64,000 nucleotides of DNA from Caldicellulosiruptor morganii (GCF_026810225.1 NZ_CP113865.1:721001-785000), one strand, 5' to 3'. Positions 1-64,000 are shown, numbered from the stretch's first letter. Translations and numbers: made by a program. The notes: generated by a model from the sequence alone, not told the origin.

Positions 1-1
1 A

Positions 2-634
2 CTCAGTTTTCTCTCTGTTGGAAGTGGTCAGGCTGTGAGAATATTTAAAAATGGGGATGCTGATGGAATAATAATCCATGAGAAATCTTTTTTGGATGAC
101 CTGAAAAAGCAAAAACTTATTCAAAAGTATACTCCTTTTGTTTCAAACCAGTTCATACTTGTTGGTCCAAAAAGCAAAAAGGATTTATTCAAAAAGGTAA
201 AATCCATTCACGCAGCATTTTTGATAATAAAAGACAGAAATTTGAAATTTGTATCACGTGCAGACAATTCTGCAACATATATAAGAGAGCTTGAAATATG
301 GAAACTGGCAAAGACAGAGCCTGATTTTAAAGGTTATATTAAGTCGGGGCAGGGTATGGGAATGAGTTTGAATCTGGCAAACGAGAAAGAAGCTTTTATT
401 TTAACTGATGAAGCAACATTTTATAAAATGAAGGACAAACTTGACAGGCTGGATATTGTGTATCAAAATCCCGGGGAAGAAATATTGTCAAACACATATT
501 ACTTTGCTTTTTCACCCGGAAAAACAAAGCTTGCCTTTTTTGAAATGTTTTTAAAAAGCAAAGAGTTTAAAAGGCTTGTTGCTTCTTTCAATCAAAAGTA
601 TTTTAAAAAAGAGATTTACAGAGCAGCAAAATAA
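2..634 (+). CDS. tupA: Tungstate ABC transporter substrate-binding protein, 5' partial
   Basis: This is the periplasmic-type binding protein that captures tungstate outside the membrane and delivers it to the TupBC importer. The reading frame is open to the left edge, so the start and signal peptide lie outside the window. The first visible residues (SVGSGQAVRIFKNGDADGII) match the conserved early part of TupA, where the usual form is VGTGQAL..GENGDADV. The GTG at 35 is therefore internal. A central GMGMSLNLANEKEAFILTDEATFY stretch (described here in part) is also typical of the family. The gene is followed 19 bases later by the permease, then the ATPase. Tungstate rather than molybdate is inferred from the TupA-like motifs, with molybdate binding as the alternative. 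Confidence 0.85.
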   Translation, partial: LSFLSVGSGQAVRIFKNGDADGIIIHEKSFLDDLKKQKLIQKYTPFVSNQFILVGPKSKKDLFKKVKSIHAAFLIIKDRNLKFVSRADNSATYIRELEIWKLAKTEPDFKGYIKSGQGMGMSLNLANEKEAFILTDEATFYKMKDKLDRLDIVYQNPGEEILSNTYYFAFSPGKTKLAFFEMFLKSKEFKRLVASFNQKYFKKEIYRAAK

Positions 635-653
635 AAGGTAGAGGTTAAATTCA

Positions 654-1286
654 ATGATTGCAAATGTTATTGTATCAACCCTAATTGTCTGTATTCCATC
701 AACAATAATTTCACTTATTATAGGGATTCCCGCAGGTTTTTTTCTCAAGATAAAAAGATTCAGGGCTCGAAGACTGGTTTTAAGGCTTGTATATACTTTT
801 TCGGGACTTCCTCCTGTGCTGGCAGGGCTTTTTGTGTATATAATACTTTCCAGAAAAGGTCCTCTTGGTTTTTTGAATATTCTTTTTACCAGGTGGGCAA
901 TGATTATTGCCCAGGTAATTTTGATTGTGCCAATAGTTATTATGTATACACTGTCAGGACTTAAAAATGTGCAAATGGTTTTGGACAATCTGGACTTTTT
1001 AAATGTAAAAGGTAAAAAAAGGTACATTGCACTTGTAAGAGAGTATTCAAAAGAGCTAATTTATGCAACCATCCTTGGGCTTTCGCGTGCGATCTCCGAG
1101 GTGGGAGCTGTTTTGATTGTTGGTGGGAATATAGAAGGAGAGACTCGAATACTTACAACAGCCATTATATATGAAATAACAAAAGGAGAATTTTCAAGCG
1201 CGCTTTTGCTGGGGGCAGTTTTGCTCATTATATCATTTGCATTTAATACTATTTTGCAAATACTGCAGGGTGATATAGTTGATTGA
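654..1286 (+). CDS. tupB: Tungstate ABC transporter permease
   Basis: This 210-residue integral membrane protein has several strongly hydrophobic segments, including one at its N-terminus (VIVSTLIVCIPSTIISLIIG). It has the permease-type loop LGLSRAISEVGAVLIVGGNI near residues 144-163, which corresponds to the EAA/coupling region of TupB/WtpB-like permeases. It should form the membrane channel of the tungstate importer as a homodimer. The start is ATG at 654, with AGAGG about 10 bases upstream. The C-terminal codons overlap the start of the ATPase gene by 8 bases, which indicates translational coupling. Confidence 0.87.
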   Translation: MIANVIVSTLIVCIPSTIISLIIGIPAGFFLKIKRFRARRLVLRLVYTFSGLPPVLAGLFVYIILSRKGPLGFLNILFTRWAMIIAQVILIVPIVIMYTLSGLKNVQMVLDNLDFLNVKGKKRYIALVREYSKELIYATILGLSRAISEVGAVLIVGGNIEGETRILTTAIIYEITKGEFSSALLLGAVLLIISFAFNTILQILQGDIVD

Positions 1287-1863
1287 GGTAAAAGAGGTTG
1301 AAAAGTTCTTTGAAGACAGGTTTTTGTTCAGATGTGAAAACTTAAAATTCGAAAATAAAGGTCTTTACATCATAAAAGGTCCAAATGGATGCGGAAAGAC
1401 AACTTTTTTGATGATGCTCTTTGGAAAAGATAGAAATTTCAATGGGATTATAGAGAATACATTCTATGAAAAGGTTATGCTTCCGCAGCAGCCGTATTTT
1501 TTCAAAGGAAGTGTTTTATATAACCTTTCTTTGAGTTTAAAAGGGGAATTGCTCAGGGAAGCGATAAATATACTCAAAGCGTTTTCAATAGACCCTGATT
1601 TGAACATACACTCTCTTTCGCTTGGTCAAAAACAGCTTGTTGCCTTTTTGAGAGTTTTCTTTGCAAAGTCTGATGTCCTTTTTTTGGATGAACCTGATTC
1701 ATATCTTGGCAGTGCTGTTAAAGATTTTATATTTGACAGAATAGAAAAAGATGCCCGAAATAGATGTATAATTGTTGTGACACATGATTCATGGGAAACA
1801 AAGCACGCAAAAGAGATCTATTTTGAGAACAATCAAATAAAAGAAAAAGGTGGTGCAGTATGA
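1279..1863 (+). CDS. tupC: Tungstate ABC transporter ATP-binding protein
   Basis: This is the cytoplasmic ATPase that powers the TupAB importer. Walker A is GPNGCGKT (residues 34-41), the signature loop is LSLGQ (113-117), Walker B is VLFLDEPD (133-140), and a switch histidine sits in VVTHD. At 194 residues it is short for an ABC ATPase, and it lacks the C-terminal regulatory domain seen in some molybdate ATPases such as ModC. It starts with TTG inside the end of tupB. Its stop overlaps the ATG of the next moeA gene as ATGA, which ties transport to cofactor synthesis in one transcript. Confidence 0.87.
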   Translation: MIEVKEVEKFFEDRFLFRCENLKFENKGLYIIKGPNGCGKTTFLMMLFGKDRNFNGIIENTFYEKVMLPQQPYFFKGSVLYNLSLSLKGELLREAINILKAFSIDPDLNIHSLSLGQKQLVAFLRVFFAKSDVLFLDEPDSYLGSAVKDFIFDRIEKDARNRCIIVVTHDSWETKHAKEIYFENNQIKEKGGAV

Positions 1864-3074
1864 AGGTTTTGAAGACTTACTTTGAAGTGTTTGATATTTT
1901 AAGAAATGAATTTTTGGACTTTAAACTCAGAACAGAGATTGTCCCTATAAAAGATGCTGTTAACAGGATATGTGCAAAGGATGTTGTATCAAGCATTGAC
2001 GTTCCACACTTTGACAAATCAACTGTTGATGGATATGCGATAAGGTGTGAAAACACATTTACGGCAAACGATGAGAATCCTGCCATCTTTGATTTGATTG
2101 GTGAGGTAAAAACAGGTGAAATTCCGGCATTTGAGATTGAAAGTAACAGGGCGGCGAGGATATTTACAGGTGGCTGGTTGCCGGATGGTAGCAATGCTGT
2201 TGCCATGCTGGAAAATACAGTTGAAGAGGATGGAAAATTTTTTGTTTTTCGTCCGGTAAAGCCAAATGAGAACATACTTAAAAAAGGTGAGGACATAAAA
2301 AAAGGCTGTGTTGTTATAAAAAAATATCAGAGGTTAAAAGCGCCTCAGATTGGAGTTTTAGCAGCAATTGGTCAAAAGGATGTTGAGGTATTTTCAAAGC
2401 TCAAAGTTGGAATCATTTCGACAGGTGATGAGATAATTTCACATGACCAGAAACTTGAGGGTGCAAAGGTTTATGACATAAACTCATATACGCTTTATGC
2501 TGCTTGCAGTGAAGAGTATGCTGATGCTAAGCTTTACGGAATTGTTAAAGATGATTACAGTGCTCTGTACAATGTGGTTCAAAAGGCCATTTTGGAAAAC
2601 GACATTGTGCTTATATCAGGTGGAAGTTCTGCTGGCATGTATGATAATACCCTTAAAGTTATTTCAAGTTTAGAAGATGCAAAAATTCTTGTTGATGGAA
2701 TTTCAATAAAGCCAGGAAAACCAACAATAATTGCAAAAGTCCAGAATAAAGCTATATTTGGATTGCCAGGGCATCCCGTTTCGTGCTTATTTATATTCAA
2801 GTTTTTTGTTAAAAAGTTAATTGACATTATTCTTCATCAGGAGGAAACAGATAGAAAGGTTCTGGCGAAAATGAAAACTAACTTTGCAATCTCAAGCGGG
2901 AGGACAGAGTTTGTGTTTGTAAAGCTTGTATACTCTGATGAAATCATTGCTGAACCTCTGTATGGGAAATCCGGTTCAATAAATCTTTTAAACAATGCAT
3001 CGGGGTATATCAGAGTGGATAATACAAAAACAGGCATCAAAGCAGGTGATGTTGTTGAGGTGATACTTTTATGA
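1860..3074 (+). CDS. moeA: Molybdopterin molybdenumtransferase MoeA (first copy)
   Basis: MoeA inserts the metal oxyanion into adenylylated pterin. The 404-residue length fits the family. The N-terminal domain carries the conserved DVPHFDKSTVDGYAIR region near residues 43-58 (FDKST instead of the commoner FDNSAMDGYA). Further on are FTGGWLPDGSNAVAMLE, the GISTGDEI-like IISTGDEI, ISGGSSAG and the KPGKPTI / GLPGHPVS pair that ends the MPT-binding domain. ATG at 1860 overlaps the tupC stop, and its own stop overlaps the second moeA. Two MoeA paralogues side by side are common in tungsten-using anaerobes and archaea and may differ in metal or ligand specificity. Confidence 0.9.
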   Translation: MKVLKTYFEVFDILRNEFLDFKLRTEIVPIKDAVNRICAKDVVSSIDVPHFDKSTVDGYAIRCENTFTANDENPAIFDLIGEVKTGEIPAFEIESNRAARIFTGGWLPDGSNAVAMLENTVEEDGKFFVFRPVKPNENILKKGEDIKKGCVVIKKYQRLKAPQIGVLAAIGQKDVEVFSKLKVGIISTGDEIISHDQKLEGAKVYDINSYTLYAACSEEYADAKLYGIVKDDYSALYNVVQKAILENDIVLISGGSSAGMYDNTLKVISSLEDAKILVDGISIKPGKPTIIAKVQNKAIFGLPGHPVSCLFIFKFFVKKLIDIILHQEETDRKVLAKMKTNFAISSGRTEFVFVKLVYSDEIIAEPLYGKSGSINLLNNASGYIRVDNTKTGIKAGDVVEVILL

Positions 3075-4234
3075 AAGATTATCACTTTTCGGCTACCCTG
3101 CCGCAGGATGCGAGAGATATAATGGAGAAGATATTGAAAGAGTGTGTGAGCCTTAAAACAGAGATGGTTTCAATTTACAATTCACAGGGCAGATTTGTGG
3201 CAAAAGATCATCTTTCTATCAATACATCACCTCCTGCCAGTGTTGCTGCAATGGATGGGTATGCAATAGAAGCTGAGCAGACTTTTGATGCAACCGATAC
3301 AAGTCCAAAAACAATTGAAAATTTTAAAGTTGTTCAAACAGGAGAGAGCATACAGGGATTCAATGCGGTTGTTCCATTCGAGGAAGCACAGATAGAAGGG
3401 CGAAGAATTAGGATTTTCCAGAGTTACTATCCGGGGCAGAATGTACGTTCAAAAGGTGAGGATGTTCAGAAAGATCAGATTCTTGTCAGAAAAGGTGATT
3501 TTTTGACCTTGTTTGACAGGGTGTATTTGAAAGCTGGTGGCTATCTTGAAGTTGAGGTTTACAGAATGCCAAAGGTTGCTTTCCTACCAACAGGTGAAGA
3601 ACTTGTGGACATAGTTGAAAAGGAAGGACAGCTTGTTGAGTTCAATTCTATCATCTTTAGCGATATTTTACAAAGATATGGTTTTGAGGTTTCTATTTTT
3701 AAACCTGTTGAAAACAATCTAGAAAAACTAACAGAAAAAATAAAAGAGCTTTTACCAAGTTTTGATATCATTTTTGTAAATGCGGGTTCATCCAAGGGTG
3801 ACAGGGACCTGACAGCTGATGCTATATCAGCTCTGGGACAGGTGCTTGTCCACGGTATAGCTATAAAACCCGGCAAGCCAACAATCATAGGGAAAGTGGA
3901 GAATAAGCCTGTTATAGGTCTTCCGGGCTTTCCTGTTTCAATGTTTTTTGTATTGAAGGAAGTTTTTTTGAGGTCATTTTTCAAGGCGTTCGGTTTGAAT
4001 CCAAAAGAAAAAAGTGTATTTGCAATTCTTGAAAGGAGACTCTCATCCGACATAGGCTCTGAAGAGTATGTGAGAGTTAGCATTGAAAACACAGATGGTA
4101 GGAATGTCGCTAAGGTTTTGAAAAGAGGGGCAAGTGTGATATCAAGCTTGAAAAGGGCAGATGGATATATCACAGTGCCTGTCAATGTGGACATGCTGGA
4201 GGCAGGTAGCATAGTTGAGGTGAAACTTATTTGA
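3071..4234 (+). CDS. moeA: Molybdopterin molybdenumtransferase MoeA (second copy)
   Basis: This is a second 387-residue MoeA, clearly diverged from its neighbour. It retains SVAAMDGYAIEAEQTF near residues 55-70, FLPTGEELV in place of ISTGDEI, VNAGSSKGDRD in place of ISGGSSAG, and the paired KPGKPTI and GLPGFPVS motifs. The loss of the usual TGDE serine/threonine context and the divergence in the first domain suggest a specialised partner, possibly for tungsten as against molybdenum. The sequence alone does not decide this. It is translationally coupled to the first copy through ATGA and lies 14 bases before moaA. Confidence 0.88.
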   Translation: MKDYHFSATLPQDARDIMEKILKECVSLKTEMVSIYNSQGRFVAKDHLSINTSPPASVAAMDGYAIEAEQTFDATDTSPKTIENFKVVQTGESIQGFNAVVPFEEAQIEGRRIRIFQSYYPGQNVRSKGEDVQKDQILVRKGDFLTLFDRVYLKAGGYLEVEVYRMPKVAFLPTGEELVDIVEKEGQLVEFNSIIFSDILQRYGFEVSIFKPVENNLEKLTEKIKELLPSFDIIFVNAGSSKGDRDLTADAISALGQVLVHGIAIKPGKPTIIGKVENKPVIGLPGFPVSMFFVLKEVFLRSFFKAFGLNPKEKSVFAILERRLSSDIGSEEYVRVSIENTDGRNVAKVLKRGASVISSLKRADGYITVPVNVDMLEAGSIVEVKLI

Positions 4235-4248
4235 AAAGGTGATGGTAA

Positions 4249-5175
4249 ATGTATGATGGGTTTTTTAGAAAGATTGAATACCTGAGACTTTCAATAACAG
4301 ACAGGTGCAACTTCTTTTGCAGATACTGCAGGGAAAAAAACGCATGCAAACTTGAGAGCAAAGAGCTTTCAAAAGATGAGATTTTTAAAATTATTTCGGT
4401 ATTTAAAAAACTTGGTATAAAAAAGCTGAGACTTACAGGCGGTGAACCATTTTTAAGAGATGATATATTTGAAATTATAGAGTATGCCAGTAGCATTGGC
4501 ATAAAAAATATAAATGTTACAACAAACGGATATTTGGATGATGAGAAAATTGCAAAGATTTTAAAAAGCAGTCTTTTATCAATTAATATTTCACTTGATA
4601 CTCTGAACAATCAAAGATACAGAGTTTTAACTGGGTTGGATGTACTTGACAAAGTGAAAAGTGCCATAAAAAGCCTTTCAGAATACAAGAAGGTAAAGAT
4701 TAACACCGTTTTGCTCAGGTCAACAAACTTTGATGAGATTGAAGATTTAATATTATTTGCCAAAGAGAACAATGCTATCATTAGATTCATCGAGCTTATG
4801 CCAATAGGTGTTGCAAACAGAATTTTTGATAATGAATTTGTAAGCATTGAGGAGGTTTTAAAAAGGTTTAGGAAGTATTACGAGGTAGATGTTAATAGAA
4901 ATTCTGTTGCAAAGTACTACTATATTGAAGATTTTGATCACGTTGCTGGGTTTATAAATGCTGTTTCAGGGCATTTTTGCGAAAGATGTGACAGGGTAAG
5001 GGTCTCGGCTGAAGGAATTCTTTACAACTGTTTGTTTGATAAAACAGGACTTGATTTAAAAGAGTATTTAACCGATGAGGATGTTTTGGAAGAGAAAGTC
5101 CAAGAATTCATTAAAAAGAAAAAGTTTACAAGAAATCAATCAACAGATTCAATGATGTTCAGAATAGGAGGTTGA
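4249..5175 (+). CDS. moaA: GTP 3',8-cyclase MoaA
   Basis: This radical SAM enzyme carries out the first step of pterin cofactor synthesis, converting GTP to the 8-cyclo intermediate used by MoaC. The N-terminal cluster motif is C20-x3-C24-x2-C27 within ITDRCNFFCRYC, followed by RLTGGEPFLR. The second cluster is formed by CERCDRVRVSAEG and a downstream cysteine in LYNCLFD. The protein is 308 residues, slightly short, and the C-terminal GG motif is present in altered form (MFRIGG). The start is ATG at 4249, preceded by AAAAGGTGATGG. The gene lies in the same operon, 4 bases before the moaC fusion. Confidence 0.93.
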   Translation: MYDGFFRKIEYLRLSITDRCNFFCRYCREKNACKLESKELSKDEIFKIISVFKKLGIKKLRLTGGEPFLRDDIFEIIEYASSIGIKNINVTTNGYLDDEKIAKILKSSLLSINISLDTLNNQRYRVLTGLDVLDKVKSAIKSLSEYKKVKINTVLLRSTNFDEIEDLILFAKENNAIIRFIELMPIGVANRIFDNEFVSIEEVLKRFRKYYEVDVNRNSVAKYYYIEDFDHVAGFINAVSGHFCERCDRVRVSAEGILYNCLFDKTGLDLKEYLTDEDVLEEKVQEFIKKKKFTRNQSTDSMMFRIGG

Positions 5176-5179
5176 AAAA

Positions 5180-6103
5180 ATGGAGTTTACTCATATTGAC
5201 AGAGAAGGAATGCCACAGATGGTTGATGTATCCGAAAAAGAGATAGCAGAAAGGTATGCAAAAGCAAGTGGCAGAATTTATGTGGGAGATGAGGTCATAA
5301 AAGCGATAGAAGAAAACAAATTACCAAAGGGAGACATATTTTCAGCAGCAAAGATTGCGGGTATAATGGCGGCAAAGAGAACGTCGGACATAATTCCACT
5401 CTGCCACAACATATTTCTATCGCACGTTGATATTTCGTATACAATAAACAAACAGCAGGGTTTTATAGAGGCAGTCTCAGAGGTAAAAACCCATGCTCAA
5501 ACGGGTGCTGAGATGGAGGCATTGACAGCAGTTTTGATTTTTTTGGAGACAATCTATGACATGTGCAAAGCAATAAAAAAGGATATGGTAATTTCTGATG
5601 TGAGGTTGATTGAAAAGACAGGGGGAAAATCGGGGCACTATATTTTTGACCCGGAAAAGAGATTTGCAAAGGTTATCTCAATAAATATCAGTAAACAGAA
5701 AGGTACACCAAAAGTGCCTGTACAGGAGGCGAATGTAATTGAGGATTTTGGCATAGAAGAAGATGCACATGCAGGGACATCACACAGACAGGTGAGCCTT
5801 TTGGATAAATCCAGCATAGAGAAGATGGAGGAGTATGGTATAAAAGGCCTTTGCTTTGGCAAGTTTGCAGAAAATATTACAACCGAGGGACTTGATATAA
5901 GCAAAATTCGACCTGGCACAAGGTTGAAGATAGGAAGCAGCGTGATACTTGAGATAAGCCAGATAGGGAAAAAGTGTCATGCGGATGGATGTGAGATTGC
6001 AAGGACGGTTGGCATCTGCATAATGCCAAAAGAAGGACTGTTTGCAAGAGTATTAAAAGGAGGCAAAATAAGGGTGGGAGATACTATAGAAATTTTAGGT
6101 TAA
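5180..6103 (+). CDS. moaC: MoaC-MOSC fusion protein (cyclic pyranopterin monophosphate synthase plus MOSC domain)
   Basis: This 307-residue protein joins two pterin-cofactor domains. Residues 1-160 are MoaC, with FTHIDREGMPQMVDVSEK at the start, GIMAAKRTSDIIPLCHNI, TGAEMEALTAV (usual TGVEMEAL) and KTGGKSG. Residues from about 172 to 307 form a MOSC domain with IEEDAHAG, RQVSLLD, CFGKFAENITTEGLD and the cysteine-bearing KKCHADGC. MOSC domains act in sulfur or metal transfer to the cofactor. The fusion suggests that pterin formation and a later sulfuration step are physically linked. It is the last gene of the plus-strand cluster and converges with mogA one base away. Confidence 0.9.
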   Translation: MEFTHIDREGMPQMVDVSEKEIAERYAKASGRIYVGDEVIKAIEENKLPKGDIFSAAKIAGIMAAKRTSDIIPLCHNIFLSHVDISYTINKQQGFIEAVSEVKTHAQTGAEMEALTAVLIFLETIYDMCKAIKKDMVISDVRLIEKTGGKSGHYIFDPEKRFAKVISINISKQKGTPKVPVQEANVIEDFGIEEDAHAGTSHRQVSLLDKSSIEKMEEYGIKGLCFGKFAENITTEGLDISKIRPGTRLKIGSSVILEISQIGKKCHADGCEIARTVGICIMPKEGLFARVLKGGKIRVGDTIEILG

Positions 6104-6104
6104 A

Positions 6105-6599
6105 TCACTCTGCCTTACCACATTCTCTCTCATTTTCAAGCAGGATATTCAGTCCATGTTCCAGAAGCGGCAGAACTGCCTCAATGCATTCTTTTACTGC
6201 CTTTGGTGAGCCGGGAAGGTTGATAATAAGACTGTTTTCATATATTCCCGAAACACCGCGTGAAAGGTAGCTTCTTTTGTTTATTTTGCCCGTCTCATAC
6301 CGGATTAATTCAGAGATGCCCGGGGTCTGTTTCTGGACAATCTCAAGTGTTGCCTCGGGTGTGACATCTCTTTTATAAAAACCGGTGCCGCCTGTTGTCA
6401 GAATGAGGTTTGCACCCGAGTTTGCCGCTTCCACTATAGCCTTTTTTATTTCTTCTTTCTCATCCGGGACAATTTTGTAATATACATCTACAAACCCCTG
6501 ATCTTTTAGAAGATTCATTATCTCTTTTCCGCTGAGATCTTCTCTTTCTCCTTTTGCACTCCTGTCCGAGCATGTTATTACTGCGAACGTGAATGGCAT
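6105..6599 (-). CDS. mogA: Molybdopterin adenylyltransferase MogA/MoaB family
   Basis: This enzyme adenylylates molybdopterin before MoeA inserts the metal. The 164-residue protein has the family motifs TCSDRSAKGEREDLSG, LTTGGTGFYKRDVTPEAT and NLPGSPKAV. The ATG at 6599 is preceded on the minus strand by GGGGGTAAG. It faces the tup/moe/moa operon and completes it functionally. No moaD, moaE or mobA is visible in this window. The absence of a dinucleotide-forming gene fits a plain tungstopterin cofactor as used by aldehyde:ferredoxin oxidoreductase-type enzymes, but MoaDE could be encoded elsewhere. Confidence 0.9.
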   Translation of the reverse strand: MPFTFAVITCSDRSAKGEREDLSGKEIMNLLKDQGFVDVYYKIVPDEKEEIKKAIVEAANSGANLILTTGGTGFYKRDVTPEATLEIVQKQTPGISELIRYETGKINKRSYLSRGVSGIYENSLIINLPGSPKAVKECIEAVLPLLEHGLNILLENERECGKAE

Positions 6600-6668
6600 T
6601 TTTAGACTTACCCCCTTTATTGAGCTATCTTTTCTCTATTTTAGATTTTAAAGTGCTTTTCAATTTGT

Positions 6669-6674
6669 TATAAT
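6669..6674 (+). promoter_or_regulatory. Candidate -10 element upstream of GNAT gene
   Basis: A perfect TATAAT lies 42 bases before the chosen ATG of the acetyltransferase at 6716, in the AT-rich gap between divergent mogA and this gene. The region 17 bases upstream (TTTAAA) is only a weak -35. The assignment is by motif and position only. Confidence 0.35.
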
Positions 6675-6715
6675 TATATAAGATATTATCTTAATTTTAA
6701 AGAGGTTTGAGTTTC

Positions 6716-7099
6716 ATGGTTGAAATAAGGCAAATGAATCCTGATGAGAAGCAAACTGTCAAAAGCCTTATAGAAAAATGTGGTTTTGAGTATTATGACA
6801 GTGCAATTACCCATGTTGTGAGCGATAAAGACAGAATTATTGGAGCTTCCCAGCTTGCAGTGGAAAAATCTGAGGCTCAGATTTTGTCAATTGTGGTGGA
6901 TGAGAACTTTCGCAGGATGGGATTCGGTGATGGGCTTTTGAAGATGCAGATAAATCATTGCTACAAAAATGATATTTCAGTTGTAAAAGTCAGAAAAGGC
7001 ATTGCAGATGGATTTTTTAAAAGGGTGGGATTTATAGAAACTCAGGAATGGCTTGTTTTGGATGTTCAGGCATTTTATTTAAACCTGCATTGCAGGTAA
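6716..7099 (+). CDS. GNAT-family N-acetyltransferase
   Basis: This is a small 127-residue acetyltransferase of the GNAT fold. The acetyl-CoA binding stretch is ILSIVVDENFRRMGFGDGLL, a variant of the V-x-x-x-x-R/Q-x-x-G-x-G/A motif. It ends with a GFFKRVGFIETQEW segment typical of the last strands. ATG at 6716 is preferred because AGAGG (6701-6705) lies 10 bases upstream, while the TTG at 6707 is too close to that site. The substrate is unknown. Neighbours give no clear clue, as CheR follows 28 bases later. Confidence 0.75.
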   Translation: MVEIRQMNPDEKQTVKSLIEKCGFEYYDSAITHVVSDKDRIIGASQLAVEKSEAQILSIVVDENFRRMGFGDGLLKMQINHCYKNDISVVKVRKGIADGFFKRVGFIETQEWLVLDVQAFYLNLHCR

Positions 7100-7127
7100 A
7101 AAAACAAAAGTAGAAAGAGGGTAGGAA

Positions 7128-7910
7128 ATGAATCTTGATTATGAGTGGTTTAAAAAGAAAATTTTAGAGTATACAGGGATTAACCTTTCATATTATAAAG
7201 AAAAACAAATGAAAAGGCGAATAGAGTCTTTGATGAAAAAGAATGGCTTTGAAACTTATACTGACTACTACAGTGCTCTGACAAAGGACCAGAGACTTTT
7301 CAATGAATTTATAAACTATTTAACAATAAATGTATCTGAATTTTACAGAAATCCACAACAATGGGATATACTTGAAAAAGAAATTATGCCATATATTCTC
7401 AAAAGAACAAGAAGACCAAAGATTTGGTCGGCTGCGTGTTCAACCGGAGAAGAGCCATATTCAATTGTAATGCTTCTGACAAGATTTTTTCCATTGAATG
7501 AAATAAAGATTCTGGCAACAGACATTGACGATGATGCTCTGAGAAAGGCAAAAGAGGGAGTGTATTTGAAAAAAAGTCTTGAGAGCTTGCCGCAGGAATT
7601 TGTAAGAAGGTTTTTCAGAGAAAATGGAGAATTATATTACATAAGTGATGAAATAAAAAGATGTGTTGAATTTAAACACCATGACCTTTTAAAAGACCCC
7701 TATCCAGCAGGGATGGATTTGATTGTATGCAGAAACGTTCTCATTTACTTTACAGAAGAGGCAAAGGATATGGTATATAAAAATTTCAACAGGTCTTTGG
7801 TGATGAATGGTATTTTGTTTGTTGGTTCAACCGAGCAGATCATTGCACCGCAAAAATACGGGCTAAAACCAATCAGGACATTCTTTTATGAAAAGGTGAT
7901 GGATATTTGA
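7128..7910 (+). CDS. cheR: CheR-type chemoreceptor methyltransferase
   Basis: This protein-glutamate O-methyltransferase uses S-adenosylmethionine to methylate chemoreceptors during adaptation. It is 260 residues with the helical N-terminal domain (RRIESLMKKNGFETYTDYYS) followed by the SAM-binding domain. That domain contains WSAACSTGEEPYSI, ILATDIDDDAL, and the LIVCRNVLIYFTEEA motif, followed by FVGSTEQI near the end. ATG at 7128 has an AGAGGG site upstream. No other chemotaxis gene is nearby, so it may act on distant receptors. Its TGA overlaps the TTG start of the next gene. Confidence 0.92.
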   Translation: MNLDYEWFKKKILEYTGINLSYYKEKQMKRRIESLMKKNGFETYTDYYSALTKDQRLFNEFINYLTINVSEFYRNPQQWDILEKEIMPYILKRTRRPKIWSAACSTGEEPYSIVMLLTRFFPLNEIKILATDIDDDALRKAKEGVYLKKSLESLPQEFVRRFFRENGELYYISDEIKRCVEFKHHDLLKDPYPAGMDLIVCRNVLIYFTEEAKDMVYKNFNRSLVMNGILFVGSTEQIIAPQKYGLKPIRTFFYEKVMDI

Positions 7911-8416
7911 AAGCAAAAGAACTTTCATATACTGGTTTAATGGCAGCCCTGAACATAATCTTTTTAATTTTTGCTTCTATTTTGCCAAGAGTAAACAGTG
8001 TATTTTATATTTTATCTTCGGTCTGTGTTATGATAATTGTGTGGCTTTACAGTACAAAAACAGGTATTGTTATGTATATTTCAGTATCACTGCTGAGTTT
8101 AATAATTGTTCCAAATAAACTTGTTGCAATCCTTTACATTCTTATTTTTGGTCTGTATCCAGTAATAAAGGCTTTCTGCGAAAAGGGTTTTCCGCTTTAT
8201 GTGGAGATGGGGTTTAAAATTTTGTTCTATAACTTTATGTTAATCATTTTATATTTTGTTCTCAAAATAATACTGAAAGAAGTTCCGCATTTTAAATACG
8301 GAATAGTTTTGACAGTTGCATCATCAGAGGTTATATTTTTGCTTTATGACTATCTTCTAACACTCATTCTACAGAGGTTAAAGACACTCAAAATTCCTTG
8401 GAGGGGAAACCAATGA
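7907..8416 (+). CDS. Hypothetical multi-pass membrane protein
   Basis: This 169-residue protein is almost entirely hydrophobic, with about five predicted membrane segments (for example AALNIIFLIFASILP near the N-terminus and LILYFVLKIIL later) and a basic C-terminus. The layout resembles small ECF-transporter S components or DUF2232-like proteins, but no diagnostic motif is seen, so no function is given. The start is a TTG overlapping the cheR stop (TTGA). Its 3' end overlaps the ribosome binding site of the downstream TagO-like gene, so the three genes are probably cotranscribed. Confidence 0.6.
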   Translation: MKAKELSYTGLMAALNIIFLIFASILPRVNSVFYILSSVCVMIIVWLYSTKTGIVMYISVSLLSLIIVPNKLVAILYILIFGLYPVIKAFCEKGFPLYVEMGFKILFYNFMLIILYFVLKIILKEVPHFKYGIVLTVASSEVIFLLYDYLLTLILQRLKTLKIPWRGNQ

Positions 8417-9393
8417 CAGACCTTATAATAAAAGATGCACTTTCGTTTTTGCTTTCGTTTATTCTGGTGACCATTATAACACCGTATGTTCAGAAAAAGT
8501 CCATTGAAATAGGGTTTGTTGATAGACCAAATCCGCGAAAAATCCATTCATACCCGATTCCTGTAACAGGTGGAGTTGCACTATTTTTATCATTTTTCAT
8601 ATCACAGTTTTTGATAAGAGGCATAAGCCGTGAATTTTTGGGCTTCTTTATAGCATCAAGCTTAATTTTGGCGATAGGGCTTGTTGATGACTGGTATAAA
8701 TCTCAGGGCAGGGAATTTGGTGCTCTTCCAAAATTTCTGGTACAGGTTTTGGCCTGTTCGATAGTTTTTTTTATGGGCATCCAGATTGAAGGGATAACCA
8801 ATCCGTTTACACACAGGTTCATAAACTTTCCTGTGTGGTTTCAGTATATAGCAACTGTGATATGGCTTTTTGGTGTGACAACAGTGATAAACTTTATTGA
8901 TGGGATAGATGGACTTGCGGCAGGCATCACTACCATTTCAGGCACTACTTTGTTTTTTGTTGCTCTTATGAATCTCAGCATAATTTCAACAGCAAGAGTT
9001 TCAACGTATATGGCAGCAGCGCTTGTGGGGGTTGCATCGGCATTTTTGATTTTCAACCGCCACCCGGCAAGAATTTTTATGGGTGACTCGGGGGCCACAT
9101 TCTTGGGATTTGTGCTTGGAACAATTGCTGTTGAAGGGACGTTTAAAGTTGCAACGGTTGTATCTTTGATTGTGCCAATCCTGACTCTGGGACTTCCTAT
9201 ATTTGATAATCTCTTTGTAATATTCAAAAGAATCAAAGAAGGGAAGCCTATTTACAAGGCTGATAAAAGTCAGGTACACTTCAGGCTTCTTGAAGCGGGG
9301 CTCAATCAAAAACAAACGGTTCTGTTTTTATACCTTGTAAGTATTTGTTTCTCATTGACCTCGCTTATAATTATGCTTCTGGCAAGAAGATAG
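8413..9393 (+). CDS. tagO: Undecaprenyl-phosphate GlcNAc-1-phosphate transferase (TagO/WecA type)
   Basis: This polytopic membrane enzyme transfers a sugar-1-phosphate, usually GlcNAc-1-P, to undecaprenyl phosphate and so starts teichoic acid or cell-surface polysaccharide synthesis. Family motifs seen are DRPNPRKIHSYPIPVTGGVA (residues 37-56), LVDDWYK, NFIDGIDGLAAG, NRHPARIFMGDSGATFLGF and the late HFRLLEAGLNQ, in the MraY/WecA order. ATG at 8413 is chosen because GGAGGGG lies 6 bases upstream. The in-frame TTG at 8398 has no comparable site. The wecB gene about 14 kb away could supply a related sugar nucleotide. Confidence 0.88.
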   Translation: MTDLIIKDALSFLLSFILVTIITPYVQKKSIEIGFVDRPNPRKIHSYPIPVTGGVALFLSFFISQFLIRGISREFLGFFIASSLILAIGLVDDWYKSQGREFGALPKFLVQVLACSIVFFMGIQIEGITNPFTHRFINFPVWFQYIATVIWLFGVTTVINFIDGIDGLAAGITTISGTTLFFVALMNLSIISTARVSTYMAAALVGVASAFLIFNRHPARIFMGDSGATFLGFVLGTIAVEGTFKVATVVSLIVPILTLGLPIFDNLFVIFKRIKEGKPIYKADKSQVHFRLLEAGLNQKQTVLFLYLVSICFSLTSLIIMLLARR

Positions 9394-9420
9394 CTAAAGA
9401 CAGGTTCTTTTTCTTGTTCT

Positions 9421-9486
9421 AAACCACCCTCAATTTAAATATGTTAATAAAAAGATTAACATAAATTTTTGAAAAGAGGGTGGTTT
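9421..9486 (+). promoter_or_regulatory. Nested hairpin that covers the ribosome binding site of the gerM remnant
   Basis: An 11-bp perfect stem pairs AAACCACCCTC (9421-9431) with GAGGGTGGTTT (9476-9486). Its loop contains a second perfect hairpin, ATGTTAAT (9441-9448) with ATTAACAT (9455-9462). The right arm of the outer stem contains the only good ribosome binding site for the ATG at 9491. Only four T residues follow, so it is a poor terminator for tagO, and it is better described as a leader structure that could mask translation. Confidence 0.5.
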
Positions 9487-9490
9487 TGGA

Positions 9491-9801
9491 ATGAGAAAAA
9501 GAATTTTTTTTGTACTGGTTCTTTGTTTGTTCTTCTTGACCTCATGTAGTTTAAACAACTGATAAAAAGTCTTGGCTATAGATTTTCTAAACTAAATGGG
9601 TTAAAATTGAATAATGTAAGCCTGAAAGAGGTTGATACAATTCTGTCCTCAATCTGTTTTACAGTTAAAGAAATAGACAGATCTATACGGTACATTAAGC
9701 TATCTGTAAATGGCAAAGAAGAATATCTTGACCAGTATCATCTGAAAGATAAAATAGATGTAAATCAGTTTGAATTGAATCCTGCAAATCTAAAACTATG
9801 A
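9491..9801 (+). pseudogene. gerM: Broken lipoprotein gene, probable gerM remnant
   Basis: The first ORF (9491-9562) encodes a complete lipoprotein signal, MRKRIFFVLVLCLFFLTSC, with lipobox LTSC, and stops after 23 codons. The -1 frame then continues open to 9801 (KSLGYRFSKLNG..., then SLKEVDTILSSICFTVKEID and IKLSVNGKEE). This tail resembles the end of a GerMN domain, which usually reads ...T-L-...V-..V-x-I-x-V-x-G-K. In Bacillus, gerM directly precedes rph, rdgB and ysnB, exactly the order seen here. GerM is normally above 300 residues, so only about 100 remain. Annotation as a sporulation-gene remnant is an inference from gene order plus weak similarity. Confidence 0.6.
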
Positions 9802-9818
9802 AAGGAAGGTTAAGAGCT

Positions 9819-10595
9819 ATGAGACCGGATCAGAGAGCTTACAATGAACTTCGACCGATAAAGATAACACGAAATTTTATAAAATATGCTGAAGGTTCGT
9901 GCCTTATTGAGATGGGGAACACAAAGGTGATTGTGACAGCAACGGTTGATGACAAGGTTCCGCCTTTTAAAAAAGGAAGTGGTGAGGGCTGGATCACAGC
10001 TGAATACTCCATGCTGCCAAGGGCAACACAGCAGAGAAATGTAAGGGATATAAACAAGCTCAGGCTCAGCGGCAGGAGTCAGGAAATACAAAGGCTGATT
10101 GGCAGAGCACTCAGGGCCGGTATAAACTTTAAAGCTTTGGGCGAGCGTGTTATAATCCTTGACTGCGACGTTATTCAGGCAGATGGTGGTACAAGAACAG
10201 CTTCAATTACAGGTGGGTTTATTGCAATGTTCGATGCCTGCAAAAAGCTTTATGATGATAAAGTGGTAGAAAGCTTCCCAATTACAGATTTTGTGGCTGC
10301 AGTGTCTGTCGGGATCTGTGATGGAATTGAGATGCTTGACCTTTGCTTTGAAGAGGACTCCAAAGCTTCGGTTGATATGAACCTTGTTATGAACAGCAAG
10401 GGAGAGTTTATTGAGATTCAGGGCACGGCAGAAGGTGCTGCTTTTACACAGCAGCAGTTTGAAAAGCTGCTTGAGCTTGGCAAGCAGGGTATTCAAAAGA
10501 TTATTGAAATTCAAAAAGAGGTTTTAGGGGAAGATAGCAAACTTGTTGGGAGTGTTCAAAAAGATGAAAAAGCTTCTTGTTGCGACCAGGAATAA
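9819..10595 (+). CDS. rph: Ribonuclease PH
   Basis: This phosphorolytic 3'-5' exoribonuclease trims the 3' ends of tRNA precursors. The 258-residue protein starts [14 protein letters not shown], as is standard for the family. It contains [62 protein letters not shown] and the late [19 protein letters not shown]. The ATG at 9819 is preferred over the ATG at 9798 because it matches the conserved N-terminus and follows AAAGGAAGG by nine bases. Its 3' end overlaps rdgB. Confidence 0.94.
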
Positions 10596-11199
10596 GGGAA
10601 AGGCGCAGGAGATAAAGAATCTAATTGGAGATTTTTTTGATGATGTTTTGACACTGCTTGATTTTGCTGAGAATATACACATAATTGAGGATGGAAAAAC
10701 TTTTGAAGAAAATGCACTGAAGAAAGCAAAATCTATTTACGGGCTTTACAGACTTCCCACTTTGGCTGATGATTCAGGGCTTGAGGTGGATGCGCTTGGA
10801 GGAAGACCGGGTGTGTATTCTGCAAGATATGCGGGCGATAATGCAACCGACGAAGAAAGAATAAAAAAACTTCTGGAAGAATTAAAAGATGTGCCTTATG
10901 AGAAAAGGGATGCACAGTTTGTATGTGTGCTTGTTTTTATTGATGAGAATGGCAGAGTGTATCAGACAAAGGGAGTATGCAGAGGGAAAATTGGCTTTGA
11001 ACCACGGGGTGAAAATGGTTTTGGGTATGACCCTATTTTCATTCCTGAAGGCTACAGTGTGACATTTGCAGAGCTTGAGACTGATGAGAAAAACAGAATA
11101 TCACACAGAGCCAGAGCTTTTGAAAAACTAAAAATGATTTTGGGTGAGATATACAATGAAGATACTGGTACTGAGCGACACCCATGGAATTACCTATGA
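10564..11199 (+). CDS. rdgB: XTP/dITP diphosphatase (RdgB/HAM1 family)
   Basis: This pyrophosphatase removes non-canonical purine triphosphates such as dITP and XTP from the nucleotide pool. Key motifs are the N-terminal [15 protein letters not shown] (substrate loop), [22 protein letters not shown] and the [11 protein letters not shown] plus SHRARAF motifs. ATG at 10564 gives the classic [10 protein letters not shown] start, and the upstream TTG at 10543 only extends into rph. It overlaps rph by 32 bases and the next phosphodiesterase gene by 44 bases, a tightly packed operon equivalent to rph-ysnA-ysnB of Bacillus. Confidence 0.93.
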
Positions 11200-11632
11200 T
11201 GCAGAGAGAATTGTAAAGAAGTATGAAAAAAACATTGTTTTGTGTGTTCACCTTGGTGACCTTGTGAAAGATGCTGTATATCTTCAGAATAAATTCTTGA
11301 ATCTAAGATTTGAGATAGTGAGAGGAAACAACGACTTTACAAGAGATTTTCCATCGGAAAAGATTATTGAAGTCGGGGGCAAAAAAATTCTAATAACACA
11401 TGGTCATATGTATTCTGTAAAATCTACATATGACCTTATTGTCAACCATGCAAAGACATTCAAAGTTGATGCAGTGTTTTTTGGTCACACGCATCAGCAG
11501 GAGGAGTTCTACTCTGACAATATCTTATTCTTAAACCCCGGAAGCCTGGCACTTTCAAGAGATGGTTCAAGGTCATACGCGATTGCAGAGGTAACAAAGT
11601 TTGGTGTTGTAGCATATTTAGAAAAGGTGTGA
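11156..11632 (+). CDS. YfcE/MJ0936-family metallophosphodiesterase
   Basis: This is a 158-residue calcineurin-like phosphoesterase of the small YfcE/MJ0936 class. Metal-binding motifs appear in order: LVLSDTHG (residues 4-11), LGDLVKD, RGNND, ITHGH and FGHTHQQ, followed by LNPGSLALSRDGS. The ATG at 11156 gives [11 protein letters not shown] and has GGGTGA eight bases upstream. The gene matches ysnB of the Bacillus gerM-rph-ysnA-ysnB cluster. The physiological substrate is not known from sequence, although members hydrolyse model phosphodiesters. Confidence 0.88.
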   Translation: MKILVLSDTHGITYDAERIVKKYEKNIVLCVHLGDLVKDAVYLQNKFLNLRFEIVRGNNDFTRDFPSEKIIEVGGKKILITHGHMYSVKSTYDLIVNHAKTFKVDAVFFGHTHQQEEFYSDNILFLNPGSLALSRDGSRSYAIAEVTKFGVVAYLEKV

Positions 11633-11633
11633 A

Positions 11634-12191
11634 ATGATGTTAATTGCAAAGGGTGATCTTGTAAATATCAGAGAGCTGAGATGGGGGGATTTAAAGTACC
11701 TCCAGAAATGGTCAAATGACCCGGAGGTTGCTTTCTGGGCACGTGGTGTAAAGGATGTTTCTTATACATCTGCTGGTGAGTTCAGAAGATGGTATTATTC
11801 GCGTTCAAACTCAAGTATTAAAAGGTTTATAGTTGAAACAAAAGATAAAAAACCAATTGGATCTATTTCTTATCGCGACTATGACCCTGTAAACAAGGTG
11901 GTTGTGCTTGGCATTCACATAGGTGAGAAAGAGTACTGGGGGAAAGGTTTTGGCACCGACGCAATTAAAGCATTTGTAAAATACTTGTTTGCAACACTTG
12001 ATATAAACAGAATAGAACTTGACACATTCGATGACAACATAAGAGCTATTAAAGCATATCAGAAATGCGGGTTTAAAATTGAGGGAGTTTTGCGTGAGGC
12101 AAGGTTTATTGATGGAAAGTTTCATGATGTTATCATAATGGGTATGATAAGAAAGGATTTCGAAAAGATAGCAAACAGAACACAGATATGA
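11634..12191 (+). CDS. GNAT acetyltransferase, RimJ/RimL-like
   Basis: This 185-residue acetyltransferase has the RimJ/RimL/SpeG-like pattern: NIRELRWGDLKYLQKWSNDP at the start, then IGSISYRDYDP, the acetyl-CoA loop IGEKEYWGKGFGTDAI, NRIELDTFDDN.RAI and YQKCGFKIEGVLREA. These enzymes acetylate protein N-termini, polyamines or antibiotics, and the substrate cannot be told here. The start ATG lies one base after the preceding stop, with AAAAGGTG about five bases upstream, so it is probably translated from the same message. Confidence 0.8.
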   Translation: MMLIAKGDLVNIRELRWGDLKYLQKWSNDPEVAFWARGVKDVSYTSAGEFRRWYYSRSNSSIKRFIVETKDKKPIGSISYRDYDPVNKVVVLGIHIGEKEYWGKGFGTDAIKAFVKYLFATLDINRIELDTFDDNIRAIKAYQKCGFKIEGVLREARFIDGKFHDVIIMGMIRKDFEKIANRTQI

Positions 12192-12342
12192 TATAATAAA
12201 AAAATAAAAAAGCAAAAACAAATAAAGAGAAACAATAAAAATATCAATTGCGGTGATGCTGGTTTTGGAGCCTCAAAATGCAGATTTGCTTCTCAAAAAA
12301 AGGTACTTTGTTTGAAATCTACAGGGGGAGGTAAGTAGGAAG

Positions 12343-13107
12343 GTGCTTGCAATTGAACGAAGACAAAAGATTATGGCAATGCTCAATGAAAATAAGAGTG
12401 TTCTTGTACCCGAGCTTGCAAAGCTTTTTAATGTTACAGAAGAGACTATCAGGCGCGACCTTGAGAAGCTTGAAAAGGAAGGATTTTTGAAAAGGACATA
12501 TGGCGGAGCGGTTCTGGTTGAAAACTACAATGTTGACATCCCATTTGAGTTTAGAAATGTAACCAATATTGAGGGTAAAAAACAAATAGCTCTGACTTTA
12601 ATCAAGTATATCGAAGATGGCGATACACTTGTTATGGACTCAAGCACGTCAGCTCTGCAGGTTGCAAAGTTATTAAAAACCAAAAAGAAGATAACAGTTA
12701 TTACAAACTCTGAACAGATAATAAATGAGCTAAAAGTTTTTGAGGATAATATCAAAGTAATATCCACTGGTGGGACACTGAGAAATAGATCACTTTCACT
12801 TGTTGGACCTATTGCAGAGAATACTTTGAAGTCCCTTAATGCAAACAAAGCTATAATTTCATGTAAAGGATTTGACATTGAAAAAGGTTTTACAGAGTCA
12901 AATGAGCTTGAAGCACAGGTCAAGAAAATAATGATTGAAATAGCAGATCAGGTTTTTATGATTGCTGACCATACAAAGATGAACAAGACAGCACTTGTCA
13001 ACATTGCAACACTGGATGATGTGGATTTTATATTCACCGACAAAGTACTGCTACCAAGCCAGGAAAATGCTATAAGAGAGAAGAATGTGGAAATTGTCTA
13101 TTGCTGA
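12343..13107 (+). CDS. DeoR-family transcriptional regulator
   Basis: This 254-residue repressor has an N-terminal winged helix (RRQKIMAMLNE...LVPELAKLFNVTEETIRRDLEKLEKEGFLKRTYGGA), the hallmark DeoR motif near residues 6-56. A DeoRC sugar-phosphate sensing domain follows, with DSSTSALQVAKLL, VITNSEQI, TGGTLRNRS and ADHTKMNKTA. It starts with GTG after GTAGGAAG. Such regulators usually control sugar or nucleoside catabolism, but no such operon adjoins it, so the target is unknown. It ends in a terminator shared with the convergent lysC. Confidence 0.9.
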   Translation: MLAIERRQKIMAMLNENKSVLVPELAKLFNVTEETIRRDLEKLEKEGFLKRTYGGAVLVENYNVDIPFEFRNVTNIEGKKQIALTLIKYIEDGDTLVMDSSTSALQVAKLLKTKKKITVITNSEQIINELKVFEDNIKVISTGGTLRNRSLSLVGPIAENTLKSLNANKAIISCKGFDIEKGFTESNELEAQVKKIMIEIADQVFMIADHTKMNKTALVNIATLDDVDFIFTDKVLLPSQENAIREKNVEIVYC

Positions 13108-13117
13108 AAAGCAGTTT

Positions 13118-13144
13118 AAAAGGGGCTTTCAAAAGCCCCTTTTT
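13118..13144. terminator. Bidirectional terminator between deoR-like gene and lysC
   Basis: The stem AAAAGGGGCTT (13118-13128) pairs with AAGCCCCTTTT (13133-13143) across a four-base loop. T runs on the plus strand and the matching A run at the left make it able to act in both directions between the two convergent genes. Confidence 0.85.
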
Positions 13145-13145
13145 G

Positions 13146-14372
13146 TTATTTTCCATTGTTTAAAAGATGCAGCTTGAACTTGTCATGTATAGCTCTTACT
13201 GCTTTTTCAGCATCCTTTTCGTCAATCAGAACAGAAATCTTTATCTCTGATGTTGAAATCATCTCTATGTTGATTCCTGCATCGTAAAGTGCTTCGAACA
13301 TAGTTGCAGCAACACCTGGATTGTTAACCATTCCCGCACCTACAATTGACACCTTTGCAACATTATCTGCATATGTTATGTCCTTTGCGCCGATTATGTG
13401 AAGATTCTTTGTCAGAACATCCAATGTCTGCTTGAGATTGTTCTTTGACACAGTAAATGATATGTCTTTTGTCTTTTCTCTTCCAATTGACTGCAGAATT
13501 ATATCAACGTTTATATTTTCCTTTGCCAGCAGTGAAAATATCTGAAACGCCTTTCCGGGAACATTTTCAACTCCAATCACAGCAACTCTTGCAATATCCT
13601 TGTCACAAGCAACACCTGAAACTAAAAGCTTTTCCACAGAACTTACCTCCTTTACAACTGTTCCTTCATTGTCATTGAAAGATGACCTGACAACTATGGG
13701 GATATTGTATTTTTTTGCAAGCTCAACAGACCTGTTATGAAGAACCTTTGCACCCAGCGTAGCAAGCTCTAACATCTCATCATATGAGATCTCTTTTAAC
13801 TTTGAGGCGTTTGGAACAATTCTTGGGTCTGCTGTGTAAACACCGTCAACGTCTGTATAAATTTCGCACTTATCAGCTTTCAAAGCCGCAGCCAGAGCCA
13901 CAGCTGTTGTGTCAGACCCTCCACGACCCAGGGTAGTAATATCATCATATTTGTTTATTCCCTGAAAACCTGCAACAACCACTATGTTTCTCTTATCAAG
14001 CTCTCTTTGAAGCCTTTCTGTATCAATCTCTTTGATTCTTGCGTTTGAATAGTTACTATCTGTCTTTATTCCTGCCTGCCAGCCGGTAAGAGATATTACA
14101 GGATAGCCGAGTTTTTCGATTGCCATTGCCATAAGAGCAATTGATATCTGTTCACCTGTTGAAAGTAGCATATCCATTTCTCTTTTGGATGGATTTTCAT
14201 TTATCTCTTTTGCTTTTTCAATCAGCTCATCGGTTGTATCGCCCTGAGCAGAGACAACCACAACAACCTTGTTTCCCTTTTCGTACTCAGCTATGGCACG
14301 TCTTGCTGCTCTAAATATTCTCTCTTTGTCTGCAACAGACGTTCCGCCATACTTTTGAACAACTATTCCCAA
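13146..14372 (-). CDS. lysC: Aspartate kinase
   Basis: Aspartokinase phosphorylates aspartate, the entry step to lysine, threonine and methionine. The 408-residue protein has VQKYGGTSVAD at residues 5-15, VVVVSAQGDTTDELI, LLSTGEQIS, TLGRGGSDTTAVALA and CEIYTDVDGVYTADPR in the kinase domain. Two C-terminal ACT domains follow (from about residue 265), the usual site of feedback control by lysine or threonine. It starts with TTG behind GGGAGGGG. It is the last gene of a minus-strand run with thrB, hom and an ACT gene, though a 97-base gap separates it from thrB. Confidence 0.95.
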   Translation of the reverse strand: MGIVVQKYGGTSVADKERIFRAARRAIAEYEKGNKVVVVVSAQGDTTDELIEKAKEINENPSKREMDMLLSTGEQISIALMAMAIEKLGYPVISLTGWQAGIKTDSNYSNARIKEIDTERLQRELDKRNIVVVAGFQGINKYDDITTLGRGGSDTTAVALAAALKADKCEIYTDVDGVYTADPRIVPNASKLKEISYDEMLELATLGAKVLHNRSVELAKKYNIPIVVRSSFNDNEGTVVKEVSSVEKLLVSGVACDKDIARVAVIGVENVPGKAFQIFSLLAKENINVDIILQSIGREKTKDISFTVSKNNLKQTLDVLTKNLHIIGAKDITYADNVAKVSIVGAGMVNNPGVAATMFEALYDAGINIEMISTSEIKISVLIDEKDAEKAVRAIHDKFKLHLLNNGK

Positions 14373-14469
14373 TTTTTGTCCCCTCCCTTTTTTAAAACTA
14401 AAACTTACTGGGTCTTTTATTATGGCTTTGAATAATATTATATTATACTTTATTTTTTAAATTATTGCT

Positions 14470-15396
14470 TTATCTTTTAAAACTGCTACTGCTTTGCACA
14501 GAGAAGACTGTTGCACCGCTGTTGTCAGCCTCTAAAATCATCAGGTCCCACTTTGCTTTCAAATCCAGTGATTTTAGAGCGCTTTTAACATTATTTTCAA
14601 ATATATCGTAATTTTCGTCAATCAATGCTATTATGGAAGGTCCGGCACCTGACAGAAACGCACCTTTTGCACCAAATTCCAGAGACAAATTCACAATCCT
14701 ATCAAAGTCAGGTATAAGATTTTTTCTGTAAGGCTGATGGAGTCTGTCCTGTGTTGCAGCAGGTAAAAGTTCATAGTTTCCTGTTGTAATTGCACTTGCA
14801 AACAGTGCTGCTCTTCCCACATTGAAAACTGCATCTTTGAAATCAATGTATTTTGGCAAAATATTTCTTGCATATTCAGTGGATAGCTGAAAATCAGGAA
14901 TGAACACTGCAAACTTGAGCCTGTTTGGCACAACAAACTTGATGTAATTTACCCTGTTTTCTTCCAGTACCGCAAATACAAGCCCGCCAATCATTGCAGG
15001 TGTTGAGTTATCGGGGTGTCCCTCCATCCTGGCTGCTAAGAAAATCATCTCTTCTTCGGAGAGTTTTCCACCGCACAGAAGGTTTGCAGCATAAATCCCG
15101 CCGGAGATACATGCAGCAGATGAGCCCAGCCCGCGTGTAAGTGGAATTTCATTTATAAGATTTATCCTCAAACCTTTTGGATACCATCCAACTTCATCAA
15201 ATACAGTCTTCATTGCTTTGAATACAAGGTTGTTTTCATCTTTGGCAATCGAAGGATCGTCCGGGTTGGAAGTTATAACAAGCCCTTTTTCAATTTCTTC
15301 TACTTCAATGATGTTATAGAGTTTTAATGCAACTCCCATACAGTCAAATCCGGCACCAAGGTTTGCCGATGATGCCGGAACCTTTACAGAAATCAT
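14470..15396 (-). CDS. thrB: Homoserine kinase
   Basis: This GHMP-family kinase phosphorylates homoserine in threonine synthesis. The 308 residues include the N-terminal VPASSANLGAGFDCMG motif, the ATP-binding loop LTRGLGSSAACISGGIYAAN (residues about 87-106), ARMEGHPDNSTPAMIGG and the third motif FLSGAGPSIIAL. The ATG at 15396 has GGAGG upstream on the minus strand. It sits between hom and lysC, consistent with a threonine-branch operon. Threonine synthase itself is not present in the window. Confidence 0.94.
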   Translation of the reverse strand: MISVKVPASSANLGAGFDCMGVALKLYNIIEVEEIEKGLVITSNPDDPSIAKDENNLVFKAMKTVFDEVGWYPKGLRINLINEIPLTRGLGSSAACISGGIYAANLLCGGKLSEEEMIFLAARMEGHPDNSTPAMIGGLVFAVLEENRVNYIKFVVPNRLKFAVFIPDFQLSTEYARNILPKYIDFKDAVFNVGRAALFASAITTGNYELLPAATQDRLHQPYRKNLIPDFDRIVNLSLEFGAKGAFLSGAGPSIIALIDENYDIFENNVKSALKSLDLKAKWDLMILEADNSGATVFSVQSSSSFKR

Positions 15397-15436
15397 TTTT
15401 GCAGCTTACCTCCAGAATTCTGATTTGTTTTAGAGT

Positions 15437-16693
15437 TTATATGTTCTCATCATATCTGATTACTGACAGAACCTTTTCAACAGCAGGCAGTTTTTCAAGC
15501 TGGGATATTTTTTCTTTGAATTCCTCTTCTTTTAGCTCATGGGTTACAAAAGCAAACTCGTTTTCGCCAATTGGTTTGTGAGTGTTAACAATCATGCAAT
15601 CATTGAAAATAATGGAAACAGCATCTTTTGCTTTTGTGATGTCTTTGTATTTTACTCTTACAAAAAATCTGCATGATGTTTGATTTATATCCAGAACCTT
15701 GATATCGCCCGAAATTCCCCATGTGTATACATATGACTTGTCAATGTGCTTAACAATGTCGATTATATCCCCCACAACTGCACTTGCAGTTGGAAGCTTC
15801 CCGGCGCCCTGACCATAGAACATCACATCCCCTATTGCGTCACCTCTTACCAGGATTGCATTGAATACATCGTCCACATTTGCAAAAGGACTTTTTTGGA
15901 GTATCATAAGCGGGCTTACTCTTGCAAAAACAGTTGTATTATCCAGCTTTTTGCTCATGGCAATCAGCTTTATGGTACATCCAAGTTCCTCAGCATATTC
16001 CATGTCCTCTTTGGAAATCTTTGAAATACCTTCTGTATAGATGCTTTCGTAATTTACATAGTGGGAATATGCAATTGAAGACAGAATGGCAATCTTTCTG
16101 CAGGCATCATGCCCTTCAATATCATTTGTCGGATTCCTTTCAGCATAGCCTTTTTCCTGCGCTTGCTTTAGAGCTTCTTCAAATGACAGTGAATATTTGT
16201 TCATCTGCGTGAGAATATAATTGGTGGTGCCATTCAGAATACCTGCGATTTCGGTTATTTGATTTGCTGCCAGACAGTTCTGCAGAGGTCTAATAATTGG
16301 TATTCCACCGCCGACACTTGCTTCAAAGAAGTAGTTGATATTTTTCTCCTTTGCAATCTTTAAAAGTTCAGGACCATGCTTTGCAACAAGCTCTTTATTG
16401 GATGTTACAACATGCTTTCCTTTTTCTAAAAGCCTTTTTGTATAAGTATATGCAGGCTCAAGTCCACCAATTGTTTCCACCACAATGGAGATTTCATCGT
16501 CATTTAGAATTTTTTCAAAGTCTTTTATGATCAGCTCTTTAGCCGGATGGTCATCAAAGTCGCGAATGTCCAGAATATATTTGATTTTTATTTCATCTCC
16601 TGCTCTTCTGGCAATAGACGCTGCATTTTTTGTAAGAACTTCCCATACACCTGAACCAACAACACCAAATCCCATTATAGCTATTTTTACCAA
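15437..16693 (-). CDS. hom: Homoserine dehydrogenase
   Basis: This enzyme reduces aspartate semialdehyde to homoserine with NAD(P)H. The 418-residue protein has an N-terminal Rossmann loop IAIMGFGVVGSGVWEVL, catalytic-domain motifs VVTSNKELVAKHG, GGGIPIIRPLQNCL, GILNGTTNYIL, AERNPTNDIEGHDACRK and YGQGAGKLPTASAVVGDI, and a C-terminal ACT domain (about residues 340-418). The TTG at 16693 is favoured because AAGGAGGG lies about 10 bases before it. The alternative ATG at 16726 overlaps the stop of the ACT gene and would add 11 residues. Confidence 0.94.
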   Translation of the reverse strand: MVKIAIMGFGVVGSGVWEVLTKNAASIARRAGDEIKIKYILDIRDFDDHPAKELIIKDFEKILNDDEISIVVETIGGLEPAYTYTKRLLEKGKHVVTSNKELVAKHGPELLKIAKEKNINYFFEASVGGGIPIIRPLQNCLAANQITEIAGILNGTTNYILTQMNKYSLSFEEALKQAQEKGYAERNPTNDIEGHDACRKIAILSSIAYSHYVNYESIYTEGISKISKEDMEYAEELGCTIKLIAMSKKLDNTTVFARVSPLMILQKSPFANVDDVFNAILVRGDAIGDVMFYGQGAGKLPTASAVVGDIIDIVKHIDKSYVYTWGISGDIKVLDINQTSCRFFVRVKYKDITKAKDAVSIIFNDCMIVNTHKPIGENEFAFVTHELKEEEFKEKISQLEKLPAVEKVLSVIRYDENI

Positions 16694-16725
16694 TTTTAGT
16701 CTCCCTCCTTCTTGAAACTTTTGCA

Positions 16726-17184
16726 TTATTCTCTTCCCAGAATTTCAATCTTTTTGACGCCGTTTACCTTTTCAATTTCCTGAATAAGCTCTTTAACAGA
16801 CTTTGTCATCTCAGATGTTCTGATGGATATTGTAACAGTTGCAACTCCACCTAATGGAATATTCTGGTTAATTGTAAGTATATTGGCATTTGTCTCTGAT
16901 ATAATGTTTAGTATCTTTGAAAGAATTCCGGGTATATCCTGCAAGACAAGTGCAAGCGTGATTATCTTCCCTCTGGAGCTTTCAAAAAAAGGGAATATAC
17001 AGTCTTTGTATTTATAAAAAGCGCTTCTTGAAATTCCCACAACTTTCACAGCTTCGTTCACAGCTTTGACCTCACCTTTTTCCAGAAGCTCTTTTGCTCT
17101 GATAACTTTTAAAAAGACTTCAGGCAGCACACTTTCCTCAACGATATAGTAAGTGGCGTCTTTTTTCAGCATCAGCTTGTTCAC
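16726..17184 (-). CDS. ACT domain-containing protein (PheB/UPF0735 type)
   Basis: This 152-residue protein has a helical N-terminal part with a helix-turn-helix-like segment (EAVKVVGISRSAFYKYKD, residues about 44-61). A C-terminal ACT domain follows (about 72-147, beginning KIITLALVLQDIPGILSKIL). This arrangement matches the UPF0735/PheB family, often encoded just before homoserine dehydrogenase in Firmicutes. It is likely a ligand-sensing protein for an amino acid, probably of the aspartate family, but no enzyme activity is implied. It is the first gene of the minus-strand threonine cluster, and its stop overlaps the possible upstream ATG of hom. Confidence 0.85.
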   Translation of the reverse strand: MNKLMLKKDATYYIVEESVLPEVFLKVIRAKELLEKGEVKAVNEAVKVVGISRSAFYKYKDCIFPFFESSRGKIITLALVLQDIPGILSKILNIISETNANILTINQNIPLGGVATVTISIRTSEMTKSVKELIQEIEKVNGVKKIEILGRE

Positions 17185-17526
17185 CTTATAAGAACAAATG
17201 TCTTTATGGAATGGATTTTAACACAATCTCATCTAAAATTCAAGTATAAAAAGAGATATTTTTAAATTGAATATTATATTCTAAATTGCAATATTAAATG
17301 CAACACTTTTTTTGATGAAACTGGAAATTATAACTTAATGCTTTTTTGTATTTTTTGATGGCATGGATTTTATATAAAAAGCCCTTTTGTTTCATATAAG
17401 GAAAGAAAAAGAGCTTTTTGTTCTCTTTAAGTGAGTTTGATAAACAGGTATTTTAAAAATATTAATTTTTTTGATATACTAAATATCGTAAACACGAATT
17501 TTAATAGAGAAGCAGGAGGATATAAA
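17185..17526. other. Intergenic region between divergent ACT gene and apt
   Basis: This 342-base AT-rich stretch contains no convincing gene. It should hold the divergent promoters of the threonine cluster and of apt. A TATACT at 17475-17480 is a possible apt -10, with no clear -35. A weak AAAAAGC/GCTTTTT pairing around 17378-17419 has a large, poorly paired interior, and I do not claim it as a structure. Confidence 0.4.
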
Positions 17527-18054
17527 ATGAACCTTAAGGAAAAATTCAGACACGTTTTGAACTTTCCCAAAGAGGGTATAGATTTTATTGATATAACAAC
17601 AGTTTTGCAGGACAAGGATGCATTCAGGTATGCAATTGATTCTCTGGTAGAGCTGGTAAAAGACCTTGACTTTGACCTTATTGTTGGACCTGAATCGAGA
17701 GGGTTTATCTTTGGTGCGCCGGTTGCATATGTACTTAACAAAGGACTTGTACTTGTAAGGAAAAAAGGAAAACTTCCTTATAAGACAGTTTCGGTTGAGT
17801 ATGAGCTTGAATATGGCAAGGATGTTCTTGAGATGCACATTGATGCAATTCAGCCCGGGCAGAAAGTTGTCATTATAGATGACCTTTTGGCAACCGGTGG
17901 TACAACGCTTTCCAACATAAAGCTTGTTGAAAAGCTCGGCGGTAAGGTTGTTGGGATTGCTTACCTTGTTGAACTTACCTATTTGAATGGGAGAGAAAAC
18001 TTAAAAGGTTATGATGTGAGGTCTGTTGTCCAGTTTGAGTCTTCTTTAATTTAA
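17527..18054 (+). CDS. apt: Adenine phosphoribosyltransferase
   Basis: This purine-salvage enzyme makes AMP from adenine and PRPP in the cytoplasm. The 175-residue protein begins MNLKEKFRHVLNFPKEGIDFIDITTVLQD, which is typical. It carries VGPESRGFIFGAPVAY, VRKKGKLPYKT and the PRPP loop VVIIDDLLATGGTTLSN. The ATG at 17527 is preceded by AGGAGG at ideal spacing. The longer ORF from 17431 adds 32 residues with no family match. The order apt-rsh-dtd is common in Firmicutes. Confidence 0.95.
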   Translation: MNLKEKFRHVLNFPKEGIDFIDITTVLQDKDAFRYAIDSLVELVKDLDFDLIVGPESRGFIFGAPVAYVLNKGLVLVRKKGKLPYKTVSVEYELEYGKDVLEMHIDAIQPGQKVVIIDDLLATGGTTLSNIKLVEKLGGKVVGIAYLVELTYLNGRENLKGYDVRSVVQFESSLI

Positions 18055-18070
18055 ATTTAAGTATAAAAAA

Positions 18071-20281
18071 ATGGACCAAAAGAAGTGGTCCATCGAGGTG
18101 AACTGGTCTTTGGATGAGAAATTTAATCAGCTTATAGAAAAGGTGAAAAAGTACGCAACAGAGGAAGATATCAGCTTAATCAAAAAGGCATATGAGTTTG
18201 CCAGAAGACATCATGACGGTCAGGAAAGGAGCTCCGGTGAACCATATATAGTACATCCTTTGGAAGTTGCGTTGATTTTGTCTGACCTTGAACTTGATAT
18301 TGCAACCATTGTGGCAGGGCTTTTGCATGATGTTGTGGAGGATACCTCTGTTTCGTTACAGCAGATCGAACAGGAGTTTGGTAGTGAGATTGCAAACCTT
18401 GTTGATGGTGTGACAAAGCTGGGGAAGCTTGAGTTTACAAGCAAGCTTGAGCAGCAGGCAGAGAACTATCGCAAGATGCTCATTGCAATGGCAAAAGATA
18501 TAAGAGTAATTTTGATTAAGCTTGCCGACAGGCTTCATAATATGAGGACTTTGAAGTATTTACCACCTGAAAAGCAACGTCAAAAAGCTCAGGAGACTAT
18601 TGACATATACGCACCGCTTGCTCACCGACTGGGAATTTCAAAGATAAAATGGGAGCTTGAGGACCTGTCTTTGAGGTATCTTGACCCGGAAGGGTATTAT
18701 GACCTTGTTGAGAAGATTGCCAAAAAAAGAGTTGAGAGAGAAGAATATATCAAAAAGATAATTAATCTCATCTCTGAAAAGCTTAAAGAAGCAAACATTG
18801 AGGTTGGTCAGATAGATGGTCGGCCAAAACACTTTTACAGCATCTATAGAAAGATGAGGCAGCAGGGAAAGACGTTAGAGGAAATTTATGATCTTTTTGC
18901 CATAAGGATTATTGTAAATTCTATAAAAGATTGTTACGGAGTTCTTGGGATAATCCATACACTGTTCAAACCGATGCCGGGTCGCTTTAAGGATTATATA
19001 GCAATGCCAAAACCCAATATGTATCAATCGCTTCACACAACTGTCATTGGACCTGAAGGTGAGCCGTTTGAGGTTCAAATCAGGACCTTTGACATGCACA
19101 GGACGGCAGAGTATGGAATTGCTGCTCACTGGAAATATAAAGAAGGAAGAATAAAGTCCACTGATGAAGATGAGAAGTTTGCATGGCTCAGAGAGCTTTT
19201 AGAGTGGCAAAAAGAATTAAAAGATGCAAAAGAGTTTATGGAATCTTTAAAAATTAACCTGTTTTCTGATGAAGTATTTGTTTTTACACCAAAAGGCGAT
19301 GTTATAAGCCTGCCACAGGGGTCAACGCCTATTGACTTTGCATATGCAATTCACAGCGAGATAGGCAACAGGATGGCAGGTGCTAAAGTCAACGGCAAAC
19401 TTGTACCGATTGACTATGAGCTCAAAAATGGAGATATTGTGGAGATTATTACATCGCCAAACGTACATGGTCCTTCCCAGGATTGGCTGAAGATTGTTAA
19501 AAGTCCTCAGGCAAAGAACAAGATAAATGCATGGTTTAAAAAAGAGAGAAAAGAAGAGAATATCCAGAAAGGCAAAGACATATTGGAAAAAGAAATCAAA
19601 AAGATGAATCTTCCGCTGCAGTATGCTTTTAAAGAGGATGTGCTGCAGGCGGTTTCACAGCGTTATGGATACAGAACACCTGAGGATATGTTTGCAGCAC
19701 TTGGCTACGGCGGAATTACTGTTGGGAAGATTGCCCTGAGGATTAAAGAGGAGATAAAAAAGTACATTAAAGAGGATGAGGTTAAAGAAGTTCAAATAGA
19801 AGAGAGACCAAAACCGGCAAAAGCTTCTTCTAACAATGGTATTTTAGTAAAAGGTGTTGAAAATGTGCTTGTCAGGTTTGCAAAGTGCTGCAATCCTGTT
19901 CCCGGGGATGAGGTTATAGGATATATCACAAGAGGAAGAGGTGTTTCAATCCACAGGCGTGACTGTCCCAATGTTGAACAGTACTTAAAAGAGCCTGAGA
20001 GGATAGTGGAAGCTGAGTGGAATGTTACAAAAGATGCCAAGTTTGATGCGCAGATTAATATTCTGGCAAATGATAGAACAGGTATCCTGATGGATATAAC
20101 AAACCTGCTTGGTGAGAACAGGATTTCGGTAAAGGCAATTCAGGGGAGAACCACGCGTGATAGGATTGCAAACATAAACCTCACTGTTGAGATAAGCTCA
20201 ATTCAGCAGCTTGAAAAGATAATAAGAAAGCTTCGAAAGATTGACAGCGTATTTGATGTTCAGCGTGTAAAAGGGGGATAA
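18071..20281 (+). CDS. relA: Bifunctional (p)ppGpp synthetase/hydrolase, RelA/SpoT family
   Basis: This stringent-response enzyme makes and degrades (p)ppGpp. Domains in order are HD hydrolase (RRHHDGQ, GLLHDVVEDT, about residues 40-185), synthetase (RPKHFYSIYRKM, RPMP-like FKPMPGRFKDYIAMPKPNMYQSLHTTV, about 235-350), TGS (DEVFVFTPKGDVISLPQGSTPIDFAY, about 400-460), conserved-cysteine domain (KCCNPVPGDEV...RDCPN, about 615-650) and ACT (about 660-736). Both hydrolase and synthetase motifs look intact. The ATG at 18071 lacks a good ribosome site and lies next to a hairpin. An in-frame TTG about 13 codons later with GAGGTG upstream is a realistic alternative start. Confidence 0.94.
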   Translation: MDQKKWSIEVNWSLDEKFNQLIEKVKKYATEEDISLIKKAYEFARRHHDGQERSSGEPYIVHPLEVALILSDLELDIATIVAGLLHDVVEDTSVSLQQIEQEFGSEIANLVDGVTKLGKLEFTSKLEQQAENYRKMLIAMAKDIRVILIKLADRLHNMRTLKYLPPEKQRQKAQETIDIYAPLAHRLGISKIKWELEDLSLRYLDPEGYYDLVEKIAKKRVEREEYIKKIINLISEKLKEANIEVGQIDGRPKHFYSIYRKMRQQGKTLEEIYDLFAIRIIVNSIKDCYGVLGIIHTLFKPMPGRFKDYIAMPKPNMYQSLHTTVIGPEGEPFEVQIRTFDMHRTAEYGIAAHWKYKEGRIKSTDEDEKFAWLRELLEWQKELKDAKEFMESLKINLFSDEVFVFTPKGDVISLPQGSTPIDFAYAIHSEIGNRMAGAKVNGKLVPIDYELKNGDIVEIITSPNVHGPSQDWLKIVKSPQAKNKINAWFKKERKEENIQKGKDILEKEIKKMNLPLQYAFKEDVLQAVSQRYGYRTPEDMFAALGYGGITVGKIALRIKEEIKKYIKEDEVKEVQIEERPKPAKASSNNGILVKGVENVLVRFAKCCNPVPGDEVIGYITRGRGVSIHRRDCPNVEQYLKEPERIVEAEWNVTKDAKFDAQINILANDRTGILMDITNLLGENRISVKAIQGRTTRDRIANINLTVEISSIQQLEKIIRKLRKIDSVFDVQRVKGG
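18072..18092 (+). repeat. Perfect hairpin at the proposed start of relA
   Basis: TGGACCA (18072-18078) pairs perfectly with TGGTCCA (18086-18092) around a seven-base loop. It overlaps the first codons of the annotated relA ORF. Its position suggests either a leader structure, if the gene begins further downstream, or a translation-modulating hairpin. No T run follows, so it is not a terminator for apt. Confidence 0.5.
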
Positions 20282-20287
20282 AAAGTA

Positions 20288-20737
20288 TTGAGAGCAGTAA
20301 TCCAGAGGGTAAAGAAAGCATCTGTTGCTGTGGATGATCAGATTGTTGGAAAGATTGGACGGGGTCTTTGTGTATTGCTTGGTGTAGCCAGCGATGATAC
20401 AGAAGAAGATGCAAATTACCTTTGCGACAAGATTGTAAATCTCAGGATATTTGAAGATGAAGCGTCTAAATTTAATCTGTCGCTGAAAGATGTCGAAGGA
20501 GAAGTTCTGGTTGTTTCAAATTTCACGGTTATGGGTGATGCAAGAAAGGGAAGACGACCAAATTTCATGTTTGCAGCAGACAGAGAAAAAGCAGAGAAGC
20601 TTTACAACTATTTTGTGGAAAGGTTAAAAATGCTTGCTGGCAGGGTTGAGTGTGGAATCTTCCAGGCTCATATGGAAGTTGAGATTGTAAATGATGGTCC
20701 TGTGACAATTCTGCTTGATAGCAAAAAAGTTTTTTGA
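20288..20737 (+). CDS. dtd: D-aminoacyl-tRNA deacylase
   Basis: This enzyme hydrolyses D-amino acids from mischarged tRNA. The 149-residue protein starts MRAVIQRVKKASVAVDD. It has NLRIFEDEASKFNLSL, VVSNFTVMGDARKGRRP (the usual SQFTL is SNFTV here) and the C-terminal NDGPVTILLDS, which holds the Gly-cisPro selectivity motif. The TTG start is supported by GGGGGA about eight bases upstream. It lies six bases after relA, as in many Firmicutes. Confidence 0.94.
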   Translation: MRAVIQRVKKASVAVDDQIVGKIGRGLCVLLGVASDDTEEDANYLCDKIVNLRIFEDEASKFNLSLKDVEGEVLVVSNFTVMGDARKGRRPNFMFAADREKAEKLYNYFVERLKMLAGRVECGIFQAHMEVEIVNDGPVTILLDSKKVF

Positions 20738-20777
20738 AGTTTTTGTTTTATAAAAGTAGAGGGGGTAAAGAGTTTAA

Positions 20778-21377
20778 ATGTTTTTTAAATGTATTGAGGT
20801 TGGGGATGTCTTGACAAACTGCTATGTTTTTGGTGAAAAGGAAGTTGTAATAATTGACCCGGGGGATGATGCAACAAAGATAGAAAGTGTGATTGTAGAG
20901 AATAATCTTGTACCATCTGCAATCCTTCTTACTCATGGTCATTTTGACCATATTCTGGGCTGCCATTACCTGAAACAGAGGTTTAAGATTCCAATCTGGG
21001 CGCATGAGGATGAGAGAGTCGTATTGATGACACCGAATTATAATCTTTCATATATGGTGGGAAATGAGACAATAATAAATTGTGATGGATATTTCAGAGA
21101 TGGCGATATACTTGAGTTTGGAAGCTTTAAATTGAAGGTTATTCACACACCCGGTCACACACCTGGTTCGAGCTGTTTTTTGTATGAAAATAGTATCCTT
21201 TTTTCGGGAGATACACTTTTCAAAGATTCGTTTGGAAGAGGCGATCTTCCACTTGGTGACGAGAGGCAAATTTTTGAGTCTATAAAGAATAAACTTCTGA
21301 TTTTACCGGGTGATGTAAAAGTCTATCCGGGTCACGGGATTCCTACAACAATAGCCCAGGAGCTTAAAAATTTTTGA
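20778..21377 (+). CDS. MBL-fold metallo-hydrolase, glyoxalase II-like
   Basis: This 199-residue metallo-beta-lactamase-fold hydrolase has LTHGHFDHILG (HxHxDH, with a second metal site at D and H), IHTPGHTPGSSCF, LFSGDTLFKDSFGRGDLP and KVYPGHGIPTT, the zinc-ligand series of the YcbL/glyoxalase II-like group. These enzymes hydrolyse thioesters or related substrates. The exact substrate is not evident. ATG at 20778 follows AGAGGGGG. It is probably cotranscribed with relA-dtd and ends at a strong terminator. Confidence 0.87.
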   Translation: MFFKCIEVGDVLTNCYVFGEKEVVIIDPGDDATKIESVIVENNLVPSAILLTHGHFDHILGCHYLKQRFKIPIWAHEDERVVLMTPNYNLSYMVGNETIINCDGYFRDGDILEFGSFKLKVIHTPGHTPGSSCFLYENSILFSGDTLFKDSFGRGDLPLGDERQIFESIKNKLLILPGDVKVYPGHGIPTTIAQELKNF

Positions 21378-21395
21378 AAGAATGAATAAAAATCC

Positions 21396-21430
21396 AACTT
21401 ATAGCTAAAAAGAAGCTATAAGTTTTTATT
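21396..21430 (+). terminator. Rho-independent terminator after MBL hydrolase gene
   Basis: AACTTATAGCT (21396-21406) pairs with AGCTATAAGTT (21414-21424) across a seven-base loop, followed by TTTTATTTTA. It ends the relA-dtd-hydrolase unit. Its T run reaches the ATG at 21433, which argues that hemZ begins later, at 21475. Confidence 0.8.
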
Positions 21431-21474
21431 TTATGTTTTACAATGACATGTTTGAAAAAAGGGGAAGTTCAAAG

Positions 21475-22887
21475 TTGAAGATTACATACTACTCAAACAG
21501 CCAGAAATTTTTATATGATTTTCAACATATAATACGCGCATTTTATCCAGGCGTAGAGATAAAGTTTGGAAACGGTGGAGATGTCCATTTTGAAGCGCTG
21601 TTTGAAAACTCTTTTGTTACAATAAAAGCAAAAAAGGCCGGAAAAGAGATTTTGGTCAGAAGTTTTATGCTGACAGATGATGAGCATGAGTCAAAAAAGA
21701 TATTTGGTAGAAATCTTTACGATGTTTTAAAGGCTTTGACTGGTAAAGAACTTCCATGGGGTATTTTGACGGGGATAAGACCAACCAAGATTGCATACCC
21801 GCTTGTGGAGGCCAAGCTTTCAGCCGGGGAAGCCTGTGAGTATTTGCAAAGAGAGTATTATATAGCTAAAAAGAAAGGGCTTCTTCTTTTTGAGGTTGCT
21901 CAAAACGAAATTGATGTTTTAAATAAGGTTGATCCTCTTGCAGCATGTTTGTATATTGGAATACCCATTTGTCCCACCAAATGCCTGTACTGCTCATTTT
22001 CTTGTAATGAACTTAACAGGGAGACTGAGTCACTTTTAGACCTTTATACTCAGGCGCTTTTGACAGAGCTTGAAAGAACGTATGAAATTATTGAGAAAAA
22101 TAAAAATAGGATAGTTGCCATCTATTTTGGCGGGGGAAGTCCGGCAATTTTGGGTGCCGGAAATATAAAAAAGATTTTTGAAAGTTTACTTGCCAGCTTG
22201 AACAAAGAGGATATTCGCGAGATTACGTTTGAGGCAGGAAGGCCGGATACTATAGATCAAAGTCTTCTGGAGCTTTTATCAGTTTACAAAAGGGATTTTA
22301 ATATGAGGCTTTGTATAAATCCGCAGACATCAAATGACAGAACGCTTCAAATAATAGGCAGAAATCACACATTTGAGGATATTAAAAGAGCATTTGAGCT
22401 TGCCAAAGAATATGGATTTGAGAACATAAACAGCGATGTGATTCTGGGGCTTCCAAATGAAAGTGAAGAAGACTTTCAAAAGACAATTTATGATGTGCTG
22501 AATTTAAATCCTGCTTCAATTACAGTTCATACACTCTCAATTAAACGCGCAAGTCTTTTGAGGTTCAGGTGGCAGGAGTACCGGTTTATGGACGAAGGTA
22601 CAGTAAACAATCTTCTTGATTGGACAAAGTCCATCTTGAGCGCTGAAAGGTATATTCCATATTATATGTACAGACAGAAGAACATGATAGGCAATTTTGA
22701 AAATGTTGGGTATTCGAAAAGAGGTTTTGAAGGGCTTTATAATGTTATGATAATGCAGGAGAGGCACAATATATATGCTTGCGGTGCAAAGGCTGTTTCC
22801 AAATTCGTATTTGAAAATGACAGGATTGAAAGGGTGTTCAATCCTGCTGATATACAGCTTTACATCTCGCGAATTTTAAATGTTTAA
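21475..22887 (+). CDS. hemZ: Radical SAM coproporphyrinogen III oxidase-like protein HemZ
   Basis: This is a HemN-like radical SAM protein of about 470 residues. The cluster motif is C166-x3-C170-x2-C173 in ICPTKCLYCSFSC, followed by IYFGGGSPAILG, ITFEAGRPDTID and DVILGLPNESEEDF, as in HemZ/coproporphyrinogen dehydrogenases. The roughly 150-residue N-terminal domain is the HemZ-specific extension. TTG at 21475 is chosen over ATG at 21433 because GGGGAAG lies seven bases upstream and the earlier ATG abuts a terminator. No other haem genes are nearby, so the true substrate is uncertain. Confidence 0.82.
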   Translation: MKITYYSNSQKFLYDFQHIIRAFYPGVEIKFGNGGDVHFEALFENSFVTIKAKKAGKEILVRSFMLTDDEHESKKIFGRNLYDVLKALTGKELPWGILTGIRPTKIAYPLVEAKLSAGEACEYLQREYYIAKKKGLLLFEVAQNEIDVLNKVDPLAACLYIGIPICPTKCLYCSFSCNELNRETESLLDLYTQALLTELERTYEIIEKNKNRIVAIYFGGGSPAILGAGNIKKIFESLLASLNKEDIREITFEAGRPDTIDQSLLELLSVYKRDFNMRLCINPQTSNDRTLQIIGRNHTFEDIKRAFELAKEYGFENINSDVILGLPNESEEDFQKTIYDVLNLNPASITVHTLSIKRASLLRFRWQEYRFMDEGTVNNLLDWTKSILSAERYIPYYMYRQKNMIGNFENVGYSKRGFEGLYNVMIMQERHNIYACGAKAVSKFVFENDRIERVFNPADIQLYISRILNV

Positions 22888-22966
22888 AAATATGGTTGGT
22901 ATGGGCAAACTTTTAGTAAATTTTTCAAAGTATTGTAAATACAAAAGAAAGGATGGTATAAAGTTC

Positions 22967-24124
22967 ATGATAAAGACCATGATAGTATTTGGTACAAGAC
23001 CTGAAGCCATAAAGATGGCACCGCTTATAAAAGAACTTCAGAATGATTCAAACTTTGATGTCAGGGTATGCGTAACAGCTCAGCACAGGCAGATGCTTGA
23101 CCAGGTTCTGGAGATATTTGATATAAAACCTGATTATGATTTGAATATTATGAAGCACAATCAAAGTCTTTATTCTGTAACAGCCGATGTTATATTAAAG
23201 TTCGAGGAGGTTTTAAAAAAAGAAAAGCCAGACATTGTTCTGGTGCATGGTGACACAACCACAACATTTGCATCAGCTCTGTCTGCTTTTTATTATAGGA
23301 CAAAGATTGGGCATGTTGAGGCAGGGCTTCGCACTTTCAATAAATATTCACCATTTCCGGAGGAAATGAACAGAAAACTCACGGCAGCCCTTTGTGACGT
23401 TCACTTTGCACCCACAAAAAGGGCAAAATTGAATCTGTTAAAAGAGGGGATTAAAGAGGAGGACATTTTTGTAACAGGAAACACAGTGATTGACACGTTA
23501 AAATATACTGTGCAAAAGGATTACAAATTCAGAGAGCCAATTTTAAACCGGATTGACTACACAAAAAAAGTTATAACACTTACAGCTCACAGGCGGGAAA
23601 ATTTTGGAAAACCGCTTGAGAACATATTTGAAGCAGTGGCAAATTTAGCCGACCAGTTTGACGATGTTCTTTTTGTATACCCTGTTCATCTAAATCCCAA
23701 TGTTAGGGATGCTGCAGAGAGGATTTTGAGAAATCATCCACGAATTATTTTGATAGATCCTGTTGATGTTGATGATATGCACAATCTCATAGCAAGAAGC
23801 TATCTTGTCCTGACAGACTCGGGTGGGCTTCAGGAAGAGGCGCCTTCTTTGGGCAAGCCGGTTGTTGTTTTGAGGGACACAACAGAAAGACCTGAAGCAG
23901 TTCTGGCAAACACAGTTAAAGTTGCGGGGACAGATAAACATAATATAGTTGATGTGGTAAAAAGACTTTTGACTGACGAAGAAGAGTACTCTAAAATGGC
24001 GCATGCGATAAATCCTTATGGTGATGGGTTTGCCTCAAGGAGGATAAAAGATGCGCTTTTGTACTATTTTGGTTACAGGAAAGAAAAGCCAGAGGAATTT
24101 AAAGGAAGTGATCTGTATGTGTGA
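22967..24124 (+). CDS. wecB: UDP-N-acetylglucosamine 2-epimerase (non-hydrolysing)
   Basis: This enzyme interconverts UDP-GlcNAc and UDP-ManNAc, supplying ManNAc for teichoic acid linkage units or surface polysaccharide. The 385-residue protein has VFGTRPEAIKMAPLIKEL at the start, VTAQHRQMLDQVL, VHGDTTTTFA, GHVEAGLRTF, PFPEEMNRKL, TAHRRENFG, VYPVHLNPNVR and SGGLQEEAPSLGKPVVVLRDTTERPEA. ATG at 22967 matches the usual N-terminus, while the ORF from 22880 adds 29 unsupported residues. It plausibly works with the TagO-like transferase at 8.4 kb. Confidence 0.94.
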   Translation: MIKTMIVFGTRPEAIKMAPLIKELQNDSNFDVRVCVTAQHRQMLDQVLEIFDIKPDYDLNIMKHNQSLYSVTADVILKFEEVLKKEKPDIVLVHGDTTTTFASALSAFYYRTKIGHVEAGLRTFNKYSPFPEEMNRKLTAALCDVHFAPTKRAKLNLLKEGIKEEDIFVTGNTVIDTLKYTVQKDYKFREPILNRIDYTKKVITLTAHRRENFGKPLENIFEAVANLADQFDDVLFVYPVHLNPNVRDAAERILRNHPRIILIDPVDVDDMHNLIARSYLVLTDSGGLQEEAPSLGKPVVVLRDTTERPEAVLANTVKVAGTDKHNIVDVVKRLLTDEEEYSKMAHAINPYGDGFASRRIKDALLYYFGYRKEKPEEFKGSDLYV

Positions 24125-24214
24125 ATATCTTTATGAAATGTTGTAATTGGCCGATTTTATCAATATGAAAAAATAAAAATGGTTAAATTTTTTATTTGCA
24201 GGGTGGGGTATTTT

Positions 24215-24532
24215 ATGAACAGGATTTTCAAAAAAATTATTGTGATTTTATGTATTGTAGGGCTTTTCATATCAAACCTTGATTTTAGCGTGCAGGGATT
24301 TTCTCAGACTCTGAGTTCCTGGTTAAATTTGATGGTAATGCGCGATAGCAATGGGGTTTATATGATAACAAAAAATTCCATTACTGTAAAGTGGAATGCA
24401 ATCGAAGATGCTGCAACCTACCAGGTAAGTGCTGCTTCTTCAAATACCCAGATAGATTTTTCAACAGTTACTGCCAATACATACTGTGATGTAACGGGTT
24501 TAAAACCAGCAACAGTTTATAAATGTCTCTGA
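24215..24532 (+). pseudogene. N-terminal part of a secreted FN3 protein, separated by a frameshift
   Basis: This is the 5' part of a gene that continues in another frame from about 24531. It encodes a signal peptide (MNRIFKKIIVILCIVGLFIS, cleavage after SVQGFS likely) and the start of a fibronectin III domain (NSITVKWNAIEDAATYQVSA, DVTGLKPATVYK) before stopping at TGA. The stop context is CTC TGA C. ATG at 24215 has GGGTGGGG upstream. The +1 frame resumes at once with DPNNPKKSDFSLVFVGTTKP, a normal FN3 end, so one extra base or a +1 frameshift explains the break. Confidence 0.75.
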
Positions 24533-26858
24533 CCCTAACAATCCAAAAAAATCAGATTTTTCACTTGTATTTGTGGGAACAACAAAGCCTGTTGTGACAT
24601 TGATTGTTCCACCCGTTGATGATAATTTTGTAACAAAGGTAGAGTCTGATGTGAGCAGGATTACAATCTATACGTATCAGGATAAGCTTTTGGAAGATGT
24701 GCATTCAAGTGTGTATGACTTTGTAAGAAATAGCCAGGAGTTTTTAAACTATCAGAGTGTTGAAGAGGCGGTATACTATCAGGTGTACGTTTGTAAATCT
24801 ACATGGGATGAAAGCAGAGTTATCAAATTTTTTGAGATTTCAAGTAGCAGCTTGAAGAATGATGAAGGAAAGATTGAGATAAACGGTCTTGAGGCAAATA
24901 CTGTTTATTACATCAGATTTAAAGTGAGAGTTTCTCTTTTTGACAGGGATTATTTTTCAAATTTCAGCAAAGCATATGTTGCTGCAACAAAGCCCCAGCA
25001 GGTACCACCGGCAATCTCAAGACCTGAGATTCCCAGAAACTTTATGATAGCACCAGAGGATGGAGCTTTGAGCCAGACATCGGTGAAATTGAGATGGGAT
25101 ACAAAGCAAAATCAATCCTATGTGATTTTGCAGACTTTCAGGCTTTTAGAAGATAATAGCTTGAGCTTGGATGATACAATCAGATATTTTACAAATACTT
25201 TAAAGCAAAAAGTTGAGATTTATTCTCAGACATCTTCGGGTGGTTTTGTAGTAGACAGAGTTGTATATGATGTATATTCTCAGAACGCTTCTGTTGGCGC
25301 AAAGATTTATATAAATGTAAAACCTCCCTGTACTTTTACAAACCTTGCACCAAATACACTGTATTACTTTTCAATAAAGGCAATTGAGAATGATATGGAG
25401 TCTTACTGGGGAAGTATAGCAGTAACAACATCGCCTATTGAAAAACCTGAAAATTTGATTGTTGTATCAAGAGACTCAAGCGGACATGGTATTAGTATAC
25501 AGTGGCAGGCAAACCCCTCTTATGGCTACCAGATTTTTGTCAAAACGGATACAGATACTGTATTTTCAATGGTCTACTCGGGGAATATCTCTCCTTTTTC
25601 AATAATTGACTCAAAAACGGCAATTTTCAGGTTTTATATTGGAAATCTTAAATCCAATACCCTTTACCATATAAGAGTAAGAAGTATTCATATTCCAACA
25701 GGTAAAGTATCTTTGTTTGCCGAAACCTTAGCAAGGACGTTGTTCAATCAAAGTGATTTTGAAGATGAGCAGAGAAAGTTAAAAGAGCAGGAGGAGAATA
25801 GAATTAAAGAAATCCAAAATCAAAAACAGGTAACCGTTGTTTTAGAAAATAGCCCGGATAAATACTACCTGTATGTAATTGACCAGAATGCCCAGGATGA
25901 AATACAAAGGGTTTCTGCAGGTGAATTTGTCATTGACTTTACAAAGGCGGCATACAGCAGTGCAAAAGCTCAAGCTCAGTTTTCATATAAAGTAGCTGAT
26001 TTGCTCGAAAATGCAAAGAAAAACCTTGTTTTGAAATACAAAAACACAATCATAAAGATACCCGCAGGAGCTTTAAATGTGCCCGAGGTTGAAAGCCTTT
26101 CTAAAAGATATAATATTGACAAAACGGGTATATTGCTATTTGCAGAGATGAAGATTATAAATGCTTCCCCGCCGCCGGGCTATGAATTAAATTCAGAGAT
26201 TGTAAGCTTTAAATTGACAGCCAGATACTATTATAACGATGATGTGGTTATTTCAAATTTTGTAAAGCCTGTAAGCATTACAATGTTTTACAATCAATCA
26301 GGCATTGATCAAAACCAAACAAGGGTTGTGTATAGCTTTTCGGATAATGTCTTTATAAATAATTTTGATACAGACAAATTGGCAAATAGAATAGTATTTA
26401 ATACCAACAAAACAGGAGCATATGGAATTTTGAAAACTTCAGTTTCGTCAGCTTATACAAATAGCAGATACAGAGATGATATAGTTTATCTTGCACAGAA
26501 ATACGAACTGACCGGTTTGTACACCAATTTTTCACAGATTTTAACCCAGGAATATGCAGCACAGCTATTGAAAAAGGTGTTTTCTGTGCAGCCAGAAACC
26601 ATAAAAAACGGAAACCTTACCCGACAGGAAGCAATATATCTTCTTGCAAGGGTGTACGAAGCAAAGAAGAGTACCTCGGTTGATAACATTTTGATTACAA
26701 AGACAACCAGTTTCAATCCCGATGGAAGGTACAAAAAGTATATCCTGGCTATGCTATCAATTGGTATTTTGGATGCAGATTTGAATCCGGTGGAGTATAT
26801 ACCTGTAGATGAATTTGTTCATTATATTGCTGCTGCCGAAAAGATTTTGAACAACTAA
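24531..26858 (+). CDS. FN3-repeat protein with SLH-like C-terminus (body of frameshifted gene)
   Basis: This long frame continues the signal-peptide fragment at 24215. It holds about three further FN3-type modules (recognised by endings such as INGLEANTVYYIRFKV, FTNLAPNTLYYFSIKA and IGNLKSNTLYHIRVRS). A charged coiled segment follows near 25760-25840 (EDEQRKLKEQEENRIKEI), then a beta-rich region. The C-terminus has degenerate S-layer-homology-like helices (TRQEAIYLLARVYEAKK, KKYILAMLSIGILD). Together with the 5' fragment it would be about 880 residues, exported and probably attached to the cell wall. The first usable start in this frame by itself is the GTG at 24573, which lacks a signal peptide and a good ribosome site. 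Confidence 0.75.
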   Translation, partial: DPNNPKKSDFSLVFVGTTKPVVTLIVPPVDDNFVTKVESDVSRITIYTYQDKLLEDVHSSVYDFVRNSQEFLNYQSVEEAVYYQVYVCKSTWDESRVIKFFEISSSSLKNDEGKIEINGLEANTVYYIRFKVRVSLFDRDYFSNFSKAYVAATKPQQVPPAISRPEIPRNFMIAPEDGALSQTSVKLRWDTKQNQSYVILQTFRLLEDNSLSLDDTIRYFTNTLKQKVEIYSQTSSGGFVVDRVVYDVYSQNASVGAKIYINVKPPCTFTNLAPNTLYYFSIKAIENDMESYWGSIAVTTSPIEKPENLIVVSRDSSGHGISIQWQANPSYGYQIFVKTDTDTVFSMVYSGNISPFSIIDSKTAIFRFYIGNLKSNTLYHIRVRSIHIPTGKVSLFAETLARTLFNQSDFEDEQRKLKEQEENRIKEIQNQKQVTVVLENSPDKYYLYVIDQNAQDEIQRVSAGEFVIDFTKAAYSSAKAQAQFSYKVADLLENAKKNLVLKYKNTIIKIPAGALNVPEVESLSKRYNIDKTGILLFAEMKIINASPPPGYELNSEIVSFKLTARYYYNDDVVISNFVKPVSITMFYNQSGIDQNQTRVVYSFSDNVFINNFDTDKLANRIVFNTNKTGAYGILKTSVSSAYTNSRYRDDIVYLAQKYELTGLYTNFSQILTQEYAAQLLKKVFSVQPETIKNGNLTRQEAIYLLARVYEAKKSTSVDNILITKTTSFNPDGRYKKYILAMLSIGILDADLNPVEYIPVDEFVHYIAAAEKILNN

Positions 26859-26880
26859 GAAATGGATTGGGTGATTGAGC

Positions 26881-29800
26881 ATGAAGATGTGTGCAAAGAA
26901 ATTGTTATCTTTACTTTTGCTATTTTCTTTCATCTTTTCTTTAATGCCTGCTTGGGTGTTTTCACAGACCATTGTTCTTCCTGCACCGTCGCAACTTACA
27001 ATTGAAAGGCAAAATAATCTGCCAAGGATGGATGTCGGAGATGATGGGACAATTACCCTGTACTTTTCCTGGCAGTATTCTTATACTGATTTTGACTACT
27101 TTGAACTTTATTTGGGGGATGACCCCAGCAAGTTTACCTATAGCTATACAATTTATAAAAGTGATCCAAACCTCACACAGGCAAATGCACAGAATTATGT
27201 CTATAAGGTTCAGGGACTGCCAAACGGGCAGAAGATACCAAGCGGTACAATCTTTTATGCCAAGGTAAGAGCAGTGAAAGTCCTTCAGCAGCAAACAGGA
27301 AATATCATGTACTATTCTCCCTATTCAAATATCACCGTTTTTTTAACTCCAATATTTGTGGAAGCGTCAACATCATCAGAAACCTCAATTGACATTGTGT
27401 GGGACGATGTTTACTATTCAGGCAAAAGAATTGATTATGACATATATGTTTCAAAAGACATAAGCTTTACAACACCCACAAAATACCAGATTGATGGTGA
27501 TAGAATTACACTCATGCAAAGCCAGAAACCGGGCGGGCGTGTGGATATTTTACCAAACAGGAAATTAAAGTACACCGCATCAAATCTTGCACCAAGCAGC
27601 CTTTACTATGTGAAGGTATTGCCAAGAAATTTGCCCTCAGAGGTGATCTGGAGAGACCCTCAGACCTATACTCCTCCAAATCCAAAGGTGATTGGTGAGG
27701 CAGCAACCTATATTCAAGCGGAGGCGCAGAGGATTGCAGACAATGTGGTGTGGCTCAAATGGGCAAAAGTTAGTATTGCCGTTGGTAATGACTATGAAGT
27801 ATACAAGGGCAGCAAAGATCAGGTACCCACTTTGATTGGAACTGTGTCAACAAATGAATTTTTTGCAACGGTTAATATTACCGACGATGTGTTTTTCAGA
27901 ATTCAAATTGATGTGATTGACGCATTTGGGCGAAAAGTGTCAATAAGATCACCGGATTTGTATGTTCATCCATACACACTGCCATATGCTCCGCCTGCCG
28001 CAGAAGATTTAGGTGCTTTTCCAAAAAACCAGGATACCATAACTTTGCGATTTAAGGTACCTTCGGATAAAGAAGTTGTATATGATTTTTATTACAAAAG
28101 GTATCTTGACACAAATGCAGATTTTACACTGTACCTTTCCAATTACCAGATGACAGATGCTGATATTGAAAAAGATAGCAACAACATTCCTACAGGCTAC
28201 TATAAGTTTGATATTACTGGTCTTGAGAAGAATACTGTGTATGTTCTAAAAGTGGTTGTGAAGAAGAGATTTTTTGATTATGAGTCGGGGAATTTTATCT
28301 ATAAAGAATCAACGCCTGCTCTGGCAATTTCATATACACTTTCAGGGGATATTACACCGCCAACAACCCCAACATCACTTTCTGTTGTGTATTCTACCTA
28401 TGACAGTGTAACACTTTCATGGCTGCCAGTTTACATTCCGGGTACTCAGCCACCTGTAGTTGACCAGAGTATCTCATATGAGGTAAATTTTGCATTTTAT
28501 CAGGACGGTATGGACATTTCAAATCCAGAGAGTTTTGATGCATCGAGTTTGCAAAAAGCAATACTTTCAAACCCTCAGATTGATTCAAACGGGAAGGTCA
28601 TTTACAAAATAGGAGGATTGGAGTCAAATACGCGATATGTGTTTTTCATCAGGGCAATCAGAAAAATAGATAACAAAGATTATTATTCACTTCCTTCAAA
28701 TGTAGTTATGGCAACCACATTGCCAATATATGAGGAGCCTGTTCCTTCAAAACCGCCGATTGTCGAAAACCTTAGCGTGGTTGCAACCACGTATAACACA
28801 ATTACACTTTCATGGCAGTATATACCCAGTGTGTATTTTGAGATTCAGATATCCGAAGACATCAAAAATGCAAATGGCTGGCGAACGGTATCTGATTCTT
28901 TCAAGCCTTCTGTAAAAGAGATTGACTATCAGATGGGGATTTGTTATTTCACAGCCACGGGATTAAAGCCGGATACGCTGTACTATTTCAGAGCAAGGTC
29001 TTTTGTGGTGAAGAATAATCAAAGAATATACTCGGACTATTGCAGTCCTGTGTTTGCAAAGACGCAAAAGATTCCCCCACCGCAGACACCAATTGCATTT
29101 GGTATAAAGGACTATGGAAAAGACTATGCTGTTTTTGTATGGGAGCTTGCAGAAACAGGGAGAAGATATATGATAGAGGTTGCCGATAACATTTCTTTTA
29201 CAAACTCACAGAAGTTTACAACTGATATAGATGCTACAGAATACAGAGTTGAAAGGTTAAAACCAAATACCAGATATTATGCAAGGCTTTTTGCAGTTTC
29301 ATCAGATAACCAGATGTCGCAGGCAACAGATATCATATCATTTGTGACAAAAAAGGATGTTAGCGAATACACAGGTGTGTTTGAACCTACGGAAGATACC
29401 ACACCGCCTTTTATTATAACCGAGGATGTTCAAAATAACACAATGACCATTGAGATAACCTATAAATATGTTAATACCTCTTTGGATTCAAAACCGGTTG
29501 TTATTGATTTTACAAAAAGGACAAACGCCGGTATTGGCAGGTTTGTATTGAAAATAAGATATGATGTTCTGGGCGCGCTGATAAGATTGAATAAAAACTG
29601 TCAGGTTGTTTTGGATGGGGCGAGTGCAGAATTTGGCTTTGATAGCCTTTATGTGGATGAACTAAAAAAACTTTCAATTTCTAATTTCTCACCGGGCAAT
29701 CTGTATGTTCAGCTTTCTTTTGAAAAAAGCAATGAAAAGTTTGTTCAGGATGCTATTTCAGAAGTCTATGACATTAAATTGCTTGTGTTAACATCAACAC

Positions 29801-30492
29801 AGAAAGTTGGCGCTGGCAGTTTTAACCTTCCGATAAACTTTACTCTTATAAACAGGGAGCCATGGTCCTCATTTATACCCTATGAATTTGATATTTTGAA
29901 TTTGAACTGGAAGATAGCAGATGCTTATAAAGTTTCAGGTGATAAAAAGTATATTACATTTGTGCTGAAATCTCCACATGCAGTTGTGATTACAAGAAAG
30001 AGTTTTTACAACGACATTATATCAAGCAGCTATGCAACAAAGTTATATAATTTATTCCAGAAAATACCTTCCGATGATTTGGGTGCAAGTATAGGCATAA
30101 AAAATCCTGTGGGAAAACTGGAACTTGCTTCATTTTTGGTTTACTTTGCACAGAAGAAGAGACTTTACAGGTTTGAAGTCATAAATGAGTATGTGCAAAA
30201 AGCATATAAAGCAGGAATAATTAGCAGTATTGATGACAATTCGTATCTTACAAAAGAGGCTGCTATTGACATGCTGGTTAAGTTTTATGAGGTTTACACC
30301 GGTGATGAGATTGATATCAGCAATGTGACATGGAAAAAACCTGGTGTTGACAGTATGTATATGAATTCAGTAATAAAAGCATATAAAATGGGATGGCTTT
30401 TTGACCATGTGACATTTAACCCCAAAGAGACTGCCACAAGAGAGTACATCCTGGCAGTATTTTATCAAATGATTCAGGGGATATACCAGTAA
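26881..30492 (+). CDS. Large secreted fibronectin type III repeat protein with SLH-like C-terminus
   Basis: This roughly 1,203-residue exported protein has a signal peptide (MKMCAKKLLSLLLLFSFIFS, then LMPAWVFS-Q) and about seven FN3-like modules. Their recurring ends are seen in ASNLAPSSLYYVKVLP, ITGLEKNTVYVLKVVV, IGGLESNTRYVFFIRA, ATGLKPDTLYYFRARS and VERLKPNTRYYARLFA. A beta-rich region and a final SLH-like section (residues about 1,040-1,203, with TKEAAIDMLVKFYEVY and SVIKAYKMGWLFD) follow. It should be a surface protein held by the wall polymer. ATG at 26881 is preferred to TTG at 26875. It lies 22 bases after its relative and 22 before the SLH gene, forming one operon. Confidence 0.85.
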   Translation: MKMCAKKLLSLLLLFSFIFSLMPAWVFSQTIVLPAPSQLTIERQNNLPRMDVGDDGTITLYFSWQYSYTDFDYFELYLGDDPSKFTYSYTIYKSDPNLTQANAQNYVYKVQGLPNGQKIPSGTIFYAKVRAVKVLQQQTGNIMYYSPYSNITVFLTPIFVEASTSSETSIDIVWDDVYYSGKRIDYDIYVSKDISFTTPTKYQIDGDRITLMQSQKPGGRVDILPNRKLKYTASNLAPSSLYYVKVLPRNLPSEVIWRDPQTYTPPNPKVIGEAATYIQAEAQRIADNVVWLKWAKVSIAVGNDYEVYKGSKDQVPTLIGTVSTNEFFATVNITDDVFFRIQIDVIDAFGRKVSIRSPDLYVHPYTLPYAPPAAEDLGAFPKNQDTITLRFKVPSDKEVVYDFYYKRYLDTNADFTLYLSNYQMTDADIEKDSNNIPTGYYKFDITGLEKNTVYVLKVVVKKRFFDYESGNFIYKESTPALAISYTLSGDITPPTTPTSLSVVYSTYDSVTLSWLPVYIPGTQPPVVDQSISYEVNFAFYQDGMDISNPESFDASSLQKAILSNPQIDSNGKVIYKIGGLESNTRYVFFIRAIRKIDNKDYYSLPSNVVMATTLPIYEEPVPSKPPIVENLSVVATTYNTITLSWQYIPSVYFEIQISEDIKNANGWRTVSDSFKPSVKEIDYQMGICYFTATGLKPDTLYYFRARSFVVKNNQRIYSDYCSPVFAKTQKIPPPQTPIAFGIKDYGKDYAVFVWELAETGRRYMIEVADNISFTNSQKFTTDIDATEYRVERLKPNTRYYARLFAVSSDNQMSQATDIISFVTKKDVSEYTGVFEPTEDTTPPFIITEDVQNNTMTIEITYKYVNTSLDSKPVVIDFTKRTNAGIGRFVLKIRYDVLGALIRLNKNCQVVLDGASAEFGFDSLYVDELKKLSISNFSPGNLYVQLSFEKSNEKFVQDAISEVYDIKLLVLTSTQKVGAGSFNLPINFTLINREPWSSFIPYEFDILNLNWKIADAYKVSGDKKYITFVLKSPHAVVITRKSFYNDIISSSYATKLYNLFQKIPSDDLGASIGIKNPVGKLELASFLVYFAQKKRLYRFEVINEYVQKAYKAGIISSIDDNSYLTKEAAIDMLVKFYEVYTGDEIDISNVTWKKPGVDSMYMNSVIKAYKMGWLFDHVTFNPKETATREYILAVFYQMIQGIYQ

Positions 30493-30514
30493 GAAGTGAG
30501 GGGGTGTTTGAATA

Positions 30515-31339
30515 TTGAAGAAGATCGTTGCTATTCTTTTGTTTGTGCTTTTTATATTTTCTACAGTTTCGGCTTTTGCAGCTGATGTTTGGTGTAAGGT
30601 TGAGTACTACTACAATGGCACAAATTATACAAAAGTTACCCTTTACTCCAAAAGCAACAAGACATATTATGTAAAAGGGTTTACAAGAGATTCGGATAAT
30701 CAGGTGAGCATATATTTTTCAGATAAAAAAACTTTTAGCTCTGAAACAAATACAGTTCTCATACCGCAGAGTATGTTTCTCATGCCTGTAAGAGTGATAC
30801 TGGTAAACTCAGATGGCTCTTTATTGTTCAGTGATATTAAAGATTCACCTTACAAGGATTCTATTTTGTACCTTGCGAGTATTGGGAAGATTGATGGCTA
30901 CAAGGACGGGACATTCAAACCCAAAAAGAGTATCACACGTCAGGAGTTTGCAAAACTTATGGTCAGTGTATTTAATATACAGGTGAAAAAAGACATTACC
31001 AGATATTCCTTTGCAGATATAAAAGACTGCTGGGCAAAGAATGAAATTGAGACACTGGCCAAGATGGGGGTAATTGCTGGTATCAAGGGAAAAAATGGTG
31101 CACTGTATTTCAAACCACAGGATGGTATAACCTGCGAACAGGTAATTGCGATTTTAGGGAGGTATTTAAAATTGAAGGCCACTTCAAAAAAAGATTATAA
31201 ATCATGGGCAAATGAGTATATAAATGCTTTTGTTGATAATAATATTTTAACCGAAAAAGAGGTGGCAGGATTAAGACTTAATATGCCTGCAACGCGCGAA
31301 TGGATTGCTTATGTTTTGAGCAAAGCTGTGTTAAGGTAG
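30515..31339 (+). CDS. S-layer homology (SLH) domain protein
   Basis: This 274-residue exported protein has a signal peptide (KKIVAILLFVLFIFSTVSAFA) and an N-terminal beta-rich domain (about 22-105). Two clear SLH repeats follow: FSDIKDSPYKDSILYLASIG...GYKDGTFKPKKSITRQEFAKLM and YSFADIKDCWAKNEIETLAKMG...FKPQDGITCEQVIAIL. A weaker third (SWANEYINAFVDNNIL...MPATREWIAYVL) comes last. SLH triplets bind pyruvylated secondary wall polymers. The start is a TTG about ten bases after GTGAGGGGGT. It ends the FN3/SLH operon and may be its anchoring partner. Confidence 0.9.
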   Translation: MKKIVAILLFVLFIFSTVSAFAADVWCKVEYYYNGTNYTKVTLYSKSNKTYYVKGFTRDSDNQVSIYFSDKKTFSSETNTVLIPQSMFLMPVRVILVNSDGSLLFSDIKDSPYKDSILYLASIGKIDGYKDGTFKPKKSITRQEFAKLMVSVFNIQVKKDITRYSFADIKDCWAKNEIETLAKMGVIAGIKGKNGALYFKPQDGITCEQVIAILGRYLKLKATSKKDYKSWANEYINAFVDNNILTEKEVAGLRLNMPATREWIAYVLSKAVLR

Positions 31340-31364
31340 AAAATTAGACCAGAAGAAAAGGGTA

Positions 31365-31392
31365 TTGATAAAAACCAAAATGGGTGTATAAT
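31365..31392 (+). promoter_or_regulatory. Sigma-A-type promoter of the amino-acid ABC operon
   Basis: TTGATA (31365-31370) and a perfect TATAAT (31387-31392) are separated by 16 bases. They lie 29 bases before the AAAGGGG ribosome site of the substrate-binding protein gene. This is the best-matched promoter seen in the left half of the window. Confidence 0.7.
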
Positions 31393-31474
31393 TATAACGT
31401 ATGTTTATAAAAAAATTATCGAAAGGGGCTAAAATACAGAGTATAAGGGGTTAGCAAAAATACTTATCGTTGCA

Positions 31475-32239
31475 ATGTTTATGGTTGCGTTTTTGGGTGG
31501 TTGTGGCTCAAAAAACCAGAACCTTTCTACGTTAGAAAAGATAAAACAGAGTAAAGAGTTTGTGATTGGTATGGACAATACATTCCCGCCTATGGAGTTT
31601 GCAGATGACAACAACAATACAGTTGGTTTTGATGTTGACCTTGCAAATGAGATAGCTAAAAAGCTTGGAGCAAAACTTAAAATTGTTACAGTTGACTGGA
31701 GTGGCATTCAGAGTGCTCTTAAATCCAAAAAATTTGATGCTATAATTTCATGTTTTAGTATAACAGAGGAGAGAAAGAAATCGTTCAATCTGGCCGGTCC
31801 TTATCTTTACATTCGCCAGGTTATTGCTGTTAAAAAAGGTGATAATTCTATCAGGAATTTTGAAGATTTAAAGGGTATAAAAATAGGAGTTCAGGCAAAC
31901 ACAACAGGTGACAATGCTGTTCAGAAGATGAAGTTTATAAACTATGAAAAAGATGTAACAAGGTATGAGAGAATTACTGATGCTTTTAACGATTTGGACA
32001 TTGGGAGAATAAAAGCTGTTGTAATTGACAGTGTTGTTGCATATTACTACAAAAAACAAAATCCTGAAAAGTTTGACATAGCACCGGCTGAGCTTGAAAA
32101 AGAGCCTGTTGGCATTGCACTCAGAAAGGAAGACAAAGACCTTTATGAAGAGATTCAGAAGATTTTGAACCAGCTAAAAGAAGATGGGACAATAGCAAAT
32201 ATATCAAAGAAATGGTTTGGCGAAGATATTACCAGGTAA
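31475..32239 (+). CDS. Polar amino-acid ABC transporter substrate-binding lipoprotein, start codon apparently lost
   Basis: This family-3 solute-binding protein has FVIGMDNTFPPMEFADDNNN, GFDVDLANEIAKKLG, FDAIISCFSITEERKKSFNLAGPY and IGVQANTTGDNAVQ, and closes with ISKKWFGEDIT. The ATG at 31475 leaves only nine residues before the lipobox FLGGC, which is too short for a signal peptide. The same frame upstream reads TEYKGLAKILIVAMFMVAFLGGC, a proper lipoprotein signal, but offers no ATG, GTG or TTG. Restoring one G after 31435 would make ATG ACA GAG TAT AAG just after the AAAGGGG site. Its permease and ATPase follow. Confidence 0.85.
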   Translation: MFMVAFLGGCGSKNQNLSTLEKIKQSKEFVIGMDNTFPPMEFADDNNNTVGFDVDLANEIAKKLGAKLKIVTVDWSGIQSALKSKKFDAIISCFSITEERKKSFNLAGPYLYIRQVIAVKKGDNSIRNFEDLKGIKIGVQANTTGDNAVQKMKFINYEKDVTRYERITDAFNDLDIGRIKAVVIDSVVAYYYKKQNPEKFDIAPAELEKEPVGIALRKEDKDLYEEIQKILNQLKEDGTIANISKKWFGEDITR

Positions 32240-32255
32240 ATAGAGGTAGCAGAAA

Positions 32256-32918
32256 TTGGCTGAAAATGTCATAATAAAGTACTTTCCTGTGCTTTTGAAA
32301 GCAAGCGTTGTTACAATTGAACTTACTGCAATTGCAGTAACAATCGGGCTTGTTTTTGGACTTATTGCAGCGCTTTTTAGAATTTCGAAGCTAAAAGTTT
32401 TAAACTTAATAGGAAGCTTTTACGTCTGGCTGTTTAGAGGCACCCCGCTGCTTTTGCAGATATTTTTCATTTACTATGGTCTTCCCAAAATTATTCCGGC
32501 ACTCACACTGCCAGCTTTCTTAGCGGGTGCAATTGCTCTTATTATCAACTCCGGGGCATATACAGCAGAAATCATAAGAGCAGCTATTTTGTCTATTGAC
32601 AGAGGTCAGTATGAGGCGGCAAAAGCGCTGGGTATGACATATCTTCAGACAATGAGATATGTGATTATGCCACAGACATATAAAAGGCTTATACCACCTA
32701 TTGGCAATGAATTTATTGCACTTTTGAAAGACTCATCGCTTGTCTCCACAATAGGCATGGTTGAGCTAATGCGTGCAGCACAGCTAAAAGCGTCTCAAAC
32801 AGGAAGGGATGCAGAGATTTATATTGCTGCGCTTATCATTTACCTTGCGCTTACCACAATTTTTTCGACCATATTTAATTGGCTTGAAAAGAGGCTGGGG
32901 AAATATGAAGGACAATGA
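32256..32918 (+). CDS. Amino-acid ABC transporter permease (HisM/GlnP family)
   Basis: This 220-residue inner-membrane permease belongs to the polar amino-acid uptake family. It has hydrophobic segments such as [19 protein letters not shown], the [14 protein letters not shown] motif, and the cytoplasmic coupling loop [43 protein letters not shown] (given here as the classic EAA...G region). It starts with TTG behind AGAGGT and its 3' end overlaps the ATPase gene. It pairs with the upstream binding protein. The transported amino acid is not evident. Confidence 0.9.
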
Positions 32919-33687
32919 AATGACAAATAAGAAGATGATAATAGCAAAAGACATTGTCAAATATTTTGGACATAATCTCATACTGGACAGGGTATCTTTG
33001 GAAGTTGACAGGGGAGAGGTTGTAGTAATTATTGGACCGTCGGGTTCTGGCAAGAGCACATTTTTAAGATGTCTTAACCACTTGGAAAGGATTAATTCGG
33101 GATACATTGAGGTTGATGGATTTGTAATTGAAGACAAGGGACTTCATGAAAAGCACAAAAAACACAGCCCGAAGGAAATAGCAAGGTTTTGTTCACAGAT
33201 AGGTATGGTATTTCAGCGATTCAATCTTTTTCCTCACATGACAGCGCTTGAAAATGTCACAATTGGTCCTATTGTTGTAAATAAGATGAAAAGAGAAGAA
33301 GCAATAGAAATTGGTCTTGAGCTGCTTGAAAAGGTGGGACTTAAAGACAAAGCAAATTCATACCCTGCCCAGCTTTCCGGTGGGCAGCAGCAGAGGGTTG
33401 CAATTGCAAGAGCTCTTGCTATGAAACCCAAAGTTATGCTTTTTGATGAGCCAACCTCAGCTCTTGACCCGGAGCTTGTTGGTGAGGTTTTGAATGTCAT
33501 GAAAGAGCTTGCAAATGAAGGTATGACAATGCTTGTTGTAACCCATGAGATGGGGTTTGCCAGAGAGGTTGCTGACAGAGTTGTGTTTATGGACAAAGGC
33601 AGGATAATTGAAGAAGGGCTACCTGAAGAAATTTTTACAAATCCAAAAGAGGAAAGAACAAGGCAGTTTTTGCAAAAGATATTGTAA
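32905..33687 (+). CDS. Amino-acid ABC transporter ATP-binding protein (GlnQ/HisP family)
   Basis: This ATPase belongs to a polar amino-acid importer. It has Walker [10 protein letters not shown], the Q-loop [18 protein letters not shown], the signature LSGGQQQR, Walker [21 protein letters not shown] and the switch [20 protein letters not shown]. The RQFL close is typical of GlnQ. ATG at 32905 is used. A second ATG at 32920, with AAGGA seven bases before it, would give [17 protein letters not shown] and is about equally likely. The longer ORF from 32809 is an artefact within the permease gene. It completes the three-gene operon. Confidence 0.92.
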
Positions 33688-33718
33688 AAATTGGATTTCT
33701 ACTGTATTTGCTTTTGAT

Positions 33719-33747
33719 GGGGCTGCTTTTGAAAATGGCAGCCCTTT
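33719..33747 (+). terminator. Terminator of the amino-acid ABC operon
   Basis: GGGCTGC (33720-33726) pairs with GCAGCCC (33738-33744) across an eleven-base loop, followed by TTT. The stem is GC rich but the T run is short, so efficiency is uncertain. It lies between the ATPase stop and the EamA gene. Confidence 0.6.
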
Positions 33748-33796
33748 AAATATGTAAACAGTAAAATTTTCATATGAAAGGAAGAGAGCTATCAAG

Positions 33797-34708
33797 TTGA
33801 GTGCAAGAAAAAAGATTCTGGCAGATGCAATACTCCTTTTTATTACAATGATCTGGGGAAGTTCGTTTGTCCTTATGAAAAATACAATCTCCCAGCTTCA
33901 TCCTCTTGCATTTCTGACATTAAGGTTTTTACTGGCATGGCTTATTATTTTGCTGATATTTCACAAGAATCTTAAAAATTTAAAAATAAAAGAGATGGTT
34001 TATGGGAGTTTAATAGGTTTTTTTCTTTTCTTGGGAATGGCTTTGCAGGTTGTGGGATTAAAATACACGTATGCTTCAAAGTCGGCATTTATAACAGGTT
34101 TGACAGTTGTTTTGGTACCTATTTTTGCAGCGATTGTTGAAAGAAGGATTCCCAGGGCAAATGTCATGGTTGGTGTGATTTTTGCTTTTACCGGGTTGTA
34201 CCTCTTAAATGGTGCTAAGCTATCGCAATTTAATTTTGGTGATTTTCTAACCCTGCTTGCAGACTTTGGATTTGTTTTTCAGATAATATTTATTGATATC
34301 TTTACATCCAGAGAGGATGTGAACCCGGTTAATATTGCAATATTTCAGCTTATGAGTGGTGCAGTTTTGTATATTATTTTCTCTGCTGCATTTGGAATAA
34401 ATCCTTTAAATATCAAGCTTACATTGGATTCAGTATTTACGATTCTTATCACAGGGGTACTTGGGACGGCTCTTGCTTTTACTGCGCAGGTATTTGTTCA
34501 AAAGTACACAACACCAACCCACACAGCTTTGATATTTTCTGCTGAGCCTGTGTTTGGTGCAATATTTTCAGCAATAATTCCTTCTGTAGCAACTCACACA
34601 ACTGAAATTTTACCTTTGATTTCTTATGCAGGATGTGGTTTAATCTTAATTGGCATGATCATAGCTGAACTAAACCCGGATAAGAATCTTGATACGGAGT
34701 TGAGCTGA
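33797..34708 (+). CDS. EamA/DMT-superfamily transporter
   Basis: This 303-residue multi-pass membrane protein consists of two EamA repeats, about ten hydrophobic segments in total. Hallmarks are the N-terminal FITMIWGSSFVLMKNTI, the first-repeat end VGVIFAFTGLYLLNGAKL, and the second-repeat FTAQVFVQKYTTPTHTALIFSAEPVFGAIFS with a final AGCGLILIGMIIAEL. Members export or import metabolites such as amino acids or nucleotide precursors, and the substrate is unknown. It starts with TTG after AAGGAAGAGAG and runs four bases short of the next gene. Confidence 0.85.
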   Translation: MSARKKILADAILLFITMIWGSSFVLMKNTISQLHPLAFLTLRFLLAWLIILLIFHKNLKNLKIKEMVYGSLIGFFLFLGMALQVVGLKYTYASKSAFITGLTVVLVPIFAAIVERRIPRANVMVGVIFAFTGLYLLNGAKLSQFNFGDFLTLLADFGFVFQIIFIDIFTSREDVNPVNIAIFQLMSGAVLYIIFSAAFGINPLNIKLTLDSVFTILITGVLGTALAFTAQVFVQKYTTPTHTALIFSAEPVFGAIFSAIIPSVATHTTEILPLISYAGCGLILIGMIIAELNPDKNLDTELS

Positions 34709-34712
34709 AAAG

Positions 34713-37181
34713 ATGGAGATAGTTTTTCTTGGCGGTGCAAAAGAGGTTGGAGCTTCCAGTGTTTTAATAAAGGCTGGTGGAAAAAACATTCTGGTTGACT
34801 CAGGTATAAGGATGAAGGAGGACAAGCTTCCCAACTTGCAGCTTCTTCGTGAGCTTGGTGGAGCGGATGTTTGTCTTATTTCACATGCGCACCTTGATCA
34901 CATAGGCAGTCTTCCTCTTATAGCAAGAGAGTATCCTAATATATTTTTCTATACCAATCAGCCAACAAAAGATCTGGTGAAAGTGCTTTTGTATGATAGC
35001 TTAAAAATTATGGATTCAAAAGAAGATGAGATTCCAATATATGCAGAAAAGAATGTTGAGGATTTACTTGACAGAACAATTACCTATGGTTTTAATTACA
35101 CATTTGAACCCATAGAAGGGATAAAGGTTACTTTTTTCCCTGCGGGACATATTCTTGGAGCATCCATGATTTTTATTCAGACCCAGGAAGGTAGTATACT
35201 CTACACAGGCGATTTTTCCACTGACAGGCAGCTTACTGTTGACAGGGCTTCTTTGCCCAAAATCAGACCGGATATTGTGATTTGTGAATCAACATATGGT
35301 GACAGGCTACACACAAACAGAAGCTATGAGGAGGAAAGACTGTTTAATAGTATATTCGAGGTTGTTTCAAAAGGAGGCAAGGTTTTAATTCCTGCTTTTG
35401 CAATTGGAAGAGCTCAGGAGATAATTCTAATTTTGAGAAATTACATGAGAAAGAAAAAGGTAGAGTTCAATGTATATATTGATGGAATGGTAAAAGAGGT
35501 TATAAGGGTCTACAAAAACAATCCCACATTTTTGTCTTCAAGATATTACAAAAAAGTGCTGAAAGGTGAAGATATATTTTTATCAGATACCATTAACGTA
35601 GTATCTGACAAAAAACAAAGAGAAGAGATTATATCTTCATCAGACCCCTGTGTTATAATCTCAAGCTCAGGAATGTTAACCGGTGGTCCTTCTGTATTCT
35701 ATGCCGAAAAATTGGTGGAAAATCAAAATGTGCTGATTGCAATTACAGGGTATCAGGATGAAGAGTCGCCTGGAAGAAAACTTCTTGAGCTGACCGAGCT
35801 TTTGGAGAGTGAAAGAAAGATTGAACTAAATGGCAAGGAATATGAGGTAAAGTGCAGAGTTGAAAAGTACGGGCTTTCTGCACATGCAGACAGGGATAGT
35901 ATCTTAGGATTTTTGGCAATGCTAAAACCCAGAACTGTTATTTTTGCTCATGGGAGCGATGAGGCCATTTCACAGATTTCAGATATGGCTGTAAAAGAGC
36001 TTGAAGCAGCAATTTTTGTTCCTCAAAATGGAGAATTGAATACAGTTTTGATTGAAAAACCAAGAAGACAGCTATCATTTTTCAATGTTAAAAAGCTGAG
36101 CAATGATGAAACTTTGAATGAAGAAAATATCAAGAGCCTCTGGGAGTACCTTCTTGAAAACAGACAGGAAGCAAATCATATCACAGCAGAACACGCAATC
36201 ATGATATGGAATGGGAAACAGTTTTTAGAGAGGGATGAAGTAAACAGGGTATTTGAACTTTTGAAATCCTGCCCGTACTTTGAGCAAAATCCACGCAAAC
36301 CTTATCTTTTCAAAATTCTATCTAAAGCCGAGGTTGAGGAAAAGCTCAAGCCAAAGCCTATGGAACAGAACAGGATGAGAGATCTTGCTTTTGAAATGTT
36401 TAAAGATTACGGGCTTTACAAGGTTGGTATGGATACTGAAAAATTTTCTGTAACTTTTTATTTCAACTTTCCTTATATAGCAAATAAACTTGAGGATAAA
36501 ATAAAAGAGTTTGAAGAAAAGACTCTGTGGAAGGTAGAGGTAAACCCAAATGTAAATTTGACATATGTCCAAAAATATATAAGTGGGTTGTTAGAAGAAA
36601 AAGGTGTAAAGCTGCTAAAATTTTCCTACAATCCTGTGATAAATGCTGTTGTAGTAAGACCAAATAAAGAGCTTGATTCGATGAAAGATATGTCTTCTGA
36701 ATTTTTCAAGCAGACTGGTATTGAGCTTATATTTGATATGGAGAAAAAAGAGGATGAAACAGCAAAAACACAGAATAAAGACAGGATGGAACAAAACAAG
36801 GCTTTACTTTTGATAGACCTGTATTTTGAAAATGAAAAGGACAGGGTTTATAAAAAGAGCATAAAAGAGAGTGGAAAATACATTGAACTTTCATTTGTAA
36901 CACCATTTGTTGCAGAAAAGTACAAAGAAAAGCTTGGAGAGCTTTCACAAAAGACCGGCTGGGAAATAAGAGTTTCGCAAACAATAAACCAGGTTGAGAT
37001 GGTAAATATCCTGAAAGATATTTTGGCACGCTATAGCATTGACCTGGTAAAAAATCCAAGTATTTATCCTGCAGCAAGAGAAGTTAAGGTGAAGCTGGCA
37101 GAAGAAATTTCCAAAGACATTGCAGATAAAATTGCAAATGAATTTTTCGAAAGAACAGGGTTTAATTTGAAATTTAGCTAA
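34713..37181 (+). CDS. MBL-fold/beta-CASP metallo-hydrolase with duplicated C-terminal domain
   Basis: This 822-residue protein begins with a metallo-beta-lactamase domain containing VLIKAGGKNILVDSG, ISHAHLDHIGSLP (HxHxDH near residue 60), GHILGAS and LYTGDFS. A beta-CASP domain follows (CESTYGDRLH, PAFAIGRAQEIILIL, SSSGMLTGGP, LSAHADRD), so the first 450 residues look like a CPSF/YSH1-type nuclease that should act on RNA. The rest is unusual. A middle segment (about 465-560) precedes two similar units of about 100 residues (about 575-674 and 720-822), each ending in EFFxxTGxxLxF. The C-terminal function is unknown. Its stop abuts an integrase remnant. Confidence 0.8.
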   Translation: MEIVFLGGAKEVGASSVLIKAGGKNILVDSGIRMKEDKLPNLQLLRELGGADVCLISHAHLDHIGSLPLIAREYPNIFFYTNQPTKDLVKVLLYDSLKIMDSKEDEIPIYAEKNVEDLLDRTITYGFNYTFEPIEGIKVTFFPAGHILGASMIFIQTQEGSILYTGDFSTDRQLTVDRASLPKIRPDIVICESTYGDRLHTNRSYEEERLFNSIFEVVSKGGKVLIPAFAIGRAQEIILILRNYMRKKKVEFNVYIDGMVKEVIRVYKNNPTFLSSRYYKKVLKGEDIFLSDTINVVSDKKQREEIISSSDPCVIISSSGMLTGGPSVFYAEKLVENQNVLIAITGYQDEESPGRKLLELTELLESERKIELNGKEYEVKCRVEKYGLSAHADRDSILGFLAMLKPRTVIFAHGSDEAISQISDMAVKELEAAIFVPQNGELNTVLIEKPRRQLSFFNVKKLSNDETLNEENIKSLWEYLLENRQEANHITAEHAIMIWNGKQFLERDEVNRVFELLKSCPYFEQNPRKPYLFKILSKAEVEEKLKPKPMEQNRMRDLAFEMFKDYGLYKVGMDTEKFSVTFYFNFPYIANKLEDKIKEFEEKTLWKVEVNPNVNLTYVQKYISGLLEEKGVKLLKFSYNPVINAVVVRPNKELDSMKDMSSEFFKQTGIELIFDMEKKEDETAKTQNKDRMEQNKALLLIDLYFENEKDRVYKKSIKESGKYIELSFVTPFVAEKYKEKLGELSQKTGWEIRVSQTINQVEMVNILKDILARYSIDLVKNPSIYPAAREVKVKLAEEISKDIADKIANEFFERTGFNLKFS

Positions 37182-37184
37182 TGT

Positions 37185-37403
37185 TTGATTATAAACTTTC
37201 ATACGTTAAGACACACATATACAACAAGGCTTTTAGAAGCAAATGAGCATCCTAAGGTTGTACAAGAGCTTTTAGGGCATAGAGACATCTCAACAACTCT
37301 AAATATCTATTCCCATGTTATGCCGGAAATAAAGAAGGCTGCTGCAATGAAGTTGAACAATTTATTTGAGGATGTAATAAAGACAAAGGGTAATCACTCC
37401 TAA
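37185..37403 (+). pseudogene. 3' remnant of a tyrosine recombinase/integrase
   Basis: Only the last ~70 codons of a phage-type integrase remain. They carry the catalytic block FHTLRHT (H6, R9), LGHRD (H32) and the tyrosine in LNIYSHV (Y42), then [14 protein letters not shown]. No start, arm-binding or core domain is present, and the frame begins four bases after the preceding metallo-hydrolase stop. It lies just outside the left att repeat of the integrated element, with its 3' end facing the att site as expected for a true integrase. It is probably left from an earlier element in the same tRNA gene. Confidence 0.8.
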
Positions 37404-37431
37404 ACAGGTGGAGTAATTACCCTAATTTTTT
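37387..37431 (+). terminator. Terminator after the integrase remnant
   Basis: AGGGTAATCACTCC (37387-37400) pairs with GGAGTAATTACCCT (37410-37423) with one mismatch and a nine-base loop, followed by AATTTTTTAC. It overlaps the last codons of the integrase remnant. Confidence 0.8.
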
Positions 37432-37442
37432 ACAGTTTCTTG

Positions 37443-37464
37443 GGTAGCTGTAAGGTAGCTGTAA
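37443..37464 (+). repeat. Tandem 11-bp repeat near the left att site
   Basis: GGTAGCTGTAA occurs twice head to tail (37443-37453, 37454-37464), about 50 bases before the tRNA-derived repeat and just after the integrase remnant. Short tandem repeats at this position resemble integrase arm-binding sites, which is an inference from location. Confidence 0.55.
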
Positions 37465-37513
37465 AAAAGCATTTGTAATATTATTCCAAATCTCAAAACC
37501 CTTGAAAATGAAA

Positions 37514-37561
37514 TGGCACGCCCGGGGGGAGTCGAACCCCCGACCACAGGATTCGAAGTCC
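37514..37561 (-). repeat. Left attachment repeat: displaced 3' end of tRNA-Arg
   Basis: These 48 bases are identical to 45591-45638, which form the 3' half of the intact tRNA-Arg gene from CCA through the T arm to the anticodon loop. Identity stops exactly here, where the copy runs into unrelated AT-rich DNA. The pair of repeats marks the two junctions of an element that integrated by recombination within the tRNA gene. Confidence 0.92.
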
Positions 37562-38490
37562 AAAAATGTAAGCATTTTACACAAAACTCAGTTAACAAGC
37601 CATATCCACCAATACGCTTTAAAAATTTACCACTGGACTTTTTGGACTATTGCTTATGAATTACAAAGTCCATTGGTTAGTAAATAATATAGTAACAAAA
37701 AAAGTAATTAGTCAATACCAATTTTTTGTTCGCTATATATGTAAACAATTTTGCAATTAGAGAATACAACCCAAAATTTATGCTTTATAGATTTTTCTTC
37801 CTTTTGTTTTTAAGAAGCCTCTACAATGAACAAAAAATAGTTTGGGAATATAAAAATATTACCTTGCCTTTTAGATGTGGCTTATAAGCAACGGTATAAA
37901 AGGAAATGCTGATAAACTTTGGATAAGACACTTTGTATTTTGCAAGCTTTTTGATTTGACAAAAAATCAAGATAAAAAGCAATTAGACAACAATTTTCTG
38001 TTAGCAGAAGTTTGCAAGGACCTCGCAATTTGCGATTCCCTTATGCATTGTAAATGAAATTGCAACTATAAATGTTAGCATTTATTAGCATTGTCATTTT
38101 AGATAGAGAGAATCAGCTTTTTCACCACGTTTTTGATTTTGCTTTTGTAACTGCTGCCATACTTTTGGACCATTGAAAGATGTGAAAGACACAAAACAAA
38201 GTAGTCTTTTTCAATTGGATAGGACAATACATCCCATCCTAATTTGTTTTTTTAAAATTGCTTTTGACCAAAGAATCGGTGACCGGAATTGAATTCCGCC
38301 CATCAATTTGTTTTTTTTAAAAATTGCTTTGACCCCCCTCGCGTGTTTACTTGTCGCAGGTTTTTGGAGGTGGACCCGCCGGTCTTTGGCTGGGTTCTCT
38401 AAATTCAAGGTAGGGGGATATATTCTTTTACTGCTACACCTAATTACTCGAAAAATACTATAATTAAAGAGTAGCTTATTATTACATTTT
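37562..38490. other. Gene-poor left arm of the element
   Basis: This 930-base AT-rich arm has no convincing gene. It contains an imperfect inverted repeat at 37629-37641/37665-37677 (12 of 13 paired). It also has a near-identical direct repeat of about 29 bases at 38241-38269 and 38305-38334, with a palindrome (CGGAATT/AATTCCG, 38284-38298) between them, and then a small GC-rich patch at 38330-38400. These could be excision, replication or transfer sites, but none is identified. Confidence 0.5.
38241..38334. repeat. Direct repeats flanking a palindrome in the element's left arm
   Basis: Two copies of an AATTTG-T(7/8)-AAAATTGCTTTTGACC type sequence occur at 38241-38269 and 38305-38334, differing only by small length changes. 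Between them is a 7-bp-armed palindrome (38284-38290 with 38292-38298). The arrangement is reminiscent of a protein-binding origin or nick region. This is inference only. Confidence 0.5.
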
Positions 38491-39228
38491 TTATATGTCT
38501 TCAGAAGTACTTAACCCATCCCACGGATAAAATTCTTCTCCACAATCACTACAAAGCCAGCCTTCCCATTCATCGCTGCTATACCACCTAAAAGTTTGAC
38601 CGCAGCGTGCACATAATCTGTTAGGAATAAGATTCCCCATTCCTAAGGTTACACGATTTGACCATTCAATTATGTCATTCTCGATTGATACATAGGCTAT
38701 AAAATGAACTTGTCCTGATTCTTTTAAACATGGCAAACAAACAAAACCTTTTTGATTCCCATTTTCAGCAAACACAAAATCTTTACTGCCACATACAGGG
38801 CATTTTGCATTTAGGGAAGATTGCAGTTTCTCAATTTCCCATTCTCTTTGTCCGCATTTTGCAAACATCGTGAAAAGTTTTAGTGTGTTCTCGTCAGGAT
38901 GTTTTTTGTTAAACTCTTGCGAAAGCCTTTCAATCATAGCCCAGAAATGACCTTCTTTGCTGCAAAGCTGCTTTTCATAAGCCTTCTTTTTTAGCTTTGC
39001 AAAGTAGGAAGGCTTTTGCTGGGCAGCAAGTTCTCTTATCTCAAGTTCAGTCATAAGTCTTATTGTGTGGTTTACTTGCTTACTGCCTTTAGTTATCTGG
39101 TTGACTTGGTTTACATAGTCTGCTTGTTTTTGAGAAGCTGCTGCCAGCGATGTTACGGCAGCAACACCAACATTACATTCAGGTTTTTTAGTATCTTCAA
39201 TTAGGGAAAGCCATTCCCATGGATGCAT
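38491..39228 (-). CDS. Hypothetical protein with two C-terminal zinc ribbons
   Basis: I do not recognise a named family. From the ATG at 39228 the protein has 245 residues, with a helical, lysine/glutamine-rich first half (ELEIRELAAQQKPSYFAKLK). Two cysteine pairs form likely zinc ribbons: CPVCGSKDF...CLPC and CARCGQTF...CSDCGEEF. Nucleic-acid or protein binding is plausible. The ATG at 39228 is preferred because GAGGTG precedes it. An ORF start at 39384 would add 52 residues across a 24-base perfect palindrome. Downstream of rep and iterons, it may be a replication or regulatory accessory. Confidence 0.6.
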   Translation of the reverse strand: MHPWEWLSLIEDTKKPECNVGVAAVTSLAAASQKQADYVNQVNQITKGSKQVNHTIRLMTELEIRELAAQQKPSYFAKLKKKAYEKQLCSKEGHFWAMIERLSQEFNKKHPDENTLKLFTMFAKCGQREWEIEKLQSSLNAKCPVCGSKDFVFAENGNQKGFVCLPCLKESGQVHFIAYVSIENDIIEWSNRVTLGMGNLIPNRLCARCGQTFRWYSSDEWEGWLCSDCGEEFYPWDGLSTSEDI

Positions 39229-39249
39229 ATATAACACCTCGCTTGTAGT

Positions 39250-39277
39250 TTTATGCAACTGGGGAAATTTGCATAAA
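39250..39277. repeat. Inverted repeat TTTATGCAA upstream of the zinc-ribbon gene
   Basis: TTTATGCAA (39250-39258) is mirrored by TTGCATAAA (39269-39277). The same nonamer recurs at 39511-39519 and a shorter TTTATGCA at 39533-39540. Recurrence of the motif on both sides of the iterons suggests a protein-binding box in the replication region. Confidence 0.5.
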
Positions 39278-39300
39278 TACAAAATCACTTTTTCTCTATT

Positions 39301-39324
39301 AGAGAGAGTTATATAACTCTCTCT
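39301..39324. repeat. Perfect 24-base palindrome
   Basis: AGAGAGAGTTAT is followed by its exact reverse complement ATAACTCTCTCT. TTTTTAT follows on the plus strand. It lies just upstream of the preferred start of the zinc-ribbon gene and could be an operator or a terminator of plus-strand transcription. Confidence 0.6.
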
Positions 39325-39400
39325 TTTTATTTTAATTTTAATTTTACCCGATTTTATGCCTGCAAACTCTTGTCCTATCTGCATTTACCATTTTCTTCCC

Positions 39401-39469
39401 TGCGATTTTTTGCAGGTATATACTGCGATTTTTCATAGGTATATACTGCGATTTTCTGTAGGTACATAC
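39401..39469. repeat. Three tandem 23-bp iterons, candidate replication origin
   Basis: Three head-to-tail 23-base units start at 39401, 39424 and 39447. Each begins TGCGATTTT and ends AGGTAYATAC, with a variable three- to four-base middle. A fourth, degenerate start (TGCAATTTT) begins at 39470. They lie 51 bases past the stop of the Rep-like gene. Iterons next to an initiator gene are the usual plan of theta-replicating plasmids and of phage-satellite origins. Confidence 0.75.
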
Positions 39470-39519
39470 TGCAATTTTCCCAGCTGATTCCAGCCATGTT
39501 TTAGAGTAATTTTATGCAA

Positions 39520-40320
39520 TTATTTATGTATATTTATGCATATAACGTCCTTGTCTATTTTGTAGTTTATCAAACCCATACTTTCAAGTTTTATAAGTGC
39601 ATTTATAACTTTTTCCTTGCCTTCATCTAAAGGCAGTTCTGGACAAATATCATTTCCTACAAACTGGGCAAAGTTTCGTTTGTAGGTCTTGTTGCGTGTG
39701 CATTTTCCCATTAAGAAGTTATAAATTCTATGTGCTATCTTATATTTAATAAGCTGCTTTGCGATGTCCAAATTACCACGTGCAACATATCCGTTGTCAA
39801 GGTTGTTACAAATCTCTTTGGCAATTGTAACAGTAAGCTTTGTTTTGTAGCCACGACCTTTGCTGCCTTTCTGTGATACTCTGTAGGAAGGCAAAAGTGT
39901 AAACTTTGCTAAGTCTCTTCTAAATGTCTTGTTGTTGATAAAACCGTATCTTTCAACGACAATTTTCGTCATCATTAAGCGGTCAAGAGATTGCAAAACC
40001 AATTTTACGTTTTCTGAAGATGTCACATCCAAACCACGCTTTTCCATGATGTACTTTATTGGTATCTCAAAAGTATCTCCTCTCAAACCTGTTTCCTGCC
40101 TATAGGTGGTCAGGATGTAAAGTGTATTAATATCTGCAGGTGTCAGCATATAGTAGTTTGTCCCAATTTGAACTTTGCCACCGTCGTTTGTTTCGTACTC
40201 GTAAACAAACTTGCATTCTTTACCCTGTCGTGGTTGTATGCTATCCTCTAATAGGGAAAATATGTTAATAGGCAGGTTTGCGTCTGTGATATAAAAATTT
40301 TCGCTGCATTGATTATTCAT
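39520..40320 (-). CDS. Rep-like plasmid/island replication initiator
   Basis: This 266-residue basic protein has a winged-helix-rich composition. The central part (YYMLTPADINTLYILTTYRQETG, FEIPIKYIMEKRGLDVTSSE, VLQSLDRLMMTKIVVERYGF) and the C-terminal AHRIYNFLMGKCTRNKTYKRNFAQF...LIKLESMGLINYKI look like two tandem winged helices, as in RepA/Rep_3/TrfA-type initiators. The iterons immediately downstream and the primase-helicase gene immediately upstream support an initiator role. No HUH or rolling-circle motifs are seen. The exact family is not assigned. ATG at 40320 follows TAGGAGG on the minus strand. Confidence 0.65.
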   Translation of the reverse strand: MNNQCSENFYITDANLPINIFSLLEDSIQPRQGKECKFVYEYETNDGGKVQIGTNYYMLTPADINTLYILTTYRQETGLRGDTFEIPIKYIMEKRGLDVTSSENVKLVLQSLDRLMMTKIVVERYGFINNKTFRRDLAKFTLLPSYRVSQKGSKGRGYKTKLTVTIAKEICNNLDNGYVARGNLDIAKQLIKYKIAHRIYNFLMGKCTRNKTYKRNFAQFVGNDICPELPLDEGKEKVINALIKLESMGLINYKIDKDVICINIHK

Positions 40321-40358
40321 CGCAAAATACCTCCTAACTGTAGATTTTGTTTTTTAAT

Positions 40359-40389
40359 GCCGCCCTGTCGATTACTGCTACAAGGCAGC
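40359..40389 (-). other. Intergenic RNA hairpin with G-U pairs between primase-helicase and rep
   Basis: On the minus strand GCTGCCTTG (40389-40381) pairs with CAGGGCGGC (40367-40359) using two G-U wobbles. The same positions would be A-C mismatches on the plus strand, so the structure fits minus-strand RNA. No U run follows, so it is not an ordinary terminator. A similar hairpin occurs at 42344-42373. Confidence 0.55.
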
Positions 40390-40397
40390 GTTTATGA

Positions 40398-42227
40398 CTA
40401 TAAGCTGTTATCTTTGCTGTCTATTTCTTCAAATAAGTAAATTCCACCCCAAAATCTCATTGTGATGTCATCTCCAATGCTGCCATATCTGTTTTTGACA
40501 CATTTAAATGTAATTGTGTAGCCATTTCCTTTGTAGTAATCATGAACCACACGGTCATCGTCTCTTTGCATTAAGAATGCTGCAGCCGTGCCATATTCAA
40601 TTGAACCTGATTCTTTGAAGGCTGTCATATCGTCTTTGTCATAGTTTTCACGGTTCAAGCTACTAATTGCTACAACCGGTATTAGGAATCGGTTTTTGAT
40701 TTCAAATAATTCCTGCATTATCAGGTCTACACGCTGCTTATCGCTTTGATATGGTTTTGCTGGTTGTAGAAGCTGCAAGTAATCAATAAACAGAATAGGC
40801 TTTTGCAGGTGGTCAAGTGTGTAGGGTATATCATCAAGTTTTTGTTGTTCTATAATATGCAGTCTAAACGCATACTTTTTGACATAGTCTTGTACAACAT
40901 TCATGTAATCTTGCATTTCTTCACTGCTTGCAGATTTGGTCCTGAGTTTGCGGTAAAAATCGAAAGCTGGTACTTTGACATTTGCCTTTTTTAGCCCATA
41001 TTCACGACAAAATATTCTGGTCAGAATCTCTTCTTTTGGCATTTCTGCAGATAGGAAAACACAATCATAGCCTTGCTGCAAAAAGTTATCCATAAGCTGT
41101 AGCAAAAAGGTTGTTTTACCTACACTGGGCTTTGCACCAAAGACATACAGGTTACCTGCAACAAGTCCACCGTTTAACACTTTATCAAGGTTCTTAAAGC
41201 CAGTAGGGATTGATTCAAATCTTTCCGATTTGATAAAGTCCTCGTAACTGGGTAGCATGCTGATAAGTGCATATGGGTAAAACGATGTTTTTAACTGCCA
41301 TTGTAGGAATTTTATGCAGTCTTCAGGATTAGCAAGCCAAAACTCGTTAATGTCTTTGTAGGGGATATCTCTATCCCAATTGCACAAAGCAACCTTGTAT
41401 TCTGTTTTTAGCTTATCAAAAAGCTGTTTTGCTGCTTTTTGTCCTGCCTCGTTTTCGTCATTGTCAAACAAGATGTAGAATTTTTTGTTTTTAGGTTTAA
41501 TTTTATTTAATGCTTGCAAAAAATTGCTTTGATTGTTGCAGCTATTCAAAGCAATTGCTGGTTGCCCTAAAGCTGCTTCAATTGTTAGTGCGTCAAAAAT
41601 GCCTTCAGTGATAAATACACTGGTTTGTTGTTCGTCTTTGAGAATATCTAAATTAAAAGGCATACCATTAAAGCCTTTAGGAAAATCGTATTTGTGTTCT
41701 GTTTCCCCTATGTTGCGACGTGTCCAGCATATCACTTTGCCATCTTGAACAATAGGGAAGACAACAGCGTTTGCTTCAATGTCAAAGCCAACTCTGTACT
41801 TTTCAATAAAGGAATCGGGGATTCCTCTACTTGCAAAATAACTCTTTGCTAAACTTGAATTAACTTGACATCTTTCGACATATGTTATAATCTGTTCAAC
41901 AGGTTCTTGTTGTTTTTGTAAATTGTTTTCTGATTTTTTATCATCAACAGAAATGCCTATTTCTTTAGCAAGCATTTCTACCGCCTCCTTAAACTCTAAA
42001 CTGTGATATTTCATCGCAAATGTAATTACATCGCCCTTGTTATCACAACCGAAACATTTGAAAAACTGTTCACTGGGTTTGATATAGAATGACGGGTTCT
42101 TATCAGGATGAAATGGACACACAGCTTTGTAGCTGCTGCCTTCTTTTTGCAATGTCAGGTATCGTCCTATATAGTCAACAATGTCTACCTTGCTTTTGAT
42201 TTCTTTGACAATCTCTTCTAATTGCAT
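40398..42227 (-). CDS. Primase-helicase fusion (CHC2 zinc finger, Toprim, DnaB-like RecA domain)
   Basis: This 609-residue replication enzyme combines priming and unwinding. Residues 1-95 are a CHC2 primase zinc-binding domain (CPFHPDKNPSFYIKPSEQFFKCFGC). Toprim follows at about 205-285 (FITEGIFDALTIEAAL, FYILFDNDENEAGQKAA). From about 345 comes a DnaB-like helicase core with Walker A GAKPSVGKTT, FLSAEMPKEEI, Walker B ILFIDYLQLLQ and AISSLNRENYDKDD. A separate AEP or DnaG catalytic core is short or absent, so priming activity needs proof. The plan resembles T7 gp4-type and satellite Pri proteins. The ATG at 42227 follows GGAGG on the minus strand. Confidence 0.85.
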   Translation of the reverse strand: MQLEEIVKEIKSKVDIVDYIGRYLTLQKEGSSYKAVCPFHPDKNPSFYIKPSEQFFKCFGCDNKGDVITFAMKYHSLEFKEAVEMLAKEIGISVDDKKSENNLQKQQEPVEQIITYVERCQVNSSLAKSYFASRGIPDSFIEKYRVGFDIEANAVVFPIVQDGKVICWTRRNIGETEHKYDFPKGFNGMPFNLDILKDEQQTSVFITEGIFDALTIEAALGQPAIALNSCNNQSNFLQALNKIKPKNKKFYILFDNDENEAGQKAAKQLFDKLKTEYKVALCNWDRDIPYKDINEFWLANPEDCIKFLQWQLKTSFYPYALISMLPSYEDFIKSERFESIPTGFKNLDKVLNGGLVAGNLYVFGAKPSVGKTTFLLQLMDNFLQQGYDCVFLSAEMPKEEILTRIFCREYGLKKANVKVPAFDFYRKLRTKSASSEEMQDYMNVVQDYVKKYAFRLHIIEQQKLDDIPYTLDHLQKPILFIDYLQLLQPAKPYQSDKQRVDLIMQELFEIKNRFLIPVVAISSLNRENYDKDDMTAFKESGSIEYGTAAAFLMQRDDDRVVHDYYKGNGYTITFKCVKNRYGSIGDDITMRFWGGIYLFEEIDSKDNSL

Positions 42228-42258
42228 TGCAAACGCCTCCTAATTGGTTTTGTTCAGT

Positions 42259-42346
42259 GACTTTCTAAATTAAAAAGCCTGTAGAAGGTATCCTTAACTT
42301 GCGGATACCTTGGGTTTTGTTTGATGACTTTCTACATTAGAAAGCC
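42259..42346 (-). repeat. Repeated 21-base motif flanking a hairpin, between primase-helicase and small gene
   Basis: GACTTTCTA-x-ATTA-x-AAAGCC occurs at 42259-42279 and 42326-42346. The second copy is itself a palindrome (CTTTCTA/TAGAAAG). Between them AAGGTATCC (42285-42293) pairs perfectly with GGATACCTT (42303-42311). The cluster lies in an otherwise empty leader upstream of the primase-helicase gene. Confidence 0.55.
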
Positions 42347-42373
42347 ACCCTACCGATGACCGAATAGGGCAGC
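42344..42373 (-). other. Second intergenic G-U hairpin, like the one at 40359
   Basis: On the minus strand GCTGCCCTA (42373-42365) pairs with TAGGGTGGC (42352-42344) using two wobble pairs. On the plus strand these would be A-C mismatches. Both hairpins are preceded by AAACGCTGCC and follow the stop of a minus-strand gene, so this is a repeated RNA element. Confidence 0.55.
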
Positions 42374-42385
42374 GTTTTTGTTTGT

Positions 42386-42712
42386 TTATGAAGCAGCTTC
42401 AACTTTAGTGAAATATTTCAGCGGCAAATAATATTGTTCAGTGGAATTGCCAAACACACGCAGGATAGCTTTTTCAACAAACTTGTCAAAGTCGATTTCA
42501 AAAACGTTACCTGTATTAATTTCTTCTATCCGAATTAATTTACAACCCTTTTCTTTAAGTGCTTCAATGACACACTTTTCTATCCCATATGCGTTTAAGA
42601 CAAGTAGTTTGCTGTGTGTTGAGACTGCTTTGTAAAAGATTTTTGTTTTTGTATTGAAGTGCCCAGCAGTAACTTCTCGTCCTAAATTTTTGTTGTATAC
42701 TTTAAAAATCAT
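42386..42712 (-). CDS. Hypothetical protein, 108 aa
   Basis: I do not recognise this small protein. It is 108 residues, mixed alpha/beta by composition, and begins MIFKVYNKNLGREVTAGHF. It has no membrane segment, cysteine cluster or clear helix-turn-helix. It lies between the XRE repressor and the primase-helicase on the same strand and is likely part of the replication operon. The ATG at 42712 has a GGAGGG-type site upstream on the minus strand. Early accessory genes at this place in satellites and plasmids often modulate replication, but that is only positional inference. Confidence 0.6.
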   Translation of the reverse strand: MIFKVYNKNLGREVTAGHFNTKTKIFYKAVSTHSKLLVLNAYGIEKCVIEALKEKGCKLIRIEEINTGNVFEIDFDKFVEKAILRVFGNSTEQYYLPLKYFTKVEAAS

Positions 42713-42775
42713 GATAAACCCTCCTTCTGTTTTGAAGATTATTTAAAATTTCAGAAAACTTTTGACTTTTAGTTA

Positions 42776-42784
42776 TGCTATAAT
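42776..42784 (+). promoter_or_regulatory. Extended -10 promoter of a candidate plus-strand small RNA
   Basis: TGCTATAAT is a perfect extended -10 (TGn then TATAAT at 42779-42784). A TTGACT at 42762 is too close to serve as a standard -35, but extended -10 promoters tolerate weak -35 boxes. It points to the right, into a stretch with no protein gene, ending at a strong terminator about 60 bases on. Confidence 0.55.
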
Positions 42785-42790
42785 CAAAAT

Positions 42791-42845
42791 CAAAAGGGAA
42801 ATTGATTTTTGCTTTGTTTAGGTGGTTGTAAAACCACCTTTTTTT
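42791..42845 (+). ncRNA. Candidate ~55-nt small RNA opposite the replication operon
   Basis: A plus-strand transcript from the extended -10 at 42776 would begin near 42791 and stop at 42845. The first stem, AAAATCAA (42786-42793) with TTGATTTT (42802-42809), would need a start a few bases earlier to form fully; its loop is AAGGGAAA. A terminator hairpin follows at 42820-42839. No matching ORF exists. A short two-hairpin RNA transcribed against a replication operon is the layout of copy-number control RNAs, but this is unproven. Confidence 0.45.
42820..42845 (+). terminator. Strong plus-strand terminator in the element
   Basis: AGGTGGTT (42820-42827) pairs with AACCACCT (42832-42839) across a four-base loop, with seven T residues following. 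Orientation is plus, although all nearby genes on its left are minus. It overlaps the last codon of the XRE gene. Confidence 0.8.
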
Positions 42846-43065
42846 ATGCTATTTCGCTGTTCACCTCCTTTAGTGTCCCATCGGGCTTTGCTATCTCCTC
42901 GACGGGTACCTCAAAATATGCTGCCAGGGATTGCAGCAACTTTGGATAAGGCTTTCGCCATCCCCTTTCAATTTGACTAATCAAATTTGGATTAATACCT
43001 ACTGCAAGACCAAGCTTACTTTGTGAAAGTCCCTTTTGCTTCCTCAAATATTCCAGTTTTGTCAT
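42844..43065 (-). CDS. XRE-family helix-turn-helix regulator
   Basis: This 73-residue protein consists almost solely of a Cro/CI-type helix-turn-helix (LEYLRKQKGLSQSKLGLAVGINPNLISQIERGWRKPYPKLLQSLAAYF, residues about 4-51). It has a short tail and no dimerisation or peptidase domain. It is likely the element's repressor, controlling the divergent 413-residue gene and its own operon. The gap to that gene holds tandem AAAGTCATTTT repeats, a possible operator. ATG at 43065 is preceded by GGGAGG on the minus strand. Confidence 0.88.
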   Translation of the reverse strand: MTKLEYLRKQKGLSQSKLGLAVGINPNLISQIERGWRKPYPKLLQSLAAYFEVPVEEIAKPDGTLKEVNSEIA

Positions 43066-43093
43066 TTTAATATACCTCCCTGAGTCGTTATTA

Positions 43094-43122
43094 TTGACAA
43101 TCTTTACCTTTTAGTTTAAAGT
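43094..43122 (+). promoter_or_regulatory. Promoter of the divergent 413-residue gene
   Basis: TTGACA (43094-43099) is followed after 17 bases by TAAAGT (43117-43122). It points toward the gene at 43212. It overlaps the leader of the XRE gene, so repressor binding here could affect both directions. Confidence 0.55.
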
Positions 43123-43149
43123 TATTATTAGTGAATTTCAATATCTTTA

Positions 43150-43171
43150 AAAGTCATTTTAAAGTCATTTT
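43150..43171. promoter_or_regulatory. Tandem 11-bp repeats, possible repressor operator
   Basis: AAAGTCATTTT occurs twice head to tail (43150-43160, 43161-43171) between the divergent XRE repressor and the 413-residue gene. The 11-base spacing places the two copies on the same DNA face. The operator role is inferred from position. Confidence 0.45.
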
Positions 43172-43211
43172 GAAGGAAAATTAGAAAAGAAGAAAGGATG
43201 ATAATATTCAT

Positions 43212-44453
43212 ATGGACAGAGTTTATAATTGTGTTTCTTATGTATGTTCTGAAGGTTATGAATGGGAAGAAAGAGGATTAGAAATAGACGATATGTTAAT
43301 CTCATTATATTTTAAAGGTATATCATGGAGTTTTAATGAAAAATATGGTATAGGCTTTTCAGGTAAAATTGGAAAAACTATTAATTGGTATTTTGGTTCT
43401 ACCCAAGAAGTAAAAATAAATTATCCTGTATTACTTGCAAAGTCAGATAAAACTTTAGTATTAAATATATGGCAACAATATCCTTCACTTTATAAAAAAT
43501 TTGCTAATTTACAACCTACAAAAAATAATATTCTCCAGTTCGCAAATTCTTTCGGCAATATCAAAGATTATTATTTTCACAAAAATGTCATAAGTAAAAA
43601 TGGTGTCAAATCTTACAGTGTCGACAATATCTTTATTGGCTGTTCTTATGAAGAATGGAGAAAAGAAATTTTTGAAATGTTTGAAAACGTAAAGCTTTTA
43701 GAAATAATTCAAAGATTTGAGGAATTTGACCTTGACGATATAGTGCATATAGGTGAAGATTTAATAACTATATGGCTTCCTATTGAAGCCTTGCCTAAAT
43801 GGGTTTACCCTTGTGAATCAGATAAAATGTTCGATGAAAAGACACAAAATTTGCTACAAAATATTCTTTCTCAAAGTGAAGGCAAATACCTTGAGATTGT
43901 CTGGTCCCACAAAGGTAATTATCGTATAGAAACTATTAGAAAATCTTCTATTCAGCAAATTTTTGAAGATAATGTAAAGCCTGATTTTTATTTTAGTCCA
44001 GAAGGGAAATTGCAAATTTTAAAATACACTTTAATGAAACGTATAAACAAGAAAATAACAAATAATGTAACGTTGCGAAATTTAATAAATCCTCAAACAG
44101 GTGAAATAGATGAATTTATATTCTCAGATAATTTACTAACCACTATGTATTTGCAACTTAATAATGACTTTTTGAAAAAAAGAAATATAAAACGTTGTTT
44201 ATATTGTGGAGAATATTTTACACCTGTTAAAGAAAATCAGTATTATTGTCCTGAAGAAGCGGAAATAATAATTCAAGAAAAAAACAAGTTTATAAGAAAA
44301 ATTGTACCTACAGGTAAGCATTGTAAAAATTATGATTATACTAAAAATAAGCCAAAGATTATAGATATGTATAAAAAAGGTATGACGATAGAAGAAATAT
44401 CCACTTTAACAGGTAGACCAATTGAACAAATCAAAAGATGGGTAAAAAGATAA
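43212..44453 (+). CDS. Hypothetical AT-rich cargo protein with C-terminal zinc finger and HTH
   Basis: I do not recognise the first 300 residues. The protein has 413 residues in total and no membrane segment or signal peptide. The late segment LINPQTGEIDEFIFSDNLL is followed by a cysteine cluster (RCLYCGEYFTPVKENQYYC, later a further cysteine in GKHCKNY). The C-terminus is a short homeodomain-like helix-turn-helix (KIIDMYKKGMTIEEISTLTGR). The architecture recalls unknown-domain plus CGNR-type zinc-finger regulators. It is clearly richer in A/T and in Lys/Ile/Asn than host genes. Lying alone on the plus strand opposite the repressor, it is the main candidate cargo gene of the element. Confidence 0.65.
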   Translation: MDRVYNCVSYVCSEGYEWEERGLEIDDMLISLYFKGISWSFNEKYGIGFSGKIGKTINWYFGSTQEVKINYPVLLAKSDKTLVLNIWQQYPSLYKKFANLQPTKNNILQFANSFGNIKDYYFHKNVISKNGVKSYSVDNIFIGCSYEEWRKEIFEMFENVKLLEIIQRFEEFDLDDIVHIGEDLITIWLPIEALPKWVYPCESDKMFDEKTQNLLQNILSQSEGKYLEIVWSHKGNYRIETIRKSSIQQIFEDNVKPDFYFSPEGKLQILKYTLMKRINKKITNNVTLRNLINPQTGEIDEFIFSDNLLTTMYLQLNNDFLKKRNIKRCLYCGEYFTPVKENQYYCPEEAEIIIQEKNKFIRKIVPTGKHCKNYDYTKNKPKIIDMYKKGMTIEEISTLTGRPIEQIKRWVKR

Positions 44454-44485
44454 AGCCTTGTCCTAACAGGTAGGGCAAGGCTTTT
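44453..44485. terminator. Terminator between cargo gene and integrase
   Basis: AAGCCTTGTCCT (44453-44464) pairs with AGGGCAAGGCTT (44472-44483) with one wobble and a loop of seven, followed by a T run. It separates the convergent cargo and integrase genes. Confidence 0.8.
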
Positions 44486-44492
44486 TGTAAAC

Positions 44493-45422
44493 TTATTTCA
44501 ATTTGTTTTTGACTCTTTTTGTTTGTTGCAATAATATATTTAAAGGTGAAGCTGCATTGTTTATCTCTCGCAGGTCGTTTTGCGTGAAGTGGACATACCG
44601 CTTGGTCATCTCCAACGTGGTATGTCCCAATGTCCTTTGCAAGCTTAGTTCATAGCCGCCGTTCTTGAGATAAAGCAAAGCAAATGTGTGTCGCAAATCG
44701 TACGGTCGTATTTTGACGCCAAGCTTTTTGCTATACATCTGCATTCTTTCGTGCCATATGTCACGTGTAAGTGGACGACCTGTTACTGTACAAAACACCG
44801 GTACTCTTTCATTCCATTCTGGGTGTCTTGCTGCAATTAATCTTTTAATTGCATTTGCTGTAACTGGTAGGATAGGCAGTACTCTTGCCACTCTTGTTTT
44901 AGCCACATCACTTGGAATGTAAACTTGCAGCGTTTTAAAGTCAAAGTGTTCAATAAGAAGAGAAAATGCTTCTTTTGGTCTTATTCCCGTATCCAATGTA
45001 AGCAAAATCAATGCATAATCACGCAAACCGCAAAATGTGTTTTTGTCTGGCAATTGCAAAAGCCTTTCTAAAGTCTCTTTATCAATGTTGACAATTCGAC
45101 CCTCGGCTTTCTTTTTGGGAATCCCTTCTAAAGGATTTGAATTAAGAATGCTTTCCTCGACACACCATTTAAAGAAAGCCTTCAAATATGACAATCTCAG
45201 GTTGTAGGTTGCAGGTTTAATTGGCTGCGAAAGATATTCGAACAAGTTCTTTTTAAGTTGCTTTTCATCGTGAAAGCAATTAGGATAAAGTGTAAAAAAG
45301 TGTGTTATGTGATACTCATAATCTTTAAGTGTCAATTCACTTCTGCCCTCTGCACGCTTGTAAAACAAAAATTGCTGCATTGCCTCTTGCCAGTCAACTT
45401 TAACAAAGCTTCTTTTAGGCAT
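44493..45422 (-). CDS. int: Tyrosine recombinase (element integrase)
   Basis: This 309-residue site-specific recombinase has an N-terminal SAM-like core-binding domain (about residues 10-90: EAMQQFLFYKRAEGRSELTL..., YLKAFFKWCVEESIL). The catalytic domain has R148 in DTGIRPKEA, the YDLRHTF box (R244, H245; tyrosine replaces the first histidine, as in many Firmicute integrases), H267 in LGHTT and the nucleophile Y277 in KRYVHF. The gene lies about 170 bases from the att site in tRNA-Arg, so it should integrate and excise this element. The ATG at 45422 has GAGGTGG upstream. No excisionase is evident. Confidence 0.92.
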   Translation of the reverse strand: MPKRSFVKVDWQEAMQQFLFYKRAEGRSELTLKDYEYHITHFFTLYPNCFHDEKQLKKNLFEYLSQPIKPATYNLRLSYLKAFFKWCVEESILNSNPLEGIPKKKAEGRIVNIDKETLERLLQLPDKNTFCGLRDYALILLTLDTGIRPKEAFSLLIEHFDFKTLQVYIPSDVAKTRVARVLPILPVTANAIKRLIAARHPEWNERVPVFCTVTGRPLTRDIWHERMQMYSKKLGVKIRPYDLRHTFALLYLKNGGYELSLQRTLGHTTLEMTKRYVHFTQNDLREINNAASPLNILLQQTKRVKNKLK

Positions 45423-45495
45423 AATAAAACCACCTCTCGCATTTTTTTATTGCGATTGGTGGCTATGGCTTGTTACTTGTAATCGTGCAAAATAA

Positions 45496-45531
45496 CAAAA
45501 TCCTGTGGCACATAAACACCAAAGGATTTTG
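45496..45531. repeat. Inverted repeat in the att region next to int
   Basis: CAAAATCCT (45496-45504) pairs perfectly with AGGATTTTG (45523-45531). It lies between the integrase gene and the right att repeat, where integrase or excisionase sites are expected. TTTTT follows on the plus strand, so a terminator role is also possible. Confidence 0.5.
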
Positions 45532-45590
45532 AGTTTTTAAACCCGGTTTCCAGTTTTTGCTGCCACGTTCAAGCCTTGATATTTCTCATT

Positions 45591-45638
45591 TGGCACGCCC
45601 GGGGGGAGTCGAACCCCCGACCACAGGATTCGAAGTCC
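45591..45638 (-). repeat. Right attachment repeat within tRNA-Arg
   Basis: These 48 bases are identical to 37514-37561. Here they form the functional 3' half of the tRNA gene, so integration restored an intact tRNA. Confidence 0.92.
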
Positions 45639-45666
45639 TACGCTCTATCCTCTGAGCTACGGGCGC
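45591..45666 (-). tRNA. tRNA-Arg (anticodon TCG)
   Basis: Read on the minus strand the gene folds as acceptor GCGCCCG/CGGGCGT (one G-U pair), D arm GCTC...GAGC, anticodon loop CTTCGAA with anticodon TCG, T arm GGGGG-TTCGACT-CCCCC, discriminator G and an encoded CCA. It decodes CGA, and other CGN codons by wobble. Its 3' half is also the recombination site of the adjacent element. Confidence 0.95.
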
Positions 45667-45800
45667 TTCTTTGAGATTACTCATACTAAATTATAAAATC
45701 AAAAGTGCAAAATTGCAACTTTTTTGTTCATCTTAAAATTCTTATATTAATCTTAATATTTAGCATATCAAAGTGGCTTAAAAAGAGTTATTTTAGTTGA

Positions 45801-45806
45801 TATAAT
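45801..45806 (+). promoter_or_regulatory. Candidate -10 upstream of the alpha/beta hydrolase gene
   Basis: A perfect TATAAT lies 60 bases before the ATG at 45866. The expected -35 position reads TTAAAA, a weak match. It would drive the hydrolase, ASRT-like and GH42 genes. Confidence 0.4.
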
Positions 45807-45865
45807 ATAAGAAAATCCTGGAGAAAACATTTACCCGAACAAAATTTGAAAGGGAAGTTGATGAA

Positions 45866-46999
45866 ATGTCAAATGTGTTTGAAGAATATTTTGGCATCCA
45901 CAACAAACCCCATTACCTCAATCAGCAATTGACATATGATATTTTACAGTCATGTAATTTTGAATTTCAAAAAAATATACTTGAGAAATTGCAGTCTTTG
46001 CTTTATTTAAGTTTAGATTTGTGTTTTACTGAAAAGAGCATAAAAGAAAACTTCAACGAAAACTTTACAGAAGAATTAATAATTGGTAACCTAAGTAATA
46101 TAGAATCCGAAGCGGTATTTTTAAAACCCGTTAGCTCAAATCCACCATATCCTGTGGTTGTAGTCTTGCATGACCATGGTGGTTTTTATTACTGGGGCAA
46201 AGAGAGAATCTTTATGGATGATACTACACAGCCTTTTTTAAGAGAGTACAGAGAAAAGTTTTATTCATCAAAAAGATGGGCTCTTGACCTGCTTGAAAAA
46301 GGAGTTGCGGTGTTCTGCCCTGATGCTTTTTATTTTGGAAAAAGAAGACTTCCTCAGGAGTTAATAAAGACATTTGTGGATAATGGAACTTTTAAGGAGC
46401 TTATAGGTTTTACTGATGGCAGCGACGAATTTATTAGGCTTTTTAACAGGATTTCCTCAGAACTTGAAGGGATAATATTTAAGAACATAAATCTGTACGG
46501 GACAAACTGGCCAAGTATCTTGATTAACGAAGACATTGCATGGTTAAATTATCTCTTGGCACGAGAGGATGTTGATAAAAGCAGAATTGGATGCATGGGT
46601 TTTTCGCTGGGCGGATTTAGAACATTATTTTTGAGCGCTTTGAAAAGAGAAATTAAAGTAAGTATAATAATTGCTTTTATGTCTGAGTTTTCAAAAATGC
46701 TGGGACAAACAGCAAGACATACCTTTATGGTACATATCCCCGGTTTTACGCGTTTTTTAGACCTACCAGATATAGCAGCACTTATAGTACCAAGAAAACT
46801 GTTTGTAATGCAATGCAATGAAGATTCGTTATTCCCATTTGATGCAATGAAAAGTGCAGTAGATAAGATTGAAGAGTATTACAAAGAAGCAGGTTGCAGA
46901 GATAATTTCTTATACAAGTTTTACCCAAATCCGCATCAATTTAATTCATACATGCAAGAAGATGCGATTAATTATATATTTTCAAATATTCAAAAGTAA
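45866..46999 (+). CDS. Alpha/beta hydrolase, dienelactone hydrolase/acetyl esterase-like
   Basis: This 377-residue cytoplasmic alpha/beta-hydrolase has VVVVLHDHGGFYYWGKE (oxyanion region, about residues 95-111) and the nucleophile elbow GCMGFSLGG (serine near 245). A late acid (CNEDSLFPFDAM) and a catalytic histidine (PNPHQFN) follow. The order and size fit the large dienelactone-hydrolase-like or acetyl-xylan-esterase-like group. No signal peptide is present. Encoded just before an ASRT-like protein and a GH42 galactosidase, it may deacylate imported oligosaccharides, which is an inference from context. Confidence 0.75.
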   Translation: MSNVFEEYFGIHNKPHYLNQQLTYDILQSCNFEFQKNILEKLQSLLYLSLDLCFTEKSIKENFNENFTEELIIGNLSNIESEAVFLKPVSSNPPYPVVVVLHDHGGFYYWGKERIFMDDTTQPFLREYREKFYSSKRWALDLLEKGVAVFCPDAFYFGKRRLPQELIKTFVDNGTFKELIGFTDGSDEFIRLFNRISSELEGIIFKNINLYGTNWPSILINEDIAWLNYLLAREDVDKSRIGCMGFSLGGFRTLFLSALKREIKVSIIIAFMSEFSKMLGQTARHTFMVHIPGFTRFLDLPDIAALIVPRKLFVMQCNEDSLFPFDAMKSAVDKIEEYYKEAGCRDNFLYKFYPNPHQFNSYMQEDAINYIFSNIQK

Positions 47000-47026
47000 A
47001 ATTACTCAAAAGGAGTGTTTTGAAAA

Positions 47027-47398
47027 ATGAAAGCTTTGGGTAAAAAGGTGTGGGTGATCCCGGATGGTTATATTCCATCCGAGGGATCAATGTCGATTCC
47101 AGGGCATGAGTGTTTGTGCATAGTGAATACTGGAGATGTTGATGCAAAGGTAAAACTTACGGTCTTTTTTGAGGACAGAGATCCATTGGAGAGCGATTAT
47201 TTTGTTGTCAGGGCAAAAAGAACAATTCACGCATGGCTAAACAGGCCAGAACTGATAGGAAATCTTGTTATTCCCAGAGAAGTCCCATATTCTTTGGTAG
47301 TTGAAAGCGACCAGAACATTGTTGTCCAGATGTCAAGATTGGATACGCGACTCGGTAACATGGCTCTTTTGAGTGTAATTGGATTTCCAGTTGAGTAA
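47027..47398 (+). CDS. Anabaena sensory rhodopsin transducer-like (ASRT family) protein
   Basis: This 123-residue soluble beta-rich protein matches the ASRT family (Pfam PF07100) by its layout: KKVWVIPDGYIPSEGS at the start, GHECLCIVNTGDVDAKV, LTVFFEDRDP, and VVQMSRLDTR near the end. The name comes from a cyanobacterial photoreceptor partner. Bacterial homologues without rhodopsin are often found near carbohydrate genes and may bind sugars or act as small ligand-binding regulators. No rhodopsin is present here. AAAGGAG precedes the ATG, and the gene overlaps the long ORF of GH42 but not its preferred start. Confidence 0.8.
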   Translation: MKALGKKVWVIPDGYIPSEGSMSIPGHECLCIVNTGDVDAKVKLTVFFEDRDPLESDYFVVRAKRTIHAWLNRPELIGNLVIPREVPYSLVVESDQNIVVQMSRLDTRLGNMALLSVIGFPVE

Positions 47399-47426
47399 TA
47401 TGTTGGAAAAGGGAGGTACATTTACA

Positions 47427-49457
47427 GTGGCTAAAATCAGGTTAAGAAAATTCTTGCATGGTGGAGACTACAATCCGGACCAGTGGACAGAGGATATCTG
47501 GGATCAGGACATTGAGTTTATGAAGTACTACAATGTAAATGCAGTGTCCATGCCAATATTTTCATGGGCGCAGCTTCAACCATCGGAGCACGAGTTTACA
47601 TTCGAATGGCTTGACAAAATAATTGACAAGCTATATTCCAATGGTATTCATGTCATACTGGCAACGCCAACAGCTTCACAGCCAGCTTGGCTTTCAAAAA
47701 AATACCCTGATGTGTTGCCTGTTGATATTTATGGGCGAAAGAGAAAGCATGGGGCAAGGCAGAACTACTGCCCTAACAGTAAAAACTTCCAGGAGGCTGC
47801 AAAGAGGATTGTTGAGCAGATGGCAATAAGGTACAAGGATCATCCAGCAGTTATAATGTGGCATATCAGTAATGAATATGGTCCTTACTGCTACTGTGAA
47901 AACTGTGCAAGAGCTTTTAGACAGTGGTTAAAAGAGAGGTATAAAACACTGGATGAGCTAAACAGGCGCTGGAACACTGCATTCTGGGGTCATACATTTT
48001 ATGATTGGGACGAGATTGAGGTTCCGTCGTATCTGAATGAAGAGTATGAGTATATGCCGGGCAGACAAAAGAGCTCATTTCAAGGGCTTTCTCTTGATTA
48101 TAAGAGGTTTATGTCTGATAGCCTGCTGAATCTTTATAAGATGGAAGTTGAGATTATCAAAAAATATATGCCAGATGTACCTGTTACAACAAACCTGATG
48201 GGACCATTTAAACCACTCGATTACCACAAGTGGGCAAAGTATATGGATGTAGTTTCATGGGATAATTATCCTTCTATCAAAGATTCTCCACATTCTATAG
48301 CTTTCAAGCATGACCTTATGCGTGGACTTAAAAGGGACCAATCATTTATATTAATGGAACAAACACCAAGCCAGACAAACTGGCAGTGGTACAATTCAGC
48401 AAAACGGCCTGGTATGATAAGACTTTTGAGCTACCATGCAATAGCTCATGGTGCGGACTCTGTTTTGTACTTCCAGTGGAGACAGTCAATTGCTTCATGT
48501 GAAAAATTCCACTCTGCAATGGTACCGCATGCAGGAGATTTGAATACAAGAGTTAGCAAAGAGCTAAAACAAATTGGAGATGAGCTTTTGCAACTGGATG
48601 AAATTTTAGAATCAGTGAACAAAAGCGAGATAGCACTTTTGTTTGACTGGGAGAACTGGTGGGCGCTTGAAGAGAATATGGGTTTTAGAAACGACCTTTC
48701 ATATTTAGAGCATATTGATTTGTATTACAGAGCTCTGTATAAACTTAAAACCAATATAGATGTTGTTGACCCAGCAGAGGATTTGACAAGGTATAAACTT
48801 GTGGTTGCTCCTCTTTTGTATATGCTTGATGACAGGACTGCAAGGAATATAGAAGAGTATGTAAAAAATGGAGGAATATTTATTACAACATTTCTCTCAG
48901 GGCTTGTTGATAAGAACGACAGGGTAATTCTTGGAGGGTATCCTGGCTGGTTCAGGAAGCTTTTAGGAATCTGGATTGAGGAGATTGACGCACTCTTTCC
49001 TGACATGAAAAATGCAATCATCTTTGAAAAACCGCTCGGGGCACTTGATGGCAGGTACGAATGTGATTTTATATGTGATGTTATTCACCCAGAAGGTGCA
49101 AGAACACTTGCATATTACGAACAGGATTATTATAAAGGAATGCCTGCCATTCTGGAAAATACCTATGGCAGTGGCAGGGCAGTATATATAGGTACAAGGC
49201 CAGAGCAGAAAGTTTTGGAAGGACTTATCAAATACTATGCGGATATGGCAGGAATAAAACCAATTTTGTCTGTTCCAGAGGGTGTTGAGGTTACAAAGCG
49301 AATAAAAGATGGTAAAGAATACATCTTTCTTTTGAATTTCAATCCTTACGATGTTTATATTGACCTGCCAGAAGAGTTTTATGAGCTTATAACCCAGAAG
49401 TCTTTATGTGATAGAGTTATGCTAAGGTCAAAAGAAGTTATGATATTGAGAAAATAA
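47427..49457 (+). CDS. GH42 beta-galactosidase
   Basis: This glycoside hydrolase family 42 enzyme is expected to cleave terminal beta-galactosides (or arabinosides in some relatives). The 676 residues begin KIRLRKFLHGGDYNPDQW. They contain the acid/base HISNEYGPYCYC, the zinc-binding cysteine group (CYCENCA), YMDVVSWDNYPS and the nucleophile in ILMEQTPSQTNW. A trimerisation domain (about 395-600) and a short C-terminal beta domain follow. GTG at 47427 is chosen because GGGAGG precedes it by nine bases. The ATG-like ORF start at 47379 overlaps the previous gene. No signal peptide is present, so it acts on imported sugars. An IS follows its stop by 23 bases. Confidence 0.92.
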   Translation: MAKIRLRKFLHGGDYNPDQWTEDIWDQDIEFMKYYNVNAVSMPIFSWAQLQPSEHEFTFEWLDKIIDKLYSNGIHVILATPTASQPAWLSKKYPDVLPVDIYGRKRKHGARQNYCPNSKNFQEAAKRIVEQMAIRYKDHPAVIMWHISNEYGPYCYCENCARAFRQWLKERYKTLDELNRRWNTAFWGHTFYDWDEIEVPSYLNEEYEYMPGRQKSSFQGLSLDYKRFMSDSLLNLYKMEVEIIKKYMPDVPVTTNLMGPFKPLDYHKWAKYMDVVSWDNYPSIKDSPHSIAFKHDLMRGLKRDQSFILMEQTPSQTNWQWYNSAKRPGMIRLLSYHAIAHGADSVLYFQWRQSIASCEKFHSAMVPHAGDLNTRVSKELKQIGDELLQLDEILESVNKSEIALLFDWENWWALEENMGFRNDLSYLEHIDLYYRALYKLKTNIDVVDPAEDLTRYKLVVAPLLYMLDDRTARNIEEYVKNGGIFITTFLSGLVDKNDRVILGGYPGWFRKLLGIWIEEIDALFPDMKNAIIFEKPLGALDGRYECDFICDVIHPEGARTLAYYEQDYYKGMPAILENTYGSGRAVYIGTRPEQKVLEGLIKYYADMAGIKPILSVPEGVEVTKRIKDGKEYIFLLNFNPYDVYIDLPEEFYELITQKSLCDRVMLRSKEVMILRK

Positions 49458-49462
49458 GAGGC

Positions 49463-49480
49463 TGAAAAATAAAAAAGTGA
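49463..49480 (+). repeat. Left 18-bp target-site duplication of the IS
   Basis: TGAAAAATAAAAAAGTGA is repeated exactly at 51317-51334. The two copies directly flank the terminal inverted repeats of the insertion sequence. Confidence 0.85.
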
Positions 49481-49748
49481 TAGCCGTTTGCAAAATGGTT
49501 GGTGATTGAAGGTAACAGATGCCAATACTAACATGAAATACTATCAAGATACAAAAAGAAAAGCAAAATGACAACCAAATATTATCAATGCAAACAAAAA
49601 TAATCAGCAACAAACATATGACAAAAATTAACAATATCAAAAAAGACAATAGTATCCTAAGCCTTCTAGCTTCTTGGCTTTAGAAGGTTAAGTAAAAAAC
49701 AAAGTCACAAATTTTTGGTAGATTAATGATTTAAGAAAAATTGTAGTT
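49481..49748 (-). other. Non-coding left end of the IS
   Basis: This 268-base AT-rich stretch follows the transposase stop. It holds CCTTCTA (49662-49668) pairing with TAGAAGG (49681-49687), a possible transcript end for the transposase mRNA. The ORF-like frame 49428-49649 looks spurious. No further gene is seen. Confidence 0.6.
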
Positions 49749-51179
49749 TTAAGCGATAAGTTTTTTGAGTTTGTTAAGCTTTTTGATAGTTAATTTAGAA
49801 CAATAGAGTTTGATATTGTGAGCAAGGATAAACAAAAGTGAGTAAGTAATTGCAGAGAGTAAAAAATCAGAGAAGATAGAAATATGGTCATAAGTACAGA
49901 TGACATCGGAGCCCATATAGGATTTTAGGTGATAAATAGTCTGCTCTACAGCGACACGTTTATTGTAGAGGTCTAAAAACTCTTGAGAATTTCTGTTGAT
50001 ACCTGGGGAAGAGCGAAAATCGTCAGGGTAAGTGTAGAACATTCTGCCAGATTTAGAGTTAGTACAAGGTTGAGGGCAAGAGCAAATGCGTTTGCCGTCT
50101 TTATAACAAGACATGGGGCAGACCCATTTAAGACGCACAGAACGATTTTTACCCTGACATTTGCCTTCAGGTTTAAAAGGTTGATTGAACTTTTTGCAGA
50201 TAGGGACACCATCTTCAGATATAACGATATTAGGGTCTGAAGTAGGTGTAGTATTTTTAGAGGCTCTTGGATTTAGAGGGATAATGATTTTGGAGAAGTT
50301 GAAAGTGTTTTTTAAAGTTGAGTAGATGTTATGTGCATCCAAGGCACTGTCAGCGATGAAAGTGGAGAAATTTTTGGGAATGTAAGAGAATAGAGTTTCG
50401 AGCGAAGGAAATAAAGCTTTAGAGTCAGAGATAGCCTTTGCTTCTTGAGGGTCAGAAGAAGGAGAGTCAGAGTTAAACAGAGGTACTAAAGCCAAAGGAA
50501 TACCGAGAGCATTGGTAATGACAGCGAATTTTAAAGCCCAGCAGAAATGGCCATTTACGAACATAAGACGGATATTAGAATTAGCATTAGCAGTTTTAGG
50601 CAAGGAAGAATAAACAAGAGAGTAGATTTTATCAGAGGACAGCTCAGGGTTAGCTTTTGAGGTATTTTTCAAGAGAGATTGAATGAATTTAGGGTTATTT
50701 TCACGGACCTTTGGGACAATACCGGTTGTATCGAAGATTAAGATTGAAGCAAGTTCAGGGGATTGCCTAAGAGAAATATTGTGTGCATGGATAGAGATAT
50801 TTTGAAAAAGTTTATGGATTTCGTTGTTGAAGATTTTTCTGAAGCGAGAGAAGGTTGAAATAGAGGGAACATTACCATTTAAGTTACAGAATGAACGAAG
50901 TTCATAGGAGTTAAGAAGCACAGCGCGGAGCTGAGTAAGAGTATTGAGTTTGAGTAATTTTTGGACAAAAAAGCAAAGGAGCATAGATTCTAAGGAGAAG
51001 CATCTATGCTTACCAAAGTATTTGTAGTAGGCATTGTAGAAAGAAGAAGGTATGTAGTCTGATAAGTTGATGAATTTATTGAACAAGCCCAAGAGGCTTT
51101 CAGGCTTGTAGAGAGCCGAAGCCTTTAGGTGGGAGAATAGATCGAGGAAAGAAAGTTGTTTAGGTTTGTTGTTGAACAT
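49749..51179 (-). CDS. DDE transposase
   Basis: This transposase of about 476 residues begins with a helical DNA-binding region (YYKYFGKHRCFSLESMLLCFFVQKLL, SISTFSRFRKIF). An RNase H-like catalytic core follows, with candidate acidic residues in LASILIFDTTGI, TFIADSALDAHNIY and the late RVAVEQTIYHLKSYMG (the E of DDE). A cysteine-rich insert (CPMSCYKDGKRICSCPQPCTNS) lies between them. The layout fits IS4/IS1182-like transposases. ATG at 51179 is preferred to 51197, since GAGGAGGGGG precedes it. That ribosome site lies in a long inverted repeat. Confidence 0.85.
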   Translation of the reverse strand: MFNNKPKQLSFLDLFSHLKASALYKPESLLGLFNKFINLSDYIPSSFYNAYYKYFGKHRCFSLESMLLCFFVQKLLKLNTLTQLRAVLLNSYELRSFCNLNGNVPSISTFSRFRKIFNNEIHKLFQNISIHAHNISLRQSPELASILIFDTTGIVPKVRENNPKFIQSLLKNTSKANPELSSDKIYSLVYSSLPKTANANSNIRLMFVNGHFCWALKFAVITNALGIPLALVPLFNSDSPSSDPQEAKAISDSKALFPSLETLFSYIPKNFSTFIADSALDAHNIYSTLKNTFNFSKIIIPLNPRASKNTTPTSDPNIVISEDGVPICKKFNQPFKPEGKCQGKNRSVRLKWVCPMSCYKDGKRICSCPQPCTNSKSGRMFYTYPDDFRSSPGINRNSQEFLDLYNKRVAVEQTIYHLKSYMGSDVICTYDHISIFSDFLLSAITYSLLFILAHNIKLYCSKLTIKKLNKLKKLIA

Positions 51180-51187
51180 TTTGGACC

Positions 51188-51248
51188 CCCTCCTCATAGT
51201 AGAAAATTTGTTTTATATAATCATATTTTACTACAACTATGAGGAGGG
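51188..51248 (-). promoter_or_regulatory. Inverted repeat that can hide the transposase ribosome binding site
   Basis: CCCTCCTCATAGT (51188-51200) and ACTATGAGGAGGG (51236-51248) are exact inverse repeats. On the minus strand the downstream arm carries the transposase Shine-Dalgarno. The AT-rich 35-base loop has TATAAA/TATGAT promoter-like boxes. Readthrough RNA would contain both arms and fold. RNA begun inside the loop would contain only the arm with a free ribosome site. Confidence 0.6.
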
Positions 51249-51316
51249 TGACCAGACTTTTTCGAATCTTTATAAAGCTTGATAACGCTCATATTGAGCG
51301 TTTCTGCAAAAGGCTA

Positions 51317-51334
51317 TGAAAAATAAAAAAGTGA
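51317..51334 (+). repeat. Right 18-bp target-site duplication of the IS
   Basis: This is an exact copy of 49463-49480, directly next to the right terminal inverted repeat. Confidence 0.85.
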
Positions 51335-51335
51335 G

Positions 51336-51386
51336 CAAAGGAGGGCTTCCAATTTTATTACATTTCAAGGAAGCTCTTTGTTTTTT
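51336..51386 (+). terminator. Probable original terminator of the GH42 operon, displaced by the IS
   Basis: CAAAGGAGGGCTTCC (51336-51350) pairs with GGAAGCTCTTTG (51369-51380) with small bulges, followed by TTTTTT. Before the IS inserted, this hairpin would have lain about 20 bases after the GH42 stop codon. Confidence 0.6.
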
Positions 51387-51461
51387 GCTATTGAAATAGA
51401 ATATATATTTGGTTATCATATAATTATAAAGTTTAAAAACAAAATAAAGAAGTGATACGGA

Positions 51462-52709
51462 ATGGACATCCTTGAAAAGCTTCAAATTTTGGGCGCAGCT
51501 GCAAAATATGATGTTTCCTGTGCATCCAGTGGCAGCAAACGTGAAACAAATTATGGAATTGGTTCAACTTTTACAGCAGGTATTTGTCATAGCTGGACGG
51601 ATGATGGTAGGTGTATATCTCTTTTGAAAATTCTTTTTACAAACGAATGCATTTTTGACTGTGCATACTGTGTTAACAGGAAGAGTAATGATATAAAAAG
51701 GGCAACTTTCACTCCTTTTGAAATTGCTGAACTAACCATAAATTTCTATAAAAGAAATTATATTGAAGGACTTTTTTTGAGTTCTGCCATAAAAAACTCT
51801 CCCGACTGGACAATGGAGATGTTGTACAAAACAGTATACCTTTTGCGCTACAAATATCAGTTTAATGGATACATTCATGTAAAGGCAATTCCATATGCGT
51901 CACTTGATTTGATTAGAAAAACAGGATTTTTAGCAGATAGAATGAGTGTCAATATTGAACTTCCTTCTGAAAAAAGCCTGAAGCTTCTTTGCCCAAACAA
52001 AACCAAAGAAAGCATTTTAAAGCCGATGGAGTTTATAACAAAGGTAGGTGAGGAGGAAAGAAATTTTGTATCGGCCGGGCAAAGTACTCAGATGATAATT
52101 GGTGCAACAGACGATAGTGATCGAAAGATTATTACACTAAGCCAGAATCTTTACAAAAAGTTTAAACTCAAAAGAGTATACTATTCTGCCTATACACCTG
52201 TCAACGATGATCCGAGAATTTTAAAGGTTGAAAAACCACCGCTTTTAAGGGAACATAGACTGTATCAGGCAGATTGGCTCATCAGGGTTTACAATTTTAC
52301 AGCTGATGAACTTTTTGAAAAGGATGAAAACCTTGACCTTGAGGTAGATCCGAAAGTGATGTGGGCACTGAGGCACCTTGATAGGTTTCCTGTTGAAGTA
52401 AACAGGGCAAGCTATGAGGATCTGATAAGAGTGCCGGGAATAGGTATAAAAAGTGCAAGAAGAATTATAAAAAACAGGATATTTCATTCACTTGACTTTG
52501 ATGACCTGAAGAAAATTGGTGTTGTTTTGAAAAGAGCAAAATACTTTATAACCTGCAATGGTAAAACATATGAGAGACATTTAATAGATACTGCACCTGA
52601 AAAGATAAAGCTGCAACTCATTGAAAAAAGGGTGGCAGAACAAAAAGTACATCAGCTTTCTTTTTTCGATACTGAAACATTTGGTTCAGTAATAACCGGG
52701 GAGATCTGA
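51462..52709 (+). CDS. Radical SAM protein of the DNA modification/repair type (TIGR03916-like)
   Basis: This 415-residue radical SAM protein has its cluster cysteines at C63, C67 and C70 in NECIFDCAYCVNR, after a conserved cysteine-bearing N-terminus (YDVSCASSGS). A helix-hairpin-helix DNA-binding motif lies near the C-terminus (EDLIRVPGIGIKSARRIIKNR region). This matches the family named putative DNA modification/repair radical SAM protein. Its companion, the DUF4130 protein, follows two bases later, as is typical. The reaction is unknown. ATG at 51462 follows AAGTGA-type spacing, with only a weak ribosome site. Confidence 0.87.
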   Translation: MDILEKLQILGAAAKYDVSCASSGSKRETNYGIGSTFTAGICHSWTDDGRCISLLKILFTNECIFDCAYCVNRKSNDIKRATFTPFEIAELTINFYKRNYIEGLFLSSAIKNSPDWTMEMLYKTVYLLRYKYQFNGYIHVKAIPYASLDLIRKTGFLADRMSVNIELPSEKSLKLLCPNKTKESILKPMEFITKVGEEERNFVSAGQSTQMIIGATDDSDRKIITLSQNLYKKFKLKRVYYSAYTPVNDDPRILKVEKPPLLREHRLYQADWLIRVYNFTADELFEKDENLDLEVDPKVMWALRHLDRFPVEVNRASYEDLIRVPGIGIKSARRIIKNRIFHSLDFDDLKKIGVVLKRAKYFITCNGKTYERHLIDTAPEKIKLQLIEKRVAEQKVHQLSFFDTETFGSVITGEI

Positions 52710-52711
52710 AA

Positions 52712-53455
52712 ATGTACAGAGTTTTTTTGTACGATGGAACATTTGAAGGATTTTTGACGTGCGCAGAAAGGATTTTGTCAGTGGATATTGACATCGAAAA
52801 ACTCAGAATTGAGAACAAAAGCACATATCAGCCCATGTTTTTTGACACTGCTGTGTTTGTTAATGCCAATAAAGGTATTAGTAACATGCTAAAAGAAAGG
52901 ATAATAAAAAAAGCTGACAAAAACACTTTTAAAAAGATATATTATTGTTTCCTATCTGAAGTCCAGAACAAAGAGATGTATATTTACAAATATATAAAGC
53001 TTGTTTTAAAGCAGGGCAAGAAAGTTAAATATTTCTATCATGATGATGTTGTCAATTTTGTTGAGAAAGTATCTAAAAGTGTAAGCAGAGAAATAGGAAA
53101 GTACATGGGACTTATGAGATTTAATGAATCAGAGGATGGACTGCTTTATGCTCAATTTGAACCTGTTAATGATATTTTGGTTCCCATTTCATACTTTTTC
53201 AGGGGGCGGCTGGCTAATTTCAGATGGATTATTCATGATAAGAAACGTGGCAAACTTTCTTTTTATGAAAACGGCAGGATAAGATTTTTAAAAAAGGCAG
53301 ATTTAAAGACAGCATTTTCAAATGAAGATCTACTCTACCAGAACCTGTGGAAAACTTACTTTAAAACAATGACCATTGAAGAAAGAAAGAATTTAAAGTT
53401 ACAGCGTCAGAACATGCCCAAAAAATACTGGAAATACTTAACAGAAAAGAAATAG
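52712..53455 (+). CDS. DUF4130/TIGR03915 DNA-metabolism protein
   Basis: This 247-residue protein begins MYRVFLYDGTFEGFLTCAE. It contains ANKGISNMLKERI, VSREIGKYMGLMRF, YAQFEPVNDILVPIS, FFRGRLANFRWIIHDKKRG and a basic C-terminus (QRQNMPKKYWKYL), the expected order for the DUF4130 family. In other bacteria this domain is fused to uracil-DNA glycosylase-like domains or paired with a radical SAM protein, as here. A role in DNA base modification or repair is inferred from these associations. It ends at a bidirectional terminator. Confidence 0.87.
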   Translation: MYRVFLYDGTFEGFLTCAERILSVDIDIEKLRIENKSTYQPMFFDTAVFVNANKGISNMLKERIIKKADKNTFKKIYYCFLSEVQNKEMYIYKYIKLVLKQGKKVKYFYHDDVVNFVEKVSKSVSREIGKYMGLMRFNESEDGLLYAQFEPVNDILVPISYFFRGRLANFRWIIHDKKRGKLSFYENGRIRFLKKADLKTAFSNEDLLYQNLWKTYFKTMTIEERKNLKLQRQNMPKKYWKYLTEKK

Positions 53456-53497
53456 GTGTATACCGTCAGCTTGAGTACGGTATACACCTATCTTTTT
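53453..53497. terminator. Bidirectional terminator between DUF4130 and coiled-coil genes
   Basis: TAGGTGTATACCGT (53453-53466) pairs perfectly with ACGGTATACACCTA (53477-53490) across a ten-base loop, then TCTTTTTAAT. It separates two convergent genes. Confidence 0.85.
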
Positions 53498-54578
53498 AAT
53501 CAGCAATAATCTTTTTCCCTTTTCGAGGTACAGGTATTTTTGGGTGTATTTTAATATTTGTGTTGTTATTGTTATTCTTAATCTTTTCCTGTTCTTTTTG
53601 AATATTTTTATTTGGAGCAGGTAATTTTATTTTTAAAGACTCTTTGATAATATTTTCAATCTTCTTCAGTATATCTGAATAAAGATTTTTGATTTCGGTT
53701 ATTCTATCAACTTTCTGCTGGTAAAGGGCAATTAAGGTGTTTAATGAGGCTATTATCTTGTTATAATTCTTCTCTTTTTTAGCCTGCTCATAATCTTTTA
53801 ATGCTACCTTTATTTGAGCATTTATTTGCTCTATCTGATATACCTTGTCCTTAACAACTGGTTGAATTTGATCAACCAGCAGTTTTACTTGATAGACTGT
53901 TTGGTTGACTGCTTCTTCCTTTTCATTCTTGTAAGTTTCCTGATATACCTGTAACTCATTCAGTTTCTGTGTAAGCTGTTTCTGATACTCACTTATCTGT
54001 GAAGGTAAAAGCTTTTTGTTTTTTAAATTTTTCTGAAGTTGTTCAATCAGTCTATTTGTCTCATTGATAATTCTTTGCAATTCCCTATCAAAAAAGTTTC
54101 TGTCATAACGCTTTGCAGCTGCGATGTAGTTATTAATCTTTGCACGCAGGTAATTAACCTCTGCGTTTGTTTTATTAAATTTGAGTTTCAATTGGTTAAT
54201 TTTGGCTATCAAAGAAATTATATTCTTCTTCTGTTCTTTTGTTAATTTTTCAGCCTCTTTTAGTGTTATGTTGTCATTGCTGATGGGTGGAATAACCTCT
54301 TGTGAAGTTGTAGAATAAGTAGAGCTATAGGTTGTTGATGATGTTGATGTGGTTGTTGTGCTGGAGCCTGGATTGTATGTTTGTTCATACGTTGTGCTGT
54401 ATGTGGTATTTGTAGTTGTCTGATAGGCTGCACCTGCTGTTGTATCATATGTTGCAGAAGCCACAGTTTGAGTATTTGTACTGCCTGTTGATGAAGTATT
54501 CTCCTGGGCAAAAACCGGGGATATTATCGAAAGACCAAACACTAAAGCTATTAAAAGGGCAACAACTCTTTTTTTCAT
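53496..54578 (-). CDS. Secreted coiled-coil protein with Ser/Thr/Tyr-rich linker
   Basis: I do not recognise a named family. The 360-residue protein has a clear signal peptide (KKRVVALLIALVFGLSIISP, cleavage after VFA). A low-complexity Thr/Ser/Tyr-rich region follows (about residues 27-95), then a long, charged alpha-helical part with coiled-coil character (about 105-320: ISLIAKINQLKLKF, LQRIINETNRLIEQLQKNL). A basic tail rich in Asn and Lys ends it. It is probably a cell-surface spacer or peptidoglycan-associated protein. It starts with ATG and AGGAGG lies upstream on the minus strand. Confidence 0.7.
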   Translation of the reverse strand: MKKRVVALLIALVFGLSIISPVFAQENTSSTGSTNTQTVASATYDTTAGAAYQTTTNTTYSTTYEQTYNPGSSTTTTSTSSTTYSSTYSTTSQEVIPPISNDNITLKEAEKLTKEQKKNIISLIAKINQLKLKFNKTNAEVNYLRAKINNYIAAAKRYDRNFFDRELQRIINETNRLIEQLQKNLKNKKLLPSQISEYQKQLTQKLNELQVYQETYKNEKEEAVNQTVYQVKLLVDQIQPVVKDKVYQIEQINAQIKVALKDYEQAKKEKNYNKIIASLNTLIALYQQKVDRITEIKNLYSDILKKIENIIKESLKIKLPAPNKNIQKEQEKIKNNNNNTNIKIHPKIPVPRKGKKIIAD

Positions 54579-54755
54579 GAATTTAACAACCTCCTTCTGG
54601 TTAAATTTTCTTTCCTAATTCATATAATACCCTATACATATAGATTTTTCTTTTCTTCTTTGTTAAAAAAGTGTGTAAATTTGTAATAGACAAATACCAC
54701 ATTTTGTAGTAATATTTCAAAGGAAATTCAAATTTCAAAAGGGTGAAGGCAAAAG

Positions 54756-56138
54756 ATGAGGTATGATGTTATCATTGTGGGTGCAGGTCCGTGTGGCATA
54801 TTCACTGCATACGAACTTGTAAAACAAAACAAAGATACAAAGATAATTATGTTTGAAAAAGGAAGAGACATTGAGTCACGTGAATGTCCGAAAAGAATTA
54901 CAAATAAATGTGCCAATTGCAAACCATGTAACATAACAACAGGTTTTTCGGGTGCAGGGGCGTTTTCAGATGGAAAGCTTTCTCTGTCTCCCGATGTTGG
55001 CGGGAGGATACAGGAGTTTGTGGGAAGAACAAATGCAGAGGCACTTATAAAGTATGTGGATGGTATATATCTTGAATATGGTGCAGATAAAAAGGTTTAT
55101 GGTACGGACAGTCAGGTTATTGAGGAGATCAAAAGAAAGGCAACTGTTGCAAACCTCATGCTTGTTGAAAGTCCCATAAGACATCTTGGTACCGAGGAGG
55201 CAAAAAAGATATATAAAAGATTGCAGGATTTTTTGACAGGCAGTAACGTTGAGATAAAATTCAAAACACCTGTGAAGGATTTGATAATTGAAGACGGTAA
55301 AGTTGTAGGTGTGATTGCTGAAGATGGCAAGAATTACTTTGGTAAGAATATGGTTATATGTGTTGGGCGTGAAGGCGCAAGCTGGCTTTCCAAGATAATA
55401 GAGAAATACCAGATTCCCTGTGAGAACAACAGAGTTGATATAGGTGTCAGAGTTGAAACACCAAATCACATTTGGAAAGGCATTACCGAACATTTGTACG
55501 AAAGCAAATTCATTTACTATACCAGGACATTTGATGACAAGGTAAGAACATTTTGTATGAACCCTGGAGGATATGTTGCGGTTGAACACTATGATAATTT
55601 AGCAGTTGTAAACGGACACAGCTATAAAAACATCAAAAGTGATAATACAAACTTTGCATTGCTTGTTTCAAAGCATTTTACAGACCCGTTCAAAGACAGT
55701 ATAAAATATGGGAAGTATATTGCAGAGCTTGCAAACATGCTCTCGGGTGGAAAGGTTCTTGTTCAGCGGTATGGTGATTTTATAAGGGGAAGAAGGTCCA
55801 ACGAGGAGAGAATAAGAAGAAACTCGGTTGTTCCAACTTTGCAGGATGCAGTTGCAGGCGATTTGAGTCTTGTTTTGCCCTACAGGATTATGCTGGATAT
55901 AAAAGAGATGATAGAAGCTCTGGACTATGTTGTGCAGGGTGTTGCTTCATTCGATACACTTCTTTATGGAGTTGAAGTGAAGTTTTACTCCAATGAGGTA
56001 AAGGTAAAGCAAAACTTTGAATGCACAACAGTTCAGAACCTGTATTTTGGTGGCGACGGTGCCGGGATTACAAGGGGACTAATGCAGGCAAGTGTTAATG
56101 GAGTTTTGATTGCAAGGGATATAGCAAAAAGGCTATAA
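54756..56138 (+). CDS. FAD-dependent oxidoreductase
   Basis: This 460-residue flavoprotein has the N-terminal dinucleotide-binding motif VIIVGAGPCGIFTAYEL and an acidic end of strand two (IIMFEKGRD). A cysteine-rich stretch (ECPKRITNKCANCKPC) is followed by TTGFSGAGAFSDGKLSLS. The C-terminal FAD motif is NLYFGGDGAGITRGLMQA. It belongs to the COG2509-type uncharacterised FAD dehydrogenases. The cysteine group could hold an iron-sulfur cluster. The substrate is unknown, and the neighbours give no context. It ends in a terminator. Confidence 0.85.
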   Translation: MRYDVIIVGAGPCGIFTAYELVKQNKDTKIIMFEKGRDIESRECPKRITNKCANCKPCNITTGFSGAGAFSDGKLSLSPDVGGRIQEFVGRTNAEALIKYVDGIYLEYGADKKVYGTDSQVIEEIKRKATVANLMLVESPIRHLGTEEAKKIYKRLQDFLTGSNVEIKFKTPVKDLIIEDGKVVGVIAEDGKNYFGKNMVICVGREGASWLSKIIEKYQIPCENNRVDIGVRVETPNHIWKGITEHLYESKFIYYTRTFDDKVRTFCMNPGGYVAVEHYDNLAVVNGHSYKNIKSDNTNFALLVSKHFTDPFKDSIKYGKYIAELANMLSGGKVLVQRYGDFIRGRRSNEERIRRNSVVPTLQDAVAGDLSLVLPYRIMLDIKEMIEALDYVVQGVASFDTLLYGVEVKFYSNEVKVKQNFECTTVQNLYFGGDGAGITRGLMQASVNGVLIARDIAKRL

Positions 56139-56163
56139 TGGATGTGTATAAAAACATAAAGAG

Positions 56164-56196
56164 GGTGGTCTTTGAAGGTAAAAGGCCACCTTTTTT
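56164..56196 (+). terminator. Terminator of the FAD oxidoreductase gene
   Basis: GGTGGTCTTT (56164-56173) pairs with AAAGGCCACC (56181-56190) with one wobble, followed by six T residues. Confidence 0.85.
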
Positions 56197-56213
56197 GATC
56201 CCGGCATTTGATG

Positions 56214-56219
56214 TATAAT
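56214..56219 (+). promoter_or_regulatory. Candidate -10 of the PHP-comEC-holA operon
   Basis: TATAAT lies 34 bases before the TTG at 56248. The -35 region falls in the T run of the preceding terminator, so the assignment is tentative. Confidence 0.4.
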
Positions 56220-56247
56220 ATTTTTTAAGAAAAGGGGTGAAAATAAA

Positions 56248-57087
56248 TTGATAGATTTACACATTCATACAACCATTTCAGATGGAACATATTCACCCGA
56301 AGAGGTTGTTTTGCTTGCAAAGGAAAAAGGACTTTCTGCAATAGCAATTACTGACCATGACACAACAGATGGGGTTAAGATGGCTGTTAAAAAAGGGCAG
56401 GATGTAGGGATAAAAGTTATAAGTGGTGTTGAAATTAGTGCAGATTTTGAGATTGAAATGCATATATTAGGACTTTTTATAGATGTTGACAATACCCTGT
56501 TGCAGGGTAAATTAAAAATGCTTGAGATGTTCAGGAAAGAGAGAAATCCAAAGATAATAGAAAAACTCAGAAAAATGGGATATGACATTTCAATGGAAGA
56601 TGTTGAAAGGGTTGCAGCGGGGGATGTAATTGGAAGACCTCATATTGCCCGGGTACTTGTTCAAAAAGGATATTTTGAGGACACAAAAGCTGTGTTTGAA
56701 AATTTGCTGGGTTTTGGCAAACCTGCCTATGTCAAGAAAGAAAAGTTAAAACCCTATGAAGCCATTGAAGCTATAAAAAAAGCCGGTGGTCTTGCAATAC
56801 TGGCACATCCGCACAGGTATTTGTATCTTGAAGAAGGACCCGAAGATGTATTTGAAGAATTGAAAGAATATGGCTTAGATGGAATTGAAGTTTATCATTC
56901 TGACCACACTGACAGAGAGACAAAGCAGCTTTTTGAGATTGCCAGAAAGCTTGACTTTTTAATTAGTGGTGGCAGTGATTTTCATGGGGCTAATAAGCCC
57001 GATATTGAGATGGGAAGAGGAAGAGGCAATTTAAATGTGGGGGAAGAGATTTTGGAAGAATTGGAAAGAAAGGTAAAAAGAAGATGA
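56248..57087 (+). CDS. PHP-domain phosphoesterase (RNase AM/TrpH family)
   Basis: This 279-residue metal-dependent phosphoesterase of the polymerase and histidinol phosphatase superfamily has DLHIHTTISDGTYSPEE at its start and AITDHDTTDG. An insert follows (about 95-170, with AAGDVIGRPHIARVLV), then AILAHPHRY, and finally GGSDFHGANK. This order matches the E. coli YciV/RNase AM group, which acts on 3',5'-nucleoside bisphosphates and RNA 5' ends. It starts with TTG after AAGGGGTG, and its stop overlaps comEC (ATGA). Confidence 0.9.
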   Translation: MIDLHIHTTISDGTYSPEEVVLLAKEKGLSAIAITDHDTTDGVKMAVKKGQDVGIKVISGVEISADFEIEMHILGLFIDVDNTLLQGKLKMLEMFRKERNPKIIEKLRKMGYDISMEDVERVAAGDVIGRPHIARVLVQKGYFEDTKAVFENLLGFGKPAYVKKEKLKPYEAIEAIKKAGGLAILAHPHRYLYLEEGPEDVFEELKEYGLDGIEVYHSDHTDRETKQLFEIARKLDFLISGGSDFHGANKPDIEMGRGRGNLNVGEEILEELERKVKRR

Positions 57088-59336
57088 AAAGAGATGCTCT
57101 GTTTTTAACCATTTTTGTGATTGCTGGAATAGTAGCCGGGAGAAATTTTTCTAATTTAACCCTGCTGGTTTTGTTTATGGGTATTGCCTCAGTTTCTCTT
57201 TTTATCTTGAATTTTTATTTTTTAAGAATGAAAATCAATACGTTACTCATTTTGCTGGCAATACCCTTTTTTGCATTTGCTTCTCTCAGGACATTTTATA
57301 TTTTTAACTTTTTTGAACCGGATAGATTATTGGATGGCAGGGAAGTGGTTATTGCTGGAAAAGTTTCTTCTTTTCCAGAAGGCACAAAAGATAAGATTTC
57401 TTTTTATCTGAAGACAAAGGTGGGGAGTAAATATGTAAAAATAAGAGTTACAGCAAATTCAAATAAAACCTTATACTACGGTCAAACTGTAAAAGTATCT
57501 GGCAGGTTGAAGATACCGGGAGAAAAAACAAATGAATTTGGATTTGATTACAAAGAGTATTTAAAAGCAAAAGGTGCGCTGTATACTCTCTATGCTAAAC
57601 GATTGTATATAGTTTCTTCTTCTCACAACATACTAACTTATCTGAACATGTTTTCAAATAAATTAAATTCTCTTATTGATACTTCTTTTGAGCCGGAGAT
57701 ATCGTCCCTTTTAAAAGGCTTGATTCTTGGCAATAAATCTACAATTCCCGATGATATGTATAAGGATTTTCAAAGAAGTGGGCTTGCACATCTTCTTGCA
57801 GTTTCAGGCGGGAATGTTGGAGTGCTGTGTGCATTTGTTGAAATCCTGTTCAGAAGAATCTTGAAAGTGTATGGGAAGGCAGTAAACTTTACAATAATCA
57901 GCATTATAGTTGTTTTTGCAATCATAACAGGTCTTTCTGCTTCAGTTATAAGGGCTTCTATAATGGCGATTATATACTATATTGGTAGAATAATCTACAG
58001 AAATCCGGATACACTAAATAGCCTGTCGGTAGCTGCACTTTTAATGCTGCTTGTCAATCCACTTTATCTTTTTGATATTGGCTTTCAGCTTTCTTTTTTA
58101 AGTGTGCTTTCTATAATAATTTTTTACAAAAGGATATACGATTATTTCATAAAATTAAAAGTTTTCCCGGCCATTTCTTCTCTTTTTGCAGTTTCTGTTG
58201 CAGCTCAAATTTTGATCTTACCACTTTTAGCTTACTACTTTTGTGAAGTGTCACTGGTTTCTTTTTTAACAAATCTCATTGCAGTGCCCTTAGCCGGAGT
58301 GTTGGTGCCGGTGGGATTTTTATATTACATACTTTTGCTGCTTGGAATAGATTTTGTCCTTCTCAAATGGTTTGTGCTGATAATTGTCAGAGTTTTGATT
58401 TGCATTTCAAGGCTGTCGCACATAAGATTTTCATATATAAAGATTGTATTTTGGGATGAAAAACTGATTGCTGCCTACTATATATTCATTTTACTCTTGC
58501 TTTATAAAAAAGTTATGCCAACATTTATAAAACTTTTGACCTATTCAACTATTGTTGCTCTTGTGCTAATATTTATTTTGCAGATTGCAATAAACTACAA
58601 TAGACTTATCATCAGAGTAATCGATGTGGGGCAGGGAGACAGCAGCCTTATAACTTACAGAGGATTTTCAATGCTCATTGATACAGGTCCAGCAAACGAG
58701 GATTTTAGCTCTCTCAAACGTATAGTTTTGCCATACATACTTAAAAACAATATATCCGAGATTGATGCACTGGTACTTACACACAAACACAGCGACCACA
58801 TAGGTGATTTTGAGTATCTTTTAAATGAGATGAAAGTGAAATCGGTGATAACATCAAAAGAGGTTTATAGTGAGAATTTTAAGGCATTGAAGAATAAATA
58901 TGTAATTTTAGTGGATAAATTTAAGAGTTTTTCTTACAAAGACTTAAAACTTTTTTTCTTTCCACCGGTTGAGCAGGATTCAAATTCGTCTGTTGTTGTG
59001 AAAATTGTTTTGGGGGACTTTAGCATGCTTTTTACAGGAGATGCCTCTTACGAGTCAGAAAAGGAATACATAAGAAGATATAATCTGCGCTCAACCATTT
59101 TAAAGGTGGGGCATCATGGTAGCAGCACTGCAACATCAGAGGAGTTTTTAAAAAGTGTAAGTCCCATGGTTGCTGTGATATCTGTTGGCAAAAACAATAT
59201 GTTTGGGCATCCATCAGATGAAGTTTTGCAAAGGCTTTATAAGCGAAAAATAAAGATTTTCAGAACAGATTTGAATGGTACAATCAAGATAGTGAAAAAC
59301 AGAGATAGGGTTTTGATATATTCTTATTTGAGGTGA
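57084..59336 (+). CDS. comEC: ComEC/Rec2 DNA internalisation protein
   Basis: This membrane channel takes up single-stranded DNA during natural transformation. The 750-residue protein has an N-terminal OB/DUF4131-like region (about 30-170), the competence domain with many membrane segments and the motif GLAHLLAVSGGNVGVLCAFVE (about 236-256), and a C-terminal MBL-fold domain (about 500-750) with VIDVGQGDSSLI, LTHKHSDHIGD, LFTGDAS and LKVGHHGSSTATSEEFL. All parts look complete. It lies between a PHP gene and holA, a common Firmicute arrangement. Other com genes are not visible. Confidence 0.94.
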   Translation: MKRDALFLTIFVIAGIVAGRNFSNLTLLVLFMGIASVSLFILNFYFLRMKINTLLILLAIPFFAFASLRTFYIFNFFEPDRLLDGREVVIAGKVSSFPEGTKDKISFYLKTKVGSKYVKIRVTANSNKTLYYGQTVKVSGRLKIPGEKTNEFGFDYKEYLKAKGALYTLYAKRLYIVSSSHNILTYLNMFSNKLNSLIDTSFEPEISSLLKGLILGNKSTIPDDMYKDFQRSGLAHLLAVSGGNVGVLCAFVEILFRRILKVYGKAVNFTIISIIVVFAIITGLSASVIRASIMAIIYYIGRIIYRNPDTLNSLSVAALLMLLVNPLYLFDIGFQLSFLSVLSIIIFYKRIYDYFIKLKVFPAISSLFAVSVAAQILILPLLAYYFCEVSLVSFLTNLIAVPLAGVLVPVGFLYYILLLLGIDFVLLKWFVLIIVRVLICISRLSHIRFSYIKIVFWDEKLIAAYYIFILLLLYKKVMPTFIKLLTYSTIVALVLIFILQIAINYNRLIIRVIDVGQGDSSLITYRGFSMLIDTGPANEDFSSLKRIVLPYILKNNISEIDALVLTHKHSDHIGDFEYLLNEMKVKSVITSKEVYSENFKALKNKYVILVDKFKSFSYKDLKLFFFPPVEQDSNSSVVVKIVLGDFSMLFTGDASYESEKEYIRRYNLRSTILKVGHHGSSTATSEEFLKSVSPMVAVISVGKNNMFGHPSDEVLQRLYKRKIKIFRTDLNGTIKIVKNRDRVLIYSYLR

Positions 59337-59342
59337 GAAAAA

Positions 59343-60347
59343 ATGGACAGGTCAAAGGAGATAATAAAAGAATTGAACTCTCAGCTTCTAAAAAAAGAAT
59401 TCAAGAACATCTACCTTTTTTATGGGCAGGAGACATTTTTAATAGACGAATATACAAAGAGGATAAGCAGAGCAATTGTAAATGGAGATTTAAACAACAT
59501 CATAAAGTTTGATGGAGAAGAAGCCAATTATGAAGATGTTATAAATGAAATGATTTCAATATCATTTGATTTACAGCCACGTGTGCTCATATTCAAAAAC
59601 TTTTTTAAATACTATACAAACAATTCACATTTAAATCTTCCAGCAATAATTGAAAAACTGAAAAGTATTCCAGCAAACAATGTGTACGTAATTTTTAAAG
59701 AGTATGAAATAAAAGAAAATAAGTTATTTAACAGTTTAAAATCAATGGCATTTTCTGCTGAGTTTACAACACCGTCAATGCCGGATCTGATAAAATGGGT
59801 ACAAAACATTTTGGCAAAAGAAGGCAAAACTATTTCGGAAAATATGGCACAGGAGATTATTCTTCACTATAACAAAGATATGATGCTAATATACAACTAT
59901 CTTCAAGTGCTCATTTCTTACCTTGGGAAAAGGAACAAAGTCACACACGATGATATTTTAAAAACCCTGACAGACAATCCACAGGATCATATTTTCCAGA
60001 TGCTTGATGCTTTTGCCACAAAAGATGTGGAAACAGGGTTTAAATATTTAAAAGAGCTGTATCAGCTTAAAACAAGCAGTAGCAAAATATTTGCTCTTAT
60101 TCTTCGGCACTTCAAAATTCTGGGTATGATGAAAGAAATGCAGGACAAAAGCAAAAAGGAGATTGCCAAACAGGCTGGAATACTTGAGTTTTTTGTTGAT
60201 AAGTACAAAAAACAATCTGAAGCTTTTACCATAGATAAAATTAAGAATATTATTCAAAGAACAATTGAATATGAATACATGATAAAAAGAGGACAGATTG
60301 ACGATGAGACAGCGCTTGAGATGCTTTTGTATCAGATTGTTAAATGA
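59343..60347 (+). CDS. holA: DNA polymerase III subunit delta
   Basis: The delta subunit opens the beta clamp as part of the clamp loader. The 334-residue protein has the N-terminal FKNIYLFYGQETFLIDEYTKRI (Walker-A-like region without an ATP site), VLIFKNFFKYY, VYVIFKEYEIK, and the DIFQMLDA-like DHIFQMLDAFATKD. A helical C-terminal collar domain follows. ATG at 59343 is six bases after the comEC stop. The comEC-holA-rpsT neighbourhood is widely conserved in Firmicutes. Confidence 0.92.
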   Translation: MDRSKEIIKELNSQLLKKEFKNIYLFYGQETFLIDEYTKRISRAIVNGDLNNIIKFDGEEANYEDVINEMISISFDLQPRVLIFKNFFKYYTNNSHLNLPAIIEKLKSIPANNVYVIFKEYEIKENKLFNSLKSMAFSAEFTTPSMPDLIKWVQNILAKEGKTISENMAQEIILHYNKDMMLIYNYLQVLISYLGKRNKVTHDDILKTLTDNPQDHIFQMLDAFATKDVETGFKYLKELYQLKTSSSKIFALILRHFKILGMMKEMQDKSKKEIAKQAGILEFFVDKYKKQSEAFTIDKIKNIIQRTIEYEYMIKRGQIDDETALEMLLYQIVK

Positions 60348-60359
60348 ATAATATAAAAA

Positions 60360-60396
60360 GGCTATCCAAAAAAAGGTAGTTGGACAGCCCTTTTTC
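60360..60396. terminator. Bidirectional terminator between holA and rpsT
   Basis: GGCTATCCAA (60360-60369) pairs with TTGGACAGCC (60380-60389) with one mismatch, followed by CTTTTTCTTT, and preceded by A residues that serve the opposite strand. Confidence 0.8.
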
Positions 60397-60397
60397 T

Positions 60398-60697
60398 TTA
60401 TTGTGCTTTCTTTTCTGGTTGCGGTGCAGCCAGAGCAGCATACTTGTTGATGAGCTTCATGAGTTTTGATTTCTTTCGTGAAGCATTGTTCTTGTGTATA
60501 ACACCTTTTGCAGCTGTCTGGTCGATTAACTTTGCAGCCTGTGGATAAAGCTGTCTTGCCTTTTCGATGTCACCAGCTAACAGTGCCTTTTTTACCTCTT
60601 TGATAGCCTTTTTCATTTTCATTTTTTGAATTTTATTCTCAAGAGTTCTGCGTCTTATAACCTTTATCTTCTTTTTAGCAGATTTTGTATTTGCCAA
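60398..60697 (-). CDS. rpsT: 30S ribosomal protein S20
   Basis: This small basic ribosomal protein binds 16S rRNA. The 99 residues start MANTKSAKKKIKVIRRRTLENKI and contain AAKGVIHKNNASRKKSKLMKL, the family core. The C-terminal alanine/proline tail is slightly extended. It begins with TTG behind GGAGGTG on the minus strand. It converges with holA. Confidence 0.95.
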   Translation of the reverse strand: MANTKSAKKKIKVIRRRTLENKIQKMKMKKAIKEVKKALLAGDIEKARQLYPQAAKLIDQTAAKGVIHKNNASRKKSKLMKLINKYAALAAPQPEKKAQ

Positions 60698-60780
60698 AAC
60701 TTTTCACCTCCACTCAAAAATTAAGACTAATTGCTATTTTACCACGACAAAAATAAAATTGCAACAGATGTGTTGCTATG

Positions 60781-60813
60781 AGTAAAAACAAAAGGTAAGG
60801 CTTTTGCCTTACC
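60781..60813 (-). terminator. Terminator of ldh
   Basis: On the minus strand GGTAAGGC (60813-60806) pairs with GCCTTACC (60801-60794) across AAAA, followed by TTTTGTTTTTACT. It lies 30 bases after the ldh stop. Confidence 0.85.
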
Positions 60814-60842
60814 ACACATTGCAGACTTACAACAAGAAGCTT

Positions 60843-61787
60843 TTAAATACCAAGAGAATCTATTACACCTTTGATGACCTTAGCAGAATTTTTCAACTTT
60901 TCTTTTTCCTCATCTGTAAGGGGGATGTCGAAAACCTTTGCAACCCCATTTTTATTAACAATAGCTGGAAGTGATAATGCCACATCTTTTATTCCAAAAA
61001 ACTCACTGATGATTGAAGACACAGGTAAAATGGAATTTTCATCTCTTATAATTGCTTCGACAATTCGTCTTACTGCCAGAGCAATGGCATAATAGGTTGC
61101 TCCTTTTCTTTCAATTATTTCATATGCTGCATTTTTAACTTTGTTAAAAATTTCATCTTTGACTTGAGGTGAGCAATTTTTACCACATAAAAGACATTCC
61201 TGCATGAAATTAACACCACCAATGTTTGTCAAAGACCATGCTGCAATTTCACTATCGCCATGTTCACCAAGAATATATGCATGAACATTTCTTACATCCA
61301 CCTGACAGTGCTGTGCCAGAAGGTATCTGAACCTTGACGAATCCAGAACAGTTCCGGAGCCTAAAATTTGATTTTTGGGCAAACCCGAAACTTTATACAT
61401 TACGTATGTCAGAACATCAACAGGGTTTGTTACCATAAGTAGTATGGCATCGGTTGTATATTTGATTATGTTTTCAACTATAGATTTGATAATCTGTACA
61501 TTTTTGTAAGTAAGATCAAGCCTTGTTTCACCAGGCTTTTGATTTGCTCCGGCAGTAATTATAATTATATCTGCATCCCTGCAGTCTTCATAGCTTCCAG
61601 CCCAGATCTTAACCGGCTTTACAAAAGAGATTCCATGATTTAAGTCCATTGCCTCGCCTTCAGCTTTTGCCTGGTTTACATCAATCAAGACAAGTTCTGT
61701 TGCAAGTCCTGCATCCATTATTGCAAAGGCGGTTGATGAACCTACAAAGCCGGTGCCAACAATAACAATTTTACCGGGTTTTCTCAC
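60843..61787 (-). CDS. ldh: L-lactate dehydrogenase
   Basis: This enzyme reduces pyruvate to L-lactate with NADH at the end of fermentation. The 314-residue protein has GKIVIVGTGFVGSSTAFAI, LIDVNQAKAEGEAMDL, ITAGANQKPGETRLDL (active-site loop with Q at the lactate-specific position and R), VTNPVDVLTYV, GSGTVLDSSRFR and the catalytic histidine in LGEHGDSE. GTG at 61787 follows AGGAGG. The glutamine before the loop arginine region supports lactate rather than malate as product. Confidence 0.93.
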   Translation of the reverse strand: MRKPGKIVIVGTGFVGSSTAFAIMDAGLATELVLIDVNQAKAEGEAMDLNHGISFVKPVKIWAGSYEDCRDADIIIITAGANQKPGETRLDLTYKNVQIIKSIVENIIKYTTDAILLMVTNPVDVLTYVMYKVSGLPKNQILGSGTVLDSSRFRYLLAQHCQVDVRNVHAYILGEHGDSEIAAWSLTNIGGVNFMQECLLCGKNCSPQVKDEIFNKVKNAAYEIIERKGATYYAIALAVRRIVEAIIRDENSILPVSSIISEFFGIKDVALSLPAIVNKNGVAKVFDIPLTDEEKEKLKNSAKVIKGVIDSLGI

Positions 61788-62035
61788 CTTTTTTGCCTCC
61801 TGCTTATTTTAAATTTCTAAATTTAATTTACCCTTCAAAATAAACATTTAAACTGAAACAGAAATTTTTTATCATTCAACACAGAATAAATATAAAACGA
61901 TTTTGATTTCCATTTGAAAACCACTCAGTTTTGTCCTTCATTTTAAAAGCCATAAAGCAATAGAAAACGGGTGAAATAAATTAATAAGTATAAGCAAATA
62001 CATGCATACAATTCAAACGTTTGTAAATTTTTTAA
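61788..62035. other. AT-rich intergenic region between ldh and damaged permease gene
   Basis: This stretch should hold the ldh promoter on the minus strand and whatever remains of the promoter of the permease gene. A TTGAAG and AT-rich boxes occur upstream of ldh, but no confident -35/-10 pair is seen. No gene is apparent. Confidence 0.4.
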
Positions 62036-62923
62036 TTAATTCAGACAATATTTGTAATTATAACTGTGACCTTTTTCCTTATGAGGATGATACCCGGTGG
62101 ACCTTTTACAGGTGAAAAAACTTTGCCCGAGCAAATTTTAAAGAACCTGAACGAAAAATATGGTCTTAATCAACCCGTTTGGATTCAGTATACAAAGTAT
62201 CTGAAAAGCCTTTTGCATGGTGACCTGGGAATTTCAATGAGAAATCAAGGACAAACAGTAAATGAAATTATTGCAGAGACTTTCCCTGTTTCTGCAAAGG
62301 TTGGTATTCTTGCGATAGTTGTGAGCTTGTTGATAGGGATTCCTCTGGGTATCTGGTCGGCTGTCTATCAAGGAAAATGGCAGGATAATCTTTCTATGGT
62401 TCTGGCTACAATATTTATAACGATCCCGAGCTTTGTTCTTGCAGTGCTTTTGATGTATATCTTTGGTGTAAAGCTGCAACTTGTTCCCATAATGGGCTTG
62501 GATGAGCCCAGAAGTTATATTCTGCCGGTGATAACCCTGGCAGCATACCCAATATCTTTTATAGCGAGGCTTATTCGAAGCAGCATGCTTGAAAGTTTGG
62601 CACAGGACTATATAAGAACGGCAAAAGCAAAAGGGCTTTCTAATTTTGTGGTAATATACAAGCATGCACTGAAGAATTCTTTGATACCAGTTGTGACATA
62701 TTTGGGACCGTTGATTGCAGGGGTTTTAACAGGTAGTTTTGTGGTTGAAAAGATTTTCTCAATCCCCGGTATGGGAAGATTTTATGTTGATAGTATTTCA
62801 AATAGGGACTATTCACTTGTTATGGGAACCACCATATTCTATGCAGCCTTTTTGATATTTATGAATCTAATTGTTGATATCATATATGTATTTATAGATC
62901 CGCGTATTAAACTTGAGGATTGA
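62036..62923 (+). pseudogene. OppB/DppB-type peptide ABC permease lacking its first residues
   Basis: The frame encodes an otherwise normal permease of the oligopeptide/nickel family: VIITVTFFLMRMIPGGPFTG, EKYGLNQPVWIQYTKYLKSLLHGDLGIS, the EAA-type loop QDYIRTAKAKGLSNFVV and the late FSIPGMGRFYVDSISNRDYSLVMG. The frame can be read back to 62036 as LIQTIFVIITV, which is the first membrane helix. It then meets TAA at 62033 with no start codon, where a homologue would have about eight residues more. GTG at 62066 cuts the helix and has no ribosome site. No partner ABC genes follow, so this is probably a relic. Confidence 0.7.
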
Positions 62924-63017
62924 TTTTAAGACCAGCTAATTAAAGTCAAGAGTTTTTTTAAAAAATTTTGACACCATTTTATGGTATAAGATTCTTTAAA
63001 GAGGGCGCAAAAAGGTA

Positions 63018-63054
63018 AGCCATCCATTAGAAGTTGACATAACATATGGAGGCT
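63018..63054. other. Hairpin in the non-coding flank of the IS110-family transposase
   Basis: AGCCATCCAT (63018-63027) pairs with ATGGAGGCT (63046-63054) with one bulged base and an 18-base loop. It lies in the 176-base gap after the transposase stop. In some IS110/IS1111 elements the flanking non-coding end encodes the bridge RNA, so this is a candidate part of one, but element ends are not defined here. Confidence 0.35.
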
Positions 63055-63099
63055 GAGTAGTGTTATTGTTAACTAATGTTTCGTAAACAGAACAATTGT

Positions 63100-64000
63100 T
63101 TATGCACTACAAACTGCAGTTTTATTAAAGTATTTTTGAATATGTTCTTCTGGAGTTCTAAGTTCAAAAGGTTTTTTATCGCGCATAACAGCAAAGATAA
63201 TACAAATAATTTTTCTCATAACAGCACCTAATGCAACTTTTTTGGGCTTTTGTTGGCACTTTTTCTGATAGTATTCGAATAATACAGGATTACAAGGTTT
63301 AGAATTTCTTTTTGTTCTGATATTGGCAAGAGCAATTGTAAATAAGATTCTTCGCAAGATTTTAGAACCACGTTTAGACATTTTATTTTTTGTGCCAACA
63401 AATTGCCCCGATTGATTTACGGAAGGATCTACACCAAAGAAAGCAACAAGCTTGTTGGGTTTTGAAAATTTTTCGAAATCACCTATTTCAGCAAGGATAG
63501 TTGCAGCGGATAGAAAACCTATGCCGGGGATAGATTGAAGGAGGTTAATATTTTCCATGAGTGAAGGCTGAGATTGCGAAGATTGCTGAACAAGTTGATT
63601 TATGGCTTCAAAAATTTTGTCGATATTCTGCTGTAAATTCAGGACCATGTTAATATAGACTTTAAGCATAGTAACAGTTGCTAAGTCTGATATAGAAAAA
63701 GGTTGAAACTGTTTAGCTTTTGCGACAAGTAATTCATATTTTTCTTTGGCCCATTGATAGCTTTTTTTAGAGGTTAGCTGAATGATGGAAATAAGTTTTT
63801 CGCTGTCAGCGCCTAAGATATCGGTTGGAGTTGGGTAGTTTTCAAGTATAGCCAAGGATGTTTTAGAACAAATGTCAGGGAAGACCTCTTTGAAATTGAG
63901 CATAATTTGATCGACGACAGAAGTAAGTCTGTATTTGTAAGAGGTTAGTTCATCACTGAGGTTGTAATACTGGCGGCATAGGTTTTTCAAGCAGTCGAGG
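63100..64000 (-). CDS. IS110-family transposase, 5' end outside window
   Basis: This is the C-terminal part of an IS110-type recombinase, open to the right edge. The first visible in-frame residues before the TTG at 63990 are LDC. The Transposase_20 region is clear: INLLQSIPGIGFLSAATILAEIGDFEKFSKPNKLVAFFGVDPSVNQSGQF, then KMSKRGSKILRRILFTIA and the serine-bearing segment typical of the family. The N-terminal DEDD RuvC-like domain lies mostly off the window. The left end of the IS is not located. It lies beside a damaged permease gene, which may be a consequence of its insertion. Confidence 0.9.
   Translation of the reverse strand, partial: LDCLKNLCRQYYNLSDELTSYKYRLTSVVDQIMLNFKEVFPDICSKTSLAILENYPTPTDILGADSEKLISIIQLTSKKSYQWAKEKYELLVAKAKQFQPFSISDLATVTMLKVYINMVLNLQQNIDKIFEAINQLVQQSSQSQPSLMENINLLQSIPGIGFLSAATILAEIGDFEKFSKPNKLVAFFGVDPSVNQSGQFVGTKNKMSKRGSKILRRILFTIALANIRTKRNSKPCNPVLFEYYQKKCQQKPKKVALGAVMRKIICIIFAVMRDKKPFELRTPEEHIQKYFNKTAVCSA

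Follow-up and report, generated by a model that had tools for sequence, protein, structure and literature searches.

The window analysed here is a 64-kb stretch of DNA, part of a 2.475-Mb contig. Within it, an 8.08-kb element is bounded by identical 48-bp copies (37514-37561 and 45591-45638) that lie 8077 bp apart. The right copy forms the 3' part of an intact minus-strand tRNA-Arg(TCG) and the left one is cut off, just as the first-pass annotation had described. Seven ORFs of note lie between the repeats, encoding an integrase, a 413-aa protein on the plus strand, an XRE regulator, a 108-aa protein, a primase-helicase, a 266-aa Rep and a 297-aa Zn-ribbon protein. The features of the locus are as follows.

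37185-37403, plus strand: integrase remnant lying just beyond the left repeat and belonging to a different element; 93% identity across 72 aa to the integrase of a class-C island (L066)
37514-37561: attL, exact repeat; cut-off 48-bp copy of the tRNA-Arg 3' end
37808-37909: block B3, remnant of DNA downstream of a sigma gene; 75-86% to L036, L050 and L051
38117-38210, minus strand: remnant of a sigma-gene 3' end
38271-38304: protospacer, matched by a spacer of G003 (another Caldicellulosiruptor genome) at 33 of 34 aligned nt of the 38-nt spacer
38328-38422: block B2, conserved GC-rich segment, elsewhere found in islands of the TerS and sigma type
38491-39384, minus strand: Zn-ribbon protein, 297 aa, the last intact gene; weak zinc-ribbon matches; dN/dS 0.15-0.24
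39400-39478: three 23-bp iterons, probable origin, just after rep; kept in relatives, with concerted core changes
39520-40320, minus strand: Rep initiator, 266 aa, predicted winged-helix, RctB/RepE-like (AlphaFold model, Foldseek)
40398-42227, minus strand: CHC2-Toprim primase fused to a DnaB-like helicase (CHC2, Toprim and DnaB_C), 609 aa; PF01807 1e-33, PF03796 6e-32
42386-42712, minus strand: conserved 108-aa ORF at the xis position; 79-89% in four relatives
42844-43065, minus strand: XRE regulator, 73 aa, first gene of the replication operon; PF01381 7e-12; dN/dS 0.06-0.11
43212-44453, plus strand: divergent 413-aa ORF with a C-terminal Cys motif and HTH, assigned from position, divergence and weak HTH matches
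44493-45422, minus strand: tyrosine integrase, 309 aa; PF00589 1.1e-24
45591-45638: attR, 48-bp repeat inside the intact tRNA-Arg
45591-45666, minus strand: tRNA-Arg(TCG), integration target (ARAGORN, Rfam)

The integrase, XRE regulator, primase-helicase fusion and iterons of the first-pass annotation were all recovered, and family searches between the repeats agreed with it in giving no match to a relaxase and no phage structural or lytic gene, capsid or terminase. It had lacked the 108-aa and Zn-ribbon ORFs, the integrase remnant, and the degenerate 0.93 kb adjoining the left repeat, which holds no convincing gene. The core genes are full length and under purifying selection, with dN/dS of 0.03-0.24 where estimable, several comparisons being saturated at synonymous sites.

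The integration site and relatives of the core

Empty sites and further copies in related genomes had been proposed as checks on the integration. The element is absent from G011 (L039) and G008 (L048), both of which retain its left neighbour gene and, on the other side, the tRNA-Arg plus right flank. However, neither site is clean, the former holding 2.4 kb with an unrelated 252-aa ORF and the latter about 0.6 kb with an integrase scrap. The tRNA-Arg(TCG) site is an insertion hotspot. The integrase remnant at 37185-37403, which has 30% identity to the element's own integrase, was left by an earlier neighbour in this location. A remnant beside the tRNA-Arg(TCG) site is 91% like the integrase of the G010 prophage; this prophage sits in tRNA-Thr(CGT), not tRNA-Arg(TCG), and islands L063 and L065 are also found at tRNA-Thr(CGT).

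Further copies do exist: besides the window, five Caldicellulosiruptor loci carry the same core, two at tRNA-Arg(TCG) (L036 and L037), two at tRNA-Leu(TAG) (L035 and L038) and one at tRNA-Trp(CCA) (L034). Att repeats measure 48 bp in L036, 97 bp in L037, 60 bp in L038 and 49 bp in L034, while a search for one in L035 found none. Relatives with both repeats span about 7.9-10.1 kb. Beyond the core, L035 has ORFs similar to one at the right edge of the window (63100-63990).

Similarity to the window integrase tracks the site, at 89% for the two Arg loci (dN/dS 0.03-0.04), 67-69% for Leu and 43-45% for Trp. For one flanking gene, the window host is 93-95% identical to G003, G004, G008 and G011 and 88% to G010, whereas the window integrase has its nearest counterparts in G007 and G010. 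This mismatch between flank and integrase fits horizontal movement of the element.

Replication and regulatory genes

The primase-helicase is 73-78% identical in the relatives (dN/dS 0.05-0.09), and its best matches in phage records are at most 30% identical. Its relatives in genome contigs were taken from among the matches listed, and distant ones were possibly missed. For Rep, an AlphaFold model of moderate confidence (mean pLDDT 59.5) has RctB domains 2-3 (3e-7) and RepE as its top Foldseek matches. RctB and RepE are iteron-binding replication initiators. The window Rep (REP266) had no match in 72,556 plasmids or in viral contigs, the latter searched with two degenerate patterns, and a sample of 398 genomes from the phylum yielded matches in no other genus.

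The iteron block at 39400-39478 is the probable origin. Iteron cores vary between elements and are nearly uniform inside each one: mostly CGCAG in the window and L036, CGTAG in L034, and CATAG in L035 and L037. L038 has a different repeat, and its Rep is only ~33% identical. Across these six loci, the pattern fits coevolution of Rep and iterons.

The integrase gene is transcribed towards the 413-aa ORF, in the opposite orientation. Since this ORF occupies the place that the master repressor has in PICIs, we propose that the 413-aa protein is a master repressor similar to Stl or Rpr; the interval 43066-43211 would carry the divergent promoter. Its counterparts in the relatives are only 21-58% identical, and such low conservation would make sense for a protein that responds to a different phage protein in each element. 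A fold assignment for this ORF was dropped, the AlphaFold model being too poor (pLDDT 40). The 108-aa ORF gave no match in family searches, and no LexA-like box was found.

The TerS and sigma cassette

After the Zn-ribbon ORF, three of the five relatives (L034, L036 and L037) continue with a 157-171-aa TerS-like ORF and a 303-314-aa sigma-70 region-2 protein. L038 has neither, and its genome is without any TerS match; in L035 the pair was not identified. Family scores for the TerS-like ORF are modest (L037, phrog_1206 7e-8 and phrog_51 1e-4; L034, phrog_1206 7e-6), and that of L036 matched neither family. Nevertheless, we take this ORF to be the small terminase TerS because its homologues stand directly before TerL in phages, an argument that rests on gene order. 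Viral contigs L086, L088 and L090-L093 and the G010 prophage (L055, also L087) carry a TerS homologue, 41-46% identical, directly followed by a 400-430-aa ORF with the Walker-type GS(V)RSGKT or a related motif. This downstream ORF was scored as TerL in two cases (L055, phrog_2 1.5e-56; L086, phrog_2 4e-51). In the islands, neither TerL nor a capsid gene follows TerS.

Of 13 genomes, 10 have TerS homologues, whereas strong TerL matches are limited to two prophages, those of G010 and G006. The window's own genome yielded no TerL-bearing prophage, and any helper would therefore need to be supplied from elsewhere. In the G010 prophage, TerS and TerL lie at G010:C1:918296-919952; a sigma factor (phrog_351 4e-85) is encoded upstream, and the prophage also carries major-head and tape-measure genes. 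The sigma protein of the islands has no relative in the viral contigs, and its matches in phages are partial (~27-45%).

The TerS and sigma pair is also present on islands with other replication modules, namely Prim-Pol/DUF3987 (L053 and L059) and CHC2/DUF927 (L066, L060 and L054). Contig C2 of G002, which carries the pair together with a Prim-Pol/AAA module, is 100% identical to the C. bescii plasmid NC_012036.1, which we take to be the plasmid called pATHE01; L058, with the same type of module, is 25% identical over part. The assignment of the window to Caldicellulosiruptor depends on this identity, G002 belonging to the same genus as the window's genome. Three more loci, L063, L064 and L065, are damaged or miss at least one of the two genes. 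A stretch of 1537 bp that takes in the sigma-gene end and downstream DNA is 99.9% identical between pATHE01 and the chromosomal island L053, which points to a recent exchange. The TerS of pATHE01 is annotated as 'hypothetical protein'. Such islands, including a known plasmid, appear to be widespread in the genus yet unrecognised.

Family searches found no TerS in the window element, and no cos or pac site was identified there either way. Its left end keeps only scraps of a TerS and sigma cassette that the element has lost, presumably by rearrangement, namely B2, B3 and the sigma-gene end; B2 stands before the sigma end, out of order relative to the relatives. This cassette probably resembled that of a different island, because the 94-bp sigma end, thin evidence as it is, is 93% identical to that of L049 and L066 in the same genome but 75% to L036. 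B2 was also considered as an RNA; it folds into a hairpin but has neither covariation nor an Rfam match, and no RNA is claimed. Across L053, L058 and L036, nothing but tRNAs and a single pan motif passed the Rfam gathering scores; the window gave the tRNA and two sub-threshold matches on the tRNA/att repeats.

CRISPR arrays add a record of past encounters. Among 863 spacers from six arrays, with matches counted at at least 80% of spacer length, there were 12 hits on the G010 prophage (three of them perfect) and 3 on the G006 prophage. A spacer matches pATHE01 at 38/38, and the sigma gene of class-C islands is matched at 86.8%. Reversed spacers gave 0 matches. Given these matches to prophages, pATHE01, class-C islands and the window element, bacteria of the genus must have encountered phages as well as islands, or something closely related to them, as invading DNA. 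Two 36-nt matches in G006 and G007 were rejected as CRISPR spacers, lying outside arrays.

Explanations of the element and comparison with known systems

In our judgement the element is rather probably a PICI-like phage satellite now missing the packaging cassette it once had. This reading builds on results of the computation: the att sites, which genes are present and in what order, an intact and conserved core, the identification of TerS and the loss of the cassette; its phage dependence, phage induction and packaging, and the repressor role, are what we infer. The satellite is favoured because relatives with the same core carry a stand-alone TerS and a sigma-like gene. In addition, the order of integrase, divergent pair, 108-aa ORF, primase-helicase, rep and iterons matches the Gram-positive PICI layout (PMC6092414), which bears out the resemblance to phage-inducible islands noted in the first-pass annotation, although the direction of the integrase and the type of repressor differ. 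The sites that lack the element, the purifying selection on the core, the cassette remnants and the CRISPR matches to prophages and islands also count in its favour. Against the satellite stand that integrase direction, the missing terS, the fact that no cos or pac site was identified, the absence of TerL-bearing prophages from the results for its own genome, and L038, whose core lacks TerS and whose genome gave no TerS match; because of L038, the core may persist without packaging genes. The original alternative of satellite or integrative plasmid is narrowed towards the satellite by the cassette of the relatives, but the two are not cleanly separate because pATHE01 carries the same cassette.

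The main rival, an integrative plasmid made of an integrase and an iteron replicon that spreads independently of phages and for which the cassette is accessory, seems to us somewhat unlikely. It would account for the RctB/RepE-like Rep with its iterons, for TerS-less members with an intact core at two site classes (the window and L038), and for a cassette carried on a plasmid, pATHE01. However, neither a relaxase nor a segregation gene was recognised, which leaves it no known transfer route of its own; the plasmid search with REP266 was empty, and the PICI-like core order and the stand-alone TerS of three of the five other core relatives also argue against it. An island that is already dead, immobilised by TerS loss and a rearranged left end, is unlikely too. 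The disordered cassette pieces speak for it, while the full-length core ORFs and identical att repeats speak against it, and the low dN/dS argues against long decay but would allow a recent death. Since this explanation is compatible with a satellite origin, our confidence in the two overlaps. Most improbable by far is a decayed prophage in which deletion of structural genes left integration and replication genes behind. The degenerate left 0.93 kb with its fragments of a lost cassette would suit it; yet the same core recurs without structural genes at five other loci in three tRNA types, four of them with att repeats, the core is under purifying selection, and the primase-helicase has only distant counterparts in phage records.

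If the element is such a satellite, its integrase would insert and excise it at tRNA-Arg(TCG), and the 413-aa protein, divergent from the XRE and replication operon, would keep it silent until a phage protein relieved the repression, as with Stl/Rpr in SaPIs. Rep would then bind the three iterons and load the primase-helicase, so that the circle is copied. In the relatives, the lone TerS would direct the TerL of a helper phage to satellite DNA, and the sigma-like protein would probably aid late transcription. To move, the window copy would need the TerS of the helper or of one of its genome's two other islands, or else generalised transduction.

More tentatively, TerS, the sigma-like protein and ~1.4 kb of conserved downstream DNA may form a portable packaging cassette that makes phage satellites of unrelated replicons, be they integrative islands, which use several replication modules, or a free plasmid, with cassette-less members travelling on the TerS of co-resident islands or a helper. 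As far as our literature search reached, the putative satellite family is unrecognised; no phage satellite of Caldicellulosiruptor was described in the literature searched, which mostly left out subscription journals. If true, these proposals would extend phage satellites to the extremely thermophilic Caldicellulosiruptor and explain the recurrent tRNA islands of the genus. They would also make pATHE01 a candidate satellite, even though PICIs are stated to have no plasmid state (PMC6092414), and would make testable both the swapping of one cassette among unrelated replicons and the survival of cassette-less islands on others.

The first-pass annotation had ranked the element as a candidate for an undescribed system. 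It does not stand alone as such a system, since its genes follow the order known from Gram-positive PICIs, apart from some differences. The PICI layout has divergent regulators, with int on the same side as the repressor and read the same way, then xis, pri, rep, an origin and sometimes terS (PMC6092414). With Gram-positive PICIs and SaPIs the element has in common its att repeats, an int gene, a divergent pair of regulators, a pri-rep module with a probable iteron origin behind it and the absence of structural genes; its relatives also have the optional terS in the same direction. In contrast, the window int points towards the ORF at the repressor position, which encodes a 413-aa Zn/HTH protein and no recognised Stl; the primase and a DnaB-like helicase form one protein, and the RctB/RepE-like Rep is a separate one; the relatives add a sigma-like gene after terS, and the window copy lacks terS. 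The element also measures 8.08 kb against typically ~12-15 kb, a typical value rather than a strict limit. E. coli PICIs have two iteron sets around an AT-rich stretch (PMC6092414), whereas the window has one set of three at its putative origin.

Absence of terS has precedents, since some PICIs are packaged without it by carrying pac or cos (PMC6092414) and the PICMI minimal satellites of Vibrio show that small satellites can live without it (PMC10803314). PICMI, likened here by description, resembles the element in its very small size, its integration and replication genes, its lack of terS and its packaging left to a helper, but uses AlpA and inserts next to fis. Iteron plasmids with RepE/RctB-type initiators share the winged-helix initiator and 23-bp iterons, whereas the window element is integrated and has its own integrase and primase-helicase. 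pATHE01 (NC_012036.1) has homologues of the relatives' TerS and sigma genes as well as blocks B2 and B3, but is a free plasmid with a Prim-Pol/AAA replication protein, in which no integrase was found.

The cassette in the C. bescii plasmid and the block downstream

Homologues of the small-terminase and sigma-70 region-2 (sigma) proteins are present in the 8.3-kb C. bescii plasmid (NC_012036.1; region 3117-4658). This plasmid and the chromosomal island L053 are 99.9% identical across 1537 bp spanning the end of the sigma gene and downstream DNA. Approximately 1.4 kb 3' of the sigma gene (L053 7413-8950 and equivalents) is conserved across otherwise dissimilar islands, and no convincing gene was found in this stretch.

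Window 38328-38422 and L053 7610-7725: block B2, GC-rich and conserved.

Within B2, CCCCCC is able to pair with GGGGGG. Five genomes of the genus (the window's own, G002, G003, G004 and G011) contain the B2 core with no more than one mismatch. B2 may be a pac site, an origin or an RNA, all three being candidates alike.

The neighbouring integrase remnant

Window 37185-37403: remnant of an integrase, left by another island that formerly occupied the tRNA-Arg where the studied element sits.

Prophages and CRISPR spacers

L120 (G000:C1:2306001-2326000): CRISPR region of the window's own genome, about 148 repeats.

One spacer from this region matches the G006 prophage at 86%. Arrays of G002 and G003 contain perfect spacer matches to the apparently full prophage of G010 (L055/L056); this prophage, located at tRNA-Thr(CGT), is a candidate for the helper type.
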